Below, in pieces: positions 1 through 64,000 of a DNA stretch of 64,000 nt (positions are counted from its first letter, which is position 1; each line of letters begins with the position of its first letter). A program made the translations under genes and the position numbers. The stretch lies in assembly GCF_000420805.1 (NCBI RefSeq), contig NZ_ATVQ01000001.1, positions 682,001-746,000 of the forward strand, written 5' to 3'. Below the pieces are notes generated by a model. The model saw only the letters and a list, made by a program, of their open reading frames with translations, was not told the origin of the DNA and did no database searches. The DNA comes from Yaniella halotolerans DSM 15476 (GTDB lineage: Bacteria > Actinomycetota > Actinomycetes > Actinomycetales > Micrococcaceae).

Positions 1-767
<767 letters not shown>

Positions 768-958
768 TTAATGCCGCGTTCAACGAATCGTTGCATTGAA
801 CGTCGTGAGCATGTCGGGTCTTGTTGGCAGTATTTTAGAACCTACGACGACGCACGGGATTATCCACAGCTTGGAATCGTATCGCTGCAGCACGGGTCGG
901 GGCCTTCTAGAGTGTCTAGCAAATCCGGCCACCCCTGGTGCACAATGGAGGCATGTAC

Positions 959-1450
959 ATGTCGGCAGAACTCATCATGGTCATCCTGACCGCTGCTGGC
1001 CTAGTGATCACACTGGGCAGTGCAACGTTGGCCAGTTCCGCCTGGATCCTCAAACGTATGGATGATCGGTTTGCGCAAAGTGAGGCTCATGTCGCATCGC
1101 GATTCAACAAGATAGATGAACGGTTCGCGCAAAGCGACGCTCACGCCACATCACGATTCAACAAGATAGATGAACGGTTCGCGCAAAGCGACGCTCACGC
1201 CACATCACGATTCAACAAGGTAGATGAACAATTCGACAAAGTGGACCAACGATTTGAGAAAGTCGACCAGCAATTCGACAAAGTGGACCAACGATTCGAC
1301 AAGATAGACCAGCGATTTGAGAAGGTGGACCAACACTTCAAGAACGTGGACACCCAGCTCAACGAGTTACGCGCGGACCTGAACGACGTCAAAGTCTCGG
1401 TAGCGCGTCTAGAAGGTCCCCACACCCGGCTGATTCTTCCTCCGCATTAA
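959..1450 (+). CDS. small membrane-anchored coiled-coil protein with tandem repeats
   Basis: No known function. The start is taken as ATG 959 because GGAGG (947-951) sits 7 bases upstream; the ATG at 953 is too close to it. One hydrophobic segment (residues 2-32) is followed by a polar rod: three to four copies of an 18-residue unit (RFNKIDERFAQSDAHATS), then about seven 7-residue units of the type FDKVDQR, then a short conserved tail VSVARLEGP..LILP. The 7-residue spacing is what a parallel coiled coil would show. A paralogue at 44458-44652 has the same membrane segment and tail but no rod. The gene stands alone, on the opposite strand from argG. Confidence 0.75.
   Translation: MSAELIMVILTAAGLVITLGSATLASSAWILKRMDDRFAQSEAHVASRFNKIDERFAQSDAHATSRFNKIDERFAQSDAHATSRFNKVDEQFDKVDQRFEKVDQQFDKVDQRFDKIDQRFEKVDQHFKNVDTQLNELRADLNDVKVSVARLEGPHTRLILPPH
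1061..1227 (+). repeat. in-frame 54-bp tandem repeat inside the coiled-coil gene
   Basis: Two adjacent units at 1100-1153 and 1154-1207 are identical over 54 bp. A third partial copy starts at 1208 and a diverged copy covers 1061-1099. The unit encodes 18 residues, so copy-number change keeps the frame. Exact identity implies recent duplication or ongoing slippage. Downstream (about 1220-1345) the DNA continues as diverged 21-bp units. Confidence 0.9.
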
Positions 1451-1493
1451 CGGCCTAAGGTTCACCCACATGCCGTTGCACTAGGCTTGGGGC

Positions 1494-2021
1494 ATGTCGA
1501 ATTCTGCTGCCGATCAACCACATCGCCTCATTGCCCGGCCGATAGACCAGTGGGGTGTCCACGATAACCCGACTGTTGGCATGGTCATTGGCTCGGATGA
1601 ATCTGGTGAACGATTCAATCTCGTGACCGCTGCGGACGGCAACGTCGGTTCGGCCGCATTCCGGGATCGCGAGGATGCCGAGGCGGCCGTCAAAATTATC
1701 AACGACACCCTGGATTCCCCCGCAACTGCTCGCATGGGTGGCCCGTTTGTGGTGTTCCGCAAGGGCAAGTTCAAACAGGGTATCCGCTGGGTGGGCTACG
1801 ACCTGAAAGTCGTCGACGGTGAGCCCACCCCGGATACCGAGACCCCGCGGGCCATCACGTGGTTGTTGCCTGCTTCCGATGAGAAGAGTGTGGCACTGGT
1901 TGATACCCGGGATCCGGAGAACTACCGGCCGATCGGGTTCTTTCTGACCACCGATGACGCCAATGTGTTCATGGAAGCCATGGACGCCATCATTGCCTCA
2001 ATCTCATCATCGACAGACTAA
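1494..2021 (+). CDS. hypothetical protein, 175 aa
   Basis: Not recognised. A soluble-looking, acidic protein with no signal peptide or membrane segment. The middle (about residues 55-75, DREDAEAAVKIIND) and the end read like a small alpha/beta domain, but no catalytic motif is visible. The start is ATG 1494; a G-rich stretch (CTTGGGG) precedes it. The stop overlaps that of the convergent CDF transporter gene by four bases (CTAA, 2018-2021). Codon use looks like that of the neighbours, so it is probably a genuine lineage-conserved gene. Confidence 0.7.
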   Translation: MSNSAADQPHRLIARPIDQWGVHDNPTVGMVIGSDESGERFNLVTAADGNVGSAAFRDREDAEAAVKIINDTLDSPATARMGGPFVVFRKGKFKQGIRWVGYDLKVVDGEPTPDTETPRAITWLLPASDEKSVALVDTRDPENYRPIGFFLTTDDANVFMEAMDAIIASISSSTD

Positions 2022-3031
2022 CCGTCTTTCTGGCGTTCTTTGACCTGCGGCAAGAATTCTTCGGGTAATTCCGCCACCGGAATGATCACAAGATCGTGGA
2101 GTTTCCAGTCGAGATCACTGAGGTATTCTCGATCATCCTCAAGCTCTTTGACTGACGGCATCTTCCCTTCGTGTGGCACAGCAAAGACTTCGGTGTGGAA
2201 CACCTGACCTTGGTCTCGCGCCCGAACTTCCGCTTCTTTGACCCAGTCGAGGGCTTCGGTCCGTTCACGCACCTCGGCAAGCAACTCGTGTGGTTCAATG
2301 GAATCGGTCGTGGTGATACGTGTATCAATGAGGTCCGAGAGACTGGACCGCAGGTTGTTGAACCCGTCGCGCAGAATGTCGAAGGAAATGATGATGGCTG
2401 CGGCAACGTCAGCCCACCAGATCCCTGCACCGACGAGGAGAATACCCACACCGGTAGCGATACCCGTCATCCAGTCGGCCTTATCCATGGCGGCATCAGC
2501 CTGTAACATTTTGTTGTGCAATAGGGGTGCTAGCTTGATCTTCATACGTCCCAGGATCACCAGCGGGATGACCACGATGATCGACGCGGCGGCCATGAGC
2601 CAGCCGGACCAGAATGAGATGCCGAAGAGTTCCATCATGCCGATCGGCGGATGTTCACCGGTCAGCAGTCCCATGGCGGAGTCCACCAGCAAGTACCCAC
2701 CGAAGGTCAGCAGGGCGACCGCTGCCACGAGGTGGCCGACACCAAACGCACGGTGATAGCCGTAGGGGTGTCTCGGGGTTGGTTGACGGTAAACGAGTCG
2801 CGCTGCGATGAGGAAAGCAATCGGTGCGATGAAGCCCAGGGAGTCTTCGATCCAGGAGGCTTTCATCGCCTGCGAGCTGCCGGCCAGCGCGAAAATGATT
2901 GGCACGGTAAAGACACGGACCAGAATACTGATCCGCTCTAACCGTTTTGCTTTGGCGAAAGCGTCCTGCTGCTCTTGCGGGAGATCGTGGAGACCAAAGT
3001 ACTGCGTTTTATGTTCTGGAAGGGAATTCAT
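2018..3031 (-). CDS. cation diffusion facilitator (CDF) family transporter
   Basis: Expected to export a divalent cation (Zn, Fe, Mn or Co) by proton antiport across the plasma membrane. 337 aa with about six hydrophobic segments between residues 35 and 225, then a cytosolic C-terminal domain of about 110 residues, as in CDF proteins. The loop motif HPYGYHR near residue 93 and the TM5 acidic cluster ADAAMDKADWMTG near residue 178 are the usual CDF landmarks. Its ATG overlaps the stop of the upstream lipoprotein gene (ATGA, 3028-3031), so the two are translationally coupled. Metal specificity cannot be read with confidence. Confidence 0.88.
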   Translation of the reverse strand: MNSLPEHKTQYFGLHDLPQEQQDAFAKAKRLERISILVRVFTVPIIFALAGSSQAMKASWIEDSLGFIAPIAFLIAARLVYRQPTPRHPYGYHRAFGVGHLVAAVALLTFGGYLLVDSAMGLLTGEHPPIGMMELFGISFWSGWLMAAASIIVVIPLVILGRMKIKLAPLLHNKMLQADAAMDKADWMTGIATGVGILLVGAGIWWADVAAAIIISFDILRDGFNNLRSSLSDLIDTRITTTDSIEPHELLAEVRERTEALDWVKEAEVRARDQGQVFHTEVFAVPHEGKMPSVKELEDDREYLSDLDWKLHDLVIIPVAELPEEFLPQVKERQKDG

Positions 3032-3561
3032 GGGCGCATCTCCTCTGGCAGTTGTTGGTCAACATTTTCGTTCAACAGGAACTCTTCGACGCTGGTCATA
3101 AATGCGTTTTCACCCATCTGGATGGCGACCACGTTCTTGTCTGTGCTCCCGGCGATGCCGCTGGATTCGGCATACGGCGCTGACATGGCCACGTCTGAGG
3201 ACCACGGTGATTGGTCTGTCAGACCGCCCACGACCAGGTCGAGTTCTCGTTCGCCCAGCAGGCCGATGAGTTCTTCTTCGCCGCCGGCCTGCCATTCAAC
3301 TTCGGCGCCGATGCTATCGGCATAGTCTTCAATGAGTTCTACTTCGATGCCACCTGGATCTTCTTCGGTATTGCCACCGGTGGTGATATCGGTCCACGGT
3401 GGTTCATGTGAGATGCCGGCACGAATCGTACCGCCGGTGACTCTATCTAGTGTTCCTTCGGGGTCGGCCGGGTAGTGGTTCCCACAACCGACTAGGCCAA
3501 ACACAACGCCGCACAGCACTATGGACCGCACCATGCTGTGCACTAAGTTGTTGCGTTGCAT
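3028..3561 (-). CDS. truncated solute-binding-like lipoprotein coupled to CDF transporter
   Basis: 177 aa. A lipoprotein signal peptide ends in the lipobox LVGC at about residue 26. The body resembles lobe I and part of lobe II of family-3 (amino-acid type) solute-binding proteins: TIRAGISHEPPW, the GIEVELIEDYADSIGAEVEW block, and LDLVVGGLTDQSPW. Such proteins are usually 260-300 aa, so most of lobe II is missing. No ABC permease or ATPase follows; the next gene, overlapping by four bases, is a CDF exporter. It may be a surface sensor or metal-binding accessory, or a decayed remnant; codon use and coupling argue that it is expressed. Confidence 0.7.
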   Translation of the reverse strand: MQRNNLVHSMVRSIVLCGVVFGLVGCGNHYPADPEGTLDRVTGGTIRAGISHEPPWTDITTGGNTEEDPGGIEVELIEDYADSIGAEVEWQAGGEEELIGLLGERELDLVVGGLTDQSPWSSDVAMSAPYAESSGIAGSTDKNVVAIQMGENAFMTSVEEFLLNENVDQQLPEEMRP

Positions 3562-3801
3562 ACGCTCCCTTTCGTAAAAACCTAACGGAATGCTTCACTT
3601 CTGTCCCCTGACGATAGAAGATCGCTGCCGTGAAAAACAACGGTCTGGCAACGTTGTATGCTCAAGAAGCGCTCCTTGTGATATGTGTCTCTCGCATTCG
3701 CCGATTCTCGTTTTAAGATGTCCGTCTACTGTTGACTCATAATCACTGCGTTGCAAGGCTAGAGGGGTGTCAGAGTTCCCCAAATTTTTGAGGAGGAAAC
3801 T

Positions 3802-4215
3802 ATGCTGACCGCCCGTGACATTATGACTCCGAGTGCCCAATGCATTCGTGAGAACGATTCCTTGAAACAAGCCGCGCAAATGATGCGCGATCTCGACGTT
3901 GGTGGACTGCCCATTTGCGGTGAAGATAACCGACTCAAAGGCATGTTAACCGACCGCGATATTGTAGTCCTGGTCATTGCTGAAGGCGGCAACCCTGAAG
4001 CAGTCAATGCCGGTACATTCGGTAACGAAAAACCCGTCACCATTGGCGCCGATGATTCCATTGACGAAGCAATTGCGACCATGAAGGAACACAAGGTCCG
4101 TCGTCTACCCGTTATCGACGGCCATGACCTCGTCGGAATGATTGCACAAGCCGATATCGCCCGCCATATTTCCGATGACAAGGTCGGTGACCTCGTCGAA
4201 CTGATTTCGAACTAG
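3802..4215 (+). CDS. CBS-domain pair protein
   Basis: 137 aa made almost entirely of two CBS motifs: residues about 1-58 (ARDIMTPSAQCI ... GMLTDRDIV) and 75-130 (PVTIGADDSIDEAIATM ... LPVIDGHDLVGMIAQADIA). Tandem CBS domains bind adenosyl nucleotides and typically act as energy or stress sensors. A strong ribosome site (GAGGAGG) precedes ATG 3802. A cysteine-rich zinc-ribbon gene follows 24 bases after the stop on the same strand, so the two probably form an operon. The partner of the CBS pair is unknown. Confidence 0.9.
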   Translation: MLTARDIMTPSAQCIRENDSLKQAAQMMRDLDVGGLPICGEDNRLKGMLTDRDIVVLVIAEGGNPEAVNAGTFGNEKPVTIGADDSIDEAIATMKEHKVRRLPVIDGHDLVGMIAQADIARHISDDKVGDLVELISN

Positions 4216-4239
4216 CAACCCCTCACTGGAGGTGTCGTC

Positions 4240-4476
4240 ATGGCAACATGTGATACATGCGGCAACGAATACGACAAAGTTTTCAAGATTACCCATCAAG
4301 ATCAGACCGGGGTGTTCGACAGTTTTGAATGCGCGATTGCCGGGATGGCCCCGCAATGCGCGCACTGTGGCACCAGAATTATTGGCCACGGTGTCGAAGA
4401 CGCCGACCAAATTTACTGCTGCGCAAATTGTGCACGCAGGGCCGGTCAGACCGATGCGACTGACCGCGTCTCATAA
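4240..4476 (+). CDS. small cysteine-rich zinc-binding (metallothionein-like) protein
   Basis: 78 aa with eight cysteines, seven of them in CxxC-type spacing: CDTC (residues 4-7), CAHC (about 41-44) and a C-terminal CCANC. The pattern and the phrase F.SFECAIAGMAPQCAHCG resemble short prokaryotic metallothionein/zinc-ribbon proteins of actinobacteria. It lies just downstream of the CBS gene and ahead of a shared terminator hairpin. A likely role is binding zinc or another soft metal in the cytosol; this is inference from the cysteine pattern only. Confidence 0.75.
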   Translation: MATCDTCGNEYDKVFKITHQDQTGVFDSFECAIAGMAPQCAHCGTRIIGHGVEDADQIYCCANCARRAGQTDATDRVS

Positions 4477-4490
4477 CTCATCCGCACAAT

Positions 4491-4527
4491 ACAATCGGGT
4501 GGGGGCACGTCGCCTCCACCCGATTGT
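4491..4527. terminator. bidirectional terminator hairpin
   Basis: A perfect 12-bp stem (ACAATCGGGTGG at 4491-4502 with its complement at 4516-4527) with a 13-base loop lies between the convergent zinc-ribbon and hydrolase genes. T tracts are weak, so the efficiency is uncertain. Confidence 0.7.
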
Positions 4528-4542
4528 TGTGTTAAGCGAACT

Positions 4543-5343
4543 TTAGGCCAGGTGGCTGTCGAGTAGCTCGGCCAACTGTTGTGGTGCTTCCAGCGGCAAC
4601 AGGTGTGCTGCCTCTTTGATGACGGCGGTTGCACCATTTTGCACGGTTGCCGAAATTTGTTGGGCATCGGCGACGGTGCACATCTGATCCTTATCGCCCG
4701 CAATCGTAAAGAGCGGTAGCGAGATTTCGCCCAACCGATCGGTGGCATTGTAGATAGCCAGCGCCTGGCACAGGGCAGCATAGGACTGGTCATCAGCGTT
4801 AGCCAGTGCCTGTTTTTGGATATCGAGTTTGCTGACGTCGTGGAAGCTGTCTGAAACCCACAGTTGGGCGGACATGTCGACCATGACTTCGGTTCCAGAA
4901 AATAGCACCATCTCGGAGCGTTCATTCCAGGCTTCGGCCGTCCCGATTTTCGCAGCTGACGCCATCACGGCGATACCGTCGAAGAGTTCGGCGTGTTCTA
5001 GCGCGAGTTCGAGTGCGACCTGGCCCGATACTGACAGGCCAGCGAAATAGACCTTGGATTCACCACGAATGGTGCCGGTCTGGCGCAGGTTTTTGACCAG
5101 CTGTGCCACGGCCCCGGCGAGTTCCGGGATGGTCACGTCTTCATGATGTGCGGGTGATTGTCCGTGGCCCGGCAGATCGATGCCGATGACCTGGAACCGG
5201 TGGGTCAGGTGCTGGGCCATTTCGGTGAAGAGCCCGTTGACGGAAGTTCCCATGCCGGGGCCGACGATGAGGGTGTCCCGGACGTCTGGATCAAAGGACC
5301 CGGATTCGGTCAAACGGATCACTGCAATGTGCGGGTTGGCCAC
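4543..5343 (-). CDS. alpha/beta hydrolase in 2-oxoacid dehydrogenase operon
   Basis: 266 aa, alpha/beta-hydrolase fold. The oxyanion region is GPGMGTS, strand 4 has IDLPGHGQS, the nucleophile elbow is GLSVSG (Ser near residue 103) and the catalytic His is in EAAHLLPLEAP near residue 248. The elbow has Ser where most members have the last Gly of GxSxG. It resembles 3-oxoadipate enol-lactonase-type enzymes. It follows the E2 gene by 17 bases and ends the four-gene dehydrogenase operon, so it may remove a stalled acyl thioester or act on a related ester; the substrate is unknown. Confidence 0.8.
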   Translation of the reverse strand: MANPHIAVIRLTESGSFDPDVRDTLIVGPGMGTSVNGLFTEMAQHLTHRFQVIGIDLPGHGQSPAHHEDVTIPELAGAVAQLVKNLRQTGTIRGESKVYFAGLSVSGQVALELALEHAELFDGIAVMASAAKIGTAEAWNERSEMVLFSGTEVMVDMSAQLWVSDSFHDVSKLDIQKQALANADDQSYAALCQALAIYNATDRLGEISLPLFTIAGDKDQMCTVADAQQISATVQNGATAVIKEAAHLLPLEAPQQLAELLDSHLA

Positions 5344-5360
5344 GTTGAATCACTCCACTG

Positions 5361-6638
5361 TTAGCTGATCAATAAGGCTGGTTCCTCCAGGATAGCTGCC
5401 ACATCGGCTAAGAAGGCACCCGCTTCCACACCATCTACGATTCGATGGTCGAATGAGCCACCCAGGGTGGTAATCCAGCGTGGTTCCAACTGTCCGTTGA
5501 CGACCCACGGTTGCTGACGGATCGCACCGAAGGCAATGATTCCGGATTCGCCCGGATTCAAGATCGGTGTACCAGCGTCGAGTCCAAGCACACCGATGTT
5601 GGTGATCGTAATGGTGCCCCCGGTCAGCTCTGCCGGCTGGGTCTTGCCGTCACGCGCCCGGGAGGTCAGCTCTTGGATGGCTTGGGCCATCTGAAGCTGA
5701 TTCATCTCGTGTGCGTTCTTGATATTCGGCACAATCAACCCGCGTTTGGTCGCGGCTGCCAGGCCGAGATTCACATAGTGGTGCAGTGAATAGGTGTCTT
5801 CGTGCCAGGTGGCATTGGCCTGTGGGGTGTTCAGCGCCGCCTGGGAGACCGCCATCGCGAGCACCAGCAACGGCGAGACTCGCACGTTTTCGAAGCGCGG
5901 ATGCTTCTTCAGTGTTTCGAGGTATTCCATGGTGCGGGTGGCATCCACCTGCCGAAACACTGAAATATGCGGGGCCGAGGTATACGATTCGGTGACCGCT
6001 TTGGCCGTGGCCTTGCGAACACCGCTGACCTTGATGGTCTCCGACTCCCCTGCTGCAACCGGTGCGGCCGAGGTGGTTGCCGGCGTGTCCGCTTTCAGTA
6101 CGGCGTTGACGTCGGATCGTGTGACTTCACCGTGCTGCCCCGTCGGGGTAATGGTGGTCAGATCCAGGCCGTGGTCTTTGGCTAGTTTGCGAACCGGTGG
6201 TTTGGCCAGCACTTTGGCAAACAAATCGCTCTTAACCGGCTCGGCAACAGGTTCAGGTTCTGGCTCCGGTTCTCGTTCAACCGGTGTCTCGACCTCGGCT
6301 GCAGCCTTGGGTCGGCCTCTGCGGCGTCGTCGTCCCGGTGTATCAGCCTTGGGTCCGGTGCCAACCAGTGGCGCTTGTGGTGCTTCTTCGTCGTCGCCGG
6401 TCGCAGTGACGTTGATGGCAATGAAATTATCGCCAACGTTGACGGTGTCGCCCACTTCAGCGTAGAGCTCTTGGACGACACCGGCCCAGGGGCTGGGAAT
6501 TTCGACCAGCGATTTGGCGGTTTCAATTTCAGCAATGACCTGGTTGACGGCCACGGTATCGCCGGCTTTGACCATCCAGTTGGCCACGTCAGCTTCGGTC
6601 AGCCCTTCGCCCACATCGGGCAGGGTAAAGATCTTCAT
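5361..6638 (-). CDS. 2-oxoacid dehydrogenase E2 (dihydrolipoyl acyltransferase)
   Basis: 425 aa with the E2 domain order: one lipoyl domain (residues 1-80, lipoylated Lys in ETAKSLVEI), a linker rich in basic residues then Glu/Pro, an E3-binding domain (about 145-180, PPVRKLAKDHGLDL) and the acyltransferase core ending in SFDHRIVDGVEAG, which carries the catalytic His and Asp. It transfers the acyl group made by E1 to CoA. It is preceded by the E1-beta gene (21-base gap) and followed by the hydrolase. No E3 gene is in the operon, so dihydrolipoamide dehydrogenase must come from elsewhere. Confidence 0.93.
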   Translation of the reverse strand: MKIFTLPDVGEGLTEADVANWMVKAGDTVAVNQVIAEIETAKSLVEIPSPWAGVVQELYAEVGDTVNVGDNFIAINVTATGDDEEAPQAPLVGTGPKADTPGRRRRRGRPKAAAEVETPVEREPEPEPEPVAEPVKSDLFAKVLAKPPVRKLAKDHGLDLTTITPTGQHGEVTRSDVNAVLKADTPATTSAAPVAAGESETIKVSGVRKATAKAVTESYTSAPHISVFRQVDATRTMEYLETLKKHPRFENVRVSPLLVLAMAVSQAALNTPQANATWHEDTYSLHHYVNLGLAAATKRGLIVPNIKNAHEMNQLQMAQAIQELTSRARDGKTQPAELTGGTITITNIGVLGLDAGTPILNPGESGIIAFGAIRQQPWVVNGQLEPRWITTLGGSFDHRIVDGVEAGAFLADVAAILEEPALLIS

Positions 6639-6659
6639 ATAGTCTCCTTGCGCGGCGGC

Positions 6660-7667
6660 CTAATAGGTGAATGTCTCATCAACGGCGTCCAGGATCCGAT
6701 CCACCGAGGGGAGGTAATCCTGTTCTAACCGCGATGGTGGATACGGCATGTGGTAGCCGCCCACCCGCTGCACCGGCGCCTCCAGGCTAAGGAAAGCCTG
6801 TTCCATGAGCCCGGCGGAGATTTCTGCACCAAAACCGGCAAACGTTGAGGATTCGTGCACGATCACAGCACGACCGGTCGCTTTCACCGCATTGGCGATC
6901 GTGGTCATATCCAACGGCGAGAGGCCACGGATATCGAGCACTTGGAGATCGTAGCCGTCTTCAACACCGGCTTCTGCTGCCGCCAGTGCCGTTGACACCT
7001 GCGGGCCCCAAGCCAGCAGCGTGCCGTCGGTTCCGGGGCGTGCTTCAACGGTGGCAAACGGATTCTCGGTTGGGGCATCGAAATCCACTTCGCCACGTAC
7101 GAAGTAGTGCTTCTTCGGCTCCAACAGCAACACGGGGTCGGCCGAGGCGATTGCCGCACGGGTCACCCAGTAGGCGTCGTGGGCGTTTGAATAGGTGACC
7201 ACTTTCAACCCGGCGGTGTGTGCAAAATAGGCCTCCGGTGATTCGGAGTGGTGCTCGACCGAGCCGATCCCGCCACCGTAGGGCAGGCGGATGGTCACCG
7301 GGAATTGCTGAGACCCCTGAAAACGGGAGTGCATTTTGGCCAGCTGGGAGACGATCTGGTCAAACGCCGGGTAGACGAAACCGTCGAACTGAATTTCGGC
7401 AACGGGCACGAATCCTGCTTGCGCCAGCCCGATAGAGGTACCGACGATCCCGGCTTCACCCAGTGGTGCATCGACCACCCGGTCGGAGCCGAACCGTGCG
7501 GCCAGGCCTTCGGTGACACGGTAGACGCCACCCAGGGCGCCGATGTCTTCACCTTGCAGTAGCACCCGCTCATCGGTAGCCAGGGCATCGTGCAGTGCTC
7601 GATTGACGGCCTGACCGATGGTGAGTTTCTTGGTCCCGGTCGTGACCTCATCAAATACGGTGGTCAT
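6660..7667 (-). CDS. 2-oxoacid dehydrogenase E1 beta subunit
   Basis: 335 aa from ATG 7667, chosen because it overlaps the E1-alpha stop as ATGA; an upstream in-frame start would reach 24 bases into the alpha gene. Transketolase-type pyrimidine domain with LLQGEDIGALGGVYRVTEGL near residue 40 and DAPLGEAGIVG, then the C-terminal domain with VHESSTFAGFGAEI. With E1 alpha it decarboxylates a 2-oxoacid and acylates the lipoyl group of E2. The high conservation of these blocks makes the family certain; the substrate is less so. Confidence 0.93.
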   Translation of the reverse strand: MTTVFDEVTTGTKKLTIGQAVNRALHDALATDERVLLQGEDIGALGGVYRVTEGLAARFGSDRVVDAPLGEAGIVGTSIGLAQAGFVPVAEIQFDGFVYPAFDQIVSQLAKMHSRFQGSQQFPVTIRLPYGGGIGSVEHHSESPEAYFAHTAGLKVVTYSNAHDAYWVTRAAIASADPVLLLEPKKHYFVRGEVDFDAPTENPFATVEARPGTDGTLLAWGPQVSTALAAAEAGVEDGYDLQVLDIRGLSPLDMTTIANAVKATGRAVIVHESSTFAGFGAEISAGLMEQAFLSLEAPVQRVGGYHMPYPPSRLEQDYLPSVDRILDAVDETFTY

Positions 7668-8812
7668 CAGGCGTCCTCGGCTTCCATCCAACGGTCAAAT
7701 GCCGCGGCCTGAGCTTCGACCAGGGAGTGTTCTTCGGCGTAGACAAGGTCGAATTTTTCGCGCAGTGAGATGGTGTCGGGTGCATCGACGATTTTCTCGC
7801 GCAGATTGGCGGCCAGCTGCTCGCCTTCGCCAGTGACTTCGTCAAAGAATGCATCGGTGTAGTCGAAACGACGGCGCAGATACTGTTCGGTGCGCACCAT
7901 CGGATCGGCCTGGGCGTACTGGGCTTCTTCTTCGCTGGTGCGGTATTTGGTGGGATCATCCGCGGTGGTGTGGGCACCCATGCGATAGGTGTGTGCTTCA
8001 ACCAACACTGGTCCCCCACCGCGACGTGCGTGATCGACCGCCCGATCCATGACCGCAGCAGTTGCGATCGGATCGTTGCCATCGACCGCAAAGCCGTCAA
8101 AACCATACCCTTGGGCGCGCTTGAACAGTGGCACCTTGGACTGGACTTCGAAGGGTGTGGAGATGGCCCAGTAGTTGTTCTGAATAAAGAACACGACCGG
8201 GGTATCGAACGAGGCGGCAAAGACCATGGCTTCATGGATGTCGCCTTCGGTCGAGGCGCCGTCACCGAAGCAGGCTATGGCAACGCGGCCTTCTTTTGCC
8301 CGGCGAGCGTCGGTCCACCCGCGCTGTTGTTGAGCAATGCCCCAGCCGTATCCGACGGCGTGGGGAACCTGGGCGGCAAGCACTACGGTGTAGGGCTGCA
8401 TGTTGTAATCGTTGGGCATCCACCCAGCGTGGACGGCACCGCGGAAGAAGTCGAAGACGTTTTCGTCGGGGATGCCACGTCCGCGGGCCATGACGTGCTC
8501 ACGGTAGGTCGGGAAGATCCAGTCGCGGTCTTCCAGTGCGGTGACGGCCCCGGCCTGAGCTGCTTCTTGGCCTACCGATGGTGTCCAGAGGACGAGTTGA
8601 CCTTGGCGCTGGAGGTTCACACCTTCTTGATCGATACGGCGAGTGTTAGCCATGAGGCGGTACATCTCGGCCACGCGTTCGTGATCAATGGCCGTAGCGT
8701 CATCAACAAACGCCTTGGCGCTTTCGGTGGGATCAATAAATCCATCGGTCGATAAGACGCCGATGGCTTCTTCGGGCAGCTGATGCCCGGTGGGTGACGA
8801 GATGGTAGACAT
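7667..8812 (-). CDS. 2-oxoacid dehydrogenase E1 alpha subunit (branched-chain type)
   Basis: 381 aa from ATG 8812, with AGGAG 7 bases upstream. The thiamine-diphosphate motif runs from FGDGASTEGD to IQNNYWAIS (about residues 195-230). The block YRMGAHTTADDPTKYR is the form seen in branched-chain 2-oxoacid dehydrogenases, so a substrate from valine, leucine or isoleucine is more likely than pyruvate. First gene of a four-gene operon (E1a, E1b, E2, hydrolase). It faces the DadA-like gene across a 450-bp regulatory region. Confidence 0.9.
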   Translation of the reverse strand: MSTISSPTGHQLPEEAIGVLSTDGFIDPTESAKAFVDDATAIDHERVAEMYRLMANTRRIDQEGVNLQRQGQLVLWTPSVGQEAAQAGAVTALEDRDWIFPTYREHVMARGRGIPDENVFDFFRGAVHAGWMPNDYNMQPYTVVLAAQVPHAVGYGWGIAQQQRGWTDARRAKEGRVAIACFGDGASTEGDIHEAMVFAASFDTPVVFFIQNNYWAISTPFEVQSKVPLFKRAQGYGFDGFAVDGNDPIATAAVMDRAVDHARRGGGPVLVEAHTYRMGAHTTADDPTKYRTSEEEAQYAQADPMVRTEQYLRRRFDYTDAFFDEVTGEGEQLAANLREKIVDAPDTISLREKFDLVYAEEHSLVEAQAAAFDRWMEAEDA

Positions 8813-9262
8813 ATGCAACTCTCCTGGTCAGAGATGATCGTTGTCTTCGGGTTATGAACAGCAACGAATTTTCTGTGATTTCCCCTCATCTTACCCAATG
8901 GTGGCGGGTGAAAGTGAGGCGAATCACAGGTATTCTACACGCTTGCACTGCACATGTGAACAGCTTGCTGTACACGTCGAATGTCCGCTGTGCAGCTGTG
9001 TATCTGCGGCAGATTGCTGCGAAACTGAGCACTCTTCGGCAATAGCGCCGATGCACCCTTGATGAGTTAATTTCGACTCGCCAAATTTATGGAATTTTTC
9101 CAAGATATGAGCCCACTCGCTCCTAGCGCGAAGTGTGATTGAACTCACGGCAAGAACGTGTTTTGAACGGGCGTTTCGCTGGCAGCGCCGGTTTTTCGCC
9201 ATTGCCGCACGCAAGTTTGTAGACTCGGACCATACAGCTGGTTTAGGCGAAAGGAAGACAGA
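8813..9262. other. 450-bp divergent intergenic region
   Basis: Separates the dehydrogenase operon from the FAD oxidase gene. No convincing ORF or RNA gene was seen. It holds a near-palindrome at 8956-8975 and A+T-rich stretches near 9065-9105 that could carry promoters, but no clear -35/-10 pair stands out. Confidence 0.6.
8956..8975. promoter_or_regulatory. near-palindromic operator candidate
   Basis: GTGaACAGCttGCTGTaCAC: all positions pair except one on each side of the ACAGC/GCTGT core. It lies about 145 bases upstream of the E1-alpha start and 290 bases upstream of the oxidase start. The binding protein is unknown. Confidence 0.45.
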
Positions 9263-10522
9263 ATGACTGCTTCACAAAATGTTCTCGTTGCCGGTGCCGG
9301 GCTGATTGGCCTCTGCACCGCATATTCTCTGGCCCGTGCTGGTCACCGCGTCACCCTGGTCGAAAAAGATGAGGTCGGCTCGGGCGCAGCACGCGGAAAT
9401 GCCGGTGAGATCACGCGAATTCAAGCCACCCCCATGCCCGAACCAGAGCAGCTGACCGAAATCTTCAAAGGCGTGACGACCCGTCGCCACTACCTCAACA
9501 TCGCACCGGTTGCCATGCCGCTGCTGTCAGCGTTTGGCGCCGGCTTTATTTACAACACGATGCCGTCGAAAGTTCGCGAAAACACCCGCAACCTTGACCA
9601 GCTGGTCCGCGGCGCATTTGCTGCCTTCGACTCCTACCACGAGGATGGCATTTCGCTCGACGGTGGCGGCTACGGGTTCCTCAACAGCCACACTTCCGTT
9701 GATGCGCTGCAGAAATTCCGCGACAACCAGGTGGCCCGCGCTGACGTCTTCGGCATCGAACGTCCGGGGCAAATCATGCTCGACGGCGACCTCCACGACT
9801 TCGAACCCGTCCTGGATGAACATGTCCGGGCAGGCTACGTCGCCAACACCGAGCGCTACATTGACCCACGTCTGTTCGTCGACGAGCTGCATGAGAAGCT
9901 TCTCGAACTCGATGTCGAGATTTTAGAGCACACCGAGCTGGTGGGCCTGAATAACAACACTGCCAGAATGCGCGGCGTTGAGGGCGAAATCACTCGCGGC
10001 TTCGACAAAGCCATCGTGGCCACCGGCGCCTGGACCACACCATCGATCGACGGACTTTCCGGCACTCGCTCAGCGTTTGTTACCTCGGGCACCGGCTATT
10101 CCTACCATGTGAAACCTGATCGTCTGCCCGGCTACCTGCTGGCCTCGATTGATCGCAAGACCATCGGTGTCCCGATGTCCGGCGAGCTACGCGTTGTGGG
10201 TCTGATGGACTTCTCGTCTGAGATTCAAGAATTCTCATCCCAGCGCGTGCAGCACTTGGCGTCCCAGGCCTCGGCATTCATCAAGGGCATCGGCGATAAG
10301 CCACGCTTTGACGAATGGACCGGCCCACGCCCGATGACCCCGAACGGCCTGCCGATCATTTCCCCAATGAAGCAGCACCCGAACGTCATTGTGGCAACCG
10401 GCCACAACATGCACGGCCTCTCACTGGGACCGGTCACCGCCGAAGTTGTGGTGTCGATGGTCGAAGGCCGCCCCGGTGTCGTCTCCGGCGCAGAGGTCGA
10501 CATGAAACCGTTCGCACTGTAA
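9263..10522 (+). CDS. FAD-dependent amino-acid oxidase/dehydrogenase (DadA-like)
   Basis: 419 aa. The N-terminal Rossmann motif GAGLIGLCTAYSLARAGHRVTLVEKD binds FAD, followed by GSGAARGNAGEI typical of the DAO/DadA family. The C-terminal block WTGPRPMTPNGLPIISP and GHNMHGLSLGP completes the FAD site. It likely oxidises a D-amino acid or another secondary amine. An AAAGGAAG ribosome site precedes ATG 9263. It is convergent with the HisC-like gene 14 bases away and divergent from the 2-oxoacid dehydrogenase operon, which could consume the 2-oxoacid product; that link is inference. Confidence 0.85.
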   Translation: MTASQNVLVAGAGLIGLCTAYSLARAGHRVTLVEKDEVGSGAARGNAGEITRIQATPMPEPEQLTEIFKGVTTRRHYLNIAPVAMPLLSAFGAGFIYNTMPSKVRENTRNLDQLVRGAFAAFDSYHEDGISLDGGGYGFLNSHTSVDALQKFRDNQVARADVFGIERPGQIMLDGDLHDFEPVLDEHVRAGYVANTERYIDPRLFVDELHEKLLELDVEILEHTELVGLNNNTARMRGVEGEITRGFDKAIVATGAWTTPSIDGLSGTRSAFVTSGTGYSYHVKPDRLPGYLLASIDRKTIGVPMSGELRVVGLMDFSSEIQEFSSQRVQHLASQASAFIKGIGDKPRFDEWTGPRPMTPNGLPIISPMKQHPNVIVATGHNMHGLSLGPVTAEVVVSMVEGRPGVVSGAEVDMKPFAL

Positions 10523-10536
10523 CTCAGCGCTCGCAA

Positions 10537-11634
10537 CTACTCGGCGAAGTCCGTAGCCACCTGGATCAAGCGATCATTGGCTTCGACTTCGCCGATGGAG
10601 ACGCGAACACCCTCCGGTGCAAACGCGCGCACCGATAACGCCCGGGCCTCGCAAGCATCTGCGAAGGCCTGGGCTTTTTCACCTAGTGGTAGCCACACAA
10701 AATTCGCTTCGGTCGCCGGCGGGTTATATCCCAGTGCATCCAGGGCTTCCCACACGCGGCGTCGTTCAGTGACCACTTTTTCGGTATTGGCCAGGACTTC
10801 GTCCATATTGGCCAACGAAGCATACGCTGCCTCCACACCGACAGTTGACGTTGGAAACGCCGACATGACGATGCGCACCGGTGCACAAATTTGTTCAGGC
10901 GCCACCGCGTAACCCACCCGGAGATTGGCTAACCCGTGAGCTTTTGAAAACGTCCGCAACACCGCGACATTGGGAAAATCTCGGTAGAACTGTAAGTAGT
11001 TCTCCACACCGTCTTGCCGCACAAATTCAATGTAGGCACCATCGATCACCACCAGAATATGCTCTGGCACCCGCTCAACAAATTCCCGCACGGCCTGCTC
11101 TGTCAGCACGGGGCCAGTGGGGTTATTCGGTGTGCACAGCACAATCATTCGTGTGCGATCAGTAATAGCTTCCAGCATGGCTTCAAGATCGTGCTCACCG
11201 TTATCCCGAACCGGCACCCGCACATCGTGGGCACCAGCGGAACGAATCACAATGGGATAGGCCTCAAACGAACGCCAAGGAATAATAACCTCATCTAAGA
11301 CACCGTCTTCACCGGTACCCGCATAGGTTTGCACTAGAGCGGTGAACACACCCAGCGACCCTGCCCCCACCACGACATCTTCAATCGGCACATCGTAGGT
11401 CTCGCCAATCAGCGTGCGCAGTTTGGTATATGTGGTTTCTGGGTACCGCTGCACACGCTCCGAAGTAGCGGCTGCGACAATGGCATCCGTAGCGGCTTTG
11501 ATCGGCGCATACGGGTTCTCATTGGACGCGAGCTTATACGGGGTGAGGCCAGCGATCGCTGCGGGTGGCTTGCCTGATTGATACTCGGGCAGTTTATTGA
11601 GCACGGAACGTGGGTACACAGCAGAAGAATCCAT
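10537..11634 (-). CDS. HisC-like aminotransferase (histidinol-phosphate/aromatic type)
   Basis: 365 aa class-I/II PLP aminotransferase. It has LASNENPYAP near residue 35, CTPNNPTGP near 175, IDGAYIEF, and the Schiff-base lysine in TFSKAHGLANLRVGY near 235. The pattern is that of the HisC/Pat group; in actinobacteria such stand-alone paralogues often act on aromatic amino acids or phenylpyruvate. No his genes are adjacent. The neighbours are amino-acid and aromatic catabolic genes, which favours the aromatic aminotransferase reading. Confidence 0.85.
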   Translation of the reverse strand: MDSSAVYPRSVLNKLPEYQSGKPPAAIAGLTPYKLASNENPYAPIKAATDAIVAAATSERVQRYPETTYTKLRTLIGETYDVPIEDVVVGAGSLGVFTALVQTYAGTGEDGVLDEVIIPWRSFEAYPIVIRSAGAHDVRVPVRDNGEHDLEAMLEAITDRTRMIVLCTPNNPTGPVLTEQAVREFVERVPEHILVVIDGAYIEFVRQDGVENYLQFYRDFPNVAVLRTFSKAHGLANLRVGYAVAPEQICAPVRIVMSAFPTSTVGVEAAYASLANMDEVLANTEKVVTERRRVWEALDALGYNPPATEANFVWLPLGEKAQAFADACEARALSVRAFAPEGVRVSIGEVEANDRLIQVATDFAE

Positions 11635-11683
11635 GACGACCAGTCTAGCGATCGCGCTTGGCCCGCTGGATCCTTGCCGAACG

Positions 11684-12403
11684 TTACGCTCTGCCCAACC
11701 GGGTGACGATGGCTTCTACACCGCGATGCAGGGTGGCTGCGATATGGGCCTCGTCGAGCTGTTGCCGCGGGTAGACCACCGCAAGTGTTGCGGGCAGCTG
11801 GCCGGCGGCCATCAGCGGTACGGCAACCGAACCGACGCCGGGGATCACTTCGTCAAACGATGAGGCATACCCATCGCGCAGCGCCCGGTGCAGATCAGCC
11901 TGCGCTTTGTTCGACAATTCCAAGTCTTCAATATCGGCTCGCTGCTGGGGCGTCAGGCCGGACAGGAGGGCGATGCCCGGAGCACCCCGGTCGAGGTGAT
12001 GACGGGTGCCCGGGTGTTGTGTGAGTGCGTGCGATGTCGTGGCCTCAACGGTCACCAGGGTAAAACAATCAGCTCCCTGGGCAACGGCAATAAAGCATGA
12101 CATCCCCAGGTCATCGGCGATCTTCGTCATGATCGGCAGGCCCACGGTTTGCAGCGAATTTTCCACTCCCCGCGCTAAGTTGGTTAAGCCAGCTGCCGGG
12201 TGAATTTTCCCGGCCTCGTCCCGACGCACTAGATAATGCGCCTCCAACGTTCGTAGGAGCCGATATGCAGCGGAACGGTGTATTCCGAGCTGCTGAGCCA
12301 CCTGTCCGATGGACGGTGCGGCATCCGCCGCACACACTCGCTCCAACAGTTCAATTCCACGCGATAACGTCAATGACAGACTGCCACCTGCACTATCAGA
12401 CAT
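11684..12403 (-). CDS. IclR-family transcriptional regulator
   Basis: 239 aa. An N-terminal winged helix-turn-helix (residues about 10-65, with SIGQVAQQLGIHRSAAYRLLRTL) is followed by the IclR effector domain. The helix-turn-helix is clear; the effector domain lacks a recognisable ligand signature by eye. Divergent from the FAD monooxygenase gene 143 bases away, so it most likely controls that gene in response to an aromatic compound. The intergenic region carries several GTTC/GAAC half-sites. Confidence 0.9.
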   Translation of the reverse strand: MSDSAGGSLSLTLSRGIELLERVCAADAAPSIGQVAQQLGIHRSAAYRLLRTLEAHYLVRRDEAGKIHPAAGLTNLARGVENSLQTVGLPIMTKIADDLGMSCFIAVAQGADCFTLVTVEATTSHALTQHPGTRHHLDRGAPGIALLSGLTPQQRADIEDLELSNKAQADLHRALRDGYASSFDEVIPGVGSVAVPLMAAGQLPATLAVVYPRQQLDEAHIAATLHRGVEAIVTRLGRA

Positions 12404-12466
12404 CGTGTCTCCTCAGCAATCCGATTTGGCATACTCGTCTTACGGTGTGTAGGCTCACACCTAACA

Positions 12467-12490
12467 GTTCACTAATTGAACACTATGTTC
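12467..12490. promoter_or_regulatory. inverted GTTC/GAAC half-sites, candidate IclR operator
   Basis: GTTC (12467-12470), GAAC (12478-12481) and GTTC (12487-12490) are spaced 7 and 5 bases apart, with a further GAAC near 12518. They lie between the IclR gene and the monooxygenase it probably regulates. Assignment to this regulator is inference from position. Confidence 0.45.
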
Positions 12491-12546
12491 GAATATAGAG
12501 CAACTTCAGGTTTTTCGAACGTTGCGAGCCGTACAGGAGTTAAGTC

Positions 12547-14442
12547 ATGCAATTTCACCATCACGGATATGTCTCCACCCAACCGCGCGTTAAACCCGCA
12601 GCGGGCATCGGTTTGGATCGCCCGGATGAACTTCCAGACACCATGGACGTTATGATCGTTGGTTCCGGCCCGGCCGGCATGACCACGGCCGCCACCCTGT
12701 CGTCCTACCCGGATGTGCACACTCGCCTCGTTGAGCGTCGCGAAGGTCGTCTGGTGCTCGGTCAGGCCGATGGTATTCAGGCTCGCTCGGTCGAGACTTT
12801 CGACTATTTCGGTTTCGCTGACGAAATCACCAACGAAGCCTACTGGCTGACCGAAATGAACTTCTGGAACCCGGATGAGGAAAACCCAGAGAACATTGTG
12901 CGCACCTCACGCACCCTGGATGACCCAACCGGCATCTCCGAGTTCAAACACCTCATTGTGAACCAGGCTCGCGTTCTGGACTACTTTGCTGAATTCGCTG
13001 AGCGTTCACCGTCACGCTTGACGCCAGACTACGGGTACGAATTCGTCTCCCAGACCGTCGACAACGACCACGAATACCCCATCGAGGTCACCCTGAAGGT
13101 CACCGCTGGTCCGCAGGAAGGCGAAACCCGTACGGTTCGCACCAAATACCTCGTCGGCTCCGAAGGTGCACACTCCCCTGTTCGCAAGTCCATCGGCCGC
13201 ACCCCCATCGGCGACAAGTCCGACCACGCCTGGGGTGTTATGGACGTCCTGGTTGAAACAGACTTCCCAGATATCCGCACCAAATGCGCCATCCAGTCCA
13301 ACGACGGTGGCTCCATCCTGCTCATTCCTCGTGAAGGTGGCTACCTGGTGCGCTTCTACGTGGACCTCGGCAACGTTGACCCGAACGATGGCGGCCAGGT
13401 TCGCAAGACTCCACTGGAAGAAATCATCCGTCGCGCCAACAACATCCTGGCGCCCTACACCGTTGAGGTCAAAGACGTTGCCTGGTGGTCCGTCTACGAA
13501 GTTGGTCACCGGGTGACTGACAAATTCGACGACGTCGACGATGGCCAGGAAGACGAAAAGAACCCACGCATCTTCGTCACTGGCGATGCCTGCCACACCC
13601 ACTCGGCCAAAGCAGGCCAGGGTATGAACGTTTCGATCCAGGACGGTTTCAACCTCGGTTGGAAGATCGGCCAGGTCGTCTCCGGTTACTCCGATCCTTC
13701 CCTGTTGCACACCTACTCGGGTGAACGCCAGGAAGTCGCCCAGAACCTCATCGACTTCGATAAGAAATGGTCCTCACTGATGGCTGCCAAGCCAGAAGAC
13801 CTGCCATCAAAGAACTATGTCGCTGAGTTCTACCAGAAGACCTTCGAATTCCCAGCTGGCTTCATGACCGAATACAAGCCATCGTCGCTGACCACAGAGA
13901 CCACCCACCAGGATCTGGCCAAGGGCTACGAAATCGGCAAGCGTTTCAAGTCGGCCAAGGTCTCCCGCGTTTCGGATACCAACCCGTTGCATCTAGGCCA
14001 CCTCCACGAGGCTGACGGTCGCTGGCGCATCTACGTCTTCGGTGACGACAAAGCACCGACAGACGCTGCGAACAAGGCCAACGCCTTTGGTGAATGGCTC
14101 GGCACCAACGCCAACTCACCGGTGATCAAATACACTCGTGAAGGCGAAGACCTCAACAGTGTCTTTGATGCCAAGCTCATCTACCAGCAGCCAAAGGAAG
14201 ACATTGAGTTGCTCGAAACTCCAGCCATCTTCCGCCCAACTGTTGGCCCGCTGCAGCTCACCGACCTGAACAACGTGTTCGGTGTGCTCACCGATGACAA
14301 CATCTACAAAACCTTCGAGATCTCATCGGAAGGTGCCGTCGTTGTGGTTCGTCCTGACGGTTACATCTCAACCGTCCAGCCACTGGACGCCACCGATGCG
14401 ATTGCAGAATTCTTCGACGGAGTCTTCACTCCACAGAACTAG
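12547..14442 (+). CDS. FAD-dependent aromatic hydroxylase (3-hydroxybenzoate 4-monooxygenase/phenol 2-monooxygenase type)
   Basis: 631 aa class-A flavoprotein monooxygenase. The dinucleotide motif VGSGPAGMTTAATLSSYP starts near residue 37, a DG-like segment is at GSEGAHSPVRKSIG near 205, and the GD motif FVTGDACHTHSAKAGQGMN is near 345. The roughly 170-residue thioredoxin-like C-terminal domain gives the length of phenol hydroxylase and MobA-type enzymes. It hydroxylates a phenolic ring with NAD(P)H and O2. No ring-cleavage gene is adjacent, so the product is processed by genes elsewhere. Expression is probably set by the divergent IclR regulator. Substrate between phenol and 3-hydroxybenzoate is unresolved. 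Confidence 0.87.
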   Translation: MQFHHHGYVSTQPRVKPAAGIGLDRPDELPDTMDVMIVGSGPAGMTTAATLSSYPDVHTRLVERREGRLVLGQADGIQARSVETFDYFGFADEITNEAYWLTEMNFWNPDEENPENIVRTSRTLDDPTGISEFKHLIVNQARVLDYFAEFAERSPSRLTPDYGYEFVSQTVDNDHEYPIEVTLKVTAGPQEGETRTVRTKYLVGSEGAHSPVRKSIGRTPIGDKSDHAWGVMDVLVETDFPDIRTKCAIQSNDGGSILLIPREGGYLVRFYVDLGNVDPNDGGQVRKTPLEEIIRRANNILAPYTVEVKDVAWWSVYEVGHRVTDKFDDVDDGQEDEKNPRIFVTGDACHTHSAKAGQGMNVSIQDGFNLGWKIGQVVSGYSDPSLLHTYSGERQEVAQNLIDFDKKWSSLMAAKPEDLPSKNYVAEFYQKTFEFPAGFMTEYKPSSLTTETTHQDLAKGYEIGKRFKSAKVSRVSDTNPLHLGHLHEADGRWRIYVFGDDKAPTDAANKANAFGEWLGTNANSPVIKYTREGEDLNSVFDAKLIYQQPKEDIELLETPAIFRPTVGPLQLTDLNNVFGVLTDDNIYKTFEISSEGAVVVVRPDGYISTVQPLDATDAIAEFFDGVFTPQN

Positions 14443-14456
14443 TTCTGAACTGACTG

Positions 14457-14494
14457 AAAACCGGCGGTACCCTTTTGGGTGCCGCCGGTTTTTC
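14457..14494 (+). terminator. rho-independent terminator
   Basis: A GC-rich hairpin (AAAACCGGCGG.ACCC / GGGT.CCGCCGGTTTT) followed by TTTTT, 14 bases after the monooxygenase stop. Part of it lies just ahead of the holin-like gene. Confidence 0.88.
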
Positions 14495-14510
14495 GTGGCA
14501 AGATTGTGCC

Positions 14511-14909
14511 ATGAGTTTTATCCTTCGAACCATCGTGACCGCGGCATCCTTCTGGGTTGCCCTCTGGATCCTGCCCGGCATGGAGCTGACCTCGGATACC
14601 GGGACACCAGATACCGGCGAATCCATTGTCGCCCTGCTTATCGTCTCCGTGGTTTTTGGCCTCATCAACGGTGTCGTACGACCAATCGTCAGCTTCCTAT
14701 CGCTACCGATCACCTGTTTGACACTGGGGCTGTTCACCCTCATCATCAACGCTGCGATGCTGTCACTGACCGTCTGGGCCACCTCGTTCTTGCCCGTCCA
14801 CGTCATCATCGATAGTTTCTTCTGGACCACCATCCTGGCGGCCCTGATCATCGCGGTGGTCTCAACGATCGTGAACCGGTTGATCTCCACCGTGGCACCA
14901 ACACATTAA
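14511..14909 (+). CDS. phage-holin-4 superfamily membrane protein
   Basis: 132 aa from ATG 14511; an earlier in-frame start would begin inside the terminator. Four hydrophobic segments (about residues 2-20, 36-60, 63-85, 95-120) with the short motif GLINGVVRPI of the PF04020-type 'phage holin family' proteins. Despite the name, these are common chromosomal membrane proteins of unknown role and no phage genes are near. It is convergent with the hydrolase gene, 5 bases apart. Confidence 0.8.
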   Translation: MSFILRTIVTAASFWVALWILPGMELTSDTGTPDTGESIVALLIVSVVFGLINGVVRPIVSFLSLPITCLTLGLFTLIINAAMLSLTVWATSFLPVHVIIDSFFWTTILAALIIAVVSTIVNRLISTVAPTH

Positions 14910-14914
14910 CGTCT

Positions 14915-16438
14915 TTAGCGCCGCGGCATCGTTGCGGTCAACCACTGATCCAGCGGTCTGACCCCGATGATCTGCTGCGGCCCCGACCGGCCAGGCTCAC
15001 CTGTTTGAGCCGGATCAGTCGGATGTCGAGTGGGCGGAGCCTGTTGACGATCCAGATGAAATTGCTGGACCGCCACGGGCCCGCCCATTTTTTGTTCAAT
15101 CTTGCCCAACGGAATCTCGGTGGCATGTTGCACCGCAGGATCATCCAAGGCCTTCGACAACTGCCCGTCGATCAGCCCGAGATTGTGTTCGGCACCAAAA
15201 ATCCCGGCCTCAATTTCTTCATCCGGATAACCCTGCACTTCAATGGTCGTGCGGTTCAGCCGCCCCTCATTGCTTGCCCCGGTTAACGCCGAGACTTTAT
15301 CGTGTTCGTGTTCCACATGCACAAGGTTGGTCTCCAGGTCATCGCTGCGGCGATGCCCCGTGTAGGCCGCAACGGTCAGGACATCCGAGACGTTGTACTT
15401 GGCCTTCATCTGTTGTCCGAGTCCCACATTCATGGCGTGGGCACCGCCTTGGCTGTAGCCCATCGGGATGACGGTCGCCCCGGCTGGTACACCCGCTTGC
15501 TCCAGGATCTTCAGCGTCGTGGCTTCGACATACGGTGAGTCGGCAGCTGCTGATTCCACGAAACCCGGGACCCCAAAGGCGGTGTGCTCTCCGAGCGCGC
15601 CGAGCAGTCCTTCACTGTCATCACCCACAGGTGTGGTGCCCGGATAGATCACGGCATAGGCATCACTGCCATCTGGCTGTTCGAGCTTCGCGACCGTCAC
15701 GGTGTCGTGGTCGTAGGCATAGTCCTGCAGCAGACTCATCGACTTCAACGACCCGTCACGACTGATCGCATCTCGTCTTTGCCACCCATCCGCACCGGGA
15801 TGCTGCGTGATATTGGTGGTGTCATAGGGCGCCATCTGGGACAGTCCCAAATAGCCCAGGGCGTGGGCCAAGGTTCCAATGGTGCGTTGTGTCGGCGGAA
15901 CGTCCCAGAGGTTGTCGTCAAACCCAGCCATCCAGCCGATCGTATTGCCGGCCACATATTTCGACCCGGGCAGCACCCCGTTCAGCGAGGTAAACGCCGA
16001 CTCCACCGGCGCCCACGCTGCACCAGTTGTCCCACGAATCGCGATCTCGTACACGTCATTAGGGATGTTGACGTCGGTGGTGACTCCCACAATGCTCATT
16101 GCCAAAGCCAACGGGGTAAAGGCCGCATCCACGACCCTGGTGATCTGTTGCTCTGCTTCCAGATAAGAATTCACCGCAAAGTCGACACCGGTTCGCAGTG
16201 CTTCGACCTCGGCCCGCATCGCCAGCAACCCCGCCGAGATGGCCGCCGTATTGGCCCCGATCAACGGACCCTGGGGCGTCATGATCGTAATCCCTGCCAG
16301 CAGCCCACCGGCCACCGTCGCTTCGCCGGCCAACCGCATCGAGTGTTCCGTCGCATCTTGCAGCTGGCCCACACCCAGCGCTAACTCATCCAGATTCGCC
16401 CGCCAGTGCGTCGGGCCGCCGGTCACCTTGGCACTCAT
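14915..16438 (-). CDS. large alpha/beta hydrolase, partner of WXG100-like protein
   Basis: 507 aa from ATG 16438, which overlaps the upstream stop as ATGA. Residues 1-150 are alanine-rich helices resembling WXG100/LXG-type secretion regions; residues about 200-450 form an alpha/beta hydrolase with nucleophile elbow GYSQGG (Ser near 330), an acidic HEHDKV and a late His in GAEHNLGL. The last 60 residues are Pro-, Gln- and Arg-rich and look disordered. No signal peptide is present. The pairing suggests a type-VII-type secreted lipase/esterase or toxin, but no secretion ATPase is in the window. Function is inferred. Confidence 0.7.
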   Translation of the reverse strand: MSAKVTGGPTHWRANLDELALGVGQLQDATEHSMRLAGEATVAGGLLAGITIMTPQGPLIGANTAAISAGLLAMRAEVEALRTGVDFAVNSYLEAEQQITRVVDAAFTPLALAMSIVGVTTDVNIPNDVYEIAIRGTTGAAWAPVESAFTSLNGVLPGSKYVAGNTIGWMAGFDDNLWDVPPTQRTIGTLAHALGYLGLSQMAPYDTTNITQHPGADGWQRRDAISRDGSLKSMSLLQDYAYDHDTVTVAKLEQPDGSDAYAVIYPGTTPVGDDSEGLLGALGEHTAFGVPGFVESAAADSPYVEATTLKILEQAGVPAGATVIPMGYSQGGAHAMNVGLGQQMKAKYNVSDVLTVAAYTGHRRSDDLETNLVHVEHEHDKVSALTGASNEGRLNRTTIEVQGYPDEEIEAGIFGAEHNLGLIDGQLSKALDDPAVQHATEIPLGKIEQKMGGPVAVQQFHLDRQQAPPTRHPTDPAQTGEPGRSGPQQIIGVRPLDQWLTATMPRR

Positions 16439-16902
16439 GCACACATCCTGGCGACCGTAGTCCCCGCGGCCATGCCCAACGTGCTCCGCGCCGCGGCCAG
16501 CAGGGTTTGCAGACTGGCAATCATCACGCGCAGTTCATCGATCCCCTGGCTGGCCAACGTGGCGGTCTGGCTGGAGGTTTCCCGCAGCGTCAGTGCGTGT
16601 TCTTGTCGCTGGCCCACGGCTTCGCGAAACACCTGACCGGCCGGTGAATGCCATTCCAGCTGTGTGGTGGCGGCCAACGTGTCATGCACCTGCTCGATAC
16701 CGGCACTGACCTCGCGCAGTTTTGCAACCAGCTGTTCCAAAACTTCGATTTGCGAGGCCAACATATTGAGACCGGTTTCAGCCATCGATGGGCTCGACAC
16801 AAATTGCTGCACCGCATTTGAAGCCATATCGCATGCACCACCCGACACCAGGCTGATACCGGCACCGATCTCAGCCGGACTGGGGATAACCACCGACGTC
16901 AT
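16435..16902 (-). CDS. WXG100-like helical protein
   Basis: 155 aa, almost all helix, with heptad-like leucines over residues 45-140. A W-x-x-x-x-G turn (LEWHSPAGQVFREAV, near residue 85) between two helices is the hallmark of the WXG100/ESX-like fold, in slightly relaxed form. It is encoded directly upstream of, and overlapping by four bases, the large hydrolase, so the two are likely made together and may bind each other. It is longer than canonical 100-residue ESX proteins. Start ATG 16902 is preceded by AGGAGA. Confidence 0.68.
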   Translation of the reverse strand: MTSVVIPSPAEIGAGISLVSGGACDMASNAVQQFVSSPSMAETGLNMLASQIEVLEQLVAKLREVSAGIEQVHDTLAATTQLEWHSPAGQVFREAVGQRQEHALTLRETSSQTATLASQGIDELRVMIASLQTLLAAARSTLGMAAGTTVARMCA

Positions 16903-17091
16903 CGCATTCTCCTGTTCTGCTCACGTCCACATTGGGACAAACAGTAGAATCACCTGCCGTCGCGCTTCTGTCGAGCAGCAGGCTTTGTGGAGAACCGAAC
17001 CGAACGCTCAGCACTGTGGATACTCAAGCCCCAGCCCGTCACGGCTGTGACATTATTCTGTCGAAAGTGTTTCCGGTGGCAGAATGAGACT

Positions 17092-18504
17092 ATGACTGAA
17101 AATTTGCGTGTTCGATTGGCCGATACTGACATTCCTCTAGGACCCCTCGATGGTCGCTACCGCGGGTACGTTGCGGATTTGGTGGACCACCTCTCCGAGG
17201 CGGCACTCAACCGCAACCGCGTCCACGTTGAAGTGGAGTGGTTCATTCATCTAGCAGACGGCCAGGTCGTGCCCGGTCTGCAGCGCCTGACTGACGCACA
17301 GCGCGACGGGCTGCGCGCCATCGTCACCGAATTTGATGAAGCCTCGATCTCGGAACTGGCCGAAACCGAAGCCGTCACCGTCCACGACGTCAAAGCCGTG
17401 GAGTACTTCATCGCCAACCGCCTCGACGCCCTGGGCCTGGGCCACCTCGGCTCCCTGGTGCACTTCGCATGCACATCCGAGGACATCAATAACCTGTCCT
17501 ATGCGCTGGGGGTGCGCGATGCGATCACCGACGTCTGGCTGCCCGCCGCACAGAAAATGGTCGACGCCATCGCCAAGACCGCCAACACCGCCGTCGAGAC
17601 CCCAATGCTGTCCCGCACCCACGGCCAGCCGGCCACCCCGACCACGTTGGGCAAAGAACTCGCCGTCTTCGTACATCGCCTGAACCGCCAGCTGCACCGC
17701 ATCGCCAACCAGCAGTACCTGGGCAAAATCAACGGTGCCACCGGTACCTACGCGGCCCACGTGGCAGCCGTGCCCCACGCCAACTGGCCGGTCATCGCCC
17801 AAGACTTTGTCGAAGGCCTGGGCCTGACGTTTAACCCGTTGACTACGCAGATTGAAAACCACGACTGGATGTCAGAACTCTATGACGACGTCGCGCGCTT
17901 CAACCAAATTCTGCACGGCTTCTGTGTCGACGTATGGAGCTACATTTCCATCGGCTACTTCGCCCAGATCCCGGTTGAAGGTGCCACCGGGTCCTCGACG
18001 ATGCCCCATAAGGTCAACCCGATCCGCTTCGAAAACGCCGAAGCCAACTTGGAGCTCTCAAACGCCCTGTTGAACTCACTGGGTGCAACGCTCATCGAGT
18101 CACGCTGGCAGCGCGACCTGACCGACTCCACATCGCAGCGCAATATTGGTGTGGCCTTTGGCCACTCAGTTCTGGCCATGAACAACGTCACCCGCGGCAT
18201 GGGTCAGCTCGATGTTGCCGAAGACGCCCTGGCCGCCGATTTGGATACCAACTGGGAAGTCCTCGGTGAAGCCATTCAGACCGTGATGCGTGCTGAATCC
18301 ATCGCCGGTACCGAAGGCATGGATAACCCGTATGAGCGCCTCAAGGACCTGACGCGCGGCAACCGGGTCGATGCCCAGCGCATGCGCGAGTTCGTCAGCG
18401 AACTCGGTCTCTCCGATGCCGCCGCACAGCGTCTCAAGGATCTGACACCACAGACCTATACCGGTCTGTCATCAGATCTGGCTCGGGAACACCTCGACTC
18501 CTAA
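17092..18504 (+). CDS. purB: adenylosuccinate lyase
   Basis: 470 aa. Cleaves SAICAR and adenylosuccinate in purine synthesis. The fumarase/aspartase-superfamily signature GSSTMPHKVNP (near residue 305), the block SRTHGQPATPTTLGKE (near 180) and the N-terminal PLGPLDGRY match the E. coli-type enzyme (456 aa). The start is ATG 17092 because upstream in-frame codons lie in non-coding-looking sequence. A monocistronic unit: it diverges from the WXG100-like gene and is closed by a strong terminator. Confidence 0.95.
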   Translation: MTENLRVRLADTDIPLGPLDGRYRGYVADLVDHLSEAALNRNRVHVEVEWFIHLADGQVVPGLQRLTDAQRDGLRAIVTEFDEASISELAETEAVTVHDVKAVEYFIANRLDALGLGHLGSLVHFACTSEDINNLSYALGVRDAITDVWLPAAQKMVDAIAKTANTAVETPMLSRTHGQPATPTTLGKELAVFVHRLNRQLHRIANQQYLGKINGATGTYAAHVAAVPHANWPVIAQDFVEGLGLTFNPLTTQIENHDWMSELYDDVARFNQILHGFCVDVWSYISIGYFAQIPVEGATGSSTMPHKVNPIRFENAEANLELSNALLNSLGATLIESRWQRDLTDSTSQRNIGVAFGHSVLAMNNVTRGMGQLDVAEDALAADLDTNWEVLGEAIQTVMRAESIAGTEGMDNPYERLKDLTRGNRVDAQRMREFVSELGLSDAAAQRLKDLTPQTYTGLSSDLAREHLDS

Positions 18505-18521
18505 GACAGCTCGAGAACCAC

Positions 18522-18563
18522 AAAAAACTCCGGGACGCCCAGTGGACGTCCCGGAGTTTTTTT
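18522..18563 (+). terminator. rho-independent terminator of purB
   Basis: Stem AAAAAACTCCGGGACG pairs with CGTCCCGGAGTTTTTTT around a short loop, 18 bases after the purB stop. The A-tract on the other arm makes it potentially bidirectional, also serving the convergent TPP-enzyme gene. Confidence 0.92.
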
Positions 18564-18609
18564 GGTGTGAGTGGGAAGTGCCTTCACAGGCAAGGTTTTG
18601 GAAACCGGC

Positions 18610-20250
18610 TTAGCCGGTAGCACCCGGGCTCAACGCTGAGTGGGCGAATTCGGTAGACACGTTGATATTGACCATCGCGACCCCGGTGCCACCGGCGATC
18701 CACTGACTGAAGTCTTCGAGGTCCTCCATGGTGTTCACCGTGATGCCTGCGGCTCCCATGGCCTCGCCGATGGCAGCAAAGTCCAGTTGCGGTAGATACA
18801 TGGCGGTCGGGTCAGCCCCAAGGACCGCGTACTGGTGGATCTCGGCTCCGTAGGCGGCGTCGTTGATAATGACGACGGCCCCGTGCTCGGTGGTCTCGAT
18901 GAAGGTGGCGAGGTCGGCCAGGGCCATTTGTCCGCCGCCGTCGCCTGAAACGCAGACCGTGAACTTATCCGGGCTACCAACCGCTGCTCCTACGGCTGAA
19001 CCGAAGCCCAAACCGATCGACTGGAACGCGGTACCGACCCCGATAAACGCGGCTGGATCAGGCATGTTGACGCGTTCGGCGATCCAGGACATGAAGTGCC
19101 CGCCGTCCACTACGATCTGGCGGTTTTCCGGCAGGACCGTATCCAGCTGAGCTGCGACATGACGCGGGTTGAGCCGCCCGTCGGTGCCATAAACAGGCTC
19201 CTGGGCAATCGTGTCTTCTGCGATCAGGCCGGCCAATTGCTCGCGGTATATCGACTGCTTCGGGTCGAGCGCTTCGACCGCAGCTAATAGCCGCGGCAGG
19301 ACGTCGGTGAGGTCCCCAAAGACCGTGTTGGCCTGTGGCAGGGACAGGTTCCAACGATCATTCAGATCGATCCGGTGGATGTTATCGGTGCCAAAGAGCT
19401 GGCCCTTGCGGGTTTGGAAGTTGTTGCTGGTGGCCCCCAGGATCAGCACCATGTCTGCTGCGCGAACGGCTGGCAGCTTGTATTCGGGAGTGAAGCCGCC
19501 TGCGGTCCCGAGCGTATGCTCAGATTCAGTGACGTTCGATGCGGTCAACGAGTGCATAAAGACAGCACCAACGGCGTCACCAATGGCTCGTGCCATCGGA
19601 CCGGTTTGTGTGCGAACGACTCCCCCGCCAGTCAAGACCAGGGGGCGCTCTGCTGCCACGAGTGCGCTGGCAACCGCTTCGATTTGTGCATCCTCCACGG
19701 TTGGCCGTTCGATGGGTTCATACGGTTGAGCGGCTGGTTCAGTCGTGACCGTGGCTGCGGTGAGATCATGCGGAACCATCACGACGACAGGTTCTTGCCC
19801 ATCGGTCGCCATCTCAAATGCTCGGTTGGTGATCTCGGCGGCATTGTCTTCAGCGATCGTCAGCATCGGGATGTTCAACCCGGCGGTGACCGTTTGCTGG
19901 TCGATGTCGAATGGCCGACGCCCAGTAGTTGGCGCATCACCGACGATCACGACCATGGGAATGCGAGCCAGCTGTGCCTCGGCCAGACCGGTTGCCATGT
20001 TGGTAAAACCAGCGCCGTAGGTTGCGGTCGCCACAGCCAGTTTGCCGGATGCACGATAATAGGCATCAGCCGCCGTGACGGCCGCGACCTCGTGCCGCAC
20101 GGTCGTGAACGGGAAACGTGCAGCCGTCAGCGTGGAGATGAGGTCAACGTTGCCGTTGCCTATCAAACCGAAGACTCTATCAACCCGCTGCGTGATCACG
20201 CTTGCGAGCACATCTGCCACAGTTTTGTGCTGAACCGGCGACTGCACCAT
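18610..20250 (-). CDS. thiamine-diphosphate-dependent enzyme (acetolactate synthase-like)
   Basis: 546 aa with the three TPP-enzyme domains. The catalytic Glu is in VRHEVAA (near residue 53) and the TPP/Mg motif runs from SGDGGGQMA to IINDAAYG (near 440-475). It resembles the acetolactate-synthase/phenylpyruvate-decarboxylase group, but no regulatory small subunit follows, so a catabolic 2-oxoacid decarboxylase or carboligase is more likely than branched-chain synthesis. AAGGAA precedes ATG 20250. Divergent from an Lrp/AsnC regulator, which probably controls it. Confidence 0.85.
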   Translation of the reverse strand: MVQSPVQHKTVADVLASVITQRVDRVFGLIGNGNVDLISTLTAARFPFTTVRHEVAAVTAADAYYRASGKLAVATATYGAGFTNMATGLAEAQLARIPMVVIVGDAPTTGRRPFDIDQQTVTAGLNIPMLTIAEDNAAEITNRAFEMATDGQEPVVVMVPHDLTAATVTTEPAAQPYEPIERPTVEDAQIEAVASALVAAERPLVLTGGGVVRTQTGPMARAIGDAVGAVFMHSLTASNVTESEHTLGTAGGFTPEYKLPAVRAADMVLILGATSNNFQTRKGQLFGTDNIHRIDLNDRWNLSLPQANTVFGDLTDVLPRLLAAVEALDPKQSIYREQLAGLIAEDTIAQEPVYGTDGRLNPRHVAAQLDTVLPENRQIVVDGGHFMSWIAERVNMPDPAAFIGVGTAFQSIGLGFGSAVGAAVGSPDKFTVCVSGDGGGQMALADLATFIETTEHGAVVIINDAAYGAEIHQYAVLGADPTAMYLPQLDFAAIGEAMGAAGITVNTMEDLEDFSQWIAGGTGVAMVNINVSTEFAHSALSPGATG

Positions 20251-20304
20251 GTTTTTCCTTCCGACGAGTTATACTGTGAACAGACTCACGTAAGACAGCA
20301 TAAA

Positions 20305-20331
20305 GTTCAACCACTGAAAAATTATTTGAAC
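20305..20331. promoter_or_regulatory. inverted GTTCAA/TTGAAC dyad, candidate Lrp operator
   Basis: GTTCAA (20305-20310) and TTGAAC (20326-20331) flank a 15-base A/T-rich centre between the divergent TPP-enzyme and Lrp genes. Lrp-type regulators often bind such loosely symmetric A/T-rich sites; assignment is by position only. Confidence 0.4.
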
Positions 20332-20365
20332 ATAATGCTTCATTCACATTTTTAGAAGGTGCATA

Positions 20366-20848
20366 ATGTCAACCTCGGATCAGAAGCGCGAACTGGATGG
20401 CCTGGATGCCAAACTGTTGCTCGAACTCATCGAACAACCCGATGCGACCACCGTTGCGCTGGCACAGCGGCTTTCGGTTTCTCGCAATACCGTCCAGGCG
20501 CGGCTGCAAAAGCTGGGCCAGGGCACGTTGGAATCGTTTCAACGTCGCGTCTCGCCCCGCACGATGGGCTACGACGTCGAAGCGTTCATGAATGCGTCGA
20601 TTCGGCAGGGCTATGACCGAGAGACGATGAAAGCATTGGCCGAAATTCCCGAGGTATTGCAAATTTTCGCGACGACCGGTGACGCTGATCTGCGCCTGAC
20701 CGTCACGGCACGCTCAACGGATGACCTCTATCGGGTCAACCGACTCATCCTGGATATTCCTGGCATCGTGCGGACCTCAACCTCGGTCGTGCTGCGTGAG
20801 TTCTTGTCCTATCGCACCAAGCCGTTGCTCGAGCGCATTATCGAGTAG
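20366..20848 (+). CDS. Lrp/AsnC-family transcriptional regulator
   Basis: 160 aa. An N-terminal helix-turn-helix (LDAKLLLELIEQPDATTVAL ... LSVSRNTVQARLQKL, residues 12-52) is followed by a RAM/ligand-binding domain with the core TTGDADLRLTVTA. This is the normal length and layout of a feast/famine regulator. ATG 20366 is preceded by GAAGGTG. It diverges from the TPP-enzyme gene 115 bases away and is convergent with the AAA ATPase gene; likely autoregulated and amino-acid responsive. Confidence 0.92.
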   Translation: MSTSDQKRELDGLDAKLLLELIEQPDATTVALAQRLSVSRNTVQARLQKLGQGTLESFQRRVSPRTMGYDVEAFMNASIRQGYDRETMKALAEIPEVLQIFATTGDADLRLTVTARSTDDLYRVNRLILDIPGIVRTSTSVVLREFLSYRTKPLLERIIE

Positions 20849-20860
20849 TCCAACACCGAA

Positions 20861-21850
20861 TTATTCGTCGTCGAGGAGGAATGCTCCGCGGTTCGTCAGC
20901 GCGTAGATGATGTCGTCCTGAGTGACAATCGCTTCGTTACGCATCACGGCGGCCTTGGCCGCAGAACGCGCCGCGATGGTGAGCTCAGCCTGCGAAAGTC
21001 CCCCGAAGTACTGCTCGTAAATATCGACTTCATTCATCACCGGAGCTGGCGCACGATCGCCGAGTTCACTGCGGATGATGCGCATCGCTTCCGACTGTGT
21101 TGGCAGCGAGAAGTTCAGCACGGTATCGAAGTGCCGGAACATTGAACGGTCGAGCACACCGCGGCGGTTGGTTGCAGCAATAGCCAATGACCCTTTACCG
21201 AGCACCTCAACAAACAGCAGGAAGGCTTTGAAAACCCGGCGGATCAAACCCGATGAGGTGTCGTCGCCAACGGTATCGAAGACGTCGAAGAGGTAGACGG
21301 CACGACGACGGGCAAGACGGTCGAATACCTCGCGCATCGACGGAACATCTTCTTCGGCCGAATACACATTGAGCATATTGTCCAGGTAGACCGTCACCAG
21401 CGGGAGCCCCATCTCTGCGGCAATCACCTCGGCAGTAGCAGTCTTACCGGTCCCGGCCGGTCCCTCCATCAAGAGACGGTGAGCGGGGGTGAAACCGAAG
21501 TCACGTAACAGTGCGGCGTTCTCGTGTTCATCGAGCACGTGACGAACCCGTTCAATGAGCTCGAAGGAGATCGTCAGCTCGTCAAATTTTGCGTCAGGGC
21601 GTGAGACCTGAATGAACTCAGCAAGGTCGGAATCGATATCGACTCCGAGGTCGTCGTCTTCGACTGTCTGGAGCTCGACAGCCTCGCCTCGAGCATGTTC
21701 GATCGCCTCGCGAATTTCCGATGCAGCGTTGCGCCGACCTTCTGTAAGCTCGCGGTGTGCGACGTCGAGTGCGACCGCATAAAATCCGTCTTCATCGCCT
21801 GCAGCGTGATTCGCCACCATAGCAGCTATGTCGTGGCTTAAACCTGACAT
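20861..21850 (-). CDS. orphan AAA+ ATPase with altered Walker B
   Basis: 329 aa. An N-terminal helical region of about 100 residues precedes a single AAA module: Walker A GPAGTGKTATAE near residue 130, sensor-1 AATNRRG near 225 and an arginine-finger-like FRHFD near 238. The usual hhDEFDxxG Walker B reads YLFDVFDTVG, so the catalytic Glu is Val. Stand-alone members of this group often lie next to a subtilisin-like protease; none is here. It could act as a nucleotide-binding switch or chaperone rather than a strong ATPase. The partner is unknown. Confidence 0.8.
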   Translation of the reverse strand: MSGLSHDIAAMVANHAAGDEDGFYAVALDVAHRELTEGRRNAASEIREAIEHARGEAVELQTVEDDDLGVDIDSDLAEFIQVSRPDAKFDELTISFELIERVRHVLDEHENAALLRDFGFTPAHRLLMEGPAGTGKTATAEVIAAEMGLPLVTVYLDNMLNVYSAEEDVPSMREVFDRLARRRAVYLFDVFDTVGDDTSSGLIRRVFKAFLLFVEVLGKGSLAIAATNRRGVLDRSMFRHFDTVLNFSLPTQSEAMRIIRSELGDRAPAPVMNEVDIYEQYFGGLSQAELTIAARSAAKAAVMRNEAIVTQDDIIYALTNRGAFLLDDE

Positions 21851-21935
21851 TGTTGTATCAAATCCTTGGAAAAATCAATCGGTGCGATACTACCATCAAC
21901 TATAGTTATTCTGCCGATCACTGTGGAAAGGTGCC

Positions 21936-22616
21936 ATGAGCTTCGTAATCATTGCAGCACTGGTCGGCCTCGCATTTCTTGATGCTTCCACACTTTCGAC
22001 ACTGCTGATCCCATTATGGCTATTAGCCCGTCCCGGAATTTTTGAGCCCCGTCGGCTCGTGACCTATCTGACGGTCACTGCTGGCACATATTTTCTGCTC
22101 GGCTTCCTAGTACTCGTCTTGGCGAACCAACTCATTAATACATACCTGGCAACCTTACAAGGTCCGCTTGCCAGTCGAATTGCGATAGGGCTCGGCGCCG
22201 TCGTCATCCTCATGGGCATCATCGGCCTGTTGCGGAGTCGACGCGAAGCTCAGCCCGGACCGTCAGCGATGACCCGGCTGCGCGACCGTGCCCTGGGATC
22301 GAATACCTCGGTGGCAACGCTGGCCCTGTCGGCCATTGTGGTTGAGGCTGTCACCATGTGGCCCTATCTCGTGGGTATTAGCCTCATCGCGGCCAATGGG
22401 CCCGGCCTGCCTTTGGACATCTTCTGGCTGGTGCTGTACAACGTAATCATGGTGCTCCCCGCGGTCATCCTCACGTGGGCGCGCACTAAATATCCTGAGC
22501 AGACTGACCTCTTATTATCAAAAACCCGCGAAACGATGGCGTCAGCCGGCTCCAATTTCACTGCATGGTTGGCCATCCTGATCGGCGCCGGAATTATCGT
22601 CGCCCAACTGGTCTGA
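21936..22616 (+). CDS. GAP-family (Sap/LysE-like) membrane protein
   Basis: 226 aa with about six hydrophobic segments (residues 2-28, 40-66, 78-102, 123-140, 150-182, 205-226). The spacing and the start FLDASTLSTLLIPLWLL fit the GAP/Sap family, which is named after mycobacterial proteins affecting glycopeptidolipid or sulfolipid export. The exported molecule here is unknown. GGAAAGG precedes ATG 21936. The next gene, a CPBP protease homologue, starts 19 bases after the stop, so they probably share a transcript. Confidence 0.75.
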   Translation: MSFVIIAALVGLAFLDASTLSTLLIPLWLLARPGIFEPRRLVTYLTVTAGTYFLLGFLVLVLANQLINTYLATLQGPLASRIAIGLGAVVILMGIIGLLRSRREAQPGPSAMTRLRDRALGSNTSVATLALSAIVVEAVTMWPYLVGISLIAANGPGLPLDIFWLVLYNVIMVLPAVILTWARTKYPEQTDLLLSKTRETMASAGSNFTAWLAILIGAGIIVAQLV

Positions 22617-22634
22617 CAAACTACACTGAGCAGC

Positions 22635-23609
22635 ATGTCCTCATCACCGGTCGACCACGCTCCACAGACTCCGCCATCGCGCGCCACAATTGCATGGCGC
22701 CAGGTCATCTGGTTTGTCGTCATCACCTTCGCGCTGACCTGGGTGGTCGCTCTACCGCTGTATTTCGTCGATGACGAGCAACTTTTCCAGACACTTTACC
22801 TGCCCATTGCTGTGCTTATGATGGGCATCCCCGCGCTCGTCTCATGGGGTATTGTGCGCAGAACACAGCCGAAAGGGCAGCGCGCTGCGGCACTCGGATT
22901 CAGTCGACCCCGACCCGTTGGCAAATTTCTCGGGTACCTCGGACTGGCCTTCGTCATGCCCCTCGGTATTATTCTGCTGAGCCTGCCGATCGCCTCGGCG
23001 CTTGGCCTCTATAGTGCTGATCTTGAGAATTTTTCAGGACTCCAACAGATCTTTGACGAAGCTGGTGCCGGAGGCATTCCGGTGGAAATGATGCTGCTGA
23101 GTCAGATCATCAACGTGGTTATCGCCGCCTGGGTACTGAATCTTTTGCCGGCCCTCGGTGAGGAAATCGGATGGCGCGGCTGGCTCACTCCCCAGCTCCT
23201 CCCACTCGGCGCAGTACCGACCATTGCTATCACCGGGGTGATCTGGGGACTCTGGCACACACCGCTGATTCTCTTGGGCCATAATTATCCGCACCTACCG
23301 GGTTGGCAAGCCGTGTGCTTCATGGTCGTATTCTGCACGCTCCTCGGTGGCATCTTGGCCTGGTTGAGCATTCGCACGCGTTCGGTATGGCCAGCCGCTC
23401 TTGGGCATTCCACCATCAACGCCATCGGTGGGCTACCGCTGATCTTCTCTGAAGACACGACCTTTGATACCGCCCATGTTGGGATCACGGGGACCACCGC
23501 GTGGATCGTGGCCGGTATCGTCTTGCTCGTTCTGTTGCTCTTGAAGTCCTTCAAACCAGCACCGATGCCGGTCGTTGACCCGCGTACCGCATGGCCTTCG
23601 GATTATTAA
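22635..23609 (+). CDS. CPBP (Abi/CAAX-like) intramembrane metalloprotease
   Basis: 324 aa, about eight membrane segments. The three catalytic motifs of the CPBP family are present: EEIGWRG (near residue 177), WGLWHTPLILLGHNYP (near 205) and GHSTIN (near 256). The glutamates and histidines coordinate a metal in the bilayer. Bacterial members have roles from bacteriocin self-immunity to protein anchoring; nothing nearby identifies the substrate. Likely co-transcribed with the upstream GAP-family gene. Confidence 0.88.
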   Translation: MSSSPVDHAPQTPPSRATIAWRQVIWFVVITFALTWVVALPLYFVDDEQLFQTLYLPIAVLMMGIPALVSWGIVRRTQPKGQRAAALGFSRPRPVGKFLGYLGLAFVMPLGIILLSLPIASALGLYSADLENFSGLQQIFDEAGAGGIPVEMMLLSQIINVVIAAWVLNLLPALGEEIGWRGWLTPQLLPLGAVPTIAITGVIWGLWHTPLILLGHNYPHLPGWQAVCFMVVFCTLLGGILAWLSIRTRSVWPAALGHSTINAIGGLPLIFSEDTTFDTAHVGITGTTAWIVAGIVLLVLLLLKSFKPAPMPVVDPRTAWPSDY

Positions 23610-23700
23610 CGACCAAGCGCGTGCACCGGAACGACCAGCTCAATGCTCATCTGCTCTCGGCGCACGCGCTCGCTGGCGTGCTCAGCCAGGTTTGGCCTGA

Positions 23701-25059
23701 CTAGTTCAGCTCATGAATCTCGCGTTTGGAAGCGTCTTGCGACAACACCAGTGAGATCAGACTGATCGCTGTGAAGCTGATCCACAAGATAGCAACAAGG
23801 TGGAGGGATCCGCCTCCGGCAGCTGCCAAAGCGGTCGCCATCATCGGAGTGAAGCCGGCACCCAGTACGGCTGCCAGTTGGTAGCCAATCGATGCACCAG
23901 AGTAGCGAACATGTGTTGGGAACAGTTCGCCGGCGTAGGCACCGTATGGTCCCGCGGTGAAGCCCTGTACGAGTGAGAGCCCCAGAATAATGGCAACCAT
24001 GAAGGCCATCGCTGAGCCCATTTCCAGCAGCCACATCACTGGGAACGCCAGGAGGATTCCGACGATATTTCCCCAGATGAGCACGCGGCGGCGACCCAGT
24101 CGGTCAGACATCCGCGAGGCCATCACGATGAAGAGAATGGTGAACACACCGCCGAGGGCTTTCATGTTGAGCACGTCGGACTGCTGTAGGACAGCCTGCT
24201 GTACGGCGTAGGAGATGGCCCAAGCGCCCATGAGTCCCTGTGCCATTTGGCCGGAGAGTCCGCCACCGATTGCGCGCAGCAGTTTCGTTGGATGGTTGAT
24301 CACGAGTTCGGCGACCGGCACCTTTTTCGGCGCGGGCTTTTTCGCCAGCTCTTGGAATACCTCAGACTCGGAGACTTTCATGCGGATAAAGATGCCGAGC
24401 AGCATCAGTACCGCTGAGAAAATGAACGGTACGCGCCAGCCCCAGCTGAGGAATTGTTCCTCGGGCAAGAGCGAGAAAGCGGAAAGGGCAAGCGTTCCGA
24501 CGATGGTTCCTGCAGGAGCGCCCATGTAGGCAAATGCTGCGGCAAAACCACGACTTTTCTTCGGGGCTGATTCGAAGGCGAGCAGCATCGCTCCGCCCCA
24601 TTCACCACCGACGGCAATACCCTGAATCACGCGCAGGGTGACCAACAGGATTGGCGCCCACGCACCGATCGCGTACGCCGTTGGCAACAGACCAATCAGC
24701 GTGGAGGCGATCCCCATAATCAGCACGGTCACGACCAGAATGGTCTTTCGACCAAGCTTGTCGCCGAGGTGTCCGAAGATGAGTCCACCCAGTGGACGAG
24801 CAACGTAGCCGGCTGCCAACGTTGAAAACGACAGGATCAACGCAACACTCTCGTCGAGTCCTACGAAGAAGACTCGGTTGAAAACGATTGCGGCTGCTGT
24901 CGCATACAGAATGAAATCGTAGTATTCAATTGCGGTCCCCAAGAAACTGGAGAACTGGATGCGACGCAGATCTTTGGGCGAAGCGTGATACGACTTTCCC
25001 GCCGACGAGCTGTCCCCTGCGCCGTTGGGCTCATGCAACGCTGTGGTCGACTGTGTCAT
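23701..25059 (-). CDS. MFS transporter, metabolite:H+ symporter (MHS) type
   Basis: 452 aa from ATG 25059, with GGAG 8 bases upstream; a longer version from a TTG is less likely. Twelve hydrophobic segments. The loop motif GHLGDKLGRK and the block IQGIAVGGEWGGAMLLAFE are typical of MHS transporters such as ProP and ShiA, which import organic acids or betaines. Its start overlaps the 3' end of the metallo-hydrolase gene by 29 bases, giving a two-gene operon that may take up and hydrolyse one substrate. Confidence 0.9.
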   Translation of the reverse strand: MTQSTTALHEPNGAGDSSSAGKSYHASPKDLRRIQFSSFLGTAIEYYDFILYATAAAIVFNRVFFVGLDESVALILSFSTLAAGYVARPLGGLIFGHLGDKLGRKTILVVTVLIMGIASTLIGLLPTAYAIGAWAPILLVTLRVIQGIAVGGEWGGAMLLAFESAPKKSRGFAAAFAYMGAPAGTIVGTLALSAFSLLPEEQFLSWGWRVPFIFSAVLMLLGIFIRMKVSESEVFQELAKKPAPKKVPVAELVINHPTKLLRAIGGGLSGQMAQGLMGAWAISYAVQQAVLQQSDVLNMKALGGVFTILFIVMASRMSDRLGRRRVLIWGNIVGILLAFPVMWLLEMGSAMAFMVAIILGLSLVQGFTAGPYGAYAGELFPTHVRYSGASIGYQLAAVLGAGFTPMMATALAAAGGGSLHLVAILWISFTAISLISLVLSQDASKREIHELN

Positions 25060-26098
25060 CTTGTTCACTCCGTTCAAATGAAATTATGTCGAGGTCTTGT
25101 GGGATCAGCAAGGTCCCGTCAAACGCGTCCCCAGCTTTTTGCCATACTTCTGCCGGCGCGTGACTGGGCACGAGGTGGTGTAGCGCCAGAGCTTTGGCGT
25201 TGGCTTGGCTGGCTACACGGCCTGCATCTTCGGCGGTCGTGTGGGCACGCCGATGATGATCCATGGTGGCCTGCAACATGGCCGCATCTGTATAGAGAGC
25301 CGCCATGGTTTCGAGGCTGATGACCTCGTGCAGTAAGAGATCGGTATCTTGGGCCAATGCGATGAGGTTTTGGCACGGTGCAGTATCCCCGGAAATGGTT
25401 ACTGAACCGGTTGGCGTATCGAAACGGAACCCAAAGGCCGGGGCCGTTGGATGGTGCGACACCAGGGTGGCCCGTACTTGCACACTCTCATCTTGGAACA
25501 CCACGAGTGGATCCATATCCGGAGCAACATTTTCATCCGGATCAAAGTTCACGGACTCAGGGAGCTCGATGTCATGTGGTGTGAAATGGTCATACGGTCC
25601 GGGGGTCAGCGAATCCCGCATGCGGTCGTTAAAGTCAGCAGAGAACGCTGAGACCAGACCGGCGAAGGTGGATTCAATACCGGCGCCTGGATCGCTTGGG
25701 TTCACCGGCTCAGGTGCACTTTCGGCACGCGGTGACATCGGCGTGATTCGTCCACGGCTACCCGGGCCAAAGATCGGAATCGCAGACTTTTGTGCGTCTT
25801 TGATTTCAAACGGTGCGAAAAGCATGAGCGACGCAAGATCCACGATGTGGTCGGAATGCATGTGCGTAATGAAGATCCCTTTGAGATCGGCCATCGACAA
25901 ACCTGCCGATCTTATCTGGCGACCTACCCCGGACCCGCAGTCCACCAGGTACCAGCCATCTTCGACGACCACTGCCGTTGCGATGCCTTGACGTGGCTTG
26001 CCTTGATTATCGGTCCACCAACGCGGACCCCCAGCCGTTCCCAGTGTCACAACGTATGGTGCCGTTGCTGAACTGGCGTCGGTGTATATGTAACCCAT
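25031..26098 (-). CDS. metallo-beta-lactamase-fold hydrolase
   Basis: 355 aa. The metal-binding motif THMHSDHIVDL near residue 82 and later SGDTAP and LHEV/H motifs fit the RNase Z/arylsulfatase-like branch of the MBL superfamily. It is longer than RNase Z and has an insertion of about 60 residues after the first motif. Encoded upstream of, and overlapping, an MHS transporter, and divergent from a LysR gene; a catabolic esterase or lactonase for the imported compound is a reasonable guess. Confidence 0.82.
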   Translation of the reverse strand: MGYIYTDASSATAPYVVTLGTAGGPRWWTDNQGKPRQGIATAVVVEDGWYLVDCGSGVGRQIRSAGLSMADLKGIFITHMHSDHIVDLASLMLFAPFEIKDAQKSAIPIFGPGSRGRITPMSPRAESAPEPVNPSDPGAGIESTFAGLVSAFSADFNDRMRDSLTPGPYDHFTPHDIELPESVNFDPDENVAPDMDPLVVFQDESVQVRATLVSHHPTAPAFGFRFDTPTGSVTISGDTAPCQNLIALAQDTDLLLHEVISLETMAALYTDAAMLQATMDHHRRAHTTAEDAGRVASQANAKALALHHLVPSHAPAEVWQKAGDAFDGTLLIPQDLDIISFERSEQDDTVDHSVA

Positions 26099-26160
26099 AT
26101 CTTCCTTTCGTGACCTGCGTCACCGTCGAATCCATACGCTACACAAGAGACCAATCTTTG

Positions 26161-26172
26161 AATATCGATATT
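26161..26172. promoter_or_regulatory. AATATCGATATT palindrome, candidate LysR box
   Basis: A perfect 12-bp palindrome lies between the divergent MBL-hydrolase and LysR genes, 28 bases before the LysR start. LysR proteins usually bind T-N11-A dyads in just this position. Confidence 0.5.
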
Positions 26173-26199
26173 TTGTTATCTGCAATCTAAGCTGTGCTT

Positions 26200-27099
26200 A
26201 TGAATGATGTGACCTTGCGCCAACTGCAGTATTTTGTCGCTGTCGCCGAGACTCAATCCATTACGAAAGCCGCTGAGCGAAGCCACGTCAGTCAGGCTGC
26301 TGTCAGTCTTGGGATAACGGATCTAGAGAAAAGTCTGGGCGTGACCCTGACGATACGGCGGCGGGCCAAAGGGGTCTCGCTGACCGCCGAGGGTCGAGCC
26401 ATTCTGGCCGACGCTCGCGTCATACTTGACCACGCAAGAGAATTAACCGAGCACGCTTCACAGGCCCGAAACGTCTTGTCAGGGCAGATGGACATCGGCT
26501 GTTTCCGCACGCTGTCGATGCACGTTGTACCTCATCTGGTCCAGTGGTTTGCAGAGCATCATCCGCACGTCGCGCTCACAGTACACGAGGGCAATGGCCA
26601 AGAAATCCAGGAGCGGATGCAAAACGGTCAGCTCGCGGCATGCGTAATCTACGAGGCGCAACTGCTGCCCAACAGCCAACCGGTGCTCATCCAAGAGCAG
26701 CGCCGTCAAGTGATCTTACCGCTCGACCACGCTCTGGCCACACAAGAACAGGTTTCACTTCGCGACTTATCACCGCATCCTGCGGTACTACTCGATGAGG
26801 CCCCGGCGCTTGAACGAACCCTCAATGAGTTCCACAGTCGGTCCTTGGAGCCAAATATTTTGTTGCGGACACGCAGCGTGCAAACTGCCCAGAACATTAT
26901 TGGGCGCGGCCTGGCCTACGGGCTGTTAATGCACTGTCCCAGATATTCGCCTGAAGGTAACCCACTGACCGGTCGACCACTCTCGGATGATTTACCACGC
27001 AATTCACTGATGCTGACACTTCCGCCAGGGCGACAAACGTCCAAGGTTCGAGCCCTGCATGAGGCGCTGCTGACACTCCCCGACCATGCAAAAGAATAA
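26200..27099 (+). CDS. LysR-family transcriptional regulator
   Basis: 299 aa from ATG 26200 (a GTG six bases earlier is possible). The winged helix-turn-helix covers residues 3-60 (LRQLQYFVAVAETQSITKAAE) and the two-lobed effector-binding domain the rest. It diverges from the MBL hydrolase/MFS operon across about 100 bases that include a perfect palindrome, so it most likely activates that operon in response to the transported compound. Confidence 0.92.
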   Translation: MNDVTLRQLQYFVAVAETQSITKAAERSHVSQAAVSLGITDLEKSLGVTLTIRRRAKGVSLTAEGRAILADARVILDHARELTEHASQARNVLSGQMDIGCFRTLSMHVVPHLVQWFAEHHPHVALTVHEGNGQEIQERMQNGQLAACVIYEAQLLPNSQPVLIQEQRRQVILPLDHALATQEQVSLRDLSPHPAVLLDEAPALERTLNEFHSRSLEPNILLRTRSVQTAQNIIGRGLAYGLLMHCPRYSPEGNPLTGRPLSDDLPRNSLMLTLPPGRQTSKVRALHEALLTLPDHAKE

Positions 27100-27160
27100 T
27101 TATCGTAGACAGCCCCGGTGCCCATCCACGCACGACCGACAGAAATTGGAGAATATCTCA

Positions 27161-27421
27161 ATGACGACCACCACTGAACGCTCAAAAGAAATTGTCCTGG
27201 CTTTCTACGAGGCCTATAACCAGCGTGATGTGGAGGCCGCGATGTCATACATCGGCGACGTTTACATTCAACACAACCCGTGGGTCCCAGGCGAATCGGG
27301 CCGGAACATCATGGATGTATTCCGCGTCAACGACGACGGCAAAATCGTCGAACACTGGGACGTTGTGCAAGATATTCCCAAGCTAATTTATCCGCCAATT
27401 AATGACAACGGATACTTCTAA
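27161..27421 (+). CDS. SnoaL-like (NTF2-fold) protein with internal deletion
   Basis: 86 aa from ATG 27161 with GGAG upstream. Both ends match SnoaL-like polyketide-cyclase-type proteins: the N-terminal ERSKEIVLAFYEAYNQRDV ... YIQHNPWVPG, and the C-terminal MDVFRVNDDGKIVEHWDV ... NDNGYF. Homologues I recall are about 125-130 aa; the middle 40 or so residues, which form the sheet and pocket, are missing between PGESG and RNIMDV, with the frame kept. The product may fold differently or be non-functional. Confidence 0.7.
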   Translation: MTTTTERSKEIVLAFYEAYNQRDVEAAMSYIGDVYIQHNPWVPGESGRNIMDVFRVNDDGKIVEHWDVVQDIPKLIYPPINDNGYF

Positions 27422-27426
27422 ACGAC

Positions 27427-27455
27427 TCGTGGCCTGACGCATCGTCAGGCCACGA
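27427..27455. terminator. perfect 13-bp hairpin between convergent genes
   Basis: TCGTGGCCTGACG pairs exactly with CGTCAGGCCACGA around a 3-base loop, right after the SnoaL-like gene and before the end of the SDR gene. No long T tract follows. Confidence 0.75.
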
Positions 27456-27523
27456 ATGGTTTGGCTGCTGGAGACTGTTTTGCGACCTGCACGTCGGACA
27501 GCCTCCAGCAGTCGCAGACTCAG

Positions 27524-28423
27524 CTATGGGGTTGGTGTACCCCCGTTGACGTGTAGGGTCTCGCCCACAACGTAGCTGGATTCGGATGAAGTCAGAAAAA
27601 CGTAAGCTGGCGCCAACTCAGCGGGCTGGCCTGCACGACCCAGCGGCGTATTCTGACCAAAGTGCGGCAGTTTCTCTTTTGGCTGGCCGTCCGACGGTTG
27701 GATCGGAGTCCAAATAGGTCCGGGGGCTACCGCGTTAACGCGGATACCTTTCGGCGCTAGTTGTTGGCCCATCCCCTTGCTGAAGTTATTCATCGCAGAT
27801 TTTGTCGAGGCATAATCAATCAACATCGGATTCGGGTTATACGCCTGAATGGATGATGAATTGACGATGGTCGACCCTGCGGGCATGTGCTTCAGCGCTG
27901 CCCTAGTAATGCGGAACATCGCATACACGTTGGTTTCATATGTGGACCGCATCTGCTCATCGGTGAGATCCTCGAGATCTTCTGCAATCTCTTGTTTCCC
28001 CGCATTATTTACCAGGGCATCAAGGCCACCCAGTTCACGAGCGGCGTCCTCAACGAGTCGCTCGCAGAAATCTTTATCTCGAACATCGCCCGGTAGCGCG
28101 ACCGCTTTGCGGCCGGTTTCACGGATCACTTCAATAATGTGCTGAGCGTCTTCTTCCTCTACGGGAAGATAGTTCAGTGCAACATCGGCACCTTCACGAG
28201 CAAACGCGATAGCGACGGCCGCACCGATACCTGAGTCAGCGCCGGTAATCAGAGCTTTGCGCCCTTCGAGACGGCCGGTACCGCGATAAGACTCTTCACC
28301 GTGGTCGGCTTTTGGAACAATATCCTCGTCAAACCCTGGTTCGGGTTGGTCTTGTTTTGGTGGGGAAATTTGTTCGTAGCGGTCGACCGGGTTTTGAAAC
28401 GTTAGCTGGTCGTGTTGTGTCAT
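27524..28423 (-). CDS. short-chain dehydrogenase/reductase (general-stress GSP39/YghA type)
   Basis: 299 aa. An N-terminal tail of about 50 residues (PPKQDQPEPGFDEDIVP) precedes the Rossmann domain, as in the long SDRs of the YghA/GSP39 group. The cofactor motif is TGADSGIGAA near residue 61; NNAG near 141; the catalytic triad is Ser in NSSSIQAY, Tyr and Lys in YASTKSA near 205. The C-terminal GGTPTP end is also typical. These are stress-induced in other bacteria; the substrate is unknown. The ChaB-like gene upstream on the same strand suggests a shared stress function. Confidence 0.9.
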   Translation of the reverse strand: MTQHDQLTFQNPVDRYEQISPPKQDQPEPGFDEDIVPKADHGEESYRGTGRLEGRKALITGADSGIGAAVAIAFAREGADVALNYLPVEEEDAQHIIEVIRETGRKAVALPGDVRDKDFCERLVEDAARELGGLDALVNNAGKQEIAEDLEDLTDEQMRSTYETNVYAMFRITRAALKHMPAGSTIVNSSSIQAYNPNPMLIDYASTKSAMNNFSKGMGQQLAPKGIRVNAVAPGPIWTPIQPSDGQPKEKLPHFGQNTPLGRAGQPAELAPAYVFLTSSESSYVVGETLHVNGGTPTP

Positions 28424-28471
28424 AAAACAGCCTCCATAATGGCTCGTATAGGCCTGAGGTCGCAGAGACGA

Positions 28472-28891
28472 CTATGAGTTTTTAGAAGTCCGGCGTTTGC
28501 TTTCTTTTTCGAGCGCTTCGACTAATTCGTCTTTATCCATTTTCGACCGGCCCGAAATATCGAGTTCTTGCGCCTGGTCATACAAGTGTTCTTTCGTAGC
28601 GTTGGCGTCAACACCACCCGCTGTTTCACGGTTGGTGTCTTGTCCACCGGCGCTCTGATCGTCTGACGGCCCGGAGCCCCCGGACTTCGGTTCCCAGCGG
28701 TCGCCTACTTTTTCGTGCGTGTGTTTCAGCGCATCATAGGCAGTGCGGTGTGCACGTTCCTCATCGTTGTACTCTTCCATCGCAGAGTCGTAAGCCTTGG
28801 CGAAGGTTCGCTGTGCTTTCTCGTTCGATTTTTGGAGAGTCTCCGGTAGTTCTGACTTCTTGGCATCGCCTGATTTACTTGTCTTTGGCAT
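28472..28891 (-). CDS. ChaB-family protein with C-terminal Rho-N/SAP-like domain
   Basis: 139 aa from ATG 28891, with AAAGGAG ahead of it; a longer TTG start would overlap that ribosome site. Residues about 10-65 match the ChaB domain (LPETLQKSNEKAQRTFAKAYDS ... ERAHRTAYDALKH). After a Gly/Ser/Asp-rich linker, the last 40 residues (TKEHLYDQAQELDI ... KDELVEALEKES) resemble a Rho-N-type helical domain. Named after a cation-transport regulator, but its biochemical role is unclear. It lies among stress genes (SDR, KGG proteins). Confidence 0.82.
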   Translation of the reverse strand: MPKTSKSGDAKKSELPETLQKSNEKAQRTFAKAYDSAMEEYNDEERAHRTAYDALKHTHEKVGDRWEPKSGGSGPSDDQSAGGQDTNRETAGGVDANATKEHLYDQAQELDISGRSKMDKDELVEALEKESKRRTSKNS

Positions 28892-29261
28892 CGTGGCCAA
28901 CTCCTTTCGCTGGGCGACCGAATACCCCTCACGCTAACAGTGTGACGTCGGAACAAAAAGGACCGCACTTCGATTGCTGACCCGTGCCCCTGCCGGCTAT
29001 GAGTCGTCTCGAACATGCTGACGAAAAAACAGTTGAACAACATTTTGTAGCTGGAAAATTGCTGCGAAATTGTCTAGGAAAGGCATGGGTATGCGAGCCC
29101 AAGAACTCGTGGGGCTCAGCTTTCCGTGGCGGCATGCTTTTGAGCAATCATTTCCTACTAGCTCTTGAGTTTCAGTTTCTTAGGCGTCTAGCCTGGGTAA
29201 CCCGAGGCAAAAACGCTTCGATGTGCTTCGGCACATTCGGTCTACTCGAAAGGAGACTGAA
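28892..29261. other. 370-bp divergent intergenic region
   Basis: Lies between the ChaB-like and first KGG genes. No credible ORF in a real reading context; the only longer frames run on into the KGG gene out of phase. It should hold two divergent promoters. GGGTAT/GGGTAA hexamers near 29085 and 29196 resemble general-stress sigma -10 elements, but no matching -35 was convincing. Confidence 0.5.
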
Positions 29262-29483
29262 ATGGCTGACAACAAAAACCCAGGACAATTTGGGAACCGT
29301 AACGACACGGAAGAACAAGCACGTAGGGGCGGGGACCAGAGCCCCGGACGTTTTGATAAATCAGAAGGTGCCGACCCATCACGCGCTGGTAAAAAAGGTG
29401 GCGAAGAAAGCCCCGGCCAGTTCGGCGCCTCAGAGGGCGCAGCCCCTTCGAAAGCCGGAGAGAAAGGTGGACGGAACTCATAG
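29262..29483 (+). CDS. KGG-repeat stress protein, copy 1
   Basis: 73 aa, highly charged and Gly-rich, no hydrophobic core. KGG-type units (GGDQSPGRFDKSEGADPSRAG, GGEESPGQFGASEGAAPSKAG) repeat about every 22-24 residues and the protein ends in KGGRNS. Similar short proteins (KGG/Con-10 like) are general-stress or sporulation-associated hydrophilins. ATG 29262 has AAGGAG 6 bases upstream. A shorter paralogue follows 124 bases later with a similar leader. Confidence 0.85.
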   Translation: MADNKNPGQFGNRNDTEEQARRGGDQSPGRFDKSEGADPSRAGKKGGEESPGQFGASEGAAPSKAGEKGGRNS

Positions 29484-29522
29484 CATGAGTCCGTTCCTTA
29501 CTTTCCATATCTTATAAATGAG

Positions 29523-29548
29523 GGCGGGTAAGCAGAACTCTTCCCGCC
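29523..29548 (+). terminator. hairpin between the two KGG genes
   Basis: GGCGGGtAAG pairs with CTTCCCGCC around a 7-base loop, 40 bases after KGG copy 1. No T tract, so it could be attenuation or processing rather than full termination. Confidence 0.5.
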
Positions 29549-29607
29549 GGTGGAAGCAGATCATTCCACAGTGTTTCACGCACATTCGGTCACAATAGGA
29601 GGCTGAA

Positions 29608-29796
29608 ATGGCAGATAAAAACAATCCCGGGGAATTTGGTAACCGTAACGACACGGAAGAACAGGCCCGTAAAGGTGGCGAAGAAAGCCCAGGCCAGTTC
29701 GGTGCCGAGGAAGGCGCAGATCCGGAAAAAGCCGGTGAAAAAGGCGCCCAGGCACAGTCCAAAGAAGATAAGGCTAAAGGCGGTCGCAATAGCTGA
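29608..29796 (+). CDS. KGG-repeat stress protein, copy 2
   Basis: 62 aa, paralogue of the gene at 29262: the first 22 residues are nearly the same and both end in KGGRNS, but this copy has one repeat fewer and an alanine/glutamine/lysine-rich insert (KGAQAQSKEDKAKGG). The ribosome site AGGAGG and the upstream CGCACATTCGGTC match copy 1, so the duplication included regulatory sequence. Confidence 0.85.
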   Translation: MADKNNPGEFGNRNDTEEQARKGGEESPGQFGAEEGADPEKAGEKGAQAQSKEDKAKGGRNS

Positions 29797-29833
29797 ATAA
29801 GCTAAATTGATGAATCCGGCCTAGCCGAGCCTG

Positions 29834-29865
29834 TTAGCGGGAGGGACCTTCGTTCCTCCCGCTAA
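29834..29865 (+). terminator. terminator hairpin after KGG copy 2
   Basis: Perfect 11-bp stem TTAGCGGGAGG/CCTCCCGCTAA with a 10-base loop, 38 bases after the stop of KGG copy 2. The rest of the 300-bp gap to 30097 shows no gene or clear promoter. Confidence 0.7.
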
Positions 29866-30097
29866 TGCTGTTCGAAGCTCGAATAATAGCTCAACGGAAC
29901 TCGCTAGTAGATACCACACAGCGAGGCGAAGATAGCTCGTTGAACAGCCTGCGACGCACAGAACCAGCATGCTTTGGCGTACTAAAGGTCAGAAAAAGAT
30001 GCGCACTTCGGAGGCGGCACACCTTGTTCAATAAATTCTCAATGTTCTAGGCTGGAAATTAGGCGTACAACCAACGCCCTACTGAAAGGAGCATGAC

Positions 30098-30253
30098 ATG
30101 TGGCTCATTCTTATATTGGTTGGACTGGCAATGGTCCTGCTAGGTGTATTCTCCGGCATCGGAGAGATCTTGATCTGGCTGGGCGTAATTGTTGCGGTCA
30201 TATCAATCATCATGTGGATCGTACGCAATGTAGCACGAGCCGGCAGAGGCTGA
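30098..30253 (+). CDS. 51-residue hydrophobic membrane peptide
   Basis: Short ORF starting at ATG 30098, 8 bases after AAAGGAG. Translation begins MWLILILVGLAMVLLGVFSG and continues with a second hydrophobic stretch (ILIWLGVIVAVISIIMWIV) before a basic end RNVARAGRG, so it should form a two-helix hairpin with the C-terminus in the cytosol. It resembles the small stress-induced membrane proteins found beside KGG and ChaB genes, but I cannot name a family. Confidence 0.7.
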   Translation: MWLILILVGLAMVLLGVFSGIGEILIWLGVIVAVISIIMWIVRNVARAGRG

Positions 30254-30307
30254 CGCCGCGAAAGCTTACCTGAAAGTAGATGCCTGACGATACGTCGTTG
30301 GGAAGCC

Positions 30308-30337
30308 AAAGGCCACGGAGAATATTCCGTGGCCTTT
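30308..30337. terminator. bidirectional terminator
   Basis: AAAGGCCACGGA (30308-30319) pairs with TCCGTGGCCTTT (30326-30337) around a short loop, between the small membrane peptide gene and the convergent acyl-CoA dehydrogenase gene. Confidence 0.8.
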
Positions 30338-30357
30338 GCGCTGTGTGAAAGTTTTGA

Positions 30358-31587
30358 CTAGGCGAATGCTCCGTGGCCGGTGAGGTCACGACCAACGAGC
30401 AGCGCCTGGACTGACTCCGTACCTTCGTACGTGTGAATGCCCTCAATGTCTGCGAGGTGCTGGATGACCCCGTTTTCTACCAGGATCCCGTTGCCGCCGA
30501 GCATGTCGCGAGCTTCCGAAGCGATCCGACGGGCGGTACGGGTGTTGTTGTACTTGGCCAGGGCCGCCTGGGTGCCTTTCAGCTTGCCGGCTGTCTCGAG
30601 TTCAGCGATGCGGCGCATGTACAGCTGCATCGACACCAGGTCAGACAGCATCCGGGTGAGGCGTTCTTGAATCATCTGATGTTCGGCCAGGTATTTGCCG
30701 AATTGTTTTCGCTGGGTCGAGTACGCCAGGGCTGATTCGAATGCAGCGGTCGCGTGGCCGAGTGCCGACCAGGCAACCCCGATGCGGGTTGCGTAGAGCA
30801 CCTGGGAGACCTCACGGAAGGACTTGATGCCTTCGATGAGTGCTTCGGCGCCGACTGTGACGTCATCATAGAAAATATCGGCCTGGTCGATGGCGCGCAG
30901 TGATCCTTTGTGGCGGATCGGTGTGCCGGTGTAGCCTTCGGCGTCCTGTGGCACGATGAAGCCGCGTACTTTGCCGTGGTCCGCTGCGCCTTCATCAATG
31001 ACGCGAGCAAAGGTGACGGTGACGCCGCCGGCTGCGCCATTACCAATCCAGCGTTTTGAACCACGGATGACAAATGAGCCGTCGTCCTGACGGGTTGCGG
31101 TCGTGGACAAGCCGGTCGAGTCGGAGCCGTGATCTGGTTCGGTCAGTGCGAAGGCTGCCGGGAAGTCGAAGTCGGCAATCGCTTTGGCATACTTGGCTTT
31201 TTGCTCTTCGGTACCAAACATGGTGATGGAGCGCAGTGCCAAACCGCCCTGGACGGCAAGGATGGTGCCCAGCGAACCGTCGATGCGGGACAGTTCCATG
31301 TTGACCAGACCGGCTGCTAGCGGTGAAATCTTTTCAATATCTGGGTGGTCAACGCCGTCGTTGATGAGTCCGGCCTCGCCCATGGCGTGGCCTACTTCTA
31401 CTGGATAGTGGTGGTCATTCCATGCCTGACGCATTGTGTCGACGTGGGCTTCACCGAATTCGCGGGTGCGCTGCCAGATGGCGCGTTCAGCGTCACCAAT
31501 GTCTGCAAAGACTTCGTAGTAGTCGATGTCGAGCGCATCGGTGAGCTGGTATTCAGGCTGTTGGTTCCCGGGGAATGACGTGGTCAT
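30358..31587 (-). CDS. acyl-CoA dehydrogenase (glutaryl-CoA dehydrogenase-like)
   Basis: 409 aa from ATG 31587 with AAAGAGG ahead of it. FAD and substrate blocks are present: FALTEPDHGSDSTGL near residue 145, IRGSKRWIGNG near 175, and the catalytic glutamate in HTYEGTESVQALLVGR near 390. The C-terminal LTGHGAFA matches the glutaryl-CoA dehydrogenase branch. That enzyme feeds lysine and tryptophan degradation to crotonyl-CoA; related family members accept other acyl-CoAs, so the substrate is probable, not proven. Monocistronic. Confidence 0.88.
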   Translation of the reverse strand: MTTSFPGNQQPEYQLTDALDIDYYEVFADIGDAERAIWQRTREFGEAHVDTMRQAWNDHHYPVEVGHAMGEAGLINDGVDHPDIEKISPLAAGLVNMELSRIDGSLGTILAVQGGLALRSITMFGTEEQKAKYAKAIADFDFPAAFALTEPDHGSDSTGLSTTATRQDDGSFVIRGSKRWIGNGAAGGVTVTFARVIDEGAADHGKVRGFIVPQDAEGYTGTPIRHKGSLRAIDQADIFYDDVTVGAEALIEGIKSFREVSQVLYATRIGVAWSALGHATAAFESALAYSTQRKQFGKYLAEHQMIQERLTRMLSDLVSMQLYMRRIAELETAGKLKGTQAALAKYNNTRTARRIASEARDMLGGNGILVENGVIQHLADIEGIHTYEGTESVQALLVGRDLTGHGAFA

Positions 31588-31700
31588 ATGACCTCTTTCA
31601 AAGAGACGGACATTGAGGCGCACATCTCAATCTAGCGGGATTTTTTCGCCAAGAACATTTCATGAACCCTCGGTACCGGGTATTTTTTGTCTGCAGTCGT

Positions 31701-31994
31701 TTAGCGAAGCTGGGAGTCCAGCATGATGTTGTACCGGTGGGCGATCTCGTGGTAGATCTCGCGGTTCTTGTTTCGGATGCGTCGATTGATGAAAAAAGCG
31801 TCAACAATCCACCAGATACCAAAGGTCGCCCAGGCCAACAGTGTCATGGCGATCGCGTAGCCGATATTGCCCAGGTAGTACCGGTGCCCGCCGACGCCGC
31901 CCAGAAAGATCCAGAGGACCCAGGCGACGACCGGAGATTTCTTGGCAGAGTCGTATTCGGCATACATCGCGTTGAGGCGTGCCTGTTCAGACAT
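31701..31994 (-). CDS. TM2-domain membrane protein
   Basis: 97 aa. Two membrane helices (residues 22-40 and 46-68) separated by the characteristic GGVGGHRYYLGN loop define a TM2 domain. The tail RRIRNKNREIYHEIAHRYN is basic and cytosolic. Function is unknown in bacteria. It lies 50 bases downstream of a small membrane-protein gene and rlmN on the same strand and may be transcribed with them. Confidence 0.88.
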   Translation of the reverse strand: MSEQARLNAMYAEYDSAKKSPVVAWVLWIFLGGVGGHRYYLGNIGYAIAMTLLAWATFGIWWIVDAFFINRRIRNKNREIYHEIAHRYNIMLDSQLR

Positions 31995-32044
31995 GACTAC
32001 TCCTGATGTCTAGAGTTTTGTTGGTTTTCGGAGCGCATACGGTG

Positions 32045-32245
32045 CTAGTCGGAGCGATGGAACATCCAGAGACCAATGCATGCACCGATGATTTTGACCG
32101 AGCCGAGGCCAATGAGCATCCAGTGCTGAGTGGTGATAACGCCGTCTTCAGCGATGATGGTGACGGCTGCGGACCCGGCAAGCAAGAGTCCAACAATGAG
32201 GGTAAAAACCCATAGGACTTTGATGCCGGGTGCGTGTTTATGCAT
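32045..32245 (-). CDS. small two-helix membrane protein coupled to rlmN
   Basis: 66 aa with two membrane helices (about residues 8-30 and 43-62) joined by a short polar loop. Not recognised. The start ATG 32245 overlaps the rlmN stop (TAATG), implying translational coupling. The basic N-terminus (MHKHAPGIK) should stay inside. Whether it relates to RlmN or simply shares its transcript is unknown. Confidence 0.7.
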   Translation of the reverse strand: MHKHAPGIKVLWVFTLIVGLLLAGSAAVTIIAEDGVITTQHWMLIGLGSVKIIGACIGLWMFHRSD

Positions 32246-33597
32246 TACTCATCTTCGGCTGCCAGCTGCCCGCATGCGCCGTCGATTTCTTTTCCTCGGG
32301 TATCGCGCAGGGTGGTTGGTACGCCGGCGTCGTTGAGTCGGTCGATAAATTCCTGGGTGACGTCGGGCTCAGACGCCGTCCAGACCGAGCCCGGGGTGGG
32401 GTTCAGCGGGATGGGGTTGATGTGTGCCCAACCGCGGCCACGAGCTTTGATCTTTTTGGCCAGTAAATCTGCGCGCCATGGGTGGTCATTCATGTCTTTG
32501 ATCAGCGCGTATTCGATGGAGACGCGGCGACCGGTTTCAACGAAATAGTTGTAGGCGGCGTCCAGCGCTTCATCGGCATCCCAGCGGGAGTTCACGGGGA
32601 TCATCTCGTCGCGCAGTTCGTTATCCGGTGCGTGCAGGGAGAGCGCGAAGGTCACCGGAATGCCTTCAGCGGCAAGTTTATTGATGGCCGGCACAAGGCC
32701 AACGGTTGAGACCGTGATGTTTCGAGCTGACATGCCCAGGCCGTCGGGGGTCTCATCGACCATGCGGTGAATGGCGTTCATGACGCGGCGGTAATTCGCC
32801 AGTGGTTCGCCCATGCCCATGAACACGACGTTGGAGACGCGATCAATGTCGCGGGTGCCTTCTGGTTTGCCGAGTTGGCCGTCGGCGATCACCCGGTTGG
32901 CTGCCACAATTTGGTCGACAATTTCGGCAGTCGAGAGGTTACGGGTCAATCCCGCTTGTCCGGTGGCACAGAACGGGCAGTTCATGCCGCAACCGGCCTG
33001 GGAGGAAACACACAGGGTAATGCGGTTTTGATAGCGCATCAGCACGGACTCGACCAGTACGCCATCGAAGAGTTTCCACAAGAATTTGATGGTCTGGCGG
33101 TCTTCGGTTTCGATGCGGCGAACTTCCGTCAGCAGATCCGGGAAGAACGTCTCGGCCAGTTCGTCGCGCTTGCCTGCGGGCAGATCCGTCATATCGGCTG
33201 GATCCGTGGTGTAGTGGCTGAAGTAGTGGGTGGAGAGCTGACGTGCACGGAAAGCCGGTAGACCGAGTTCTTTGACCTTGTCCTCGCGCTCCGACATGGT
33301 CATATCGGCCAGATGCTGGGCAGGCTGGGTGACGCGTGGCTGTTTGAACTCGAGTTTCGGGCGGCCCTCAGCATCGGTGCGCTGGGTCCAGCCTTCGGTT
33401 CGCGGGCGAACCTGGGGCCGCTCCATGCGGGGACGAACGCCGTGATTAGCGAGCCGGGCGCGCTCCTCGGTCAGTTGCTCGACCTCGGGATCCAAGAATT
33501 GTTTGCGCGGTGGATTCAGCTTCAGACGACCTGCACGGTCGGTCTGACGCTTCATTGGTCGGGTGCCGGGTTCACGAGGAGTATACTTATCAGCCAT
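32245..33597 (-). CDS. rlmN: 23S rRNA (adenine2503-C2)-methyltransferase
   Basis: 450 aa radical-SAM enzyme that methylates A2503 of 23S rRNA and A37 of some tRNAs. The iron-sulfur CxxxCxxC is CGMNCPFC near residue 210 and the methyl-carrying cysteine is in the C-terminal RGKEIDGACGQLA. The block NVVFMGMGEPLANY is the SAM-binding region. The first 90 residues are a basic, Pro- and Arg-rich extension not present in the roughly 360-residue E. coli enzyme, likely an RNA-binding tail. It heads an operon with two small membrane proteins. Confidence 0.95.
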   Translation of the reverse strand: MADKYTPREPGTRPMKRQTDRAGRLKLNPPRKQFLDPEVEQLTEERARLANHGVRPRMERPQVRPRTEGWTQRTDAEGRPKLEFKQPRVTQPAQHLADMTMSEREDKVKELGLPAFRARQLSTHYFSHYTTDPADMTDLPAGKRDELAETFFPDLLTEVRRIETEDRQTIKFLWKLFDGVLVESVLMRYQNRITLCVSSQAGCGMNCPFCATGQAGLTRNLSTAEIVDQIVAANRVIADGQLGKPEGTRDIDRVSNVVFMGMGEPLANYRRVMNAIHRMVDETPDGLGMSARNITVSTVGLVPAINKLAAEGIPVTFALSLHAPDNELRDEMIPVNSRWDADEALDAAYNYFVETGRRVSIEYALIKDMNDHPWRADLLAKKIKARGRGWAHINPIPLNPTPGSVWTASEPDVTQEFIDRLNDAGVPTTLRDTRGKEIDGACGQLAAEDE

Positions 33598-33825
33598 TTG
33601 TCACATTGTCTCACACCAGTTCAACATACGAGAACGCGCCAATTTTAATTCTCTGGCCGCGATAGCGCCGGAATGCTCGGCCACTGAATTGGCGACAATG
33701 AACGGTTGCAGATAGAAAAGTTGCTCGGTACACTCGGTGCCGCCGGCTGATTTTGCTCCAGCAGCGATCTTTTTCAACGGACCCCGAGAGGTTCTCAACA
33801 CGTTTTGTGTACGAAGGGAGAAACG

Positions 33826-34731
33826 TTGACAAGTATTCAAGAAGCTACCACCCAAGATCTTTATCCGACGCGAACCGTAGACCATACCGAAGTGTTCGAC
33901 CGGAAGGACCCCGTCGTCTACGGCAGCGCTGAGGATGGCCCCATGGACACTGAGCTCCTCAAACTATTCGACGACAAGGGCTACTTGGTCATCGACCAGG
34001 TCATCACACAGGATGAACTTGCTGAGCTGCGTGCTGAATTGGAACGCCTGGCCACCAATACTGAGGTCAAGGCCGATGAGCGCACCGTAGTGGAACCCAA
34101 ATCCAAGGAAGTGCGCTCAATCTTTGAGGTGCATCGGACCAACGAGATCATCAAAAAGATCGCCAACGATCCCCGTCTCGTGCGCCGCGCCGAACAAATT
34201 CTTGGCACCCAGGTATATATCCACCAGAGCCGAATCAACTACAAACCCGGCTTTGCAGGCAAGGAATTCTCCTGGCACTCGGATTTCGAGAGCTGGCACG
34301 CGGAGGACGGCATGCCACGGCCGCGAGCTCTGAGCATTTCGATCCTGCTGACCGACAACTTCTCCTTCAACGGTCCGCTCATGATCATGCCCGGCTCGCA
34401 CAAGCGGTACATTTCCGTCCCTGGCGTCACACCAGAGAACAACTACCAGCAGTCACTGGTCATGCAGGGCGCCGGCACTCCAAGCGAAGAGACGCTGACC
34501 GAATTCGCAGACAGCTACGGAATTGATGTACTCGAAGGCAAGGCCGGCGATGCCATCATGTTCGACTCCAACTGCATGCACGCCTCGAACAGCAATGTCA
34601 CCCCATTTGCTCGTTCGAATGTATTCCTCGTCTACAACTCGGTAGAGAACTCCGCAGTCGAGCCATACGCGGCACCAAAGCGCCGGCCGGAATTCATCGC
34701 CAGCACGGACTTCACGCCGGCAGGCACCTAA
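33826..34731 (+). CDS. ectD: ectoine hydroxylase
   Basis: 301 aa from TTG 33826, chosen for the AAGGGAG ribosome site 5 bases upstream and because EctD proteins begin close to this point; a GTG at 33805 would add seven residues. Fe(II)/2-oxoglutarate dioxygenase that turns ectoine into 5-hydroxyectoine. The EctD signature FSWHSDFESWHAEDGMP (Fe ligands His and Asp) is near residue 138, and the distal His is in NCMHASNSN near 250. No ectABC genes are in the window, so ectoine must be made by another locus or taken up. Confidence 0.93.
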   Translation: MTSIQEATTQDLYPTRTVDHTEVFDRKDPVVYGSAEDGPMDTELLKLFDDKGYLVIDQVITQDELAELRAELERLATNTEVKADERTVVEPKSKEVRSIFEVHRTNEIIKKIANDPRLVRRAEQILGTQVYIHQSRINYKPGFAGKEFSWHSDFESWHAEDGMPRPRALSISILLTDNFSFNGPLMIMPGSHKRYISVPGVTPENNYQQSLVMQGAGTPSEETLTEFADSYGIDVLEGKAGDAIMFDSNCMHASNSNVTPFARSNVFLVYNSVENSAVEPYAAPKRRPEFIASTDFTPAGT

Positions 34732-34825
34732 CACCTGCTCCCCCAATCGCGGATGGCAAGAAAATCCACACTGACAGACCATCAGCCCCAGTGACGTTTA
34801 TCACGTTTAACGTTAGGCTGCTGTC

Positions 34826-35230
34826 ATGACTACCATCCTTGCTTCACGTCCAGAAATTCCCGGTGAAGACTTCTCCCGGGTAGCCATGACCGACGAAACA
34901 CTCGAGCTCTTACAAAAACTGCGCGGCATCCACGGAGATCTGATGTTCCACCTCTCAGGTGGCTGCTGTGACGGCTCGATGCCCATGTGCTACCCGGCGG
35001 GAGACTTCCGCACCGGCGCACAAGACGTCCTATTGGGGACCTTTGAACTGCCCGCAACCGACGCCCTCCCAACAGCCGAGATTGGGTTCTGGGTGGGCAA
35101 ACCGCACTTCAGCTACATTCGTGGCTCGCACATCACCCTGGAAGTTGTGGATGGTCGCGGCGCCGGATTCTCGGTAGAAACCCCCGAAGGAAAGCGCTTC
35201 ATCATGCGCTCCACCCTGCTGCCGTCATGA
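34826..35230 (+). CDS. DUF779 protein of aldehyde dehydrogenase module
   Basis: 134 aa. The pattern HLSGGCCDGSMPMCYP near residue 48 and the GFWVGKPHFSYI block define DUF779. Such genes are repeatedly found beside acetaldehyde-type dehydrogenases; the two adjacent cysteines hint at metal or redox chemistry, but the role is unknown. Its stop overlaps the start of the GAF-type regulator (ATGA, 35227-35230), and the aldehyde dehydrogenase gene follows, matching the known genomic association. Confidence 0.88.
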   Translation: MTTILASRPEIPGEDFSRVAMTDETLELLQKLRGIHGDLMFHLSGGCCDGSMPMCYPAGDFRTGAQDVLLGTFELPATDALPTAEIGFWVGKPHFSYIRGSHITLEVVDGRGAGFSVETPEGKRFIMRSTLLPS

Positions 35231-36507
35231 CGGTTGTTAGGCAGTATCCACGCCAGAACCCCGCCGATGACAGCTACCAACGTGCGGTTGCCGCAGCCCA
35301 CCAGAAACTCCAAGACGCCGTCGTAGATCCCACGGGCGTGCGCTCAACTGTGACTGAATCCTGGCGTCGAAGTCTCGAACTCCACACGACCCCGCAGAGG
35401 GTGACCGCTCCGGCCAGCATTACCTCCGATACCCTGGCTGATCATCGCAAAAGTCACCCGATTGCCGCCGTCCTACCTATGCTCCGCACCTTACTGGCCC
35501 CGGCGCACGACGTGGGACTCATCACCGCGATCTCAAATACCGCAGGCCACCTACTGTGGGTAGATGGCGCCAGCACTACGCGAACCCGCGCCGAAGACAT
35601 TGGCTTCGCCCCGGGCACCGATTGGTCCGAGGCCTCGATGGGCACTTCCGCCCCGGGTGCCGCACTATCAACCGGCGCACCAGCCCAGGTTGGTGGCGCA
35701 GAGCACTTCAGCCAGAACGTGCATGATTTTTACTGCAGCGCCATTCCGCTACACCATCCGTCGGGTGGCATTTTAGGCATGCTCGACATTACTGGCTCAG
35801 ATACCGCCGTGACTCCCCTGGCTTTGGCGATGCTGCGCAATACCGCCCAAGCCATCGAGCAATTCTGGGCCACACATATCTTCCCCTCAGCGGGTGATGC
35901 GGCACCGCCACTGCACACCACCCCACCACTCACGGTCGCCAGCGGATCCACCGCGCGGCTGGGCAATACCCGACTGTCGAACCGGCACGCCGAGATTCTC
36001 ACGCTATTGGACTGGCACCGCGCCGGCCTTAACGCCACTCAGCTTGCTTATGAACTCTTCGGAGAACTGGCCCCGGACCAGCTGCGAGCGCGACTCACCA
36101 CGGTGCGAGCTGAAATTTCCCGGTTGCGCAAGCTGCGCGATACCAGTCACTACCCGATCGCGCTGCACTCGCAGCCCTACCGGCTTGAAACTCCGCTAAC
36201 TACCGATGCGACAGCCGCCATGAACGCACTACATCAAGGTGATATCACCGCCGCCCTGCAGTGCGCGCCAGCAGATGTCTTGCCGAACTCCGAGGCGCCA
36301 GGTATCGCAGAGATTCGACAGCAGTTGGCCATGACCCTGCGGGAAGCGGTGCTGGCCGATGCAACCGCCGAACAACTCTGGACATACCTGGGGCGCAGTC
36401 AGGCCGCCAACGATGTCGAAGCGTGGATGCTAGCGCTGAAAATACTGCCGCCAAACAGTCCGCGTCGGGCAGTCGCTACCGCCACCCTGCAACGGCTCAT
36501 GCACTAG
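35227..36507 (+). CDS. GAF-domain transcriptional regulator (AcoR-like, no AAA+ domain)
   Basis: 426 aa. Residues about 75-210 form a GAF-like sensor as in AcoR-type activators (AHDVGLITAISNTAGHLLWVDG ... GMLDITGSD). Instead of the sigma-54 AAA+ module, the C-terminal half holds a helical, probably DNA-binding region (LSNRHAEILTLLDWHRAGLNA ... ARLTTVRAEISRLRKL), the actinobacterial variant of these regulators. It sits between DUF779 and aldehyde dehydrogenase genes and likely activates the latter in response to an alcohol or aldehyde. Confidence 0.82.
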   Translation: MTVVRQYPRQNPADDSYQRAVAAAHQKLQDAVVDPTGVRSTVTESWRRSLELHTTPQRVTAPASITSDTLADHRKSHPIAAVLPMLRTLLAPAHDVGLITAISNTAGHLLWVDGASTTRTRAEDIGFAPGTDWSEASMGTSAPGAALSTGAPAQVGGAEHFSQNVHDFYCSAIPLHHPSGGILGMLDITGSDTAVTPLALAMLRNTAQAIEQFWATHIFPSAGDAAPPLHTTPPLTVASGSTARLGNTRLSNRHAEILTLLDWHRAGLNATQLAYELFGELAPDQLRARLTTVRAEISRLRKLRDTSHYPIALHSQPYRLETPLTTDATAAMNALHQGDITAALQCAPADVLPNSEAPGIAEIRQQLAMTLREAVLADATAEQLWTYLGRSQAANDVEAWMLALKILPPNSPRRAVATATLQRLMH

Positions 36508-36516
36508 GCGCACCAC

Positions 36517-36535
36517 GTTGCAACGTTGGTGCAAC
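36517..36535. promoter_or_regulatory. GTTGCA-N7-TGCAAC operator candidate
   Basis: A perfect 6-bp inverted repeat (36517-36522 and 36530-36535) with a 7-base spacer, 62 bases before the aldehyde dehydrogenase start and just after the GAF-regulator gene. Its position makes it a likely site for that regulator. Confidence 0.6.
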
Positions 36536-36597
36536 CCCATCGAACCTAGAGTGATCCGCATCACCTCAAGTTCTACGTTTTAGGGAAAGGCTGCACC

Positions 36598-38121
36598 ATG
36601 ACCGTCTACGCAAACCCCAATACCGAAGGCGCCATCGTTGACTTCCGTTCGCGCTATGACCACTATATTGGTGGCAAATGGGTGGCCCCGGCCAAGGGCC
36701 AGTACTTTGAAAACCCCACTCCAATTACCGGCCAAGCCTTCTGTGAAGTGGGCCGCGGTACCGCCGAAGATATTGACGCTGCTCTCGATGCTGCGCATAC
36801 CGCAGCCAAGACCTGGAATAAGTCCTCGGCGACCGAACGTGGCGCCGTGCTGTTGGCCATGGCCGATCGCATGGAAGAAAACCTCGAAAAAATTGCGGTG
36901 GCCGAATCCTGGGATAACGGTAAAGCGGTTCGCGAGACCCTCAACGCCGACATTCCACTGGCCATTGACCACCTGCGCTATTTCGCCGGTGCCATCCGTG
37001 CACAGGAAGGTAGCCTGTCGCAGATCGATGACGACACCGTGGCCTACCACTATCACGAACCATTGGGCGTGGTCGGGCAGATCATCCCGTGGAACTTCCC
37101 GATCCTCATGGCAACCTGGAAGATTGCTCCTGCGCTAGCCGGTGGTAACTGTATCGTGCTGAAACCAGCCGAACAGACGCCAGCCTCGATCATGTTGCTC
37201 ATGGACCTGATCGGCGATCTCATTCCACCCGGTGTGCTCAACGTCGTCAACGGTTTTGGTTTGGAAGCCGGTAAACCGCTGGCGTGCTCCCCGCGGATTG
37301 GCAAGATCGCGTTCACCGGTGAGACCACCACAGGGCGCATGATCATGCAGTACGCCACCGAAAACATCATCCCGGTCTCACTCGAACTGGGCGGTAAATC
37401 CCCGAACATCTTCTTCAGTGACGTCATGGATGCCGACGACGGCTTCCTGCAGAAATCGCTGGAAGGTTTCGCATTCTTTGCGCTCAACCAGGGCGAAGTC
37501 TGCACGTGCCCATCCCGTGCACTGATCCAAGAGAGCATGGCCGATGACTTCTATGACCTGGCGATCGAACGGGTCAAGCAGATTAAACAAGGCAACCCGC
37601 TGGACACCGACACCATGATGGGCGCCCAGGCCTCCAACGACCAGTTCGAAAAGATCATGTCGTACATGGATATCGGCAAACAAGGTGGCGCCGAAGTGCT
37701 GATCGGTGGCGATTCCTTGGATCTTGGCGGTGAGCTCTCCGGTGGCTACTACGTCCAGCCCACCGTGCTGCGCGGTACCAATGACATGCGGGTCTTCCAG
37801 GAAGAGATCTTCGGGCCCGTCGTCGCCACCACGACGTTCAAGGATTACGACGACGCGCTATCCATCGCCAATGACACCATGTTCGGACTCGGCGCCGGGG
37901 TGTGGTCACGCAACGGCAATATCGCCTATCGTGCGGGCCGCGACATCCAGGCCGGCCGCGTGTGGGTGAATAACTACCACTCCTACCCGGCCCACGCCGC
38001 CTTCGGCGGGTACAAGATGTCCGGGTTTGGTCGTGAAACACACCTGATGCTGCTCGAGGCCTACCAGCAGACCAAGAATCTGCTGGTGTCCTACACCGAA
38101 CAGCCGCAGGGCTTCTTCTAA
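36598..38121 (+). CDS. NAD-dependent aldehyde dehydrogenase (ExaC/AcoD type)
   Basis: 507 aa. The general-base glutamate is in LELGGKSPN near residue 265 and the catalytic cysteine in [11 protein letters not shown] near 303, with the NAD-loop FTGETTTGR near 240. The long N-terminus [20 protein letters not shown] and C-terminal [10 protein letters not shown] are typical of the acetaldehyde dehydrogenases that accompany DUF779 and AcoR-like genes. It oxidises acetaldehyde or similar short aldehydes to acids. GGGAAAGG precedes ATG 36598. A terminator follows. Confidence 0.94.
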
Positions 38122-38138
38122 ACCACTTCTCCTATCGA

Positions 38139-38168
38139 ATGGCCGCCGATCCAGTGATCGGCGGCCAT
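38139..38168. terminator. perfect 13-bp hairpin between convergent genes
   Basis: ATGGCCGCCGATC (38139-38151) pairs exactly with 38156-38168 around a 4-base loop, closing the aldehyde dehydrogenase transcript and probably the convergent HNH gene too. Confidence 0.8.
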
Positions 38169-38227
38169 CTTGCGCTCCTTGGCTCTGACACCCCAACTAT
38201 CACCTGAACGTGCAGCATGGTCGAGTG

Positions 38228-39571
38228 TTATGCTGCCTCGGCCCAAATGACGCTCGCAGCCGGTAAACCGATATCAATGGTGGTGTTCAGTGGTGGTGGG
38301 TCGCTGTTCCAGGAGGCGATCTCGGATAACGGTGGTCTGGTGGGTACCGTGTAAGCATGTCCGGTCGGGGTAGTCACGGTCAGCTCATCCGGGCTGCCAG
38401 AATAGGTCCAGCCGCGGTGTTCTTTACGCTGGTTGCACCGTTTGCACAGTCCGGTGGCGTTCTGCCAACTGGTGGCGCCACCAGCAGCCCAGGGGGTGCG
38501 GTGATCCGCGTCCTGAACCGAGCTGTTACACCACGGAGTGCGACACGTATCATCCCGCAGTCGCAACATCTTGGCTAATCCGTCGGGGAAGCACCGCCGG
38601 GAAGACTCTAAGGCCACTAACTGGCCGTCGGTGGGGCGGGTGTACATGCGGCGTAAAAACTTTCTGGCCTCTGGGTCAGCCAGCCAATCTTTGGCGGTGC
38701 CGGCGGGAATTGGCCCATGGCCCATGATCCAGGCCGGCAGATCATCATCCCCAAACACCGTGGAGTCCTGCATGACCACCACGATCTCCGCGGTGACCCC
38801 GCGGGCGGTGGTTTGTCCGGTGAGCAGTTCGACGAACAAATCCGTCATGACCTGTTCCCGACCCAACGACTCACCATCCGGATTGAAGGCGCGGTGGGCG
38901 GCTTGACGCTGCCGAGCTCTGGTTTCCAGCGATTCCATAACGGCAAGGCCTTCTGGAGTGGGCAGTTCTGCGGTAACATACACCTGGTTGTCACTGGCCG
39001 GAGCTAAGCATACCCGTCGCCGGGCCGTATTCTGGTTGGCCCGGTCCTCCGCGGCCTGGCGGTCCAACCGGTAGGCGTGGCCCTCGATAAGCTTGCGCAG
39101 CTGGGAACTCGACGCTGTGCCCAGGCGGCGGGCAATGGCGGCATCAATCTCCCGTCGATGCGCGTCACGCAAATGATTGGTGTGTTCGGCCACCAGGCGG
39201 GCGTGATACTCACTGACCCGCCCAGACCGCAACGCAGCCCGGGTATTCGGTAAAACTGTGTGCAGAGCCCGGGCCAGCAGCGTCAACGCCCCACCCACAT
39301 ACGGTGACTCCCCACGAGCCAACCCCACCTCGGCTTCAAGACCTTGCAGATGCTGGGACTGCGGGATCCGTAGATCGCGCTCCTCGGCTTCGCGGAACGC
39401 GAGAAAGGTGTGGGTAGCCTCGGCCTGAGCTGCAGCCAGCATGCGCTTGGCCTGTTCTAACTGCTGGAGCCGATCAACCGCCTGTCCCTGATCAGCAGCA
39501 TCCGGCAGACCGGCCAGGACGGTCATCGCGTCCTGTGCCGGATTCCCTGTTGCCACATGCTGTAATTCCAT
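38228..39571 (-). CDS. DUF222/HNH (13E12-type) protein
   Basis: 447 aa from ATG 39571; the ORF is open further upstream but without a plausible start context. The N-terminal two-thirds match the DUF222 (13E12 repeat) domain common in actinobacteria. The C-terminus has an HNH nuclease: CRTPWCNSSVQDADHRTPW then GLCKRCNQRKEH, with zinc-binding cysteine pairs. Such genes occur in many copies per actinobacterial genome and are often mobile; their role is unknown. No flanking repeats were seen to mark an insertion. Confidence 0.88.
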   Translation of the reverse strand: MELQHVATGNPAQDAMTVLAGLPDAADQGQAVDRLQQLEQAKRMLAAAQAEATHTFLAFREAEERDLRIPQSQHLQGLEAEVGLARGESPYVGGALTLLARALHTVLPNTRAALRSGRVSEYHARLVAEHTNHLRDAHRREIDAAIARRLGTASSSQLRKLIEGHAYRLDRQAAEDRANQNTARRRVCLAPASDNQVYVTAELPTPEGLAVMESLETRARQRQAAHRAFNPDGESLGREQVMTDLFVELLTGQTTARGVTAEIVVVMQDSTVFGDDDLPAWIMGHGPIPAGTAKDWLADPEARKFLRRMYTRPTDGQLVALESSRRCFPDGLAKMLRLRDDTCRTPWCNSSVQDADHRTPWAAGGATSWQNATGLCKRCNQRKEHRGWTYSGSPDELTVTTPTGHAYTVPTRPPLSEIASWNSDPPPLNTTIDIGLPAASVIWAEAA

Positions 39572-39822
39572 ACCCCCAATGCTAGTCAGGGGGTAGGACA
39601 CGATAAGCGGCTGCCGGCAGCTACGCTGCTCATCTGAGCTCCCTCCGCAAGGAATTTGGCCGTAGCGGGGGCAGCCGCAACCAAGCGACTCCAAGCTTTC
39701 GTCGTGATATTTTCGCCGGGCTGCACGATTTGGTACCTACTGTGCACAACAACAGCACACTTTACTGGCGAAGAGTTGATGCGGGACCCCGACCGGTTCT
39801 CTGGAGTTGCCGTTGCATGGGG

Positions 39823-40005
39823 TTAAACGTCAGGTTCGTCGTCCTCATCAAACGAGGCATCGATCTGTTGGTCCGCCCAGTCGGCTTCATTCACCAACGT
39901 TTCACGGGTATCAAGCGGGGTAGGACGGGACTCGTCATCCGTCTGTTCGTCGATAAGGTCCTCTTCGGGTACTTCGAGGTTTGGTTTCTTGGATTCGGCA
40001 ACCAT
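39823..40005 (-). CDS. small acidic hypothetical protein, 60 aa
   Basis: Start ATG 40005 is chosen because AAAGGAG lies 6 bases upstream; a longer frame exists but begins in non-coding-like sequence. The product is very acidic (EEDLIDEQTDDESRP ... FDEDDEPDV) and probably unfolded. Not recognised. It lies divergent from rraA and 250 bases from the HNH gene; that 250-bp gap holds no gene that I can support. Confidence 0.6.
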   Translation of the reverse strand: MVAESKKPNLEVPEEDLIDEQTDDESRPTPLDTRETLVNEADWADQQIDASFDEDDEPDV

Positions 40006-40117
40006 GTCTACTCCTTTCGCTCGGGTCCACGACTCTAGTCGTGATTGCTGCTCAGAAGCTAGAGTTGCCGAGGTGAGCACGAGGAAGCAAAACGCACTTC
40101 CAACCAGAAAGACCATC

Positions 40118-40615
40118 ATGACCAACCGTGAAATCTTCTACACCTCCGATATCTACGATGACTTCGAAGACGAGGTGGCCTCCCTGGACCTGCAGCTGCA
40201 AAGTTTAGGGCAGCATCGCCAATTCCACGGCCGCATTCGCACCGTGAAGTGCCTGCACGATAATGGGCTGGTCAAGGCCATCGCCGAGGAGCCGGGCAAC
40301 GGGCAGGTGCTCGTGGTTGACGGCGGCGGTAGCCTGCACACCGCACTGATGGGTGGCAACGTGGCCAAGGCTTTTGCCGAGAACGGTTGGGCCGGGGTCA
40401 TTATCCACGGAGCCGTCCGCGATCGTCATGAGATTGAAGAACTCCCGCTGGGCGTCAAAGCGCTAGGTTCTAATCCGCGTAAATCCGCCAAGCAGAAGAT
40501 TGGGATCCGCGATGTCTCGGTGACCCTGCACAACGTCGAATTTGTGCCCGGAGCCATGGTCTACGCCGATGAAGACGGCGTCATCGTTGACGCACGGGAC
40601 ATTCAAGCCGTCTAA
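40118..40615 (+). CDS. rraA: RraA-family protein (4-hydroxy-4-methyl-2-oxoglutarate aldolase-like)
   Basis: 165 aa from ATG 40118. The RraA/HMG-aldolase core is clear: VVDGGGSLHTALMGGNVAKAFAENGWAGVIIHGAVRD, whose Arg and Asp bind pyruvate and metal, near residues 68-105. E. coli RraA inhibits RNase E, but many homologues are class-II aldolases; sequence alone cannot separate the two. The stop overlaps that of the convergent LysR gene (CTAA). Confidence 0.85.
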   Translation: MTNREIFYTSDIYDDFEDEVASLDLQLQSLGQHRQFHGRIRTVKCLHDNGLVKAIAEEPGNGQVLVVDGGGSLHTALMGGNVAKAFAENGWAGVIIHGAVRDRHEIEELPLGVKALGSNPRKSAKQKIGIRDVSVTLHNVEFVPGAMVYADEDGVIVDARDIQAV

Positions 40616-41526
40616 GTCCCGCTGGCAATACCTTTTCCTGCGGCTGCCGTGCGGACCGCGTCAATCACCAGGTCCAGAGCAGACCGTGGGCCTGCCGCAC
40701 GGCGCCGGGCAATGGAAACGGTGCGCATGACCGGCTGATCCAACGACACAATACTGACGCCTTCGGGAACCGAGTCCAGGGCGAGGTCGGAAACCAGCGA
40801 GACGCCCAGCCCACCGGCGACCATAGCCAACGCCGTCGGCTGTTCTTCAACCGTGTGCATGATCTGCGGATCGAAACCCTGTTCTCGGCAGGCGAGCAAA
40901 ACCGCTTTGCCCAAATGCGAGCGCGAACCCGCCAGAATCCAGGGCTGTTCGCTCAGGTCCAACAACGCCACGGTCGGCCCCGGAATACTGCCCGCAGGCA
41001 CCGCAGCATACAGCCGTTCCACCGCGATCTCCTCGCGGATCAGCGCCGGGTCCCAGGCCAGTGGATAATTCATGTAGTCGATGACGAACGAGAAATCTAA
41101 GGAACCGTCCATCACGGCTTCAGCCGTCGATTCGGGAGCCAACTCTACGGTGCGCACCTGAAGGCCGGGATACTCCTTGGCCAGCGCTCCCAAAGCCGGG
41201 GTGACCAGTCCCGATGCCACGGAAGCCCACACGCCAGCGGTCAGTCGCGCTGACACCCCGTCCTGTGCCTGTTCGAGCGCCATCGAAGCACGATCTACCG
41301 CCGACAGAATGTCCTCCGCGTGTTCTGCAAGGAGTAAGCCCAGCTCAGTCAGCCGGATACGACGTCCGATGCGTTCAACAAGTACCGCGCCGACATCGCG
41401 TTCCAACTGGGCCAACTGTTGAGATATGCCGGAGGGACTATAGTGCAGGGCCGCTGCCACTGCGGTCACAGTACCCCTCCGGTGCAGCTCACGCAGCATC
41501 CGCAAACGACGCAATGACAGGTCCAT
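40612..41526 (-). CDS. LysR-family transcriptional regulator
   Basis: 304 aa. N-terminal helix-turn-helix (LRRLRMLRELHRRGTVTAVAAAL, residues 5-60) and a periplasmic-binding-like effector domain with FVIDYMNYPLAWDP and ILAGSRSHLGK. The divergent gene is a Glu/Leu/Phe/Val-type dehydrogenase 165 bases away, so regulation of that gene and the following amidase by an amino acid is likely. Convergent with rraA. No obvious T-N11-A box was fixed in the gap. Confidence 0.9.
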   Translation of the reverse strand: MDLSLRRLRMLRELHRRGTVTAVAAALHYSPSGISQQLAQLERDVGAVLVERIGRRIRLTELGLLLAEHAEDILSAVDRASMALEQAQDGVSARLTAGVWASVASGLVTPALGALAKEYPGLQVRTVELAPESTAEAVMDGSLDFSFVIDYMNYPLAWDPALIREEIAVERLYAAVPAGSIPGPTVALLDLSEQPWILAGSRSHLGKAVLLACREQGFDPQIMHTVEEQPTALAMVAGGLGVSLVSDLALDSVPEGVSIVSLDQPVMRTVSIARRRAAGPRSALDLVIDAVRTAAAGKGIASGT

Positions 41527-41690
41527 GGCCCCATTCTACTGGGCGTGCATTTCAACCATTCAGAAACCGTGAAAGTCATCGTGCAGAAACTGCAACTAGA
41601 CGCTTGCGCGCACCGTGATTCACACTGGGGCTACAGGCTGCTTGACAGCTCAACAGGCCGGTTATTCGGCCAACGCTGGAGGTGAGAACC

Positions 41691-42938
41691 TTGACAACAA
41701 TTCCACATTCTTCCAGGCAAGACGCATCCCAATTGACGCCTGGAATGCGTCACCCCGATACGCCCGCGATGATCGACGGGCCACCGGTACACGAGCAACC
41801 GTGGGTGGATCCCGTGACGGGCACTCGCGGTTTTCTGGTCATCCACAGTCTGGTCGGCGGACTCGCCACCGGGGGCACGCGCATGCGGCCTGGCTGCACG
41901 CTGGCCGAGGTGACGGATTTGGCTCGTCGTATGACCCTGAAGACTGCAGCCTTTGGCTTACCCGTGGGCGGTGCGAAAGCCGGTCTGGATCTGGATCCGC
42001 ATCACCCCCAGGCCCTTCAGATCTTGCAGCGCTTCTACATAGCCATGCTGCCGTGGCTTGACCAACACTGGGTGACGGCCGAGGATATGGGCATCAGCCA
42101 GAGTGATCTCGACGACGTGCTGCAGCCCCTTGGACTCAGCACGTCCTACCACGCGGCCATTCAACGCTCACCCAATCCCGACCAGACCCTGCAGCGGGTT
42201 CTCGACGGGATGGCAACCCAGGCTCCGGGCGGGCTGCCATTGCGCGATGTGATCGGCGGATACGGCGTCGCCCAAGCGTGCATCGGGACAGCACGGGCGT
42301 TGGACTGGAACCTGTCCGATACCACCGTCGCGATCCAGGGTATTGGCACCATGGGCGGCGGCGCCGGGTGGTTCTTGCACGACGCCGGGGCAGAAGTGGT
42401 TGCCATCGCTGATGCGGCCGGGACGCTGTATGATCCGCACGGGCTCGATGTTCCAGCACTGTTGGCGCTGCGGGACTCCTACGGCGAAATTGACCGTGCA
42501 GGGGTGCCGGACCACGTGCAACGGCTCCCCCGTGAAGCAGTACTGTCGCTGCCGACAGATATTCTCATCCCCGCAGCGCTGTCCTACGCTGTGATGGCTG
42601 ACGCGGTGCCGCAGGTTCAGGCCCGAGCCGTCGTGGAAGCGGCGAATTCTGCCACCACACCCGAAGCCGAAGAGCTACTGGCAGTGCGTGGCGTGCCGGT
42701 GATCCCCGACTTCGTCGCCAATGCCGGAGCGGCCGCCTGGACCTGGTGGCTGTTGCGGGGGCTGGTGGGAACCGATCCGGAGGATTCATTCCAAATGCTC
42801 AGCGACCAAATGCAGGCAAAGGTCGCATTCATGCTCGCTGAGTGGAGCGAATCGGCCGTACTGCCGCGCCGGAGTGCACTGAGCTTTGCCGACACGAACC
42901 ATCGCGCACTGGCCAACACCCACATGCTGGTCCCCTAG
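41691..42938 (+). CDS. Glu/Leu/Phe/Val-family amino-acid dehydrogenase
   Basis: 415 aa from TTG 41691, because GGAGG ends 8 bases upstream; a GTG at 41682 overlaps that ribosome site. The substrate lysine is in PVGGAKAGLDLD near residue 88, the essential Asp in VTAEDMGIS near 125, and the NAD-binding GIGTMGGG near 217. It deaminates an amino acid to a 2-oxoacid (or the reverse). Close in length to glutamate dehydrogenase, but residue variation leaves the substrate open. An amidase gene follows. Confidence 0.85.
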   Translation: MTTIPHSSRQDASQLTPGMRHPDTPAMIDGPPVHEQPWVDPVTGTRGFLVIHSLVGGLATGGTRMRPGCTLAEVTDLARRMTLKTAAFGLPVGGAKAGLDLDPHHPQALQILQRFYIAMLPWLDQHWVTAEDMGISQSDLDDVLQPLGLSTSYHAAIQRSPNPDQTLQRVLDGMATQAPGGLPLRDVIGGYGVAQACIGTARALDWNLSDTTVAIQGIGTMGGGAGWFLHDAGAEVVAIADAAGTLYDPHGLDVPALLALRDSYGEIDRAGVPDHVQRLPREAVLSLPTDILIPAALSYAVMADAVPQVQARAVVEAANSATTPEAEELLAVRGVPVIPDFVANAGAAAWTWWLLRGLVGTDPEDSFQMLSDQMQAKVAFMLAEWSESAVLPRRSALSFADTNHRALANTHMLVP

Positions 42939-42953
42939 TCGACGAAGATGCAT

Positions 42954-42982
42954 TGACATCACCGTGCTTCGATCCTAGGTTG
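42954..42982 (+). promoter_or_regulatory. sigma-70-type promoter for the amidase gene
   Basis: TTGACA (42954-42959), a 17-base spacer and TAGGTT (42977-42982), about 74 bases before the amidase start. The -35 is perfect and the -10 is a fair match. Confidence 0.6.
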
Positions 42983-43055
42983 TCTTCAAGCCCTGTCAGC
43001 CGGATGCTGCTGGGCCACAGGTTGGGCACCTGTACACCACGCCCCGGGAGCCGCT

Positions 43056-44423
43056 ATGAACCCCACTAACATGACCGCCGCACAGTTAGTCGAGGCCTAT
43101 ACCCGCCGAGAGCTGTCGCCCGTCGACGTGACAACAGCGGTACTCGACCGCATCGAAGCGATCGACGAGTCGCTTGGCGCGTACTGCTTCTTGGATCGCG
43201 AGACCTCACTTGAGCAAGCCCGTGCTTCCGAATCCCGGTGGCACACCGGCCAGCCACAGGGACTGCTCGACGGTGTTCCGGTTTCAATCAAAGACATTTT
43301 TCTCACCGACGGATGGCCAACACTGCGTGGTTCACGAGCAGTGGATCCCGACCAGCCCTGGACCGAGGATTCCCCGGTTGCCGCACGGTTGCGCGCCGAC
43401 GGGATGGTCTTTGCCGGCAAAACCACCACCCCAGAATTAGCTTGGAAGGCGGTCACCGATAGCCCGCTGACCGGTGTAACCCGAAACCCCATCGATCCAC
43501 GCCTGACCGCAGGTGGTTCATCCGGCGGTGCGTCGGCAGCTGTAGCGGCCGGGATGGGCCCGTGCGCCGTTGGTACCGACGGTGGTGGGAGCATTCGCAT
43601 TCCGGCCGCGTTCTGCGGCATCGTCGGGTTTAAACCAACCCACGGCCGCGTTCCGATGTTCCCGGCCAGTCCATTTGGACCGTTGGCCCACGCCGGTCCA
43701 ATGACCCGAACGGTTGAAGATGCTGCACTGCTGATGGATATCCTTGGCGTGCCGGACTACCGGGATCCCACATCCCAGGCCCCCGCACGCACCAGCTTCC
43801 GCAGCGCACTGGACCGCGATGTCACTGGTATGCGCCTCGCCTACTCTCGCGATCTCGGCTTCGCGTCCGTGGATCCGGAGATCGCTCAGGTCATTGAAGA
43901 TGCCATCGCACGGATCAGGGACGCCAGGCTCAGCGTCACGGTCGAAGATCCCGGGCTCTGGGATCCACTCGAGGCCTTCGAGATCCTGTGGTCCAGTGGG
44001 GCTGCAACACTCTTGGAGAAAATGCCTGGCGCCCGCGACACCGTTGATCCCGGACTGGCACGGGTATGGGACAAGGGCATGCAGCACACCGCCGTCGAAT
44101 ATCTGCAGGCACGCGATGTTGCAGCCCAGGTTGGGATCACCATGGGCGCCTTCCACGAACGTTACGATCTCCTGCTGACACCCGCCGTGGGTATTGCTGC
44201 CTTTGAAGCCGGCCATGATGTGCCACCCGGAAGTGATCTGGAGCGCTGGCCGCAATGGTCGACATTCAGCTATCCCTTCAACCTCAGCCAACAGCCTGCC
44301 ATCAGCATCCCAGTCGGGACAACGACCGAGGGGTTACCGGTCGGATTGCAGATTATAGGACCGCGTCACGCCGACGATCGTGTACTAGCGGCTGCCCATT
44401 TCGTGGAGCGTTTGCTGGATTAG
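43056..44423 (+). CDS. amidase signature family enzyme
   Basis: 455 aa. The Ser-cisSer-Lys triad: Lys in VSIKDIF near residue 78, Ser in GGSSGGASAAVAAGMGP near 152-155, and GTDGGGSIRIPAAFCG. It hydrolyses an amide, possibly releasing an amino acid or acid for the dehydrogenase encoded just upstream; it is not part of a gatCAB operon, so the GatA role is unlikely. ATG 43056 has GGGAG near it. A small coiled-coil paralogue gene follows 34 bases after the stop. Confidence 0.9.
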   Translation: MNPTNMTAAQLVEAYTRRELSPVDVTTAVLDRIEAIDESLGAYCFLDRETSLEQARASESRWHTGQPQGLLDGVPVSIKDIFLTDGWPTLRGSRAVDPDQPWTEDSPVAARLRADGMVFAGKTTTPELAWKAVTDSPLTGVTRNPIDPRLTAGGSSGGASAAVAAGMGPCAVGTDGGGSIRIPAAFCGIVGFKPTHGRVPMFPASPFGPLAHAGPMTRTVEDAALLMDILGVPDYRDPTSQAPARTSFRSALDRDVTGMRLAYSRDLGFASVDPEIAQVIEDAIARIRDARLSVTVEDPGLWDPLEAFEILWSSGAATLLEKMPGARDTVDPGLARVWDKGMQHTAVEYLQARDVAAQVGITMGAFHERYDLLLTPAVGIAAFEAGHDVPPGSDLERWPQWSTFSYPFNLSQQPAISIPVGTTTEGLPVGLQIIGPRHADDRVLAAAHFVERLLD

Positions 44424-44457
44424 ACGGTGACCGATGGGGCAGAATGGAGCTATGTAT

Positions 44458-44652
44458 ATGTCGGCAGAGCTGCTTGCGATTATCTTTTCCGCCGCCGGTT
44501 TGCTGGTCACGCTCGGCGGTGGGCTTTTTGCTGGTTTCGCATGGATGATACGACGCACAGACGCTCAATTGACTGAGGTCAAGATATCACTCGCACGCCT
44601 GGAAGGTCCGCGTGAGTTGCTCATCCTGCCCCGTGGATCAGTCAACCATTAG
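44458..44652 (+). CDS. small membrane protein, rod-less paralogue of the 959-1450 gene
   Basis: 64 aa from ATG 44458 (GGAG 8 bases upstream; the ATG at 44452 is too close). One membrane helix (MSAELLAIIFSAAGLLVTLGG) and a conserved tail EVKISLARLEGPRELLILP. The 959-1450 protein has the same two ends with a long repeat rod between them. The ribosome-site region is also conserved (ATGGAG..ATGTA.ATGTCGGCAGA). Function unknown. Its last 11 bases overlap the convergent reductase gene. Confidence 0.72.
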   Translation: MSAELLAIIFSAAGLLVTLGGGLFAGFAWMIRRTDAQLTEVKISLARLEGPRELLILPRGSVNH

Positions 44653-45211
44653 TTTGGGGAGGTTGTACTGCGTATCGCATCAGTACACCGCCGGTGTCGG
44701 TCGGTCGTGTTTCGAGCAACGTCAACGGCCGCGGCACTGGGGCAGGTTTGAACAAGGGCTCTCCTTCTCCCAGCAGCACCGGTGCAACGCCGATGAGGAG
44801 CTCATCCACGAGATCTGCTTGCAGCAACGTATCCGCCAGTCGTGCACTACCAAACACATAGATCGGGCGGTCGTCGGCTGCCTTACGACGTGTCAGCTCG
44901 CCCACAATATCGTCTGTGACTTGGGTATTGTTCCAGTGAGCCGTCGTGAGCGTTTCGGAAGCCACCAACTTGGGTGCGGCATTCATATACTCGGCGATCT
45001 CGCCCTCGTCCGTGGTAGTTGTCCAGTGTTCCGCCATGCCTTCGTAGGTGACTCGACCGAACACGAGTAATCCGAGTTCACGGCCGAATTGCATGCTGAG
45101 ATCCTGCAGGTCTTGACCCCAGATGTATTCATGGAGCCGCAGGTCCCACGGTTCTACACCCTGAAAGTAGCCATCAACAGAGACAATGTTCCAGACAATT
45201 AACTTCGCCAT
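44642..45211 (-). CDS. dihydrofolate-reductase-fold protein (RibD C-terminal type)
   Basis: 189 aa. The fold of the RibD C-terminal/DHFR superfamily is suggested by the N-terminal strand VWNIVSVDGYFQG, the GRVTYEGMAEHW segment near residue 52, and YVFGSARLADTLLQADLVDEL near 120. Stand-alone members reduce small molecules with NADPH, but the substrate is unknown. A GAGGAG ribosome site precedes ATG 45211. It is convergent with the small membrane protein gene. Confidence 0.85.
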   Translation of the reverse strand: MAKLIVWNIVSVDGYFQGVEPWDLRLHEYIWGQDLQDLSMQFGRELGLLVFGRVTYEGMAEHWTTTTDEGEIAEYMNAAPKLVASETLTTAHWNNTQVTDDIVGELTRRKAADDRPIYVFGSARLADTLLQADLVDELLIGVAPVLLGEGEPLFKPAPVPRPLTLLETRPTDTGGVLMRYAVQPPQTNG

Positions 45212-45461
45212 GCTCGCACTCCTCTAAGGTTCAGCACTGCGTGAGCCGAATTTTAGTGCACCCCGTCACTGTGCACCACCCATTGCACGAATTCCAGTCT
45301 CCGTCAAGGCCGAGAAGTGCCATTTTCCAGAAGATTCTCACGTCTTCATAAGTCCGTAGCCGTCACAAAGTCGCAGTACTTCACATTTGAAGCAATAGTG
45401 GATATAGCTTGTTACAAGATCAGCGTTCCTGGCCCTGATTCACACCGAGAATAGATTGAAG

Positions 45462-47036
45462 ATGCAAACACCACAGCAGCCGCATAAACAACCAGCCTCC
45501 ATTAGCACAACCATGTTCATCGTTACTCTCATTGCCTTGGCCGCGATGAGTATTGCGATAGTAACCCTCCCGTTAACGATTCCCGGTTTCATATATGTAG
45601 TAAACCTACGTAAGCACCATGCAGCGGACCGTGAGCGTCTTCAAGCAGTCACGTGGCAATATCACCAGGCCAACAACCGTATTGGGCAACTACAAGCGGA
45701 CCTTCATGAGTCGAAAATCAATTTCGATCACGTGGCGAAAGAACATGACGATCTGCGCAATAGATTCATACAAATCGACGACATGAACCTATTACAACGT
45801 CACGAAGAAGCCCAACGACTCGATGGCGAAATTGCAGAACGAGAGACAGCAATCAATGAGCTATCAGAGCAGAAAGAAGCCGATTTAGCTGCTTTTGAGG
45901 CTCGCAAACAGGCTGTTGTCGACGACATCGCGTCGGAGCGCCAGAAACGTGATGAACTCAAGGAAAACGTCGTGGATCTTGAAGAAATGGTAAATCTCAA
46001 TGATTACGGGCTTTACAATTTCGAGAACCCCGCAGCTGATTCCGTCCACTATGGCGACGAACTGAAACGGGTAAAAACAAGAATCAAAGGGATGGTCAAG
46101 GACAAGACTGCGACGAGCGCATCTACCACTTGGACTGTTGACAACTCAGTGGCGAAAGGACGAAAAATGGTGAACGATATGAGCAGACTCCTCCTTCGCG
46201 CCTTCAACGCTGAAGCAGAAAACTCAGTTAAGACCGTTCGCGCAGGTCATTTATCGACAGCGATTAAACGTCTACATAAATCCTCTGAAGCTGTCGCCCG
46301 CATGGGCAAAATGATGGATCTGAGAATCCATCCAAACTACGTCTGGCTACGCGAAGAAGAGCTTCGCATTACCCACGCACATCTCGAAGCCAAAAGGGCC
46401 GCAAAGGAATTGGAACGGGAAGAAAGAGCACGAGAGCGAGAGGAACGTCGAGCCCAGAAAGAACTAGCCGCGGCAAAGGCCAAACAAGTCAAAGAAGTCG
46501 AACACTATCGAACTCTGCTGAAAACTCTCCAAGATTCAGACGATGCACAAGCCATCGCCAATGCCTCAGCAGACCTTGAGGCAGCTGAAGATAAGTTGTC
46601 AGATGTTGAATCAACGATGGCGAATACACGGGCGGGCTATGTCTATGTGATTTCTAACCGGGGTGCCTTTGGCCCAGATATTATCAAGATCGGTATGACA
46701 CGAAGGCTCAACCCAGCCGAACGTGTTCGCGAACTCGGTGACGCGTCGGTGCCCTTTTACTTTGACAGTCACACTACAATCTTCGCAAAAGATGCGGTCG
46801 GTCTTGAACGCGCTTTACACCGCCATTTCGCTTCGGCTCGCGTGAATCTCATCAATCTCCGACGAGAATATTTCTACGCCACACCGTCAGAGGTTAAAGA
46901 CGCATTAGTCCAACTCCACGGGGACTATGACGCACAGCTTCTCGAATTTCACGAACCCGCCGATGCCCCAGAATATGTGGCATCAGAAGATCTTCGGAGC
47001 AAAGGGACGATCCCCCAGCCTGCGAACCTAACCTAG
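45462..47036 (+). CDS. membrane-anchored DUF4041/GIY-YIG nuclease, SNIPE-like phage defence candidate
   Basis: 524 aa from ATG 45462 (a TTG two codons earlier is possible). One N-terminal membrane segment (residues 15-48) is followed by a coiled coil (about 60-175), a DUF4041-like domain (about 180-325, with YGLYNFENPAADS), a very charged Glu/Arg/Lys coiled coil (325-400) and a C-terminal GIY-YIG domain (about 408-500: GYVYVISN, IIKIGMTRR, RVRELGD, LERALHRHF, RREYF). This order matches SNIPE, an E. coli membrane nuclease that cuts phage DNA during entry. Base composition is slightly lower in G+C than nearby genes. No partner gene is adjacent. Confidence 0.8.
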   Translation: MQTPQQPHKQPASISTTMFIVTLIALAAMSIAIVTLPLTIPGFIYVVNLRKHHAADRERLQAVTWQYHQANNRIGQLQADLHESKINFDHVAKEHDDLRNRFIQIDDMNLLQRHEEAQRLDGEIAERETAINELSEQKEADLAAFEARKQAVVDDIASERQKRDELKENVVDLEEMVNLNDYGLYNFENPAADSVHYGDELKRVKTRIKGMVKDKTATSASTTWTVDNSVAKGRKMVNDMSRLLLRAFNAEAENSVKTVRAGHLSTAIKRLHKSSEAVARMGKMMDLRIHPNYVWLREEELRITHAHLEAKRAAKELEREERAREREERRAQKELAAAKAKQVKEVEHYRTLLKTLQDSDDAQAIANASADLEAAEDKLSDVESTMANTRAGYVYVISNRGAFGPDIIKIGMTRRLNPAERVRELGDASVPFYFDSHTTIFAKDAVGLERALHRHFASARVNLINLRREYFYATPSEVKDALVQLHGDYDAQLLEFHEPADAPEYVASEDLRSKGTIPQPANLT

Positions 47037-47141
47037 TTATCCTCGTTCCGGTCCTAGCAACTCCCCTACGAAGCCAACTAGCCTAGAGGCACTAGGTCTG
47101 AACCCGCAGCCGCGGAAGTACGATAAGGAGTGAGACTTATC

Positions 47142-49136
47142 ATGGCACAAAACGTTGCACAAAAACTCATAAACTCCCATTTGGTGAGCGGGACCGCTGA
47201 ACCAGGCCACGAGATCGGCCTGTCGATCGACCAGACACTCACCCAGGATGCCACCGGCACCATGGTGATGCTGGAATTGGAAGCGCTTGGTTTAGATCGG
47301 GTCAAGACTGACCTCTCGGTCCAATACGTTGACCACAACCTCCTGCAAACCGACGAGAAGAACCCCGAAGACCACCACTTTCTCCAATCTGCTGCCCAAC
47401 GCTACGGGCTCTGGTTTTCCAAACCGGGGAACGGTGTATCGCACCCGGTACACCAGGCTCGCTTCGGGCGACCCGGAACCACGATGATCGGCTCGGACTC
47501 GCACACGTGTGCTGCCGGTGCGATCGGCATGTTGGCGATCGGAGTCGGGGGCCTGGAAATCGCGATGGCTATGGCCGGTGATCCGCTGTACGTGCAGATG
47601 CCCGAAATTTGGGGCGTGGAACTAACCGGCGAACTGCCCGATTGGGTTTCGGCCAAAGATGTCATTCTGGAGATGCTGCGCCGTCACGGAGTCAAAGGCG
47701 GCGCCGGACGCATCATTGAATACCACGGTGAAGGTCTTAAACACCTGACGGCGATGGATCGACACGTGATCGCCAATATGGGCGCCGAACTCGGTGCGAC
47801 CACCAGTGTGTTCCCGGCCGATGATGCGGTACAAGCGTTCTTCACCGCGGTTGGTCGCCCAGATGATTTCACGGAACTGTTGGCAGATGAGGGCGCAACC
47901 TATGACGTGGAAGAACACATCGACCTCTCCACACTTGAACCATTGATCGCCATGCCGTCGTCACCAGGAAATGTTGTTCCAGTGCGCGAAGCAGCCGGCG
48001 AAGAAGTCTTCCAGGTGGTCGTCGGATCTTCGGCAAACCCTGGACTACGCGATTTCGCCGTCGTCGCAGAGATCCTCAAAGGTCAGCAGTCACACGAGCA
48101 AGTATCGCTGGATATCAACCCGTCGTCGCGTGAGATTCTGATGGATCTGACCAAAGGCGGGTGGACATTCGAGCTGATCGGTTCCGGCGCACGCATTCAC
48201 CAATCCGGTTGCATGGGTTGTATCGGTATGGGCCAGGCACCAGCGGTAGGGCGTAATAGTTTGCGCACCATGCCGCGCAACTTCCCGGGCCGCTCAGGTA
48301 CCGACGAAGATGCGGTGTGGTTGTGCTCACCCGAAACTGCAGCGGCCGCCGCACTCACCGGCAAGATCACTGATCCTCGAGATCTGGAGATGGACTATCC
48401 GAAGGTTCAACTACCAGAAACGTATACCGTGAACACGGATATGTTGCTACCGCCACTGCCGAAAGACGAAGCCCAAGAAGTGGAACTCGTCAAGGGGACG
48501 AACATCAAATCGCTACCCGAATTCGACAGTCTCCCCGATGACATCGATCTGCCCGTGCTATTACGAGTCGGCGATGATATTTCGACCGACGAGATTATGC
48601 CGGCCGGTTCTCGTGTGCTGCCGTATCGCAGTAATATCCCCAAGATCGCCGAGTTCACCTACATCCAAGTCGATGACACCTATGCGACCCGAGCCGGAGA
48701 CTTCCCGGGCGGGCATGCGATCGTCGGCGGCGAGAACTACGGTCAGGGCTCATCGCGCGAACACGCGGTCATTGCCCCGCGGCACCTGGGCTTGCGCATC
48801 GTGATTGCCAAATCCTTTGCCCGAATTCACTGGCAGAACCTCGCGAACTTCGGCGTGCTTCCATTGGAATTCACGAACCCCGAAGACTACGGCCGCATCG
48901 GACGCGATGATGTGCTGGAGTTTTCCGGACTGTGGGAGGCGCTCGAGCAAGGCAATACCGTCACCGCGCAGCTGGATAACGAGCCATTGGAACTGCGTCA
49001 CCGGCTATCTGACCGTCAGGTTGAAATGGTCTTGGCCGGCGGGCGCATTCCACAGCGCGCCGCGCAGGGCACCGGTTCCTCGAAAGACACCCCGGAACCC
49101 CGCGAAGAAATGAAACCCACTCAACCAGAAGGTTAA
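47142..49136 (+). CDS. aconitate hydratase (short form)
   Basis: 664 aa from ATG 47142, with AAGGAG upstream. The iron-sulfur cysteines are in SHTCAAGAIG (near residue 125) and SGCMGCIGMG (near 355), and the swivel domain starts near 480 with GDDISTDEIMPAGSRVLP and has GGENYGQGSSREHA. Isomerises citrate and isocitrate (TCA cycle). The length is below the roughly 890 of AcnA, matching the shorter aconitase/homoaconitase-like class; homoaconitase is unlikely in this group but not excluded. The GIY-YIG gene lies upstream in the same direction, 105 bases away. Confidence 0.9.
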   Translation: MAQNVAQKLINSHLVSGTAEPGHEIGLSIDQTLTQDATGTMVMLELEALGLDRVKTDLSVQYVDHNLLQTDEKNPEDHHFLQSAAQRYGLWFSKPGNGVSHPVHQARFGRPGTTMIGSDSHTCAAGAIGMLAIGVGGLEIAMAMAGDPLYVQMPEIWGVELTGELPDWVSAKDVILEMLRRHGVKGGAGRIIEYHGEGLKHLTAMDRHVIANMGAELGATTSVFPADDAVQAFFTAVGRPDDFTELLADEGATYDVEEHIDLSTLEPLIAMPSSPGNVVPVREAAGEEVFQVVVGSSANPGLRDFAVVAEILKGQQSHEQVSLDINPSSREILMDLTKGGWTFELIGSGARIHQSGCMGCIGMGQAPAVGRNSLRTMPRNFPGRSGTDEDAVWLCSPETAAAAALTGKITDPRDLEMDYPKVQLPETYTVNTDMLLPPLPKDEAQEVELVKGTNIKSLPEFDSLPDDIDLPVLLRVGDDISTDEIMPAGSRVLPYRSNIPKIAEFTYIQVDDTYATRAGDFPGGHAIVGGENYGQGSSREHAVIAPRHLGLRIVIAKSFARIHWQNLANFGVLPLEFTNPEDYGRIGRDDVLEFSGLWEALEQGNTVTAQLDNEPLELRHRLSDRQVEMVLAGGRIPQRAAQGTGSSKDTPEPREEMKPTQPEG

Positions 49137-49182
49137 TTACCGTGGGCTTTTCGACGCAGCGCTTCGGCGAGAGGGATGATTG

Positions 49183-49869
49183 GTGACGAAAAATCAGCAG
49201 CAAGTCATCGCTGCCGAATCCGTCGCGCAACGCCTCGATCGCCCGATGGGTGTTCTGGGCATCATATTCCTGCTGGTCGTCCTTGCACAGCTCCTTGTCA
49301 CAGACCCGACCGGCCAAGCTGTTCTCGCAGTCGTCGGTTGGGTCTTCTGGGGCATCTTCGTCGCAGAATTCCTGTTGCGCGCCTATATTGCACGTTTCCA
49401 GGCCCACTTTTGGCGCAAAAACTGGTGGCAAGTGATTTTCCTGCTGGTACCGTTTTTGCGATTCTTCCGCGCCCTCCAGGCCCTGCGAGTGTGGCGCGTC
49501 GCCCGATTTGGGACCGTACTCTCAGCGGGAGTGCGCGGCTCACGGTCCGCCGGGAAATTACTCTCGAGCCGGATCGCTTGGCTGTTGGCTGTGACCGCGA
49601 TTGTCATTCTGGCCGCGAGTCAACTGCTATATCTCTTCGCAGAGTACCCCAGCTATTTTGATGCCCTCTACGAGGCGGCCTTGGCAACCATCACCGGGGC
49701 CGGATTCAGCGCAGACACGGTCTTCGCGCGCAGTCTGCATGTCGTCCTCGCGGTTTTCTCGGTGGTGGTTTTCGCTACCCTCGCCGGCTCAATCGGTGCT
49801 TTCTTCCTGCGTCGTGACCCGGTCGAAGACGGAACATCCCCAGACGACCACACCGCGCCCCTCCCCTAG
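49183..49869 (+). CDS. ion-channel-like membrane protein with altered selectivity filter
   Basis: 228 aa from GTG 49183 (TTG 49180 is possible). Voltage-gated-cation-channel layout: helices at about residues 22-42, 45-68 and 80-90, an S4-like segment with repeated arginines (FLRFFRALQALRVWRVARFG), then two helices around a pore loop. The place where K+ channels carry TVGYGD reads TITGAGFS, so potassium selectivity is doubtful. The C-terminus is acidic and short. The gene lies 46 bases after aconitase in the same direction; function is unknown. Confidence 0.75.
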   Translation: MTKNQQQVIAAESVAQRLDRPMGVLGIIFLLVVLAQLLVTDPTGQAVLAVVGWVFWGIFVAEFLLRAYIARFQAHFWRKNWWQVIFLLVPFLRFFRALQALRVWRVARFGTVLSAGVRGSRSAGKLLSSRIAWLLAVTAIVILAASQLLYLFAEYPSYFDALYEAALATITGAGFSADTVFARSLHVVLAVFSVVVFATLAGSIGAFFLRRDPVEDGTSPDDHTAPLP

Positions 49870-49895
49870 CTCACTGATACACGACCAGAAAACAC

Positions 49896-49912
49896 ATACC
49901 CCTGGCGGGTAT
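49896..49912. promoter_or_regulatory. upstream CsoR operator
   Basis: ATACCCctggcGGGTAT-type dyad; a copper-responsive CsoR site is expected to have this GTA-rich inverted repeat (TACCCC...GGGGTA). It is about 90 bases before the csoR start. Confidence 0.7.
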
Positions 49913-49934
49913 ATTCGTTGAGGGCAATTCTTGT

Positions 49935-49961
49935 TTGACAGATACCCCCTAGGGGTATAAA
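49935..49961 (+). promoter_or_regulatory. csoR promoter with operator between -35 and -10
   Basis: TTGACA (49935-49940) and TATAAA (49956-49961) with a 15-base spacer. The second CsoR dyad ATACCCCCTAGGGGTAT (49942-49958) fills the spacer, so bound repressor would block RNA polymerase directly. Confidence 0.78.
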
Positions 49962-50000
49962 ACTGGGAGTAGTCGAACCCATGAGAACTAGGTGGCAACT

Positions 50001-50309
50001 ATGACCGCAATGCAAGAACATCCCGGCCCGCACGGCTACTCCGCGACCAAAGAGGACTACGTGAAACGTCTCGCCCGCATCGAGGGTCAGGTGCGCGGCA
50101 TCAAACGCATGGTCGAAGAAGACACCTACTGCATCGACCTGCTCACCCAGATTTCGGCGGTCAATAAAGCCATGCACTCCTTGAGTCTTGGCCTAGTGAC
50201 CGACCACATGAATCACTGCGTCCTTGAGGCGGTTGCCTCTGGTGACGAAGACGTGATCACGGAAAAAGTTGAAGAAGTGTCGACCACCATCGGCCGACTC
50301 CTCCGCTAA
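50001..50309 (+). CDS. csoR: copper-sensing repressor CsoR
   Basis: 102 aa all-helical DUF156 protein. The Cu(I)-binding residues fit CsoR: Cys in TYCIDLLTQ, then His and Cys in DHMNHCVL (C-H-C). The conserved RLARIEGQVRGIKRMVEE helix is near residue 23. Copper binding releases it from DNA. ATG 50001 is preferred over a GTG nine bases earlier because AGGTGG is well spaced. First gene of the csoR-copZ-copA operon, with two operators upstream, so autoregulation is expected. Confidence 0.94.
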   Translation: MTAMQEHPGPHGYSATKEDYVKRLARIEGQVRGIKRMVEEDTYCIDLLTQISAVNKAMHSLSLGLVTDHMNHCVLEAVASGDEDVITEKVEEVSTTIGRLLR

Positions 50310-50324
50310 GAAGGAATGATACGC

Positions 50325-50540
50325 ATGGCACAAACCACCCTAAAACTCGAAGGTCTCACATGCCAGGGCTGCGTCGGCTCGGTCACCACCGAACTCGAAT
50401 CGCTACCCGGTGTCACCAACGTCGATATTGACCTGGTCAACGGTGGCGTCTCCACGGCTACCGTGACCTCCAATCCCACCCCTTCAGCACAGCAATTCTC
50501 CAACACCGTGGCCGAAGCCGGCTACACCGTCGTCGAATAA
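50325..50540 (+). CDS. copZ: copper chaperone CopZ (HMA domain)
   Basis: 71 aa single heavy-metal-associated domain with the metal motif GLTCQGC near residue 11. It should carry Cu(I) in the cytosol to the CopA ATPase encoded 26 bases downstream. The start is ATG 50325, 9 bases after AAGGA; an ATG at 50316 lies against that site. A loop residue pattern similar to CopZ of other Gram-positives is visible. Confidence 0.92.
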   Translation: MAQTTLKLEGLTCQGCVGSVTTELESLPGVTNVDIDLVNGGVSTATVTSNPTPSAQQFSNTVAEAGYTVVE

Positions 50541-50566
50541 TCCCCGCAACTTTTCAAAGGACTGTC

Positions 50567-52816
50567 ATGTCATCAGAAACGACCGATACCCGCGATGTGG
50601 AACTGGACATCTCCGGGATGTCTTGTGCTTCCTGCGTGGGCCGAGTAGAACGCCAACTCGAAAAACTCGATGGCGTAGAAGCTTCGGTCAACCTGCCATT
50701 GAACCAGGCGTATCTGAAAGTACCGGCCGGACTCGAAGATCAAATCCTGATCGATGCCGTATCGAAGGCCGGCTACGACGCTACCCTGCACGGTGATGCG
50801 CCAGACGAGTCGGATACCACTGACGCCGATGATGAGGTTGAAGAGCCCAAGGTCGACGACGCTCCTGGCGTGGCCGAGCTCAAGCCGCGGTTGATTTGGT
50901 CGGCCATCCTGACCATCCCGTTGTTCTTTATTTCGATGTTCACGGTTTTCCAGTTCCCCCACTGGGGCTGGGTAGCCATGGCATTGTCCTTGCCGATTAC
51001 GTTTTGGGGCGGATGGCCATTCCATCGCGGGGCCGTCAAAGCAGCCCGTCACGGCGCTTCGACCATGGATACGCTGGTGTCGATCGGTGTGACGGCTGCC
51101 TGGGTGTATTCGACCGTGGAATTGGTGCTGGACCCAACCATGACGTTGGCTGCCGGCAGCCACGACCACACGCTGTACTACGAAACCGCAGGTGTGGTGA
51201 CCACCTTCTTACTGCTGGGGCGTTACCTTGAAGCCCGCGCGAAGAACCGTGCCGGCGAAGCTCTACGCTCACTCTTGAACCTGGCCGCAGATAAAGCGGC
51301 GGTACTGCGCGATGGTCAAGAAGTCACCATAAACGCTTCGCAGCTGGTGGTGGGTGACGAATTTGTGGTGCGTCCCGGTGAAAAGATCGCGGCCGATGGT
51401 TTCGTTGTCTCCGGGCACTCGGCCATTGATACCTCGCTGATTACCGGGGAATCCGTGCCGATGGAGGTTTCAAAGCACGACACCGTCACCGGTGCGACCA
51501 TCAACACTTCTGGCCGACTCGTTGTGCGGACCACCCGCACCGGCTCAGACACCACGTTGGCCCAGATGGGCCAACTGGTCTCCCGTGCTCAAGCCGAAAA
51601 GGCCCCGATTGCACGCCTGGCCGACCGCATCTCAGCGGTCTTTGTGCCAATTGTGTTGGTCATCGCGCTGATCACGCTAGCGACCTGGCTACTCCTCGGG
51701 GATCCCGCCATGGCGTTCCGTGCAGCCGTCACCGTGTTGATTATTGCGTGCCCATGTGCACTAGGGTTGGCGACTCCGATCGGCCTGTTGGCCGGAACCG
51801 GGCGCGCCTCCCAGCTGGGTATTTTGATCAGTGGCCCACAGGTACTGGAAGATTCCCGCGGCGTTGACACCGTGGTCCTCGACAAAACCGGCACCGTGAC
51901 CGAAGGCCAGATGGCCGTCTCCGATGTCACTGCATTCGACAACCGATCAGCACACGACGTACTCATCGCAGCCGCAGCCGTAGAACTGGGATCCGAACAC
52001 CCCATCGCGACCGCAATCGTGGAGGCTGGCTCAGAACTGACCGAACTTCCCGAAGTCACCGAATTCATGTCCACCGCGGGTGGTGGCGTCATCGGCACCG
52101 TCGATATGGACGGAGCCCAGCAGCGCGTTGCCGCCGGTCGGTCAACATTTATTGTCGAGCACACCGGTGCGCTCACCCCAGAAAACGAGCAGGCGCTCGC
52201 CGATGCTGAGGCTGCCGGAGCGACCGCCGTCTGGGTAGCTATTGAGGGTCAACTGGCCGGTATCGTCGCACTGCAAGATCAGATCAAGGACACTTCCGCG
52301 CAGGCTATTGCCGACCTGAAAGACATGGGCATTACCCCCATGTTGCTCACGGGCGATAACGAGTCGGTGGCCCGCCAGGTTGCTGCCGAGGTCGGTATTA
52401 ATCCGGATGATGTCTTCGCCGGTGTTCGACCAGAAGACAAGGTCGAGAAGGTCAAAGAACTGCAAGCCGCCAGCAAGACCGTGGCGATGGCCGGTGACGG
52501 TGTTAATGATGCCCCGGCTCTGGCGCAAGCTGATCTTGGAATTGCGATGGCTTCAGGCACCGATGTTGCGCGTGAAGCCGCCGATATTACGGTGATGGGT
52601 TCATCGCTGACCCAGGTGTCGCAGTCCCTGCAGCTGTCACGCAAAACCCTGGGGATTATTCGGACGAACCTGTTCTGGGCATTTGCCTACAACACGGCAG
52701 GTATTCCGATTGCAGCGTTTGGACTGCTCAACCCGATGTTCGCTGGTGCCGCGATGGCTGCCTCATCGGTACTGGTTGTACTCAATTCCCTGCGGCTGAC
52801 CCGCTTCGGGCGCTAA
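50567..52816 (+). CDS. copA: Cu(+)-exporting P1B-type ATPase CopA
   Basis: 749 aa. One N-terminal HMA domain (GMSCASC near residue 18), an acidic linker, eight membrane segments, the TM6 metal site CPCALGLATP (near 397), the phosphorylated Asp in DKTGTVTEG (near 440), the SEHPIA (HP) motif and the hinge GDGVNDAPAL (near 645). Exports Cu(I) across the membrane using ATP. Final gene of the csoR-copZ-copA operon; its 3' end overlaps the tail of the convergent hutG-like gene by 54 bases. Confidence 0.96.
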   Translation: MSSETTDTRDVELDISGMSCASCVGRVERQLEKLDGVEASVNLPLNQAYLKVPAGLEDQILIDAVSKAGYDATLHGDAPDESDTTDADDEVEEPKVDDAPGVAELKPRLIWSAILTIPLFFISMFTVFQFPHWGWVAMALSLPITFWGGWPFHRGAVKAARHGASTMDTLVSIGVTAAWVYSTVELVLDPTMTLAAGSHDHTLYYETAGVVTTFLLLGRYLEARAKNRAGEALRSLLNLAADKAAVLRDGQEVTINASQLVVGDEFVVRPGEKIAADGFVVSGHSAIDTSLITGESVPMEVSKHDTVTGATINTSGRLVVRTTRTGSDTTLAQMGQLVSRAQAEKAPIARLADRISAVFVPIVLVIALITLATWLLLGDPAMAFRAAVTVLIIACPCALGLATPIGLLAGTGRASQLGILISGPQVLEDSRGVDTVVLDKTGTVTEGQMAVSDVTAFDNRSAHDVLIAAAAVELGSEHPIATAIVEAGSELTELPEVTEFMSTAGGGVIGTVDMDGAQQRVAAGRSTFIVEHTGALTPENEQALADAEAAGATAVWVAIEGQLAGIVALQDQIKDTSAQAIADLKDMGITPMLLTGDNESVARQVAAEVGINPDDVFAGVRPEDKVEKVKELQAASKTVAMAGDGVNDAPALAQADLGIAMASGTDVAREAADITVMGSSLTQVSQSLQLSRKTLGIIRTNLFWAFAYNTAGIPIAAFGLLNPMFAGAAMAASSVLVVLNSLRLTRFGR

Positions 52817-53779
52817 GTACGCCGACTGCGCTGGCTGGTCAGCAGTAAAGTTTTGACCCCGTTCGGCGGTGGTGAGACGGTCCACGAAACGGGCCGCCAC
52901 CATCGCAGTTCTGTTTTCCTGGTCCAAATGTGGATTCAGCTCGGCAATATCGGCGTGTACCAGCTTGCCTGAAGCCGCCACATGATCGATCACCGCAGAA
53001 ACCAACGGCAGTGGCACACCATAAGACGCCGGAGCACTTACGCCCGGAGCCGTTGCCGCGGGCAGTACGTCGAGATCAATGGTCAGGTACACAACATCGA
53101 CCTGTTCCAACAACTGCGCCACCGCACCGCCGGCCTCGCAGGGGTACGTGACCCAACGGTCATCAGTGACCCAACCGATACCCGTGTCACGGGCCCGGTT
53201 GAATACATCAGGCGTATTCGAGGCTTCAGCAACCCCCAGCGTTAACACGACCGGTTGCTGGCCTGCGTGCTGTTCCGCCGCCATGATCTGGGCGAAGCCG
53301 GTGCCCGAGGTGGCCTGTTCGTCTGGCCGGTTGTCGAAGTGCGCATCCAAGTTGATGATGCCAAGCTTCGCATTCGGAAACGCCGCCCGAACACCCTGGT
53401 AGGAGGCCCAGGTGATTTCGTGGCCGCCACCGAGTCCCACGGTCAATTTCTGCTGTTGCAGCAGCTGGCTTAGAGCCTGCCCGTAGCGTTGTTGCGCACT
53501 TTCCAAGTCGCCGTCTGACACCACGGCGTCGCCACCATCAAACAGCGCGATCTCGTGGTGCACGGCCATTGATCCCAGTGCCCCGCGAATTGCGGCCGGC
53601 CCCTCGGCTGCACCGGCACGGCCCTGATTCCGGATGACCCCTTCGTCGGAGACAAAACCCAACAGCGCGAAACCCTGTTCGGTGTTGTCGACGGGTTTGA
53701 CTCGGCAGTGCCAGCGGGCGTGTTCTGGTCCAGGACCATCGGTGCGGCCGGACCAGGTGGGGAAAGCAAATTCTGTCAT
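52763..53779 (-). CDS. hutG: formimidoylglutamase-like ureohydrolase (arginase family)
   Basis: 338 aa ureohydrolase. Manganese ligands are in GGGHE (near residue 118), NLDAHFD (near 145) and TIDLDVLP (near 232). The length and the block GHEITWASYQG fit formimidoylglutamase (histidine degradation) better than arginase or agmatinase. No other hut genes are adjacent. It follows the hypothetical membrane protein gene by 5 bases on the same strand. The C-terminal 18 codons are antisense to the copA 3' end. Confidence 0.8.
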   Translation of the reverse strand: MTEFAFPTWSGRTDGPGPEHARWHCRVKPVDNTEQGFALLGFVSDEGVIRNQGRAGAAEGPAAIRGALGSMAVHHEIALFDGGDAVVSDGDLESAQQRYGQALSQLLQQQKLTVGLGGGHEITWASYQGVRAAFPNAKLGIINLDAHFDNRPDEQATSGTGFAQIMAAEQHAGQQPVVLTLGVAEASNTPDVFNRARDTGIGWVTDDRWVTYPCEAGGAVAQLLEQVDVVYLTIDLDVLPAATAPGVSAPASYGVPLPLVSAVIDHVAASGKLVHADIAELNPHLDQENRTAMVAARFVDRLTTAERGQNFTADQPAQSAYLAPEAGQPQGIEYNQYR

Positions 53780-53784
53780 AGGTT

Positions 53785-54393
53785 CTAGCCTAGAGTGCCT
53801 GGTTCATCTGACGAAACTGTATCGGAGGCGCTGCGGCGTCCGGGACCAAGGGTGAAGTACCAGGTGTAGAAACCGGCCCACCCTCCCAAGAAGAGCGCTG
53901 CTTTGCCTTTGCTGCCCACACCCATGCGGTCTGCTAGTTTTCCGAGTCCGGCAACGCCTCCTGTTACTGCGAGAAACCGGACCATCCGTGCCGGCACTGA
54001 CAATGCCATAAACCGGCCAAAGGATTCATTACCGTGGGCTAGGGTGCGGGCATAAATCTTATACGGGACCCCGCGGGTGGGACCAAGCACCAGTGCCGAC
54101 CAACCCTGCTCATCCAGCTGCCGCTCCACGTCGGCCACCATCGCTGCCGAGATGCCCGGAATTGAGGTCAGAACCTGTTCGGTGTCTTCCGGTGACATCT
54201 GCTGGGCTGTTTTATACGTGGTCGCTCCCCCGACCAGGGCACCTGCCAGCGCTGAGACCGTAGTCGCCATGCCCCGTCGCGGGTTATGGAGGGCGCGCCA
54301 ACTGGTCCAGACATCCGGCACAATAAAAAACACCGTGGCTTCGGCTGTTCCCCACGCAGCAGCGACTGTGTGATCTATGCGTTTTGGCAACAT
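53785..54393 (-). CDS. hypothetical membrane-associated protein, 202 aa
   Basis: Not recognised. Weakly hydrophobic stretches near residues 15-30, 42-58, 130-150 and 165-185 suggest a membrane protein with two to four helices; the C-terminal tail RRSASDTVSSDEPGTLG is polar. It lies 5 bases upstream of the hutG-like gene and diverges from the CDP-alcohol phosphatidyltransferase gene 105 bases away. Sharing a transcript with hutG says little about its job. Confidence 0.65.
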   Translation of the reverse strand: MLPKRIDHTVAAAWGTAEATVFFIVPDVWTSWRALHNPRRGMATTVSALAGALVGGATTYKTAQQMSPEDTEQVLTSIPGISAAMVADVERQLDEQGWSALVLGPTRGVPYKIYARTLAHGNESFGRFMALSVPARMVRFLAVTGGVAGLGKLADRMGVGSKGKAALFLGGWAGFYTWYFTLGPGRRSASDTVSSDEPGTLG

Positions 54394-54498
54394 GTGGCAC
54401 CATCTCCCGGATCATGGTGGTCGAGAATGTCTAGGTTTCAGCCTAGCGCAGCGCCTACACTAGATCACGACTTCAAGTGGCACCACCAATGAGGAACT

Positions 54499-55203
54499 AT
54501 GTCAGAAACCAATAGCCCCCAGGGCACCGACCGACGGGCTATCCCGCAGCGTTCAACCGGCTGGGCCGCCAAGCTTGCTGATGCCATGTACGCCGCCAAA
54601 CTCACACCCAATAAGGTCTCGGTTGGCTCAGTGATATTTGCTGCGCTGGGTGCAGCCGCGCTCATCGCCTCAGCTTTGGTCACCTCAGACGGCGTGCGGG
54701 CCGCCTGGTTGGTGGTCACGGTCGTGTGCATTCCGTTGCGACTGCTGCTGAATATGCTCGACGGCATGCTCGCGGTCGAAAAAGGTCTGCATACCCCCAC
54801 CGGGGACCTCTTCAACGAGGTACCCGATCGCATCGCCGATCTGGTGCTCGTTGCTGCTGCCGGTTATGCCACCGCCGGTATCTGGGTAGCTGGCGCGGTC
54901 GACTGGGGTGTTGTGCTGGGTTGGTCGGCCGCTGCGGCCGCGATCCTCACTGCGTATGTGCGAACGCTGGGTGCCGCCAACGGGGTCGGCAATTTCTTTG
55001 CCGGACCCATGGCCAAACCCGCCCGGATGTGGGTACTAGTGCTGGCCAGTCTTGCCTCGCTGTTCGAGCCACTCTTCGATGCTCGCGGCCTGTTCCTGGC
55101 GATCGCCGTGGCACTCATTTTGATCGGCTCGATCATCACCGTGATCATGCGGTTGAACCGTATCTCACAGGCCCTGCACGCACAGAAGGGTGAGACACCA
55201 TGA
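54499..55203 (+). CDS. CDP-alcohol phosphatidyltransferase, YnbA-like
   Basis: 234 aa integral membrane enzyme that should transfer a phosphatidyl group from CDP-diacylglycerol to an alcohol. The family motif appears in a variant form: NMLDGMLAV ... GDLFNEVPDRIAD near residue 78-105, with Asn at the first and third Asp positions of the DxxDG..AR..G..D..D signature. The same N/NE pattern is what I recall in the YnbA subfamily. First of three genes overlapping by four bases each (ATGA). Confidence 0.85.
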   Translation: MSETNSPQGTDRRAIPQRSTGWAAKLADAMYAAKLTPNKVSVGSVIFAALGAAALIASALVTSDGVRAAWLVVTVVCIPLRLLLNMLDGMLAVEKGLHTPTGDLFNEVPDRIADLVLVAAAGYATAGIWVAGAVDWGVVLGWSAAAAAILTAYVRTLGAANGVGNFFAGPMAKPARMWVLVLASLASLFEPLFDARGLFLAIAVALILIGSIITVIMRLNRISQALHAQKGETP

Positions 55204-55901
55204 ACGTGAAGCAACTGCTCAAACGCGGACTATCGGGTTTGATCACCACGGCATCTGGTGCCCGCGTTCGTGCCGAAGGTACCGACGGCGAAGCGCCCGA
55301 CTTCCCGCCCCAGGCAATCTATTTTGCAAACCACTCATCCCACCTGGATTTTGTGACCCTGTGGGCCATCATGCCTGCCGAACTACAACCGAAAGTTCGG
55401 CCCATCGCCGCGGCCGACTATTGGGGTTCCGGCCTCAAGCAGTCGGTGGCAGAGGGGATCTTCAACGCTCATCTGGTCCACCGTTATAAAGATCGAGCCC
55501 ATACCCCGGCAGATGCTCGTCCCACGCGGCAGACGGATTCGGGCAGCTCGCCGAAAACCAGTCAGCTCACCGGCATGACCGATATTCTGGACGCCGGCGA
55601 TTCGCTCATCATTTTCCCCGAAGGCACCCGTGGCCCCGGTGATCAAGTGGCAACCTTCCAGGCCGGCCTGTATCGACTAGCCCAACATGCACCCGAGGTG
55701 CCCGTGGTCCCGGTGACCCTAAAGAACCTGAGCCGGATACTACCCAAGGGAGAAACCATCCCGGTCCCCCGCCTCTCGCAGGTCATCGTGCACCAGCCAC
55801 TGTTTGTTGACGACGATGAGTCGCAAGAGCATTTCCTGTCCCGGGCACGCGGTGTGCTCGCTGATGAGCTGGCAACTGATGCGCAAGGAGAGACCGCATG
55901 A
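55200..55901 (+). CDS. 1-acylglycerol-3-phosphate acyltransferase (PlsC-like)
   Basis: 233 aa. The acyltransferase HX4D motif is NHSSHLDF near residue 42 and the substrate-binding motif FPEGTRGPGD near 140. It adds the second acyl chain to a lysophosphatidate-like acceptor. A Ser/Thr-rich loop between the two motifs (TRQTDSGSSPKTSQ) is unusual. Start ATG 55200 overlaps the previous stop and its own stop overlaps the next gene (ATGA at 55898-55901), so the three proteins are probably made in fixed proportion. Confidence 0.88.
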   Translation: MNVKQLLKRGLSGLITTASGARVRAEGTDGEAPDFPPQAIYFANHSSHLDFVTLWAIMPAELQPKVRPIAAADYWGSGLKQSVAEGIFNAHLVHRYKDRAHTPADARPTRQTDSGSSPKTSQLTGMTDILDAGDSLIIFPEGTRGPGDQVATFQAGLYRLAQHAPEVPVVPVTLKNLSRILPKGETIPVPRLSQVIVHQPLFVDDDESQEHFLSRARGVLADELATDAQGETA

Positions 55902-56887
55902 TCGGCCTCATTGATTCCACGATGCTCAAGCTGTTCATCGGCATCGGTGGCATCCTGGTCCTGGCGACCATCGTCGCCGCAATTCTTTGGTTCGCGAAAC
56001 GTGGCCAAGACAACTCCACACTCAAAAATCTCAACCAACGCATCGCCGCTTGGTGGGTCATGGCCCTTGGCCTGGCCGTCACCCTGTTGATCGGCGAAAC
56101 TGCAGTCATCGTCCTGTTCCTCGGGTTATCCTTCTTAGCGCTGCGTGAGTTCCTCACCATCGCGCCAACGCACCGTTCAGACCACAAAACCCTGGTGTGG
56201 TTGGTGTATATCATCCCGGTGATCAACTATTGGTTCCTGTGGGAACACTGGTACGGCGCGTTTGCTGTCTTGATCCCCGTGTATGCGTTCTTATTCTTGC
56301 CGATCCGCAATGCGTTAGCCGGCGATACGGAGAACTTCCTGCAGCGTGCCGCGATGATCCAGTGGGCACTGATGGTCTGCGTGTATGCGATCAGTTATAT
56401 TCCGGCCATCATGCAGTTACCCGTCATGATACATAACGGTCGCGAAGCTGCTGAAGGTTCTGCGCTGAGTAGTGGTGGTGCCGAAGGCGCCCTGCTCATG
56501 CTCTTCCTGGTGGTTGTTGTCCAACTGTCAGATGTTTTCCAGTATGTGTGGGGCAAAACCCTGGGCAAACATCCCGTGGCACCTTCGGTGTCGCCAAATA
56601 AAACCTGGGAGGGTTTGATCGGCGGGGTGCTGACGGCAACAGCCATCGGCGCCGGACTGTGGTGGATTACGCCGTTCACCTGGTGGCAGGCCGCCCTGCT
56701 CGCCTTGGTGTCGTGCCTGATGGGTTTCTTCGGCGGACTGGTGATGTCGTCGATCAAACGCGACCGCGGCGTCAAAGACTTTGGGGCAACCATTGCCGGG
56801 CACGGCGGCATCATGGATCGGCTGGACTCGTTGAGTTTCTCCGCGCCGGTGTTCTTCCACCTGGTGCGGTTCTTCTTCACGACCTAG
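55898..56887 (+). CDS. phosphatidate cytidylyltransferase, CdsA/YnbB-like
   Basis: 329 aa with about eight membrane helices. The C-terminal CDP-diacylglycerol synthase signature SSIKRDRGVKDFGATIAGHGGIMDRLDS (described in pieces: KRDRGVKDFG and GHGGIMDRLDS) is near residue 285-315 and SPNKTWEGLIGG near 235. Together with the two upstream genes it forms a self-contained acyltransferase, CDP-DAG synthase and alcohol-transferase set, probably for a special phospholipid separate from housekeeping genes. Confidence 0.9.
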   Translation: MIGLIDSTMLKLFIGIGGILVLATIVAAILWFAKRGQDNSTLKNLNQRIAAWWVMALGLAVTLLIGETAVIVLFLGLSFLALREFLTIAPTHRSDHKTLVWLVYIIPVINYWFLWEHWYGAFAVLIPVYAFLFLPIRNALAGDTENFLQRAAMIQWALMVCVYAISYIPAIMQLPVMIHNGREAAEGSALSSGGAEGALLMLFLVVVVQLSDVFQYVWGKTLGKHPVAPSVSPNKTWEGLIGGVLTATAIGAGLWWITPFTWWQAALLALVSCLMGFFGGLVMSSIKRDRGVKDFGATIAGHGGIMDRLDSLSFSAPVFFHLVRFFFTT

Positions 56888-56891
56888 ATCG

Positions 56892-57323
56892 TCAGTTGAT
56901 TTCAGCGTCGCAGAGTTTGGTGAGCTCAGCTTGTGCTTCCAGGCCGTCCTGCATGTCACCGGATTGCAGTATTTCCATCTGGTCGTCCTGTGTCATATCC
57001 GGTTCAATAAACTGCTCGTACAGGGCATAGGTTGGCGGGATCTCGTCCGCCGAGGCGAGGAACTCTTCGTCCTGCGCATCGGCAACGATCTCTTCAAAAT
57101 CCAACCGTGCTTCTTGTACCAGCTCTTGCGCTGCTGCTTTATCGTCTTCACTGGCTTCTGGTCGTGTTGCCGTGGACATGGCACGATCGATCTCAGCGAC
57201 ATATTCTTGGTCGAAGGCATGGAAGTCTTCACAGCTGTCAGCCAGGGAACTGCCACAACCGGTCAGACCAAATATAGCCGAGGTTCCAAAACCGAGCAGG
57301 GCGAGGTTTTTCTGCAGACGCAT
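56892..57323 (-). CDS. lipoprotein, paralogue of the next gene
   Basis: 143 aa. The signal peptide ends in the lipobox LTGC (residues 19-22). The rest is acidic and helical, with CEDFHAFDQEYVAEIDRAMS and a second late cysteine in LTKLCDAEIN. The 57333-57920 protein shares the layout (C..Y/FAAFDRGLVADVE and LVQLCNTEL), so the pair arose by duplication; the two conserved cysteines may form a disulfide. Function is unknown. Confidence 0.78.
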   Translation of the reverse strand: MRLQKNLALLGFGTSAIFGLTGCGSSLADSCEDFHAFDQEYVAEIDRAMSTATRPEASEDDKAAAQELVQEARLDFEEIVADAQDEEFLASADEIPPTYALYEQFIEPDMTQDDQMEILQSGDMQDGLEAQAELTKLCDAEIN

Positions 57324-57332
57324 AGCGGTAGG

Positions 57333-57920
57333 TTAGAAGCCCAGTTCGGTGTTACACAGCTGGACAAGTTGTTCTTCTGCTGCCACACCTTCTTGCATGG
57401 CGGGGTCAGACGACAACGCGTCTTTCTCAGACATCGAAGCACCCGGTTCGGTCATCTGTTCAAAAATTTTGAGCGACTCGAGTGTCTTCTCTGCGTTGTC
57501 TATGAACTCTTGGTTTTCGGCTTCAGCGATAATACCTTCGAACTCGCTGCGGAAGTCTTCCATCTGCCCGTGGGCTTCAGCCATTTCTTCTTCAGAAGCC
57601 TCGGGATCAGCCGCAAGGGTCATGATGTTTTCAACGTCTGCGACTAATCCGCGATCAAAGGCCGCGTAATCTTGGCAGGTGGCCAGCAGCGAGTCATCAC
57701 CGCTGGTATCGGACTCCTCGGTTCCGAAACCTTCGGTTGCTGCCTCGGTTTCCGGGGCTTCAGTTTCAGGCTGCGGATCCGCCGACATCGGCGACGAAGA
57801 CTCCTCGACTGCTTCAAAACTCGGGTTAGCTTCCGAAGCATTGTCTCCACCACAACCGGCCAAAGCAAAGAGACCAACAACTGCCAGGGTGGTCACGGAC
57901 CACGGCTTTGTTAAACGCAT
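57333..57920 (-). CDS. lipoprotein, larger paralogue
   Basis: 195 aa. Lipobox LAGC near residue 20-23, then a 60-residue Glu/Ser/Thr/Pro-rich linker (PQPETEAPETEAATEG), then the same domain as the smaller paralogue, with CQDYAAFDRGL and a final CNTEL. AAGGA precedes ATG 57920. It lies 31 bases after nagB and 9 bases before the smaller copy, all on one strand. It may be cell-surface exposed through the long linker. Confidence 0.78.
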   Translation of the reverse strand: MRLTKPWSVTTLAVVGLFALAGCGGDNASEANPSFEAVEESSSPMSADPQPETEAPETEAATEGFGTEESDTSGDDSLLATCQDYAAFDRGLVADVENIMTLAADPEASEEEMAEAHGQMEDFRSEFEGIIAEAENQEFIDNAEKTLESLKIFEQMTEPGASMSEKDALSSDPAMQEGVAAEEQLVQLCNTELGF

Positions 57921-57951
57921 ATGTTTTTCCTTCGAGATGCAGTGATGAGTT

Positions 57952-58692
57952 TTATGAGTGGTTTACTTTGGCAGCAGCAGCTTCATCCAGGTAGAACGTG
58001 CAGTCGTCATGCAGCTGCAACGAGGACCCGGGGCGTTCTTCCGCCGGTGGGATCTCAAGCGAATCATGGATCGCATCGACTTTTGCTTCGCCGAATGCCA
58101 TCAACACAATTTTGCGAGCTTTCAAGATCGTGCCAATGCCCTGGGTAACGGCCAACGGTGGAACTTCATCGACGCCGCCTTCAAAGAATCGCGAGTTGTC
58201 TTCGCGCGTCAACTCGGTAAGTTCACCAACGTGAGTGGGGGCGTTAAACGGTGTGCCTGGTTCGTTGAACCCGATGTGACCGTTGCGTCCGATACCCAGC
58301 AACTGGAGATCAATGCCGCCAGCTGCGGCGATTTTCTGGTCGTATTCCTCAACCGGGCCGACCGTGGAATCGTCCGGCGCTTCAGGGACATGAACTTGTG
58401 CCGGATCAACTCCCAGCGGCACGGTGACGCAACGATGAATGACCGAGTGATATGACTCAGGGTGTTCCCAGGGCAAACCGATGTACTCATCCAGTGCGAA
58501 GAACCGGAGTTGGGACACATCAGTGCGGTGTTCAGAGATCTTTTCCGCCAGTCGCTCGTAGGCACCTTCAGGTGTAGAGCCGGTCGCGACGCCAATCACG
58601 GCGTCAGGTTTTTCAACGATCAAGTCGTACAGCATTTGTGCGACTTCTTCGGAAGCGTGTGCTTTATCGGGCAAAATTTTTACGTTTACCAT
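57952..58692 (-). CDS. nagB: glucosamine-6-phosphate deaminase
   Basis: 246 aa from ATG 58692 (another ATG lies four codons upstream). It converts glucosamine-6-phosphate to fructose-6-phosphate and ammonia. The phosphate/active-site blocks are GVATGSTPEGAYE near residue 37, FALDEYIGLP near 67 and the GIGRNGHIGFNEPG motif near 132. Length and layout are those of the bacterial NagB family (about 260 aa). The upstream five-gene biotin operon ends 93 bases away, so nagB probably has its own promoter. Confidence 0.93.
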   Translation of the reverse strand: MVNVKILPDKAHASEEVAQMLYDLIVEKPDAVIGVATGSTPEGAYERLAEKISEHRTDVSQLRFFALDEYIGLPWEHPESYHSVIHRCVTVPLGVDPAQVHVPEAPDDSTVGPVEEYDQKIAAAGGIDLQLLGIGRNGHIGFNEPGTPFNAPTHVGELTELTREDNSRFFEGGVDEVPPLAVTQGIGTILKARKIVLMAFGEAKVDAIHDSLEIPPAEERPGSSLQLHDDCTFYLDEAAAAKVNHS

Positions 58693-58785
58693 GAGTGTCC
58701 CCATTCGGTTGTTTCAAGAGTCAAGTGTACTGGCGATCACCCGCAATCCCCCATAATTCGGTATCTTGCGTGCCGAAGTTGATTT

Positions 58786-59379
58786 TTAGTCCAGCCCTCG
58801 GACCACCAGTGCGTCAGCGACATCATCGGCATGCTTTAACGACAAGACCAAGACGGGAACCACCCACGACCATGCGGCAAGCCGCACGCCGCGGGCTCGT
58901 TGGGCGTCTCTTACTTGGCGAATGAATCCGACAATTTGTCCGATGGACGACAACATCAACGCAACGGCCAGGGCAATTTTATAGGGGTTAGCCCCCAGGG
59001 GTTTCAGGGGTTTCGCAAGCTGTTCGACCGTGTTGATGAGGTGTTGGATCTTGGTGGCGCGGGTGAATAATTGCGCTGCCAAAATGATCGTGGTCAGTCG
59101 AGCGATCACCGTGGCGGCTTGGACTGGTTCGTTGAAGATCAGCTGTGTGATCATCAGGAACACGATGAGCCACGACAGGCGAAACAGATCGGTGCCGAGT
59201 ACACGCCATGGCAGCCGCGCCAGGACATATCCCAGCAGCGGTGCGAGGATGATCAGGAGCGCCCAATACGAATCGGGTAGCCAGATCAAAGCCGTTGAGC
59301 CCACGCCCAACACCACCAGTTTGAGCCATGTCGGCATGCGGTGCAGGAACGACCCGGTTGGATAGTAGAGGGACAGCAT
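58786..59379 (-). CDS. bioN: ECF transporter transmembrane protein (BioN)
   Basis: 197 aa EcfT-type membrane subunit. Several membrane helices and the coupling motifs AQRARGVR near residue 158 and DALVVRGLD at the end, which touch the ATPase. Its ATG overlaps the stop of the bioM gene (TAATG). It couples ATP hydrolysis to the BioY substrate-binding protein to import biotin. Last gene of the operon. Confidence 0.88.
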   Translation of the reverse strand: MLSLYYPTGSFLHRMPTWLKLVVLGVGSTALIWLPDSYWALLIILAPLLGYVLARLPWRVLGTDLFRLSWLIVFLMITQLIFNEPVQAATVIARLTTIILAAQLFTRATKIQHLINTVEQLAKPLKPLGANPYKIALAVALMLSSIGQIVGFIRQVRDAQRARGVRLAAWSWVVPVLVLSLKHADDVADALVVRGLD

Positions 59380-60044
59380 TAGCCGATGTGCTCCAGATAG
59401 TGCTGGATTGCATCCGGTCCCCGGTGGGCGATTTTCGCGTCGTGCACCCAGATGATGTCATCGCAGCGGGCCGCGAGGTCGAGGTCATGGGTGATCAGTA
59501 CAAGTTGTCGTTCGGCTGAGGCAAATAACTGATTGGAGACGAGTTTGGCATACCGGGCGTCAAGCATCGTGGTTGGCTCATCGGCGATGAGAACATCGGG
59601 GTTCGTGGCCACCACGGCTGCGAGCGCCAGACGTTGGAGTTGGCCGGAAGATAAAGACAGTGCTGGCCGGTCAGCCAGTTCGGTGAGGTCGTGTTCTTCC
59701 AGCACCTGTTCAAGTGCGGCGTCACGCTGGTCTTTGGGCAGGTGTCGCAGGGAGAGTCCGATGTCTTCTGCCACGGTGGGCATAATGACCTGGGCTGCGG
59801 CATTAGCGATGATCATGCCGACTCGGCCTGCAAGTTTCTTGCCTCCGGTGGCGATTTCGATCTCGTGGATGGTGGCGGAGCCGGTGTAGTCGATCAGTCC
59901 CGCTAGGACCTTAGCGAGCGTGGACTTTCCGGACCCGTTTTCACCGATGATCGCGGTCGTCGGAGCCCTCAGGGTGGCAGAGATGTCGTCGAGCAGTACG
60001 GCATCGGGTTTGACGGTTACGGTCACGTTTTCCAGTGTGATCAT
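59379..60044 (-). CDS. bioM: ECF transporter ATP-binding protein (BioM)
   Basis: 221 aa ABC ATPase from ATG 60044, overlapping the thiolase-like stop (ATGA). Walker A GENGSGKST near residue 34, signature LSLSSGQLQRLALA near 132 and Walker B VLIADEPT near 155, then a late His loop ITHDLD. Energises the BioY/BioN biotin importer. The open reading frame continues upstream of 60044, but that part lies inside the thiolase-like gene and is not its start. Confidence 0.92.
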   Translation of the reverse strand: MITLENVTVTVKPDAVLLDDISATLRAPTTAIIGENGSGKSTLAKVLAGLIDYTGSATIHEIEIATGGKKLAGRVGMIIANAAAQVIMPTVAEDIGLSLRHLPKDQRDAALEQVLEEHDLTELADRPALSLSSGQLQRLALAAVVATNPDVLIADEPTTMLDARYAKLVSNQLFASAERQLVLITHDLDLAARCDDIIWVHDAKIAHRGPDAIQHYLEHIG

Positions 60045-61081
60045 AGTTTCCTCACCAGTACCGCGGTTCCCATGCCTCCGGCGACCGCTGCCGCGGTGAC
60101 ACCGAGCGTGCCGGCTGGCATATTGGACAGTTGCTCGAGGGTGGTCAAGAAGGCGATGGCTCCGGAGGCTGCCCACGGATGGCCGTGTGCCAGGGCCCCA
60201 CCGTGCCGGTTCACGGATGCGGGGTTCAGGTCGAGATGCTGACAGGTCGCCAGCACTTGGGCGGCATAAGCTTCCACGATGTCGAGGACCTCGATATCTG
60301 CAACCGTGAGAGCGCGTGCGGCAAGGAGTGCCGCGATGGCGGGAGCGGCCCCGAAGCCTGGGAGTTGTGGGTCGGCACCGACCAGTCGGTAGTCGAGAAC
60401 TTCTACGCCTTCGTGTGGGGTGTCGCGTTCCGGAGCGAGTTGCACCGCCGCAGCCGCGTCCGCAATGCGAGCAGCCGAAAGACCAGTGACTGATGCGGCC
60501 GGATGTGACGTGATGGTGCCCAGTCGGTTCACCAGTTTCTGCGCGTCACGCGGGCCGTCGTCACGGTACTCACCTACAAGATACTGGGAAGGGTGTTCGA
60601 GCGCTCGTTGGTGGCTCTGTACGGCATAGGCTTCTTGTTGTTCGCGGGTGATCCCATAAGTTGCCGCCAACTGGTCTGCGGCTTCGGTCATATCGGGATC
60701 TGGAAAGCCGGCCGGGGTAAATGCAGCCTGGGTTCGCTCGCCGTCGGGCCAGGCGGTTGAAGGCGATTCGGTACCGCCGGCCACCACGGTTTGGCCGGTC
60801 ATGCGCGCATGTGCGGCGGCTTGTCCGATGGCTACCAAGGAGGAGCCGCATTGGGCGTCCAGGGTCACCGCTCCGGCTGTTTGCCAGCCGGCCGCTAAGT
60901 TCGCGATGCGGGCGATATTTCCTCCCGGGCCAACGGTATTACCGAGCATCACCAGGTCGGGCCGGGTTGGCATGGCTGCTAAGACGGTGGCAGCAAGCTG
61001 ATCATCAGACAGTTCTTCCTGGGCACGGTGCCAGCCGGTGATCGCGGTGCGGGCACCGCCGGTTACGACGATTCGTCTCAT
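60041..61081 (-). CDS. thiolase-like protein, YhfS-like, lacking second catalytic Cys
   Basis: 346 aa, thiolase fold. The nucleophile Cys is in TLDAQCGSSLVA near residue 78 and the NRHGGALAHGHPWAASG block near 300 is intact. The last catalytic loop, usually CIGGGMG, reads AAVAGGMG, so the second cysteine is Ala. It could still acylate but not complete normal Claisen chemistry as classical thiolases do. In B. subtilis the biotin-regulated yhfU-yhfT-yhfS set has a BioY, an acyl-CoA ligase and a thiolase in the same order. Coupled to both neighbours by ATGA overlaps. Confidence 0.82.
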   Translation of the reverse strand: MRRIVVTGGARTAITGWHRAQEELSDDQLAATVLAAMPTRPDLVMLGNTVGPGGNIARIANLAAGWQTAGAVTLDAQCGSSLVAIGQAAAHARMTGQTVVAGGTESPSTAWPDGERTQAAFTPAGFPDPDMTEAADQLAATYGITREQQEAYAVQSHQRALEHPSQYLVGEYRDDGPRDAQKLVNRLGTITSHPAASVTGLSAARIADAAAAVQLAPERDTPHEGVEVLDYRLVGADPQLPGFGAAPAIAALLAARALTVADIEVLDIVEAYAAQVLATCQHLDLNPASVNRHGGALAHGHPWAASGAIAFLTTLEQLSNMPAGTLGVTAAAVAGGMGTAVLVRKL

Positions 61082-62148
61082 GCTTCCTCCGGGAGTACTC
61101 GCCGAATCTTACCGGACGCGGTCCGTGCCAGGTGTTCGACGGCATGCCATTGCACCGGCCGGGCCGCTTTTGGCAACCGTGACCGCACCCAATCACGTAA
61201 CTGCCCGACATCGGCAGGTCCTTCGACCCAGGCGACGACCCGTTGGCCAAGCACAGTATCGGGTTGCCCCATGACCAGACTGCCGGTGACATCGGGATGG
61301 CTGTGTAATACGGCCTCTACCTCGGCTGGAACAACCGTTGCTCCCGCGGTAAGAATTGCGCCGTCTCCCCGCCCCAAGAATTCCAGGACCCCGTGGTCTT
61401 CTGTCACCCGGTCTCCAACGGTCGCCCATTCGATGCCGTCAATAACGTCGCGGCGTAGCGTCCCACCGAGCACGTCCAGCGCGATCTGTGGACTCGAGAC
61501 CCAAAGCTGGCCATCTGCAATGCGCGTGGCCACACCCTCGAATGGCTGTAGTCCGTCACCGCGGTCCCAGGCGACAAAACTCAGTTCTGCCGCACCGGCA
61601 TAGGTGACGACGCGCAGACCAACGGCTTCTGCTCGGTGCAGGAGTTCTGGTGGCAGGTGATCCCCACCAACCAGAACAGTATCAAGTGTCGAAGAGTGGC
61701 CAGCTTCGAGCATCGTCAGCAAGCGTTCCAACCAGGCCGGGGTCACATGAGCCGCGGTGGCACGGGCGAGGCCCGCTTCGGTAGGCGTGGGAATGACGAG
61801 TTCGAATCCGGAATCCTGCGCCCACGCCGCGGAGAATAGCGCCATCGATGACACCTGATGGACCGGCATCCAGAGGCCCTCACCTGCGCGTAAGCCCAGT
61901 TCGACGTTTAGAGGTTGAAAGGCTACCTGCCAACTGGCAGCCGTTCGCACGACGATCTTCGGGGCGCCCGTGGTGCCCGAGGTCAGGGCCGCCCACGCCG
62001 TAGCCTCGGGAAGTCTGCAGTTCTGCAGGTCATCAGCGATCGGTGCTCGCCAGTCGACAATCAACGGCACAGCGCCGGCATTGTGAACGGCCAGTGCCGC
62101 AGTCAGCGCCTCGGCCGCATCGGGGTGATCAATGATTTTGAGCTGCAC
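61078..62148 (-). CDS. AMP-forming acyl-CoA synthetase-like protein, YhfT-like
   Basis: 356 aa, short for the family (usually 500 or more). The ATP P-loop LTSGTTGAPKIVV is near residue 56, the adenylation Thr/Gly TYAGAAELS near 180, the GD hinge WATVGDRV near 240, and the C-terminal catalytic Lys in ARTASGKIRR near 343. The N-terminal subdomain is trimmed. It probably activates an acid as an acyl-CoA. It overlaps bioY by 20 bases and the thiolase-like gene by four, so its substrate may be biotin-related (for example a pimelate-like acid); this is inference. Confidence 0.85.
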   Translation of the reverse strand: MQLKIIDHPDAAEALTAALAVHNAGAVPLIVDWRAPIADDLQNCRLPEATAWAALTSGTTGAPKIVVRTAASWQVAFQPLNVELGLRAGEGLWMPVHQVSSMALFSAAWAQDSGFELVIPTPTEAGLARATAAHVTPAWLERLLTMLEAGHSSTLDTVLVGGDHLPPELLHRAEAVGLRVVTYAGAAELSFVAWDRGDGLQPFEGVATRIADGQLWVSSPQIALDVLGGTLRRDVIDGIEWATVGDRVTEDHGVLEFLGRGDGAILTAGATVVPAEVEAVLHSHPDVTGSLVMGQPDTVLGQRVVAWVEGPADVGQLRDWVRSRLPKAARPVQWHAVEHLARTASGKIRRVLPEEA

Positions 62149-62701
62149 GGGGTCTCGTTGTACCGACAGAGGTGTCGAAGGCTTTTGGATAGGCGCGATA
62201 GAGTCCCATGGTCACCAGCGTGGCGACGACGACCTTAAGGATGTCGCCGGGCAAAAACACCAGGGAGGTCAGGATGGTTTCACCGATGGTCAGCTGGGTA
62301 AACCAGGCTTGTATCGGTATCCCGAAAAGGTAGACCACGAAAATTCCGCCGACCACGGAGCCCAGCGCTACGCGCCACCACACCGGACGCTTGCCAACAA
62401 TCAACCCGATGATGAGGGGCGCAACGAGCCATGCCACAAGATAACCTGCCGTGGGGGTGACGAACACGCCGAGTCCCCCGCGACCACCGGCCAATAAGGG
62501 CAAGCCTAAGGCAACGCCGAGAATGAGCAGTGCCATGGCTGCCGAACCACGCCACGGGCCAAGAACGGCTCCGGCGAGCATGACGCCGAGGGTTTGCAAC
62601 GTAATCGGCACGACGCCGGCCACGGTGAAAGAGCCTAACAGGCCCAAGCCTGCGGTCAACGCCGCAAATACTGCGATGTGCGCTAAATCTCTGGCCGTCA
62701 T
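62129..62701 (-). CDS. bioY: biotin-specific ECF substrate-binding protein BioY
   Basis: 190 aa with six membrane helices. The BioY signature GGRGGLGVFVTPTAGYLVAW near residue 72 and the VPITLQTLGVMLAGAVLG block near 30 are clear. It binds biotin and, with BioM and BioN encoded downstream, imports it. First gene of a five-gene operon (bioY, acyl-CoA ligase, thiolase-like, bioM, bioN). Its promoter region contains the double BioQ operator. Confidence 0.95.
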   Translation of the reverse strand: MTARDLAHIAVFAALTAGLGLLGSFTVAGVVPITLQTLGVMLAGAVLGPWRGSAAMALLILGVALGLPLLAGGRGGLGVFVTPTAGYLVAWLVAPLIIGLIVGKRPVWWRVALGSVVGGIFVVYLFGIPIQAWFTQLTIGETILTSLVFLPGDILKVVVATLVTMGLYRAYPKAFDTSVGTTRPRAAQNH

Positions 62702-62723
62702 CGGGCCGCCTTTCGAGTCCAGG

Positions 62724-62750
62724 TGAACACTGTTCAGTGAACAGTGTTCA
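62724..62750. promoter_or_regulatory. double BioQ-type operator
   Basis: Two 13-bp palindromes, TGAACACTGTTCA (62724-62736) and TGAACAGTGTTCA (62738-62750), are separated by one base, and the whole is symmetric about that base. It matches the TGAAC-N3-GTTCA style of biotin-responsive BioQ sites and lies between bioY and the divergent TetR gene. Confidence 0.85.
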
Positions 62751-62796
62751 GGATAGCCCAGCGGCCGCTGAACGCCAAGCGCTAAGATGAGTGGCG

Positions 62797-63309
62797 ATGT
62801 CTACCATGAGCCGTGATGAACTCAGCCGCGTGGGGTTACAGTTGTTGAACACCCACGGCCTGGCCGATGTGTCGATGCGTCGCGTCGCCAAAGAGCTCGA
62901 TGTCGCGGTTTCTGCACTGTACTGGCACGTCAAAGATAAGCAATCGCTGCTGGGGGCCGTGGTTGACCGTCTGTTGGCATCGGTAGATTTCGGCCCACCA
63001 AGCGGTGCTTGGCGGACCGACCTCACGGCCCGGGCCGAACAGCTCTACGAAACACTGCTCACTACCCGAGATGCCGCAGAACTGGCCGCTTCCGCACTCG
63101 CGCTGGGTACTGGCGGCGAGGCGATGCGCCGAGCGCTTGCCGAAGTCTCCCCGAATGACACCACCACCGATGCCGTCATGGCGTTGCTGATTGGTCACGC
63201 CACCCTGCATCAACAGCGCCTGCAGGCACAGGCGATCGGGGTGGATGTTTCGGGGACGACCTCTGCCACGTTTCGTCAGGTGCTCGACCTCCTGACGAAG
63301 CGTGTCTGA
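62797..63309 (+). CDS. bioQ: TetR-family biotin regulator, BioQ-like
   Basis: 170 aa from ATG 62797; a GTG at 62791 and an ATG at 62806 are alternatives. TAAGAT at 62783-62788 could be a -10 for a leaderless transcript. The N-terminal helix-turn-helix (LSRVGLQLLNTHGLADVSMRRVAKELDVAVSALYWHVKDK in pieces: LADVSMRRVAKEL and VSALYWHVKDK) is TetR-type. Its position opposite bioY and the perfect operator between them support BioQ, the actinobacterial biotin repressor. Confidence 0.83.
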   Translation: MSTMSRDELSRVGLQLLNTHGLADVSMRRVAKELDVAVSALYWHVKDKQSLLGAVVDRLLASVDFGPPSGAWRTDLTARAEQLYETLLTTRDAAELAASALALGTGGEAMRRALAEVSPNDTTTDAVMALLIGHATLHQQRLQAQAIGVDVSGTTSATFRQVLDLLTKRV

Positions 63310-63318
63310 ACAATCTTG

Positions 63319-64000
63319 TTAGTATTCGACAACGACTCGTCCGTCGATTTTTCCGCCTCGCATCTCTTCGAATACTTCGTTAAGATCTTCGAGTGGACGA
63401 CGGTGGTAGGTGGGCTCAACCTTGCCGGCCGCGTGGAATTCCAATGCCTCGATCATGTCTTGTCTCGTCCCAACGATCGAGCCTCGCACCGTTAGGCCGT
63501 TGAGTACGACATCAAACACGGAAACATCGAATTTTCCTGGTGGTAGACCGTTGAAGACGATGGTCCCGCCCCGACGTGACATGCCGATTGCTTGCCCAAA
63601 AGCTTGCTCATGCACAGCCGTCACCAATACTGCGTGAGCTCCGCCAACCTGTTCTTGAACTGCTGTCGCCGGGTCCGCATCGGCGGCGTTGATGATAATT
63701 TCGGCACCATGTTTCTTTGCTAGTTCCAGCTTGTCATCGGCAATATCGACGGCGATCACGCGCAGCCCCATCGCCACCCCATATTGCACCGCCAGGTGCC
63801 CGAGGCCACCGATACCGGAGATCACGACCCAGTCGCCCGGCTTCGCTTCCGATACTTTGAGCCCTTTATATACCGTCACTCCCGCGCACAGGATCGGCCC
63901 CACTTCATATATGTCGGACCCTTCCGGGATTTTTGGAGCATAGCGAGTATCAATCAGCATGTACTCACCAAAGGAGCCATCTACCGAATATCCGCTGTTG
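63319..64000 (-). CDS. zinc-dependent alcohol dehydrogenase, 5' end cut off by window edge
   Basis: The last 227 residues of an AdhP-type medium-chain dehydrogenase; the frame continues past the window. The Rossmann motif SGIGGLGHLAVQYGVAMGLRVIAVD (in pieces: GIGGLGHLAVQY) is visible, preceded by CAGVTVYKGL, and the end reads GGKIDGRVVVEY. The catalytic zinc ligands in the first 110 residues are outside the window. It oxidises alcohols or reduces aldehydes with NAD(H). It lies 10 bases after bioQ in the opposite direction. Confidence 0.92.
   Translation of the reverse strand, partial: NSGYSVDGSFGEYMLIDTRYAPKIPEGSDIYEVGPILCAGVTVYKGLKVSEAKPGDWVVISGIGGLGHLAVQYGVAMGLRVIAVDIADDKLELAKKHGAEIIINAADADPATAVQEQVGGAHAVLVTAVHEQAFGQAIGMSRRGGTIVFNGLPPGKFDVSVFDVVLNGLTVRGSIVGTRQDMIEALEFHAAGKVEPTYHRRPLEDLNEVFEEMRGGKIDGRVVVEY

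What the first reader, a model, noticed from the sequence alone, without database searches (positions are those of the whole stretch)
45462..47036. SNIPE-like membrane-anchored GIY-YIG nuclease in an actinobacterium
The order TM helix, coiled coil, DUF4041-like domain, charged coiled coil and GIY-YIG nuclease is seen in the sequence. It corresponds to the SNIPE phage-defence protein described in E. coli, which sits at the membrane and cuts phage DNA as it enters. SNIPE is thought to recognise injection through its DUF4041 region and membrane partners; a Gram-positive version would meet different phages and partners. The gene stands alone between housekeeping genes and has a slightly lower G+C by eye, which fits acquired defence DNA.
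Basis: partly seen in the sequence, partly recalled or inferred. Interest (0 to 1): 0.82.

Follow-up and report, generated by a model that had tools for sequence, protein, structure and literature searches.

The report
SNIPE phage-defence nuclease in Yaniella
This gene is a relative of SNIPE, a recently described bacterial protein that sits in the cell membrane and cuts phage DNA as it enters; the family was already known from many bacteria, so this is a new but ordinary member, of some use because its host lacks the membrane partner that the E. coli protein uses.

Summary
Confirmed. Window 45462-47036 (+) encodes 524 residues: membrane helix, coiled coil, DUF4041, charged helix, GIY-YIG nuclease. 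PADLOC's PD-Lambda-1 (SNIPE) model matches residues 60-514 at 1.8e-107. Against the E. coli reference, catalytic Glu414 is Glu449. The gene is accessory: DUF4041 is in 3 of 9 genus genomes, and relative G008 lacks it at this site. Its GC3 is the lowest of 33 ORFs measured, but synonymous divergence from the G002 copy resembles that of the aconitase gene, so it seems long resident. SNIPE is known from many phyla, predicted in the actinobacterium Clavibacter and tested in Streptococcus thermophilus: a new member of a known kind. Two points add value. The host genome has no match to the ManY/ManZ families. And the membrane-anchored relatives do not form one clade in the tree made here; actinobacterial relatives carry TerD, DUF2510 or a Trp/Pro-rich stretch instead. 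Defence is inferred, not shown.

The parts
45462..47036 (+). SNIPE / PD-Lambda-1 homologue, 524 aa plus stop
45513..45569 (+). predicted transmembrane helix, residues 18-36; 1 K/R in residues 1-17, basic residues from 50 on, which suggests N-out/C-in
   Evidence: hydropathy, charges; topology inferred
45606..46004 (+). long helices / coiled coil, residues 49-181; highest dN/dS of the regions compared against G002 (0.197 for residues 56-180)
   Evidence: model; dN/dS
46185..46352 (+). DUF4041 (PF13250), residues 242-297
46332..46622 (+). charged helices, residues 291-387; residue 302 (Arg) aligns with Trp257 of E. coli SNIPE
46635..46907 (+). GIY-YIG nuclease domain (MUG113 / T5orf172), residues 392-482
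   Evidence: fold resembles Slx1 and HIGLE
46806..46808 (+). codon of Glu449, equivalent to catalytic Glu414 of SNIPE
   Evidence: invariant in A1 (9 rows), A2 (32 rows) and A3 (48 rows)
45382..47095 (+). single-gene cassette as delimited by homology: left edge where homology to G002 begins, right edge where sequence shared with the empty site of G008 begins
   Evidence: left edge approximate

Best explanation
The gene encodes an actinobacterial SNIPE: a nuclease held at the inner face of the membrane by one N-terminal helix, reaching into the cell on a long coiled coil. By analogy with E. coli, DUF4041 contacts the tape measure protein and the DNA of an injecting siphovirus, which positions the GIY-YIG domain to cut phage DNA during entry, while the anchor keeps the enzyme off the chromosome. 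Shown here: anatomy, homology, conserved catalytic residue, accessory distribution, low dN/dS. Inferred: membrane location, DNA cutting, tape-measure recognition, defence. Because the host has no match to the ManY/ManZ families, it most likely works by direct tape-measure contact or through another membrane partner.
Confidence: 0.82

Rival explanations
1. A membrane nuclease that limits entry of any foreign DNA (plasmids, transforming DNA) and is not specific to phage injection.
For: Membrane anchor plus nuclease; tblastn matches in 185 plasmid records, where it could act against rivals.
Against: In E. coli SNIPE does not change plasmid transformation efficiency (p = 0.58, n.s.; figure legend in PMC13190303). 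Homologues are also in phages (34 records with a match, some to the nuclease part only).
Confidence: 0.07
2. A DNA repair or recombination nuclease, as proposed in print for the T5orf172 family (PMC7824862, passage).
For: GIY-YIG fold resembles Slx1; purifying selection.
Against: DUF4041 in only 3 of 9 genus members; a membrane helix; a long match to a defence model.
Confidence: 0.04
3. A SNIPE homologue that is inert in this host (no partner or no matching phage) and retained by chance.
For: Very similar homologues can be inactive (98.5% identical S. thermophilus pair); the E. coli partner families are absent.
Against: Open frame and dN/dS 0.074 against G002, 0.029 in the nuclease domain, suggest it has been kept working.
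Confidence: 0.07

Closest known systems
SNIPE (PD-Lambda-1) of E. coli; reference here PhiR26_1 XSB42081.1
   Same: Order membrane helix, coiled coil, DUF4041, helix, GIY-YIG; catalytic Glu conserved; single gene
   Different: 30% identity; tape-measure contact positions differ; host has no match to ManY/ManZ families
PD-Lambda-1 of Streptococcus thermophilus (PMC12322248, passages)
   Same: Gram-positive host; native locus between two genes, accessory among strains
   Different: Experimentally protective; I did not fetch or align its sequence
DUF4041-GIY-YIG proteins of actinophages Poushou (gp33) and Mask (gp44) and of Kocuria, Rhodococcus and Curtobacterium plasmids (H2, H6, H36, H37, H35)
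   Same: Same core, 42-47% identity over 71-82% of the query by tblastn
   Different: Poushou has no membrane helix as annotated; Mask (residues 101-129) and Rhodococcus (5-35) carry DUF2510
TerD-DUF4041-GIY-YIG proteins of Micrococcaceae
   Same: Same core
   Different: TerD domain in place of the membrane helix; one 8-row clade

Membership tests
SNIPE / PD-Lambda-1 | Match to the family model over most of the protein | tested here: met
   PADLOC PDLC03976 1.8e-107, profile 34-475/491
[quoted passage not shown]
   55.5 bits, cut-off 27
SNIPE / PD-Lambda-1 | C-terminal GIY-YIG nuclease with the catalytic Glu (E414) | tested here: met
   E449 invariant in A1, A2, A3
SNIPE / PD-Lambda-1 | N-terminal transmembrane helix (predicted in 59% plus 7% of the published homologues) | tested here: met
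   hydropathy peak 2.6 at residues 18-36; prediction only
SNIPE / PD-Lambda-1 | N-out / C-in topology | not testable with these tools
   charge pattern agrees; inference only
SNIPE / PD-Lambda-1 | Positively charged DNA-binding face of DUF4041 | tested here: inconclusive
   21 K/R against 12 D/E in residues 195-300; no surface computed
SNIPE / PD-Lambda-1 | Binding to siphovirus tape measure protein | not testable with these tools
   contact positions vary across the family
SNIPE / PD-Lambda-1 | Cleavage of phage DNA during injection; phage protection | not testable with these tools
   needs plating and DNA-tracking experiments
ManYZ-assisted mode of E. coli SNIPE | Host encodes ManY/ManZ-type permease components | tested here: not met
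   0 matches to PF03609 and PF03613 in the window's genome (listed as 100% complete, 6 contigs); E. coli, B. subtilis and L. lactis ring as controls. The paper reports protection without ManYZ too, so this does not bear on membership of SNIPE

The most novel reading that the evidence does not exclude
In actinobacteria the DUF4041-helix-GIY-YIG core is an aimable effector whose aiming part has been replaced several times (membrane helices of separate origin, TerD, DUF2510, a Trp/Pro-rich stretch), and the Yaniella form is a naturally ManYZ-free SNIPE that recognises the tape measure protein directly or through an actinobacterial membrane partner.
Probability: 0.35. Interest if true: 0.5.

Novelty: new member of a known kind. 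Interest (0 to 1): 0.3.

Why it matters
It is an intact SNIPE in a Gram-positive actinobacterium that has no detected ManYZ-type permease, so it offers a natural test of whether SNIPE works through the tape measure protein alone. The family around it suggests which parts are exchangeable: nuclease and DUF4041 stay, while the N-terminal module changes by clade. Apart from that it adds one species to a family already described in many phyla.

Tried and rejected
Defence island or prophage setting: not supported. 10 flanking ORFs gave 0 PADLOC matches. PhageMin_Tail (PF10145, which I recall as a tape-measure family) gave 0 matches in the whole genome; this speaks only against prophages with a tail protein of that family, and its control rang in 7 of 14 genomes, two of them archaeal, so the search is loose.

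Recent acquisition: composition suggests foreign origin, but dS of SNIPE and of aconitase between window and G002 are alike (1.15 and 1.13, near saturation), so I prefer an old gene that G008 has lost. No species tree was made. Against G006 most dS values could not be computed (saturated).

Sigma-70 consensus promoter: 0 found in 45200-47250, shuffles mean 1.9. Upstream bases shared by window and G002 hint at a promoter of another type; not pursued.

Solved structures by sequence: best E 0.24, no convincing relative. 45 of these went into the structure alignment and 12 into the trees.

Trees: one search dropped 7 of 58 rows by a motif filter; one search repeated it with 57 of 58 (Mic_L059 dropped, its motif reads VASN). 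L046 and L069, near-copies, were left out beforehand. The program flags Idiomarina (a fragment) and Mic_L062 as long branches. The test that rejects one membrane-anchored clade (p-AU 0.004) was run after I had seen the tree, so its p is not clean. Labels came from motifs and a hydropathy threshold: Act_L073 was labelled 'none' but carries the Trp/Pro-rich N-terminus, so that module has at least two places on the tree where the table gives one. ORFs L053 and L056 run upstream of the likely start. CurtobPl starts late as annotated, the tblastn match running into the DUF2510 gene upstream, so its 'none' is unsure.

They are not in its main text by word search. TerD with DUF4041 gave 0 papers; TerD with T5orf172 gave 1, on jumbo phages, without this fusion in the passages seen. 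Other papers: passages only.

Full report

Is it SNIPE. PD-Lambda-1 was found in an E. coli screen (PMC9519451, passages) and is called SNIPE in PMC13190303 (abstract, sections 9 and 10, passages). I took the annotated PD-lambda-1 protein of phage PhiR26_1 as reference. All nine residue numbers that I tested from the paper match it. The window protein is 30% identical to it. Catalytic E414 corresponds to E449, invariant in the 9 rows of A1, 32 of A2 and 48 of A3. Positions tied to tape-measure binding in E. coli differ here: E223 is I268, W257 is R302, and the crosslinked N250 is W295. The paper says that the W257R change is frequent in homologues. These are alignment-based and do not show targets.

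Where it sits and how old it is. One relative with the same locus, G002, appears to be Candidatus Yaniella excrementavium: the named record holds a contig of the same length, 16,878 bases, with the same gene. The window's genome is placed in the same genus by the tool. DUF4041 is in 3 of 9 genomes of the genus, own included; among the five that are at least 90% complete and at most 5% contaminated it is in 1. In G002 the gene lies at the same place, directly upstream of the aconitase gene; its left neighbour there is a class-III aminotransferase gene, where the window has the RibD_C gene. In G008 the aconitase and aminotransferase genes are there, but 1,839 bases of G002 between the aligned blocks correspond to 84 bases. 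G003, G004 and G005 hold the aconitase gene but no DUF4041; G001 has no close aconitase match, and G007 is 71% complete. In G006 the gene lies about 10 kb from aconitase, with one GNAT gene between it and the CsoR-like regulator and P-type ATPase genes. No integrase or other defence gene was seen beside it in the window. Its GC3 (0.486) is the lowest of 33 ORFs, and the G002 and G006 copies are also low (0.517, 0.481). Against G002, dS is 1.15 and aconitase dS 1.13; dN/dS is 0.074 overall, 0.197 in the first coiled coil, 0.042 in the DUF4041 region and 0.029 in the nuclease. I read this as an old accessory gene, inherited by these species and lost in some, with a fast-changing coiled coil and a constrained core. 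dS above 1 is near saturation, so this is an indication only.

Distribution. DUF4041 is in 39 of 295 Micrococcaceae genomes (16 of 32 genera) and in 14 of 396 of an even draw from the phylum, 11 of them above the curated cut-off. tblastn finds 34 phage and 185 plasmid records, some matching only the nuclease part. They include actinophages Poushou and Mask, where the gene lies near integrase and regulator genes. In Salmonella phage ES18 it is annotated as a possible moron, one gene away from that phage's own tape measure gene.

N-terminal modules. The family search gave DNA for 28 of the 36 matches outside Yaniella. Of these 28 I count 10 with a Trp/Pro-rich stretch, 8 with TerD, 7 with membrane helices, 2 with DUF2510 and 1 with none of these (sequences). 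Pfam confirms TerD in 8 of 8 and DUF2510 in 7 of 7 tested over all sources (L068, L069, L071, L076, L090, Mask, Rhodococcus plasmid). The Trp/Pro-rich stretch has no Pfam match in 5 of 5 tested (L042, L043, L044, L051, L073). On a tree of 57 cores the TerD set is one clade, and the 17 membrane-anchored proteins are not: the tree that holds them together is rejected (p-AU 0.004; the group was tested after I had seen an earlier tree). Yaniella's three and Mic_L049 form a 100/100 clade. So the helix of the window protein and that of E. coli SNIPE probably do not go back to one anchor, or anchors were lost repeatedly; the count cannot tell gain from loss.

How it most likely works. By analogy with E. 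coli: membrane anchored, DUF4041 contacts the tape measure protein and DNA, GIY-YIG cuts incoming DNA. E. coli SNIPE also uses the mannose permease ManYZ against lambda, but protects against other siphoviruses without it. The window's genome has 0 matches to the two permease families, while E. coli, B. subtilis and L. lactis ring in the control.

What is known. The SNIPE paper reports homologues in 33% of well-sequenced clades and in many phyla. PD-Lambda-1 was predicted in 95 of 114 Clavibacter genomes (passages) and is listed in the Bacillus cereus group (passages). In S. thermophilus one homologue gave more than 3-log protection against some phages, while a 98.5% identical one gave none (passages). 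One predicted helix is the commonest published form (59%). The window protein is therefore a new member of a known kind.

Noticed in passing
L047, L048, L053-L056, L058, L060 (Micrococcaceae genomes): DUF4041-GIY-YIG proteins with a TerD domain instead of a membrane helix, confirmed by Pfam in 8 of 8 and one clade. No paper in the library holds both TerD and DUF4041; the SNIPE paper's supplements could not be opened.
   Followed up: partly
L042-L046, L050-L052, L057, L063, also L073: A Trp/Pro-rich N-terminal stretch of the kind FNPPPGWPxPPxGWxPPxxWxPDPxWPxPPxGWQLW on SNIPE-like proteins, no Pfam match in 5 of 5 tested; possibly an unnamed module.
   Followed up: partly
L068, L069, L071, L076, L090, L020:4551-6227 (Mask gp44), L024:3836-5230 (Rhodococcus plasmid): DUF2510 fused to DUF4041-GIY-YIG in actinobacterial genomes, a viral contig, a mycobacteriophage and a plasmid.
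   Followed up: partly
L021:2944-4473 (phage ES18 gp19): A SNIPE homologue annotated as a possible moron, one gene away from the phage's own tape measure gene; how the phage spares itself is an open question.
   Followed up: no
window 40600-50000 and the same interval in L025-L032: The interval from the LysR and amidase genes to the CsoR-like gene is variable in the genus: aminotransferase, RibD_C and SNIPE genes come and go, and the aconitase gene changes neighbours.
   Followed up: partly
L032:10899-12124 (G002): The aminotransferase gene beside SNIPE reads in two frames in G002, while the G008 copy is one ORF.
   Followed up: no
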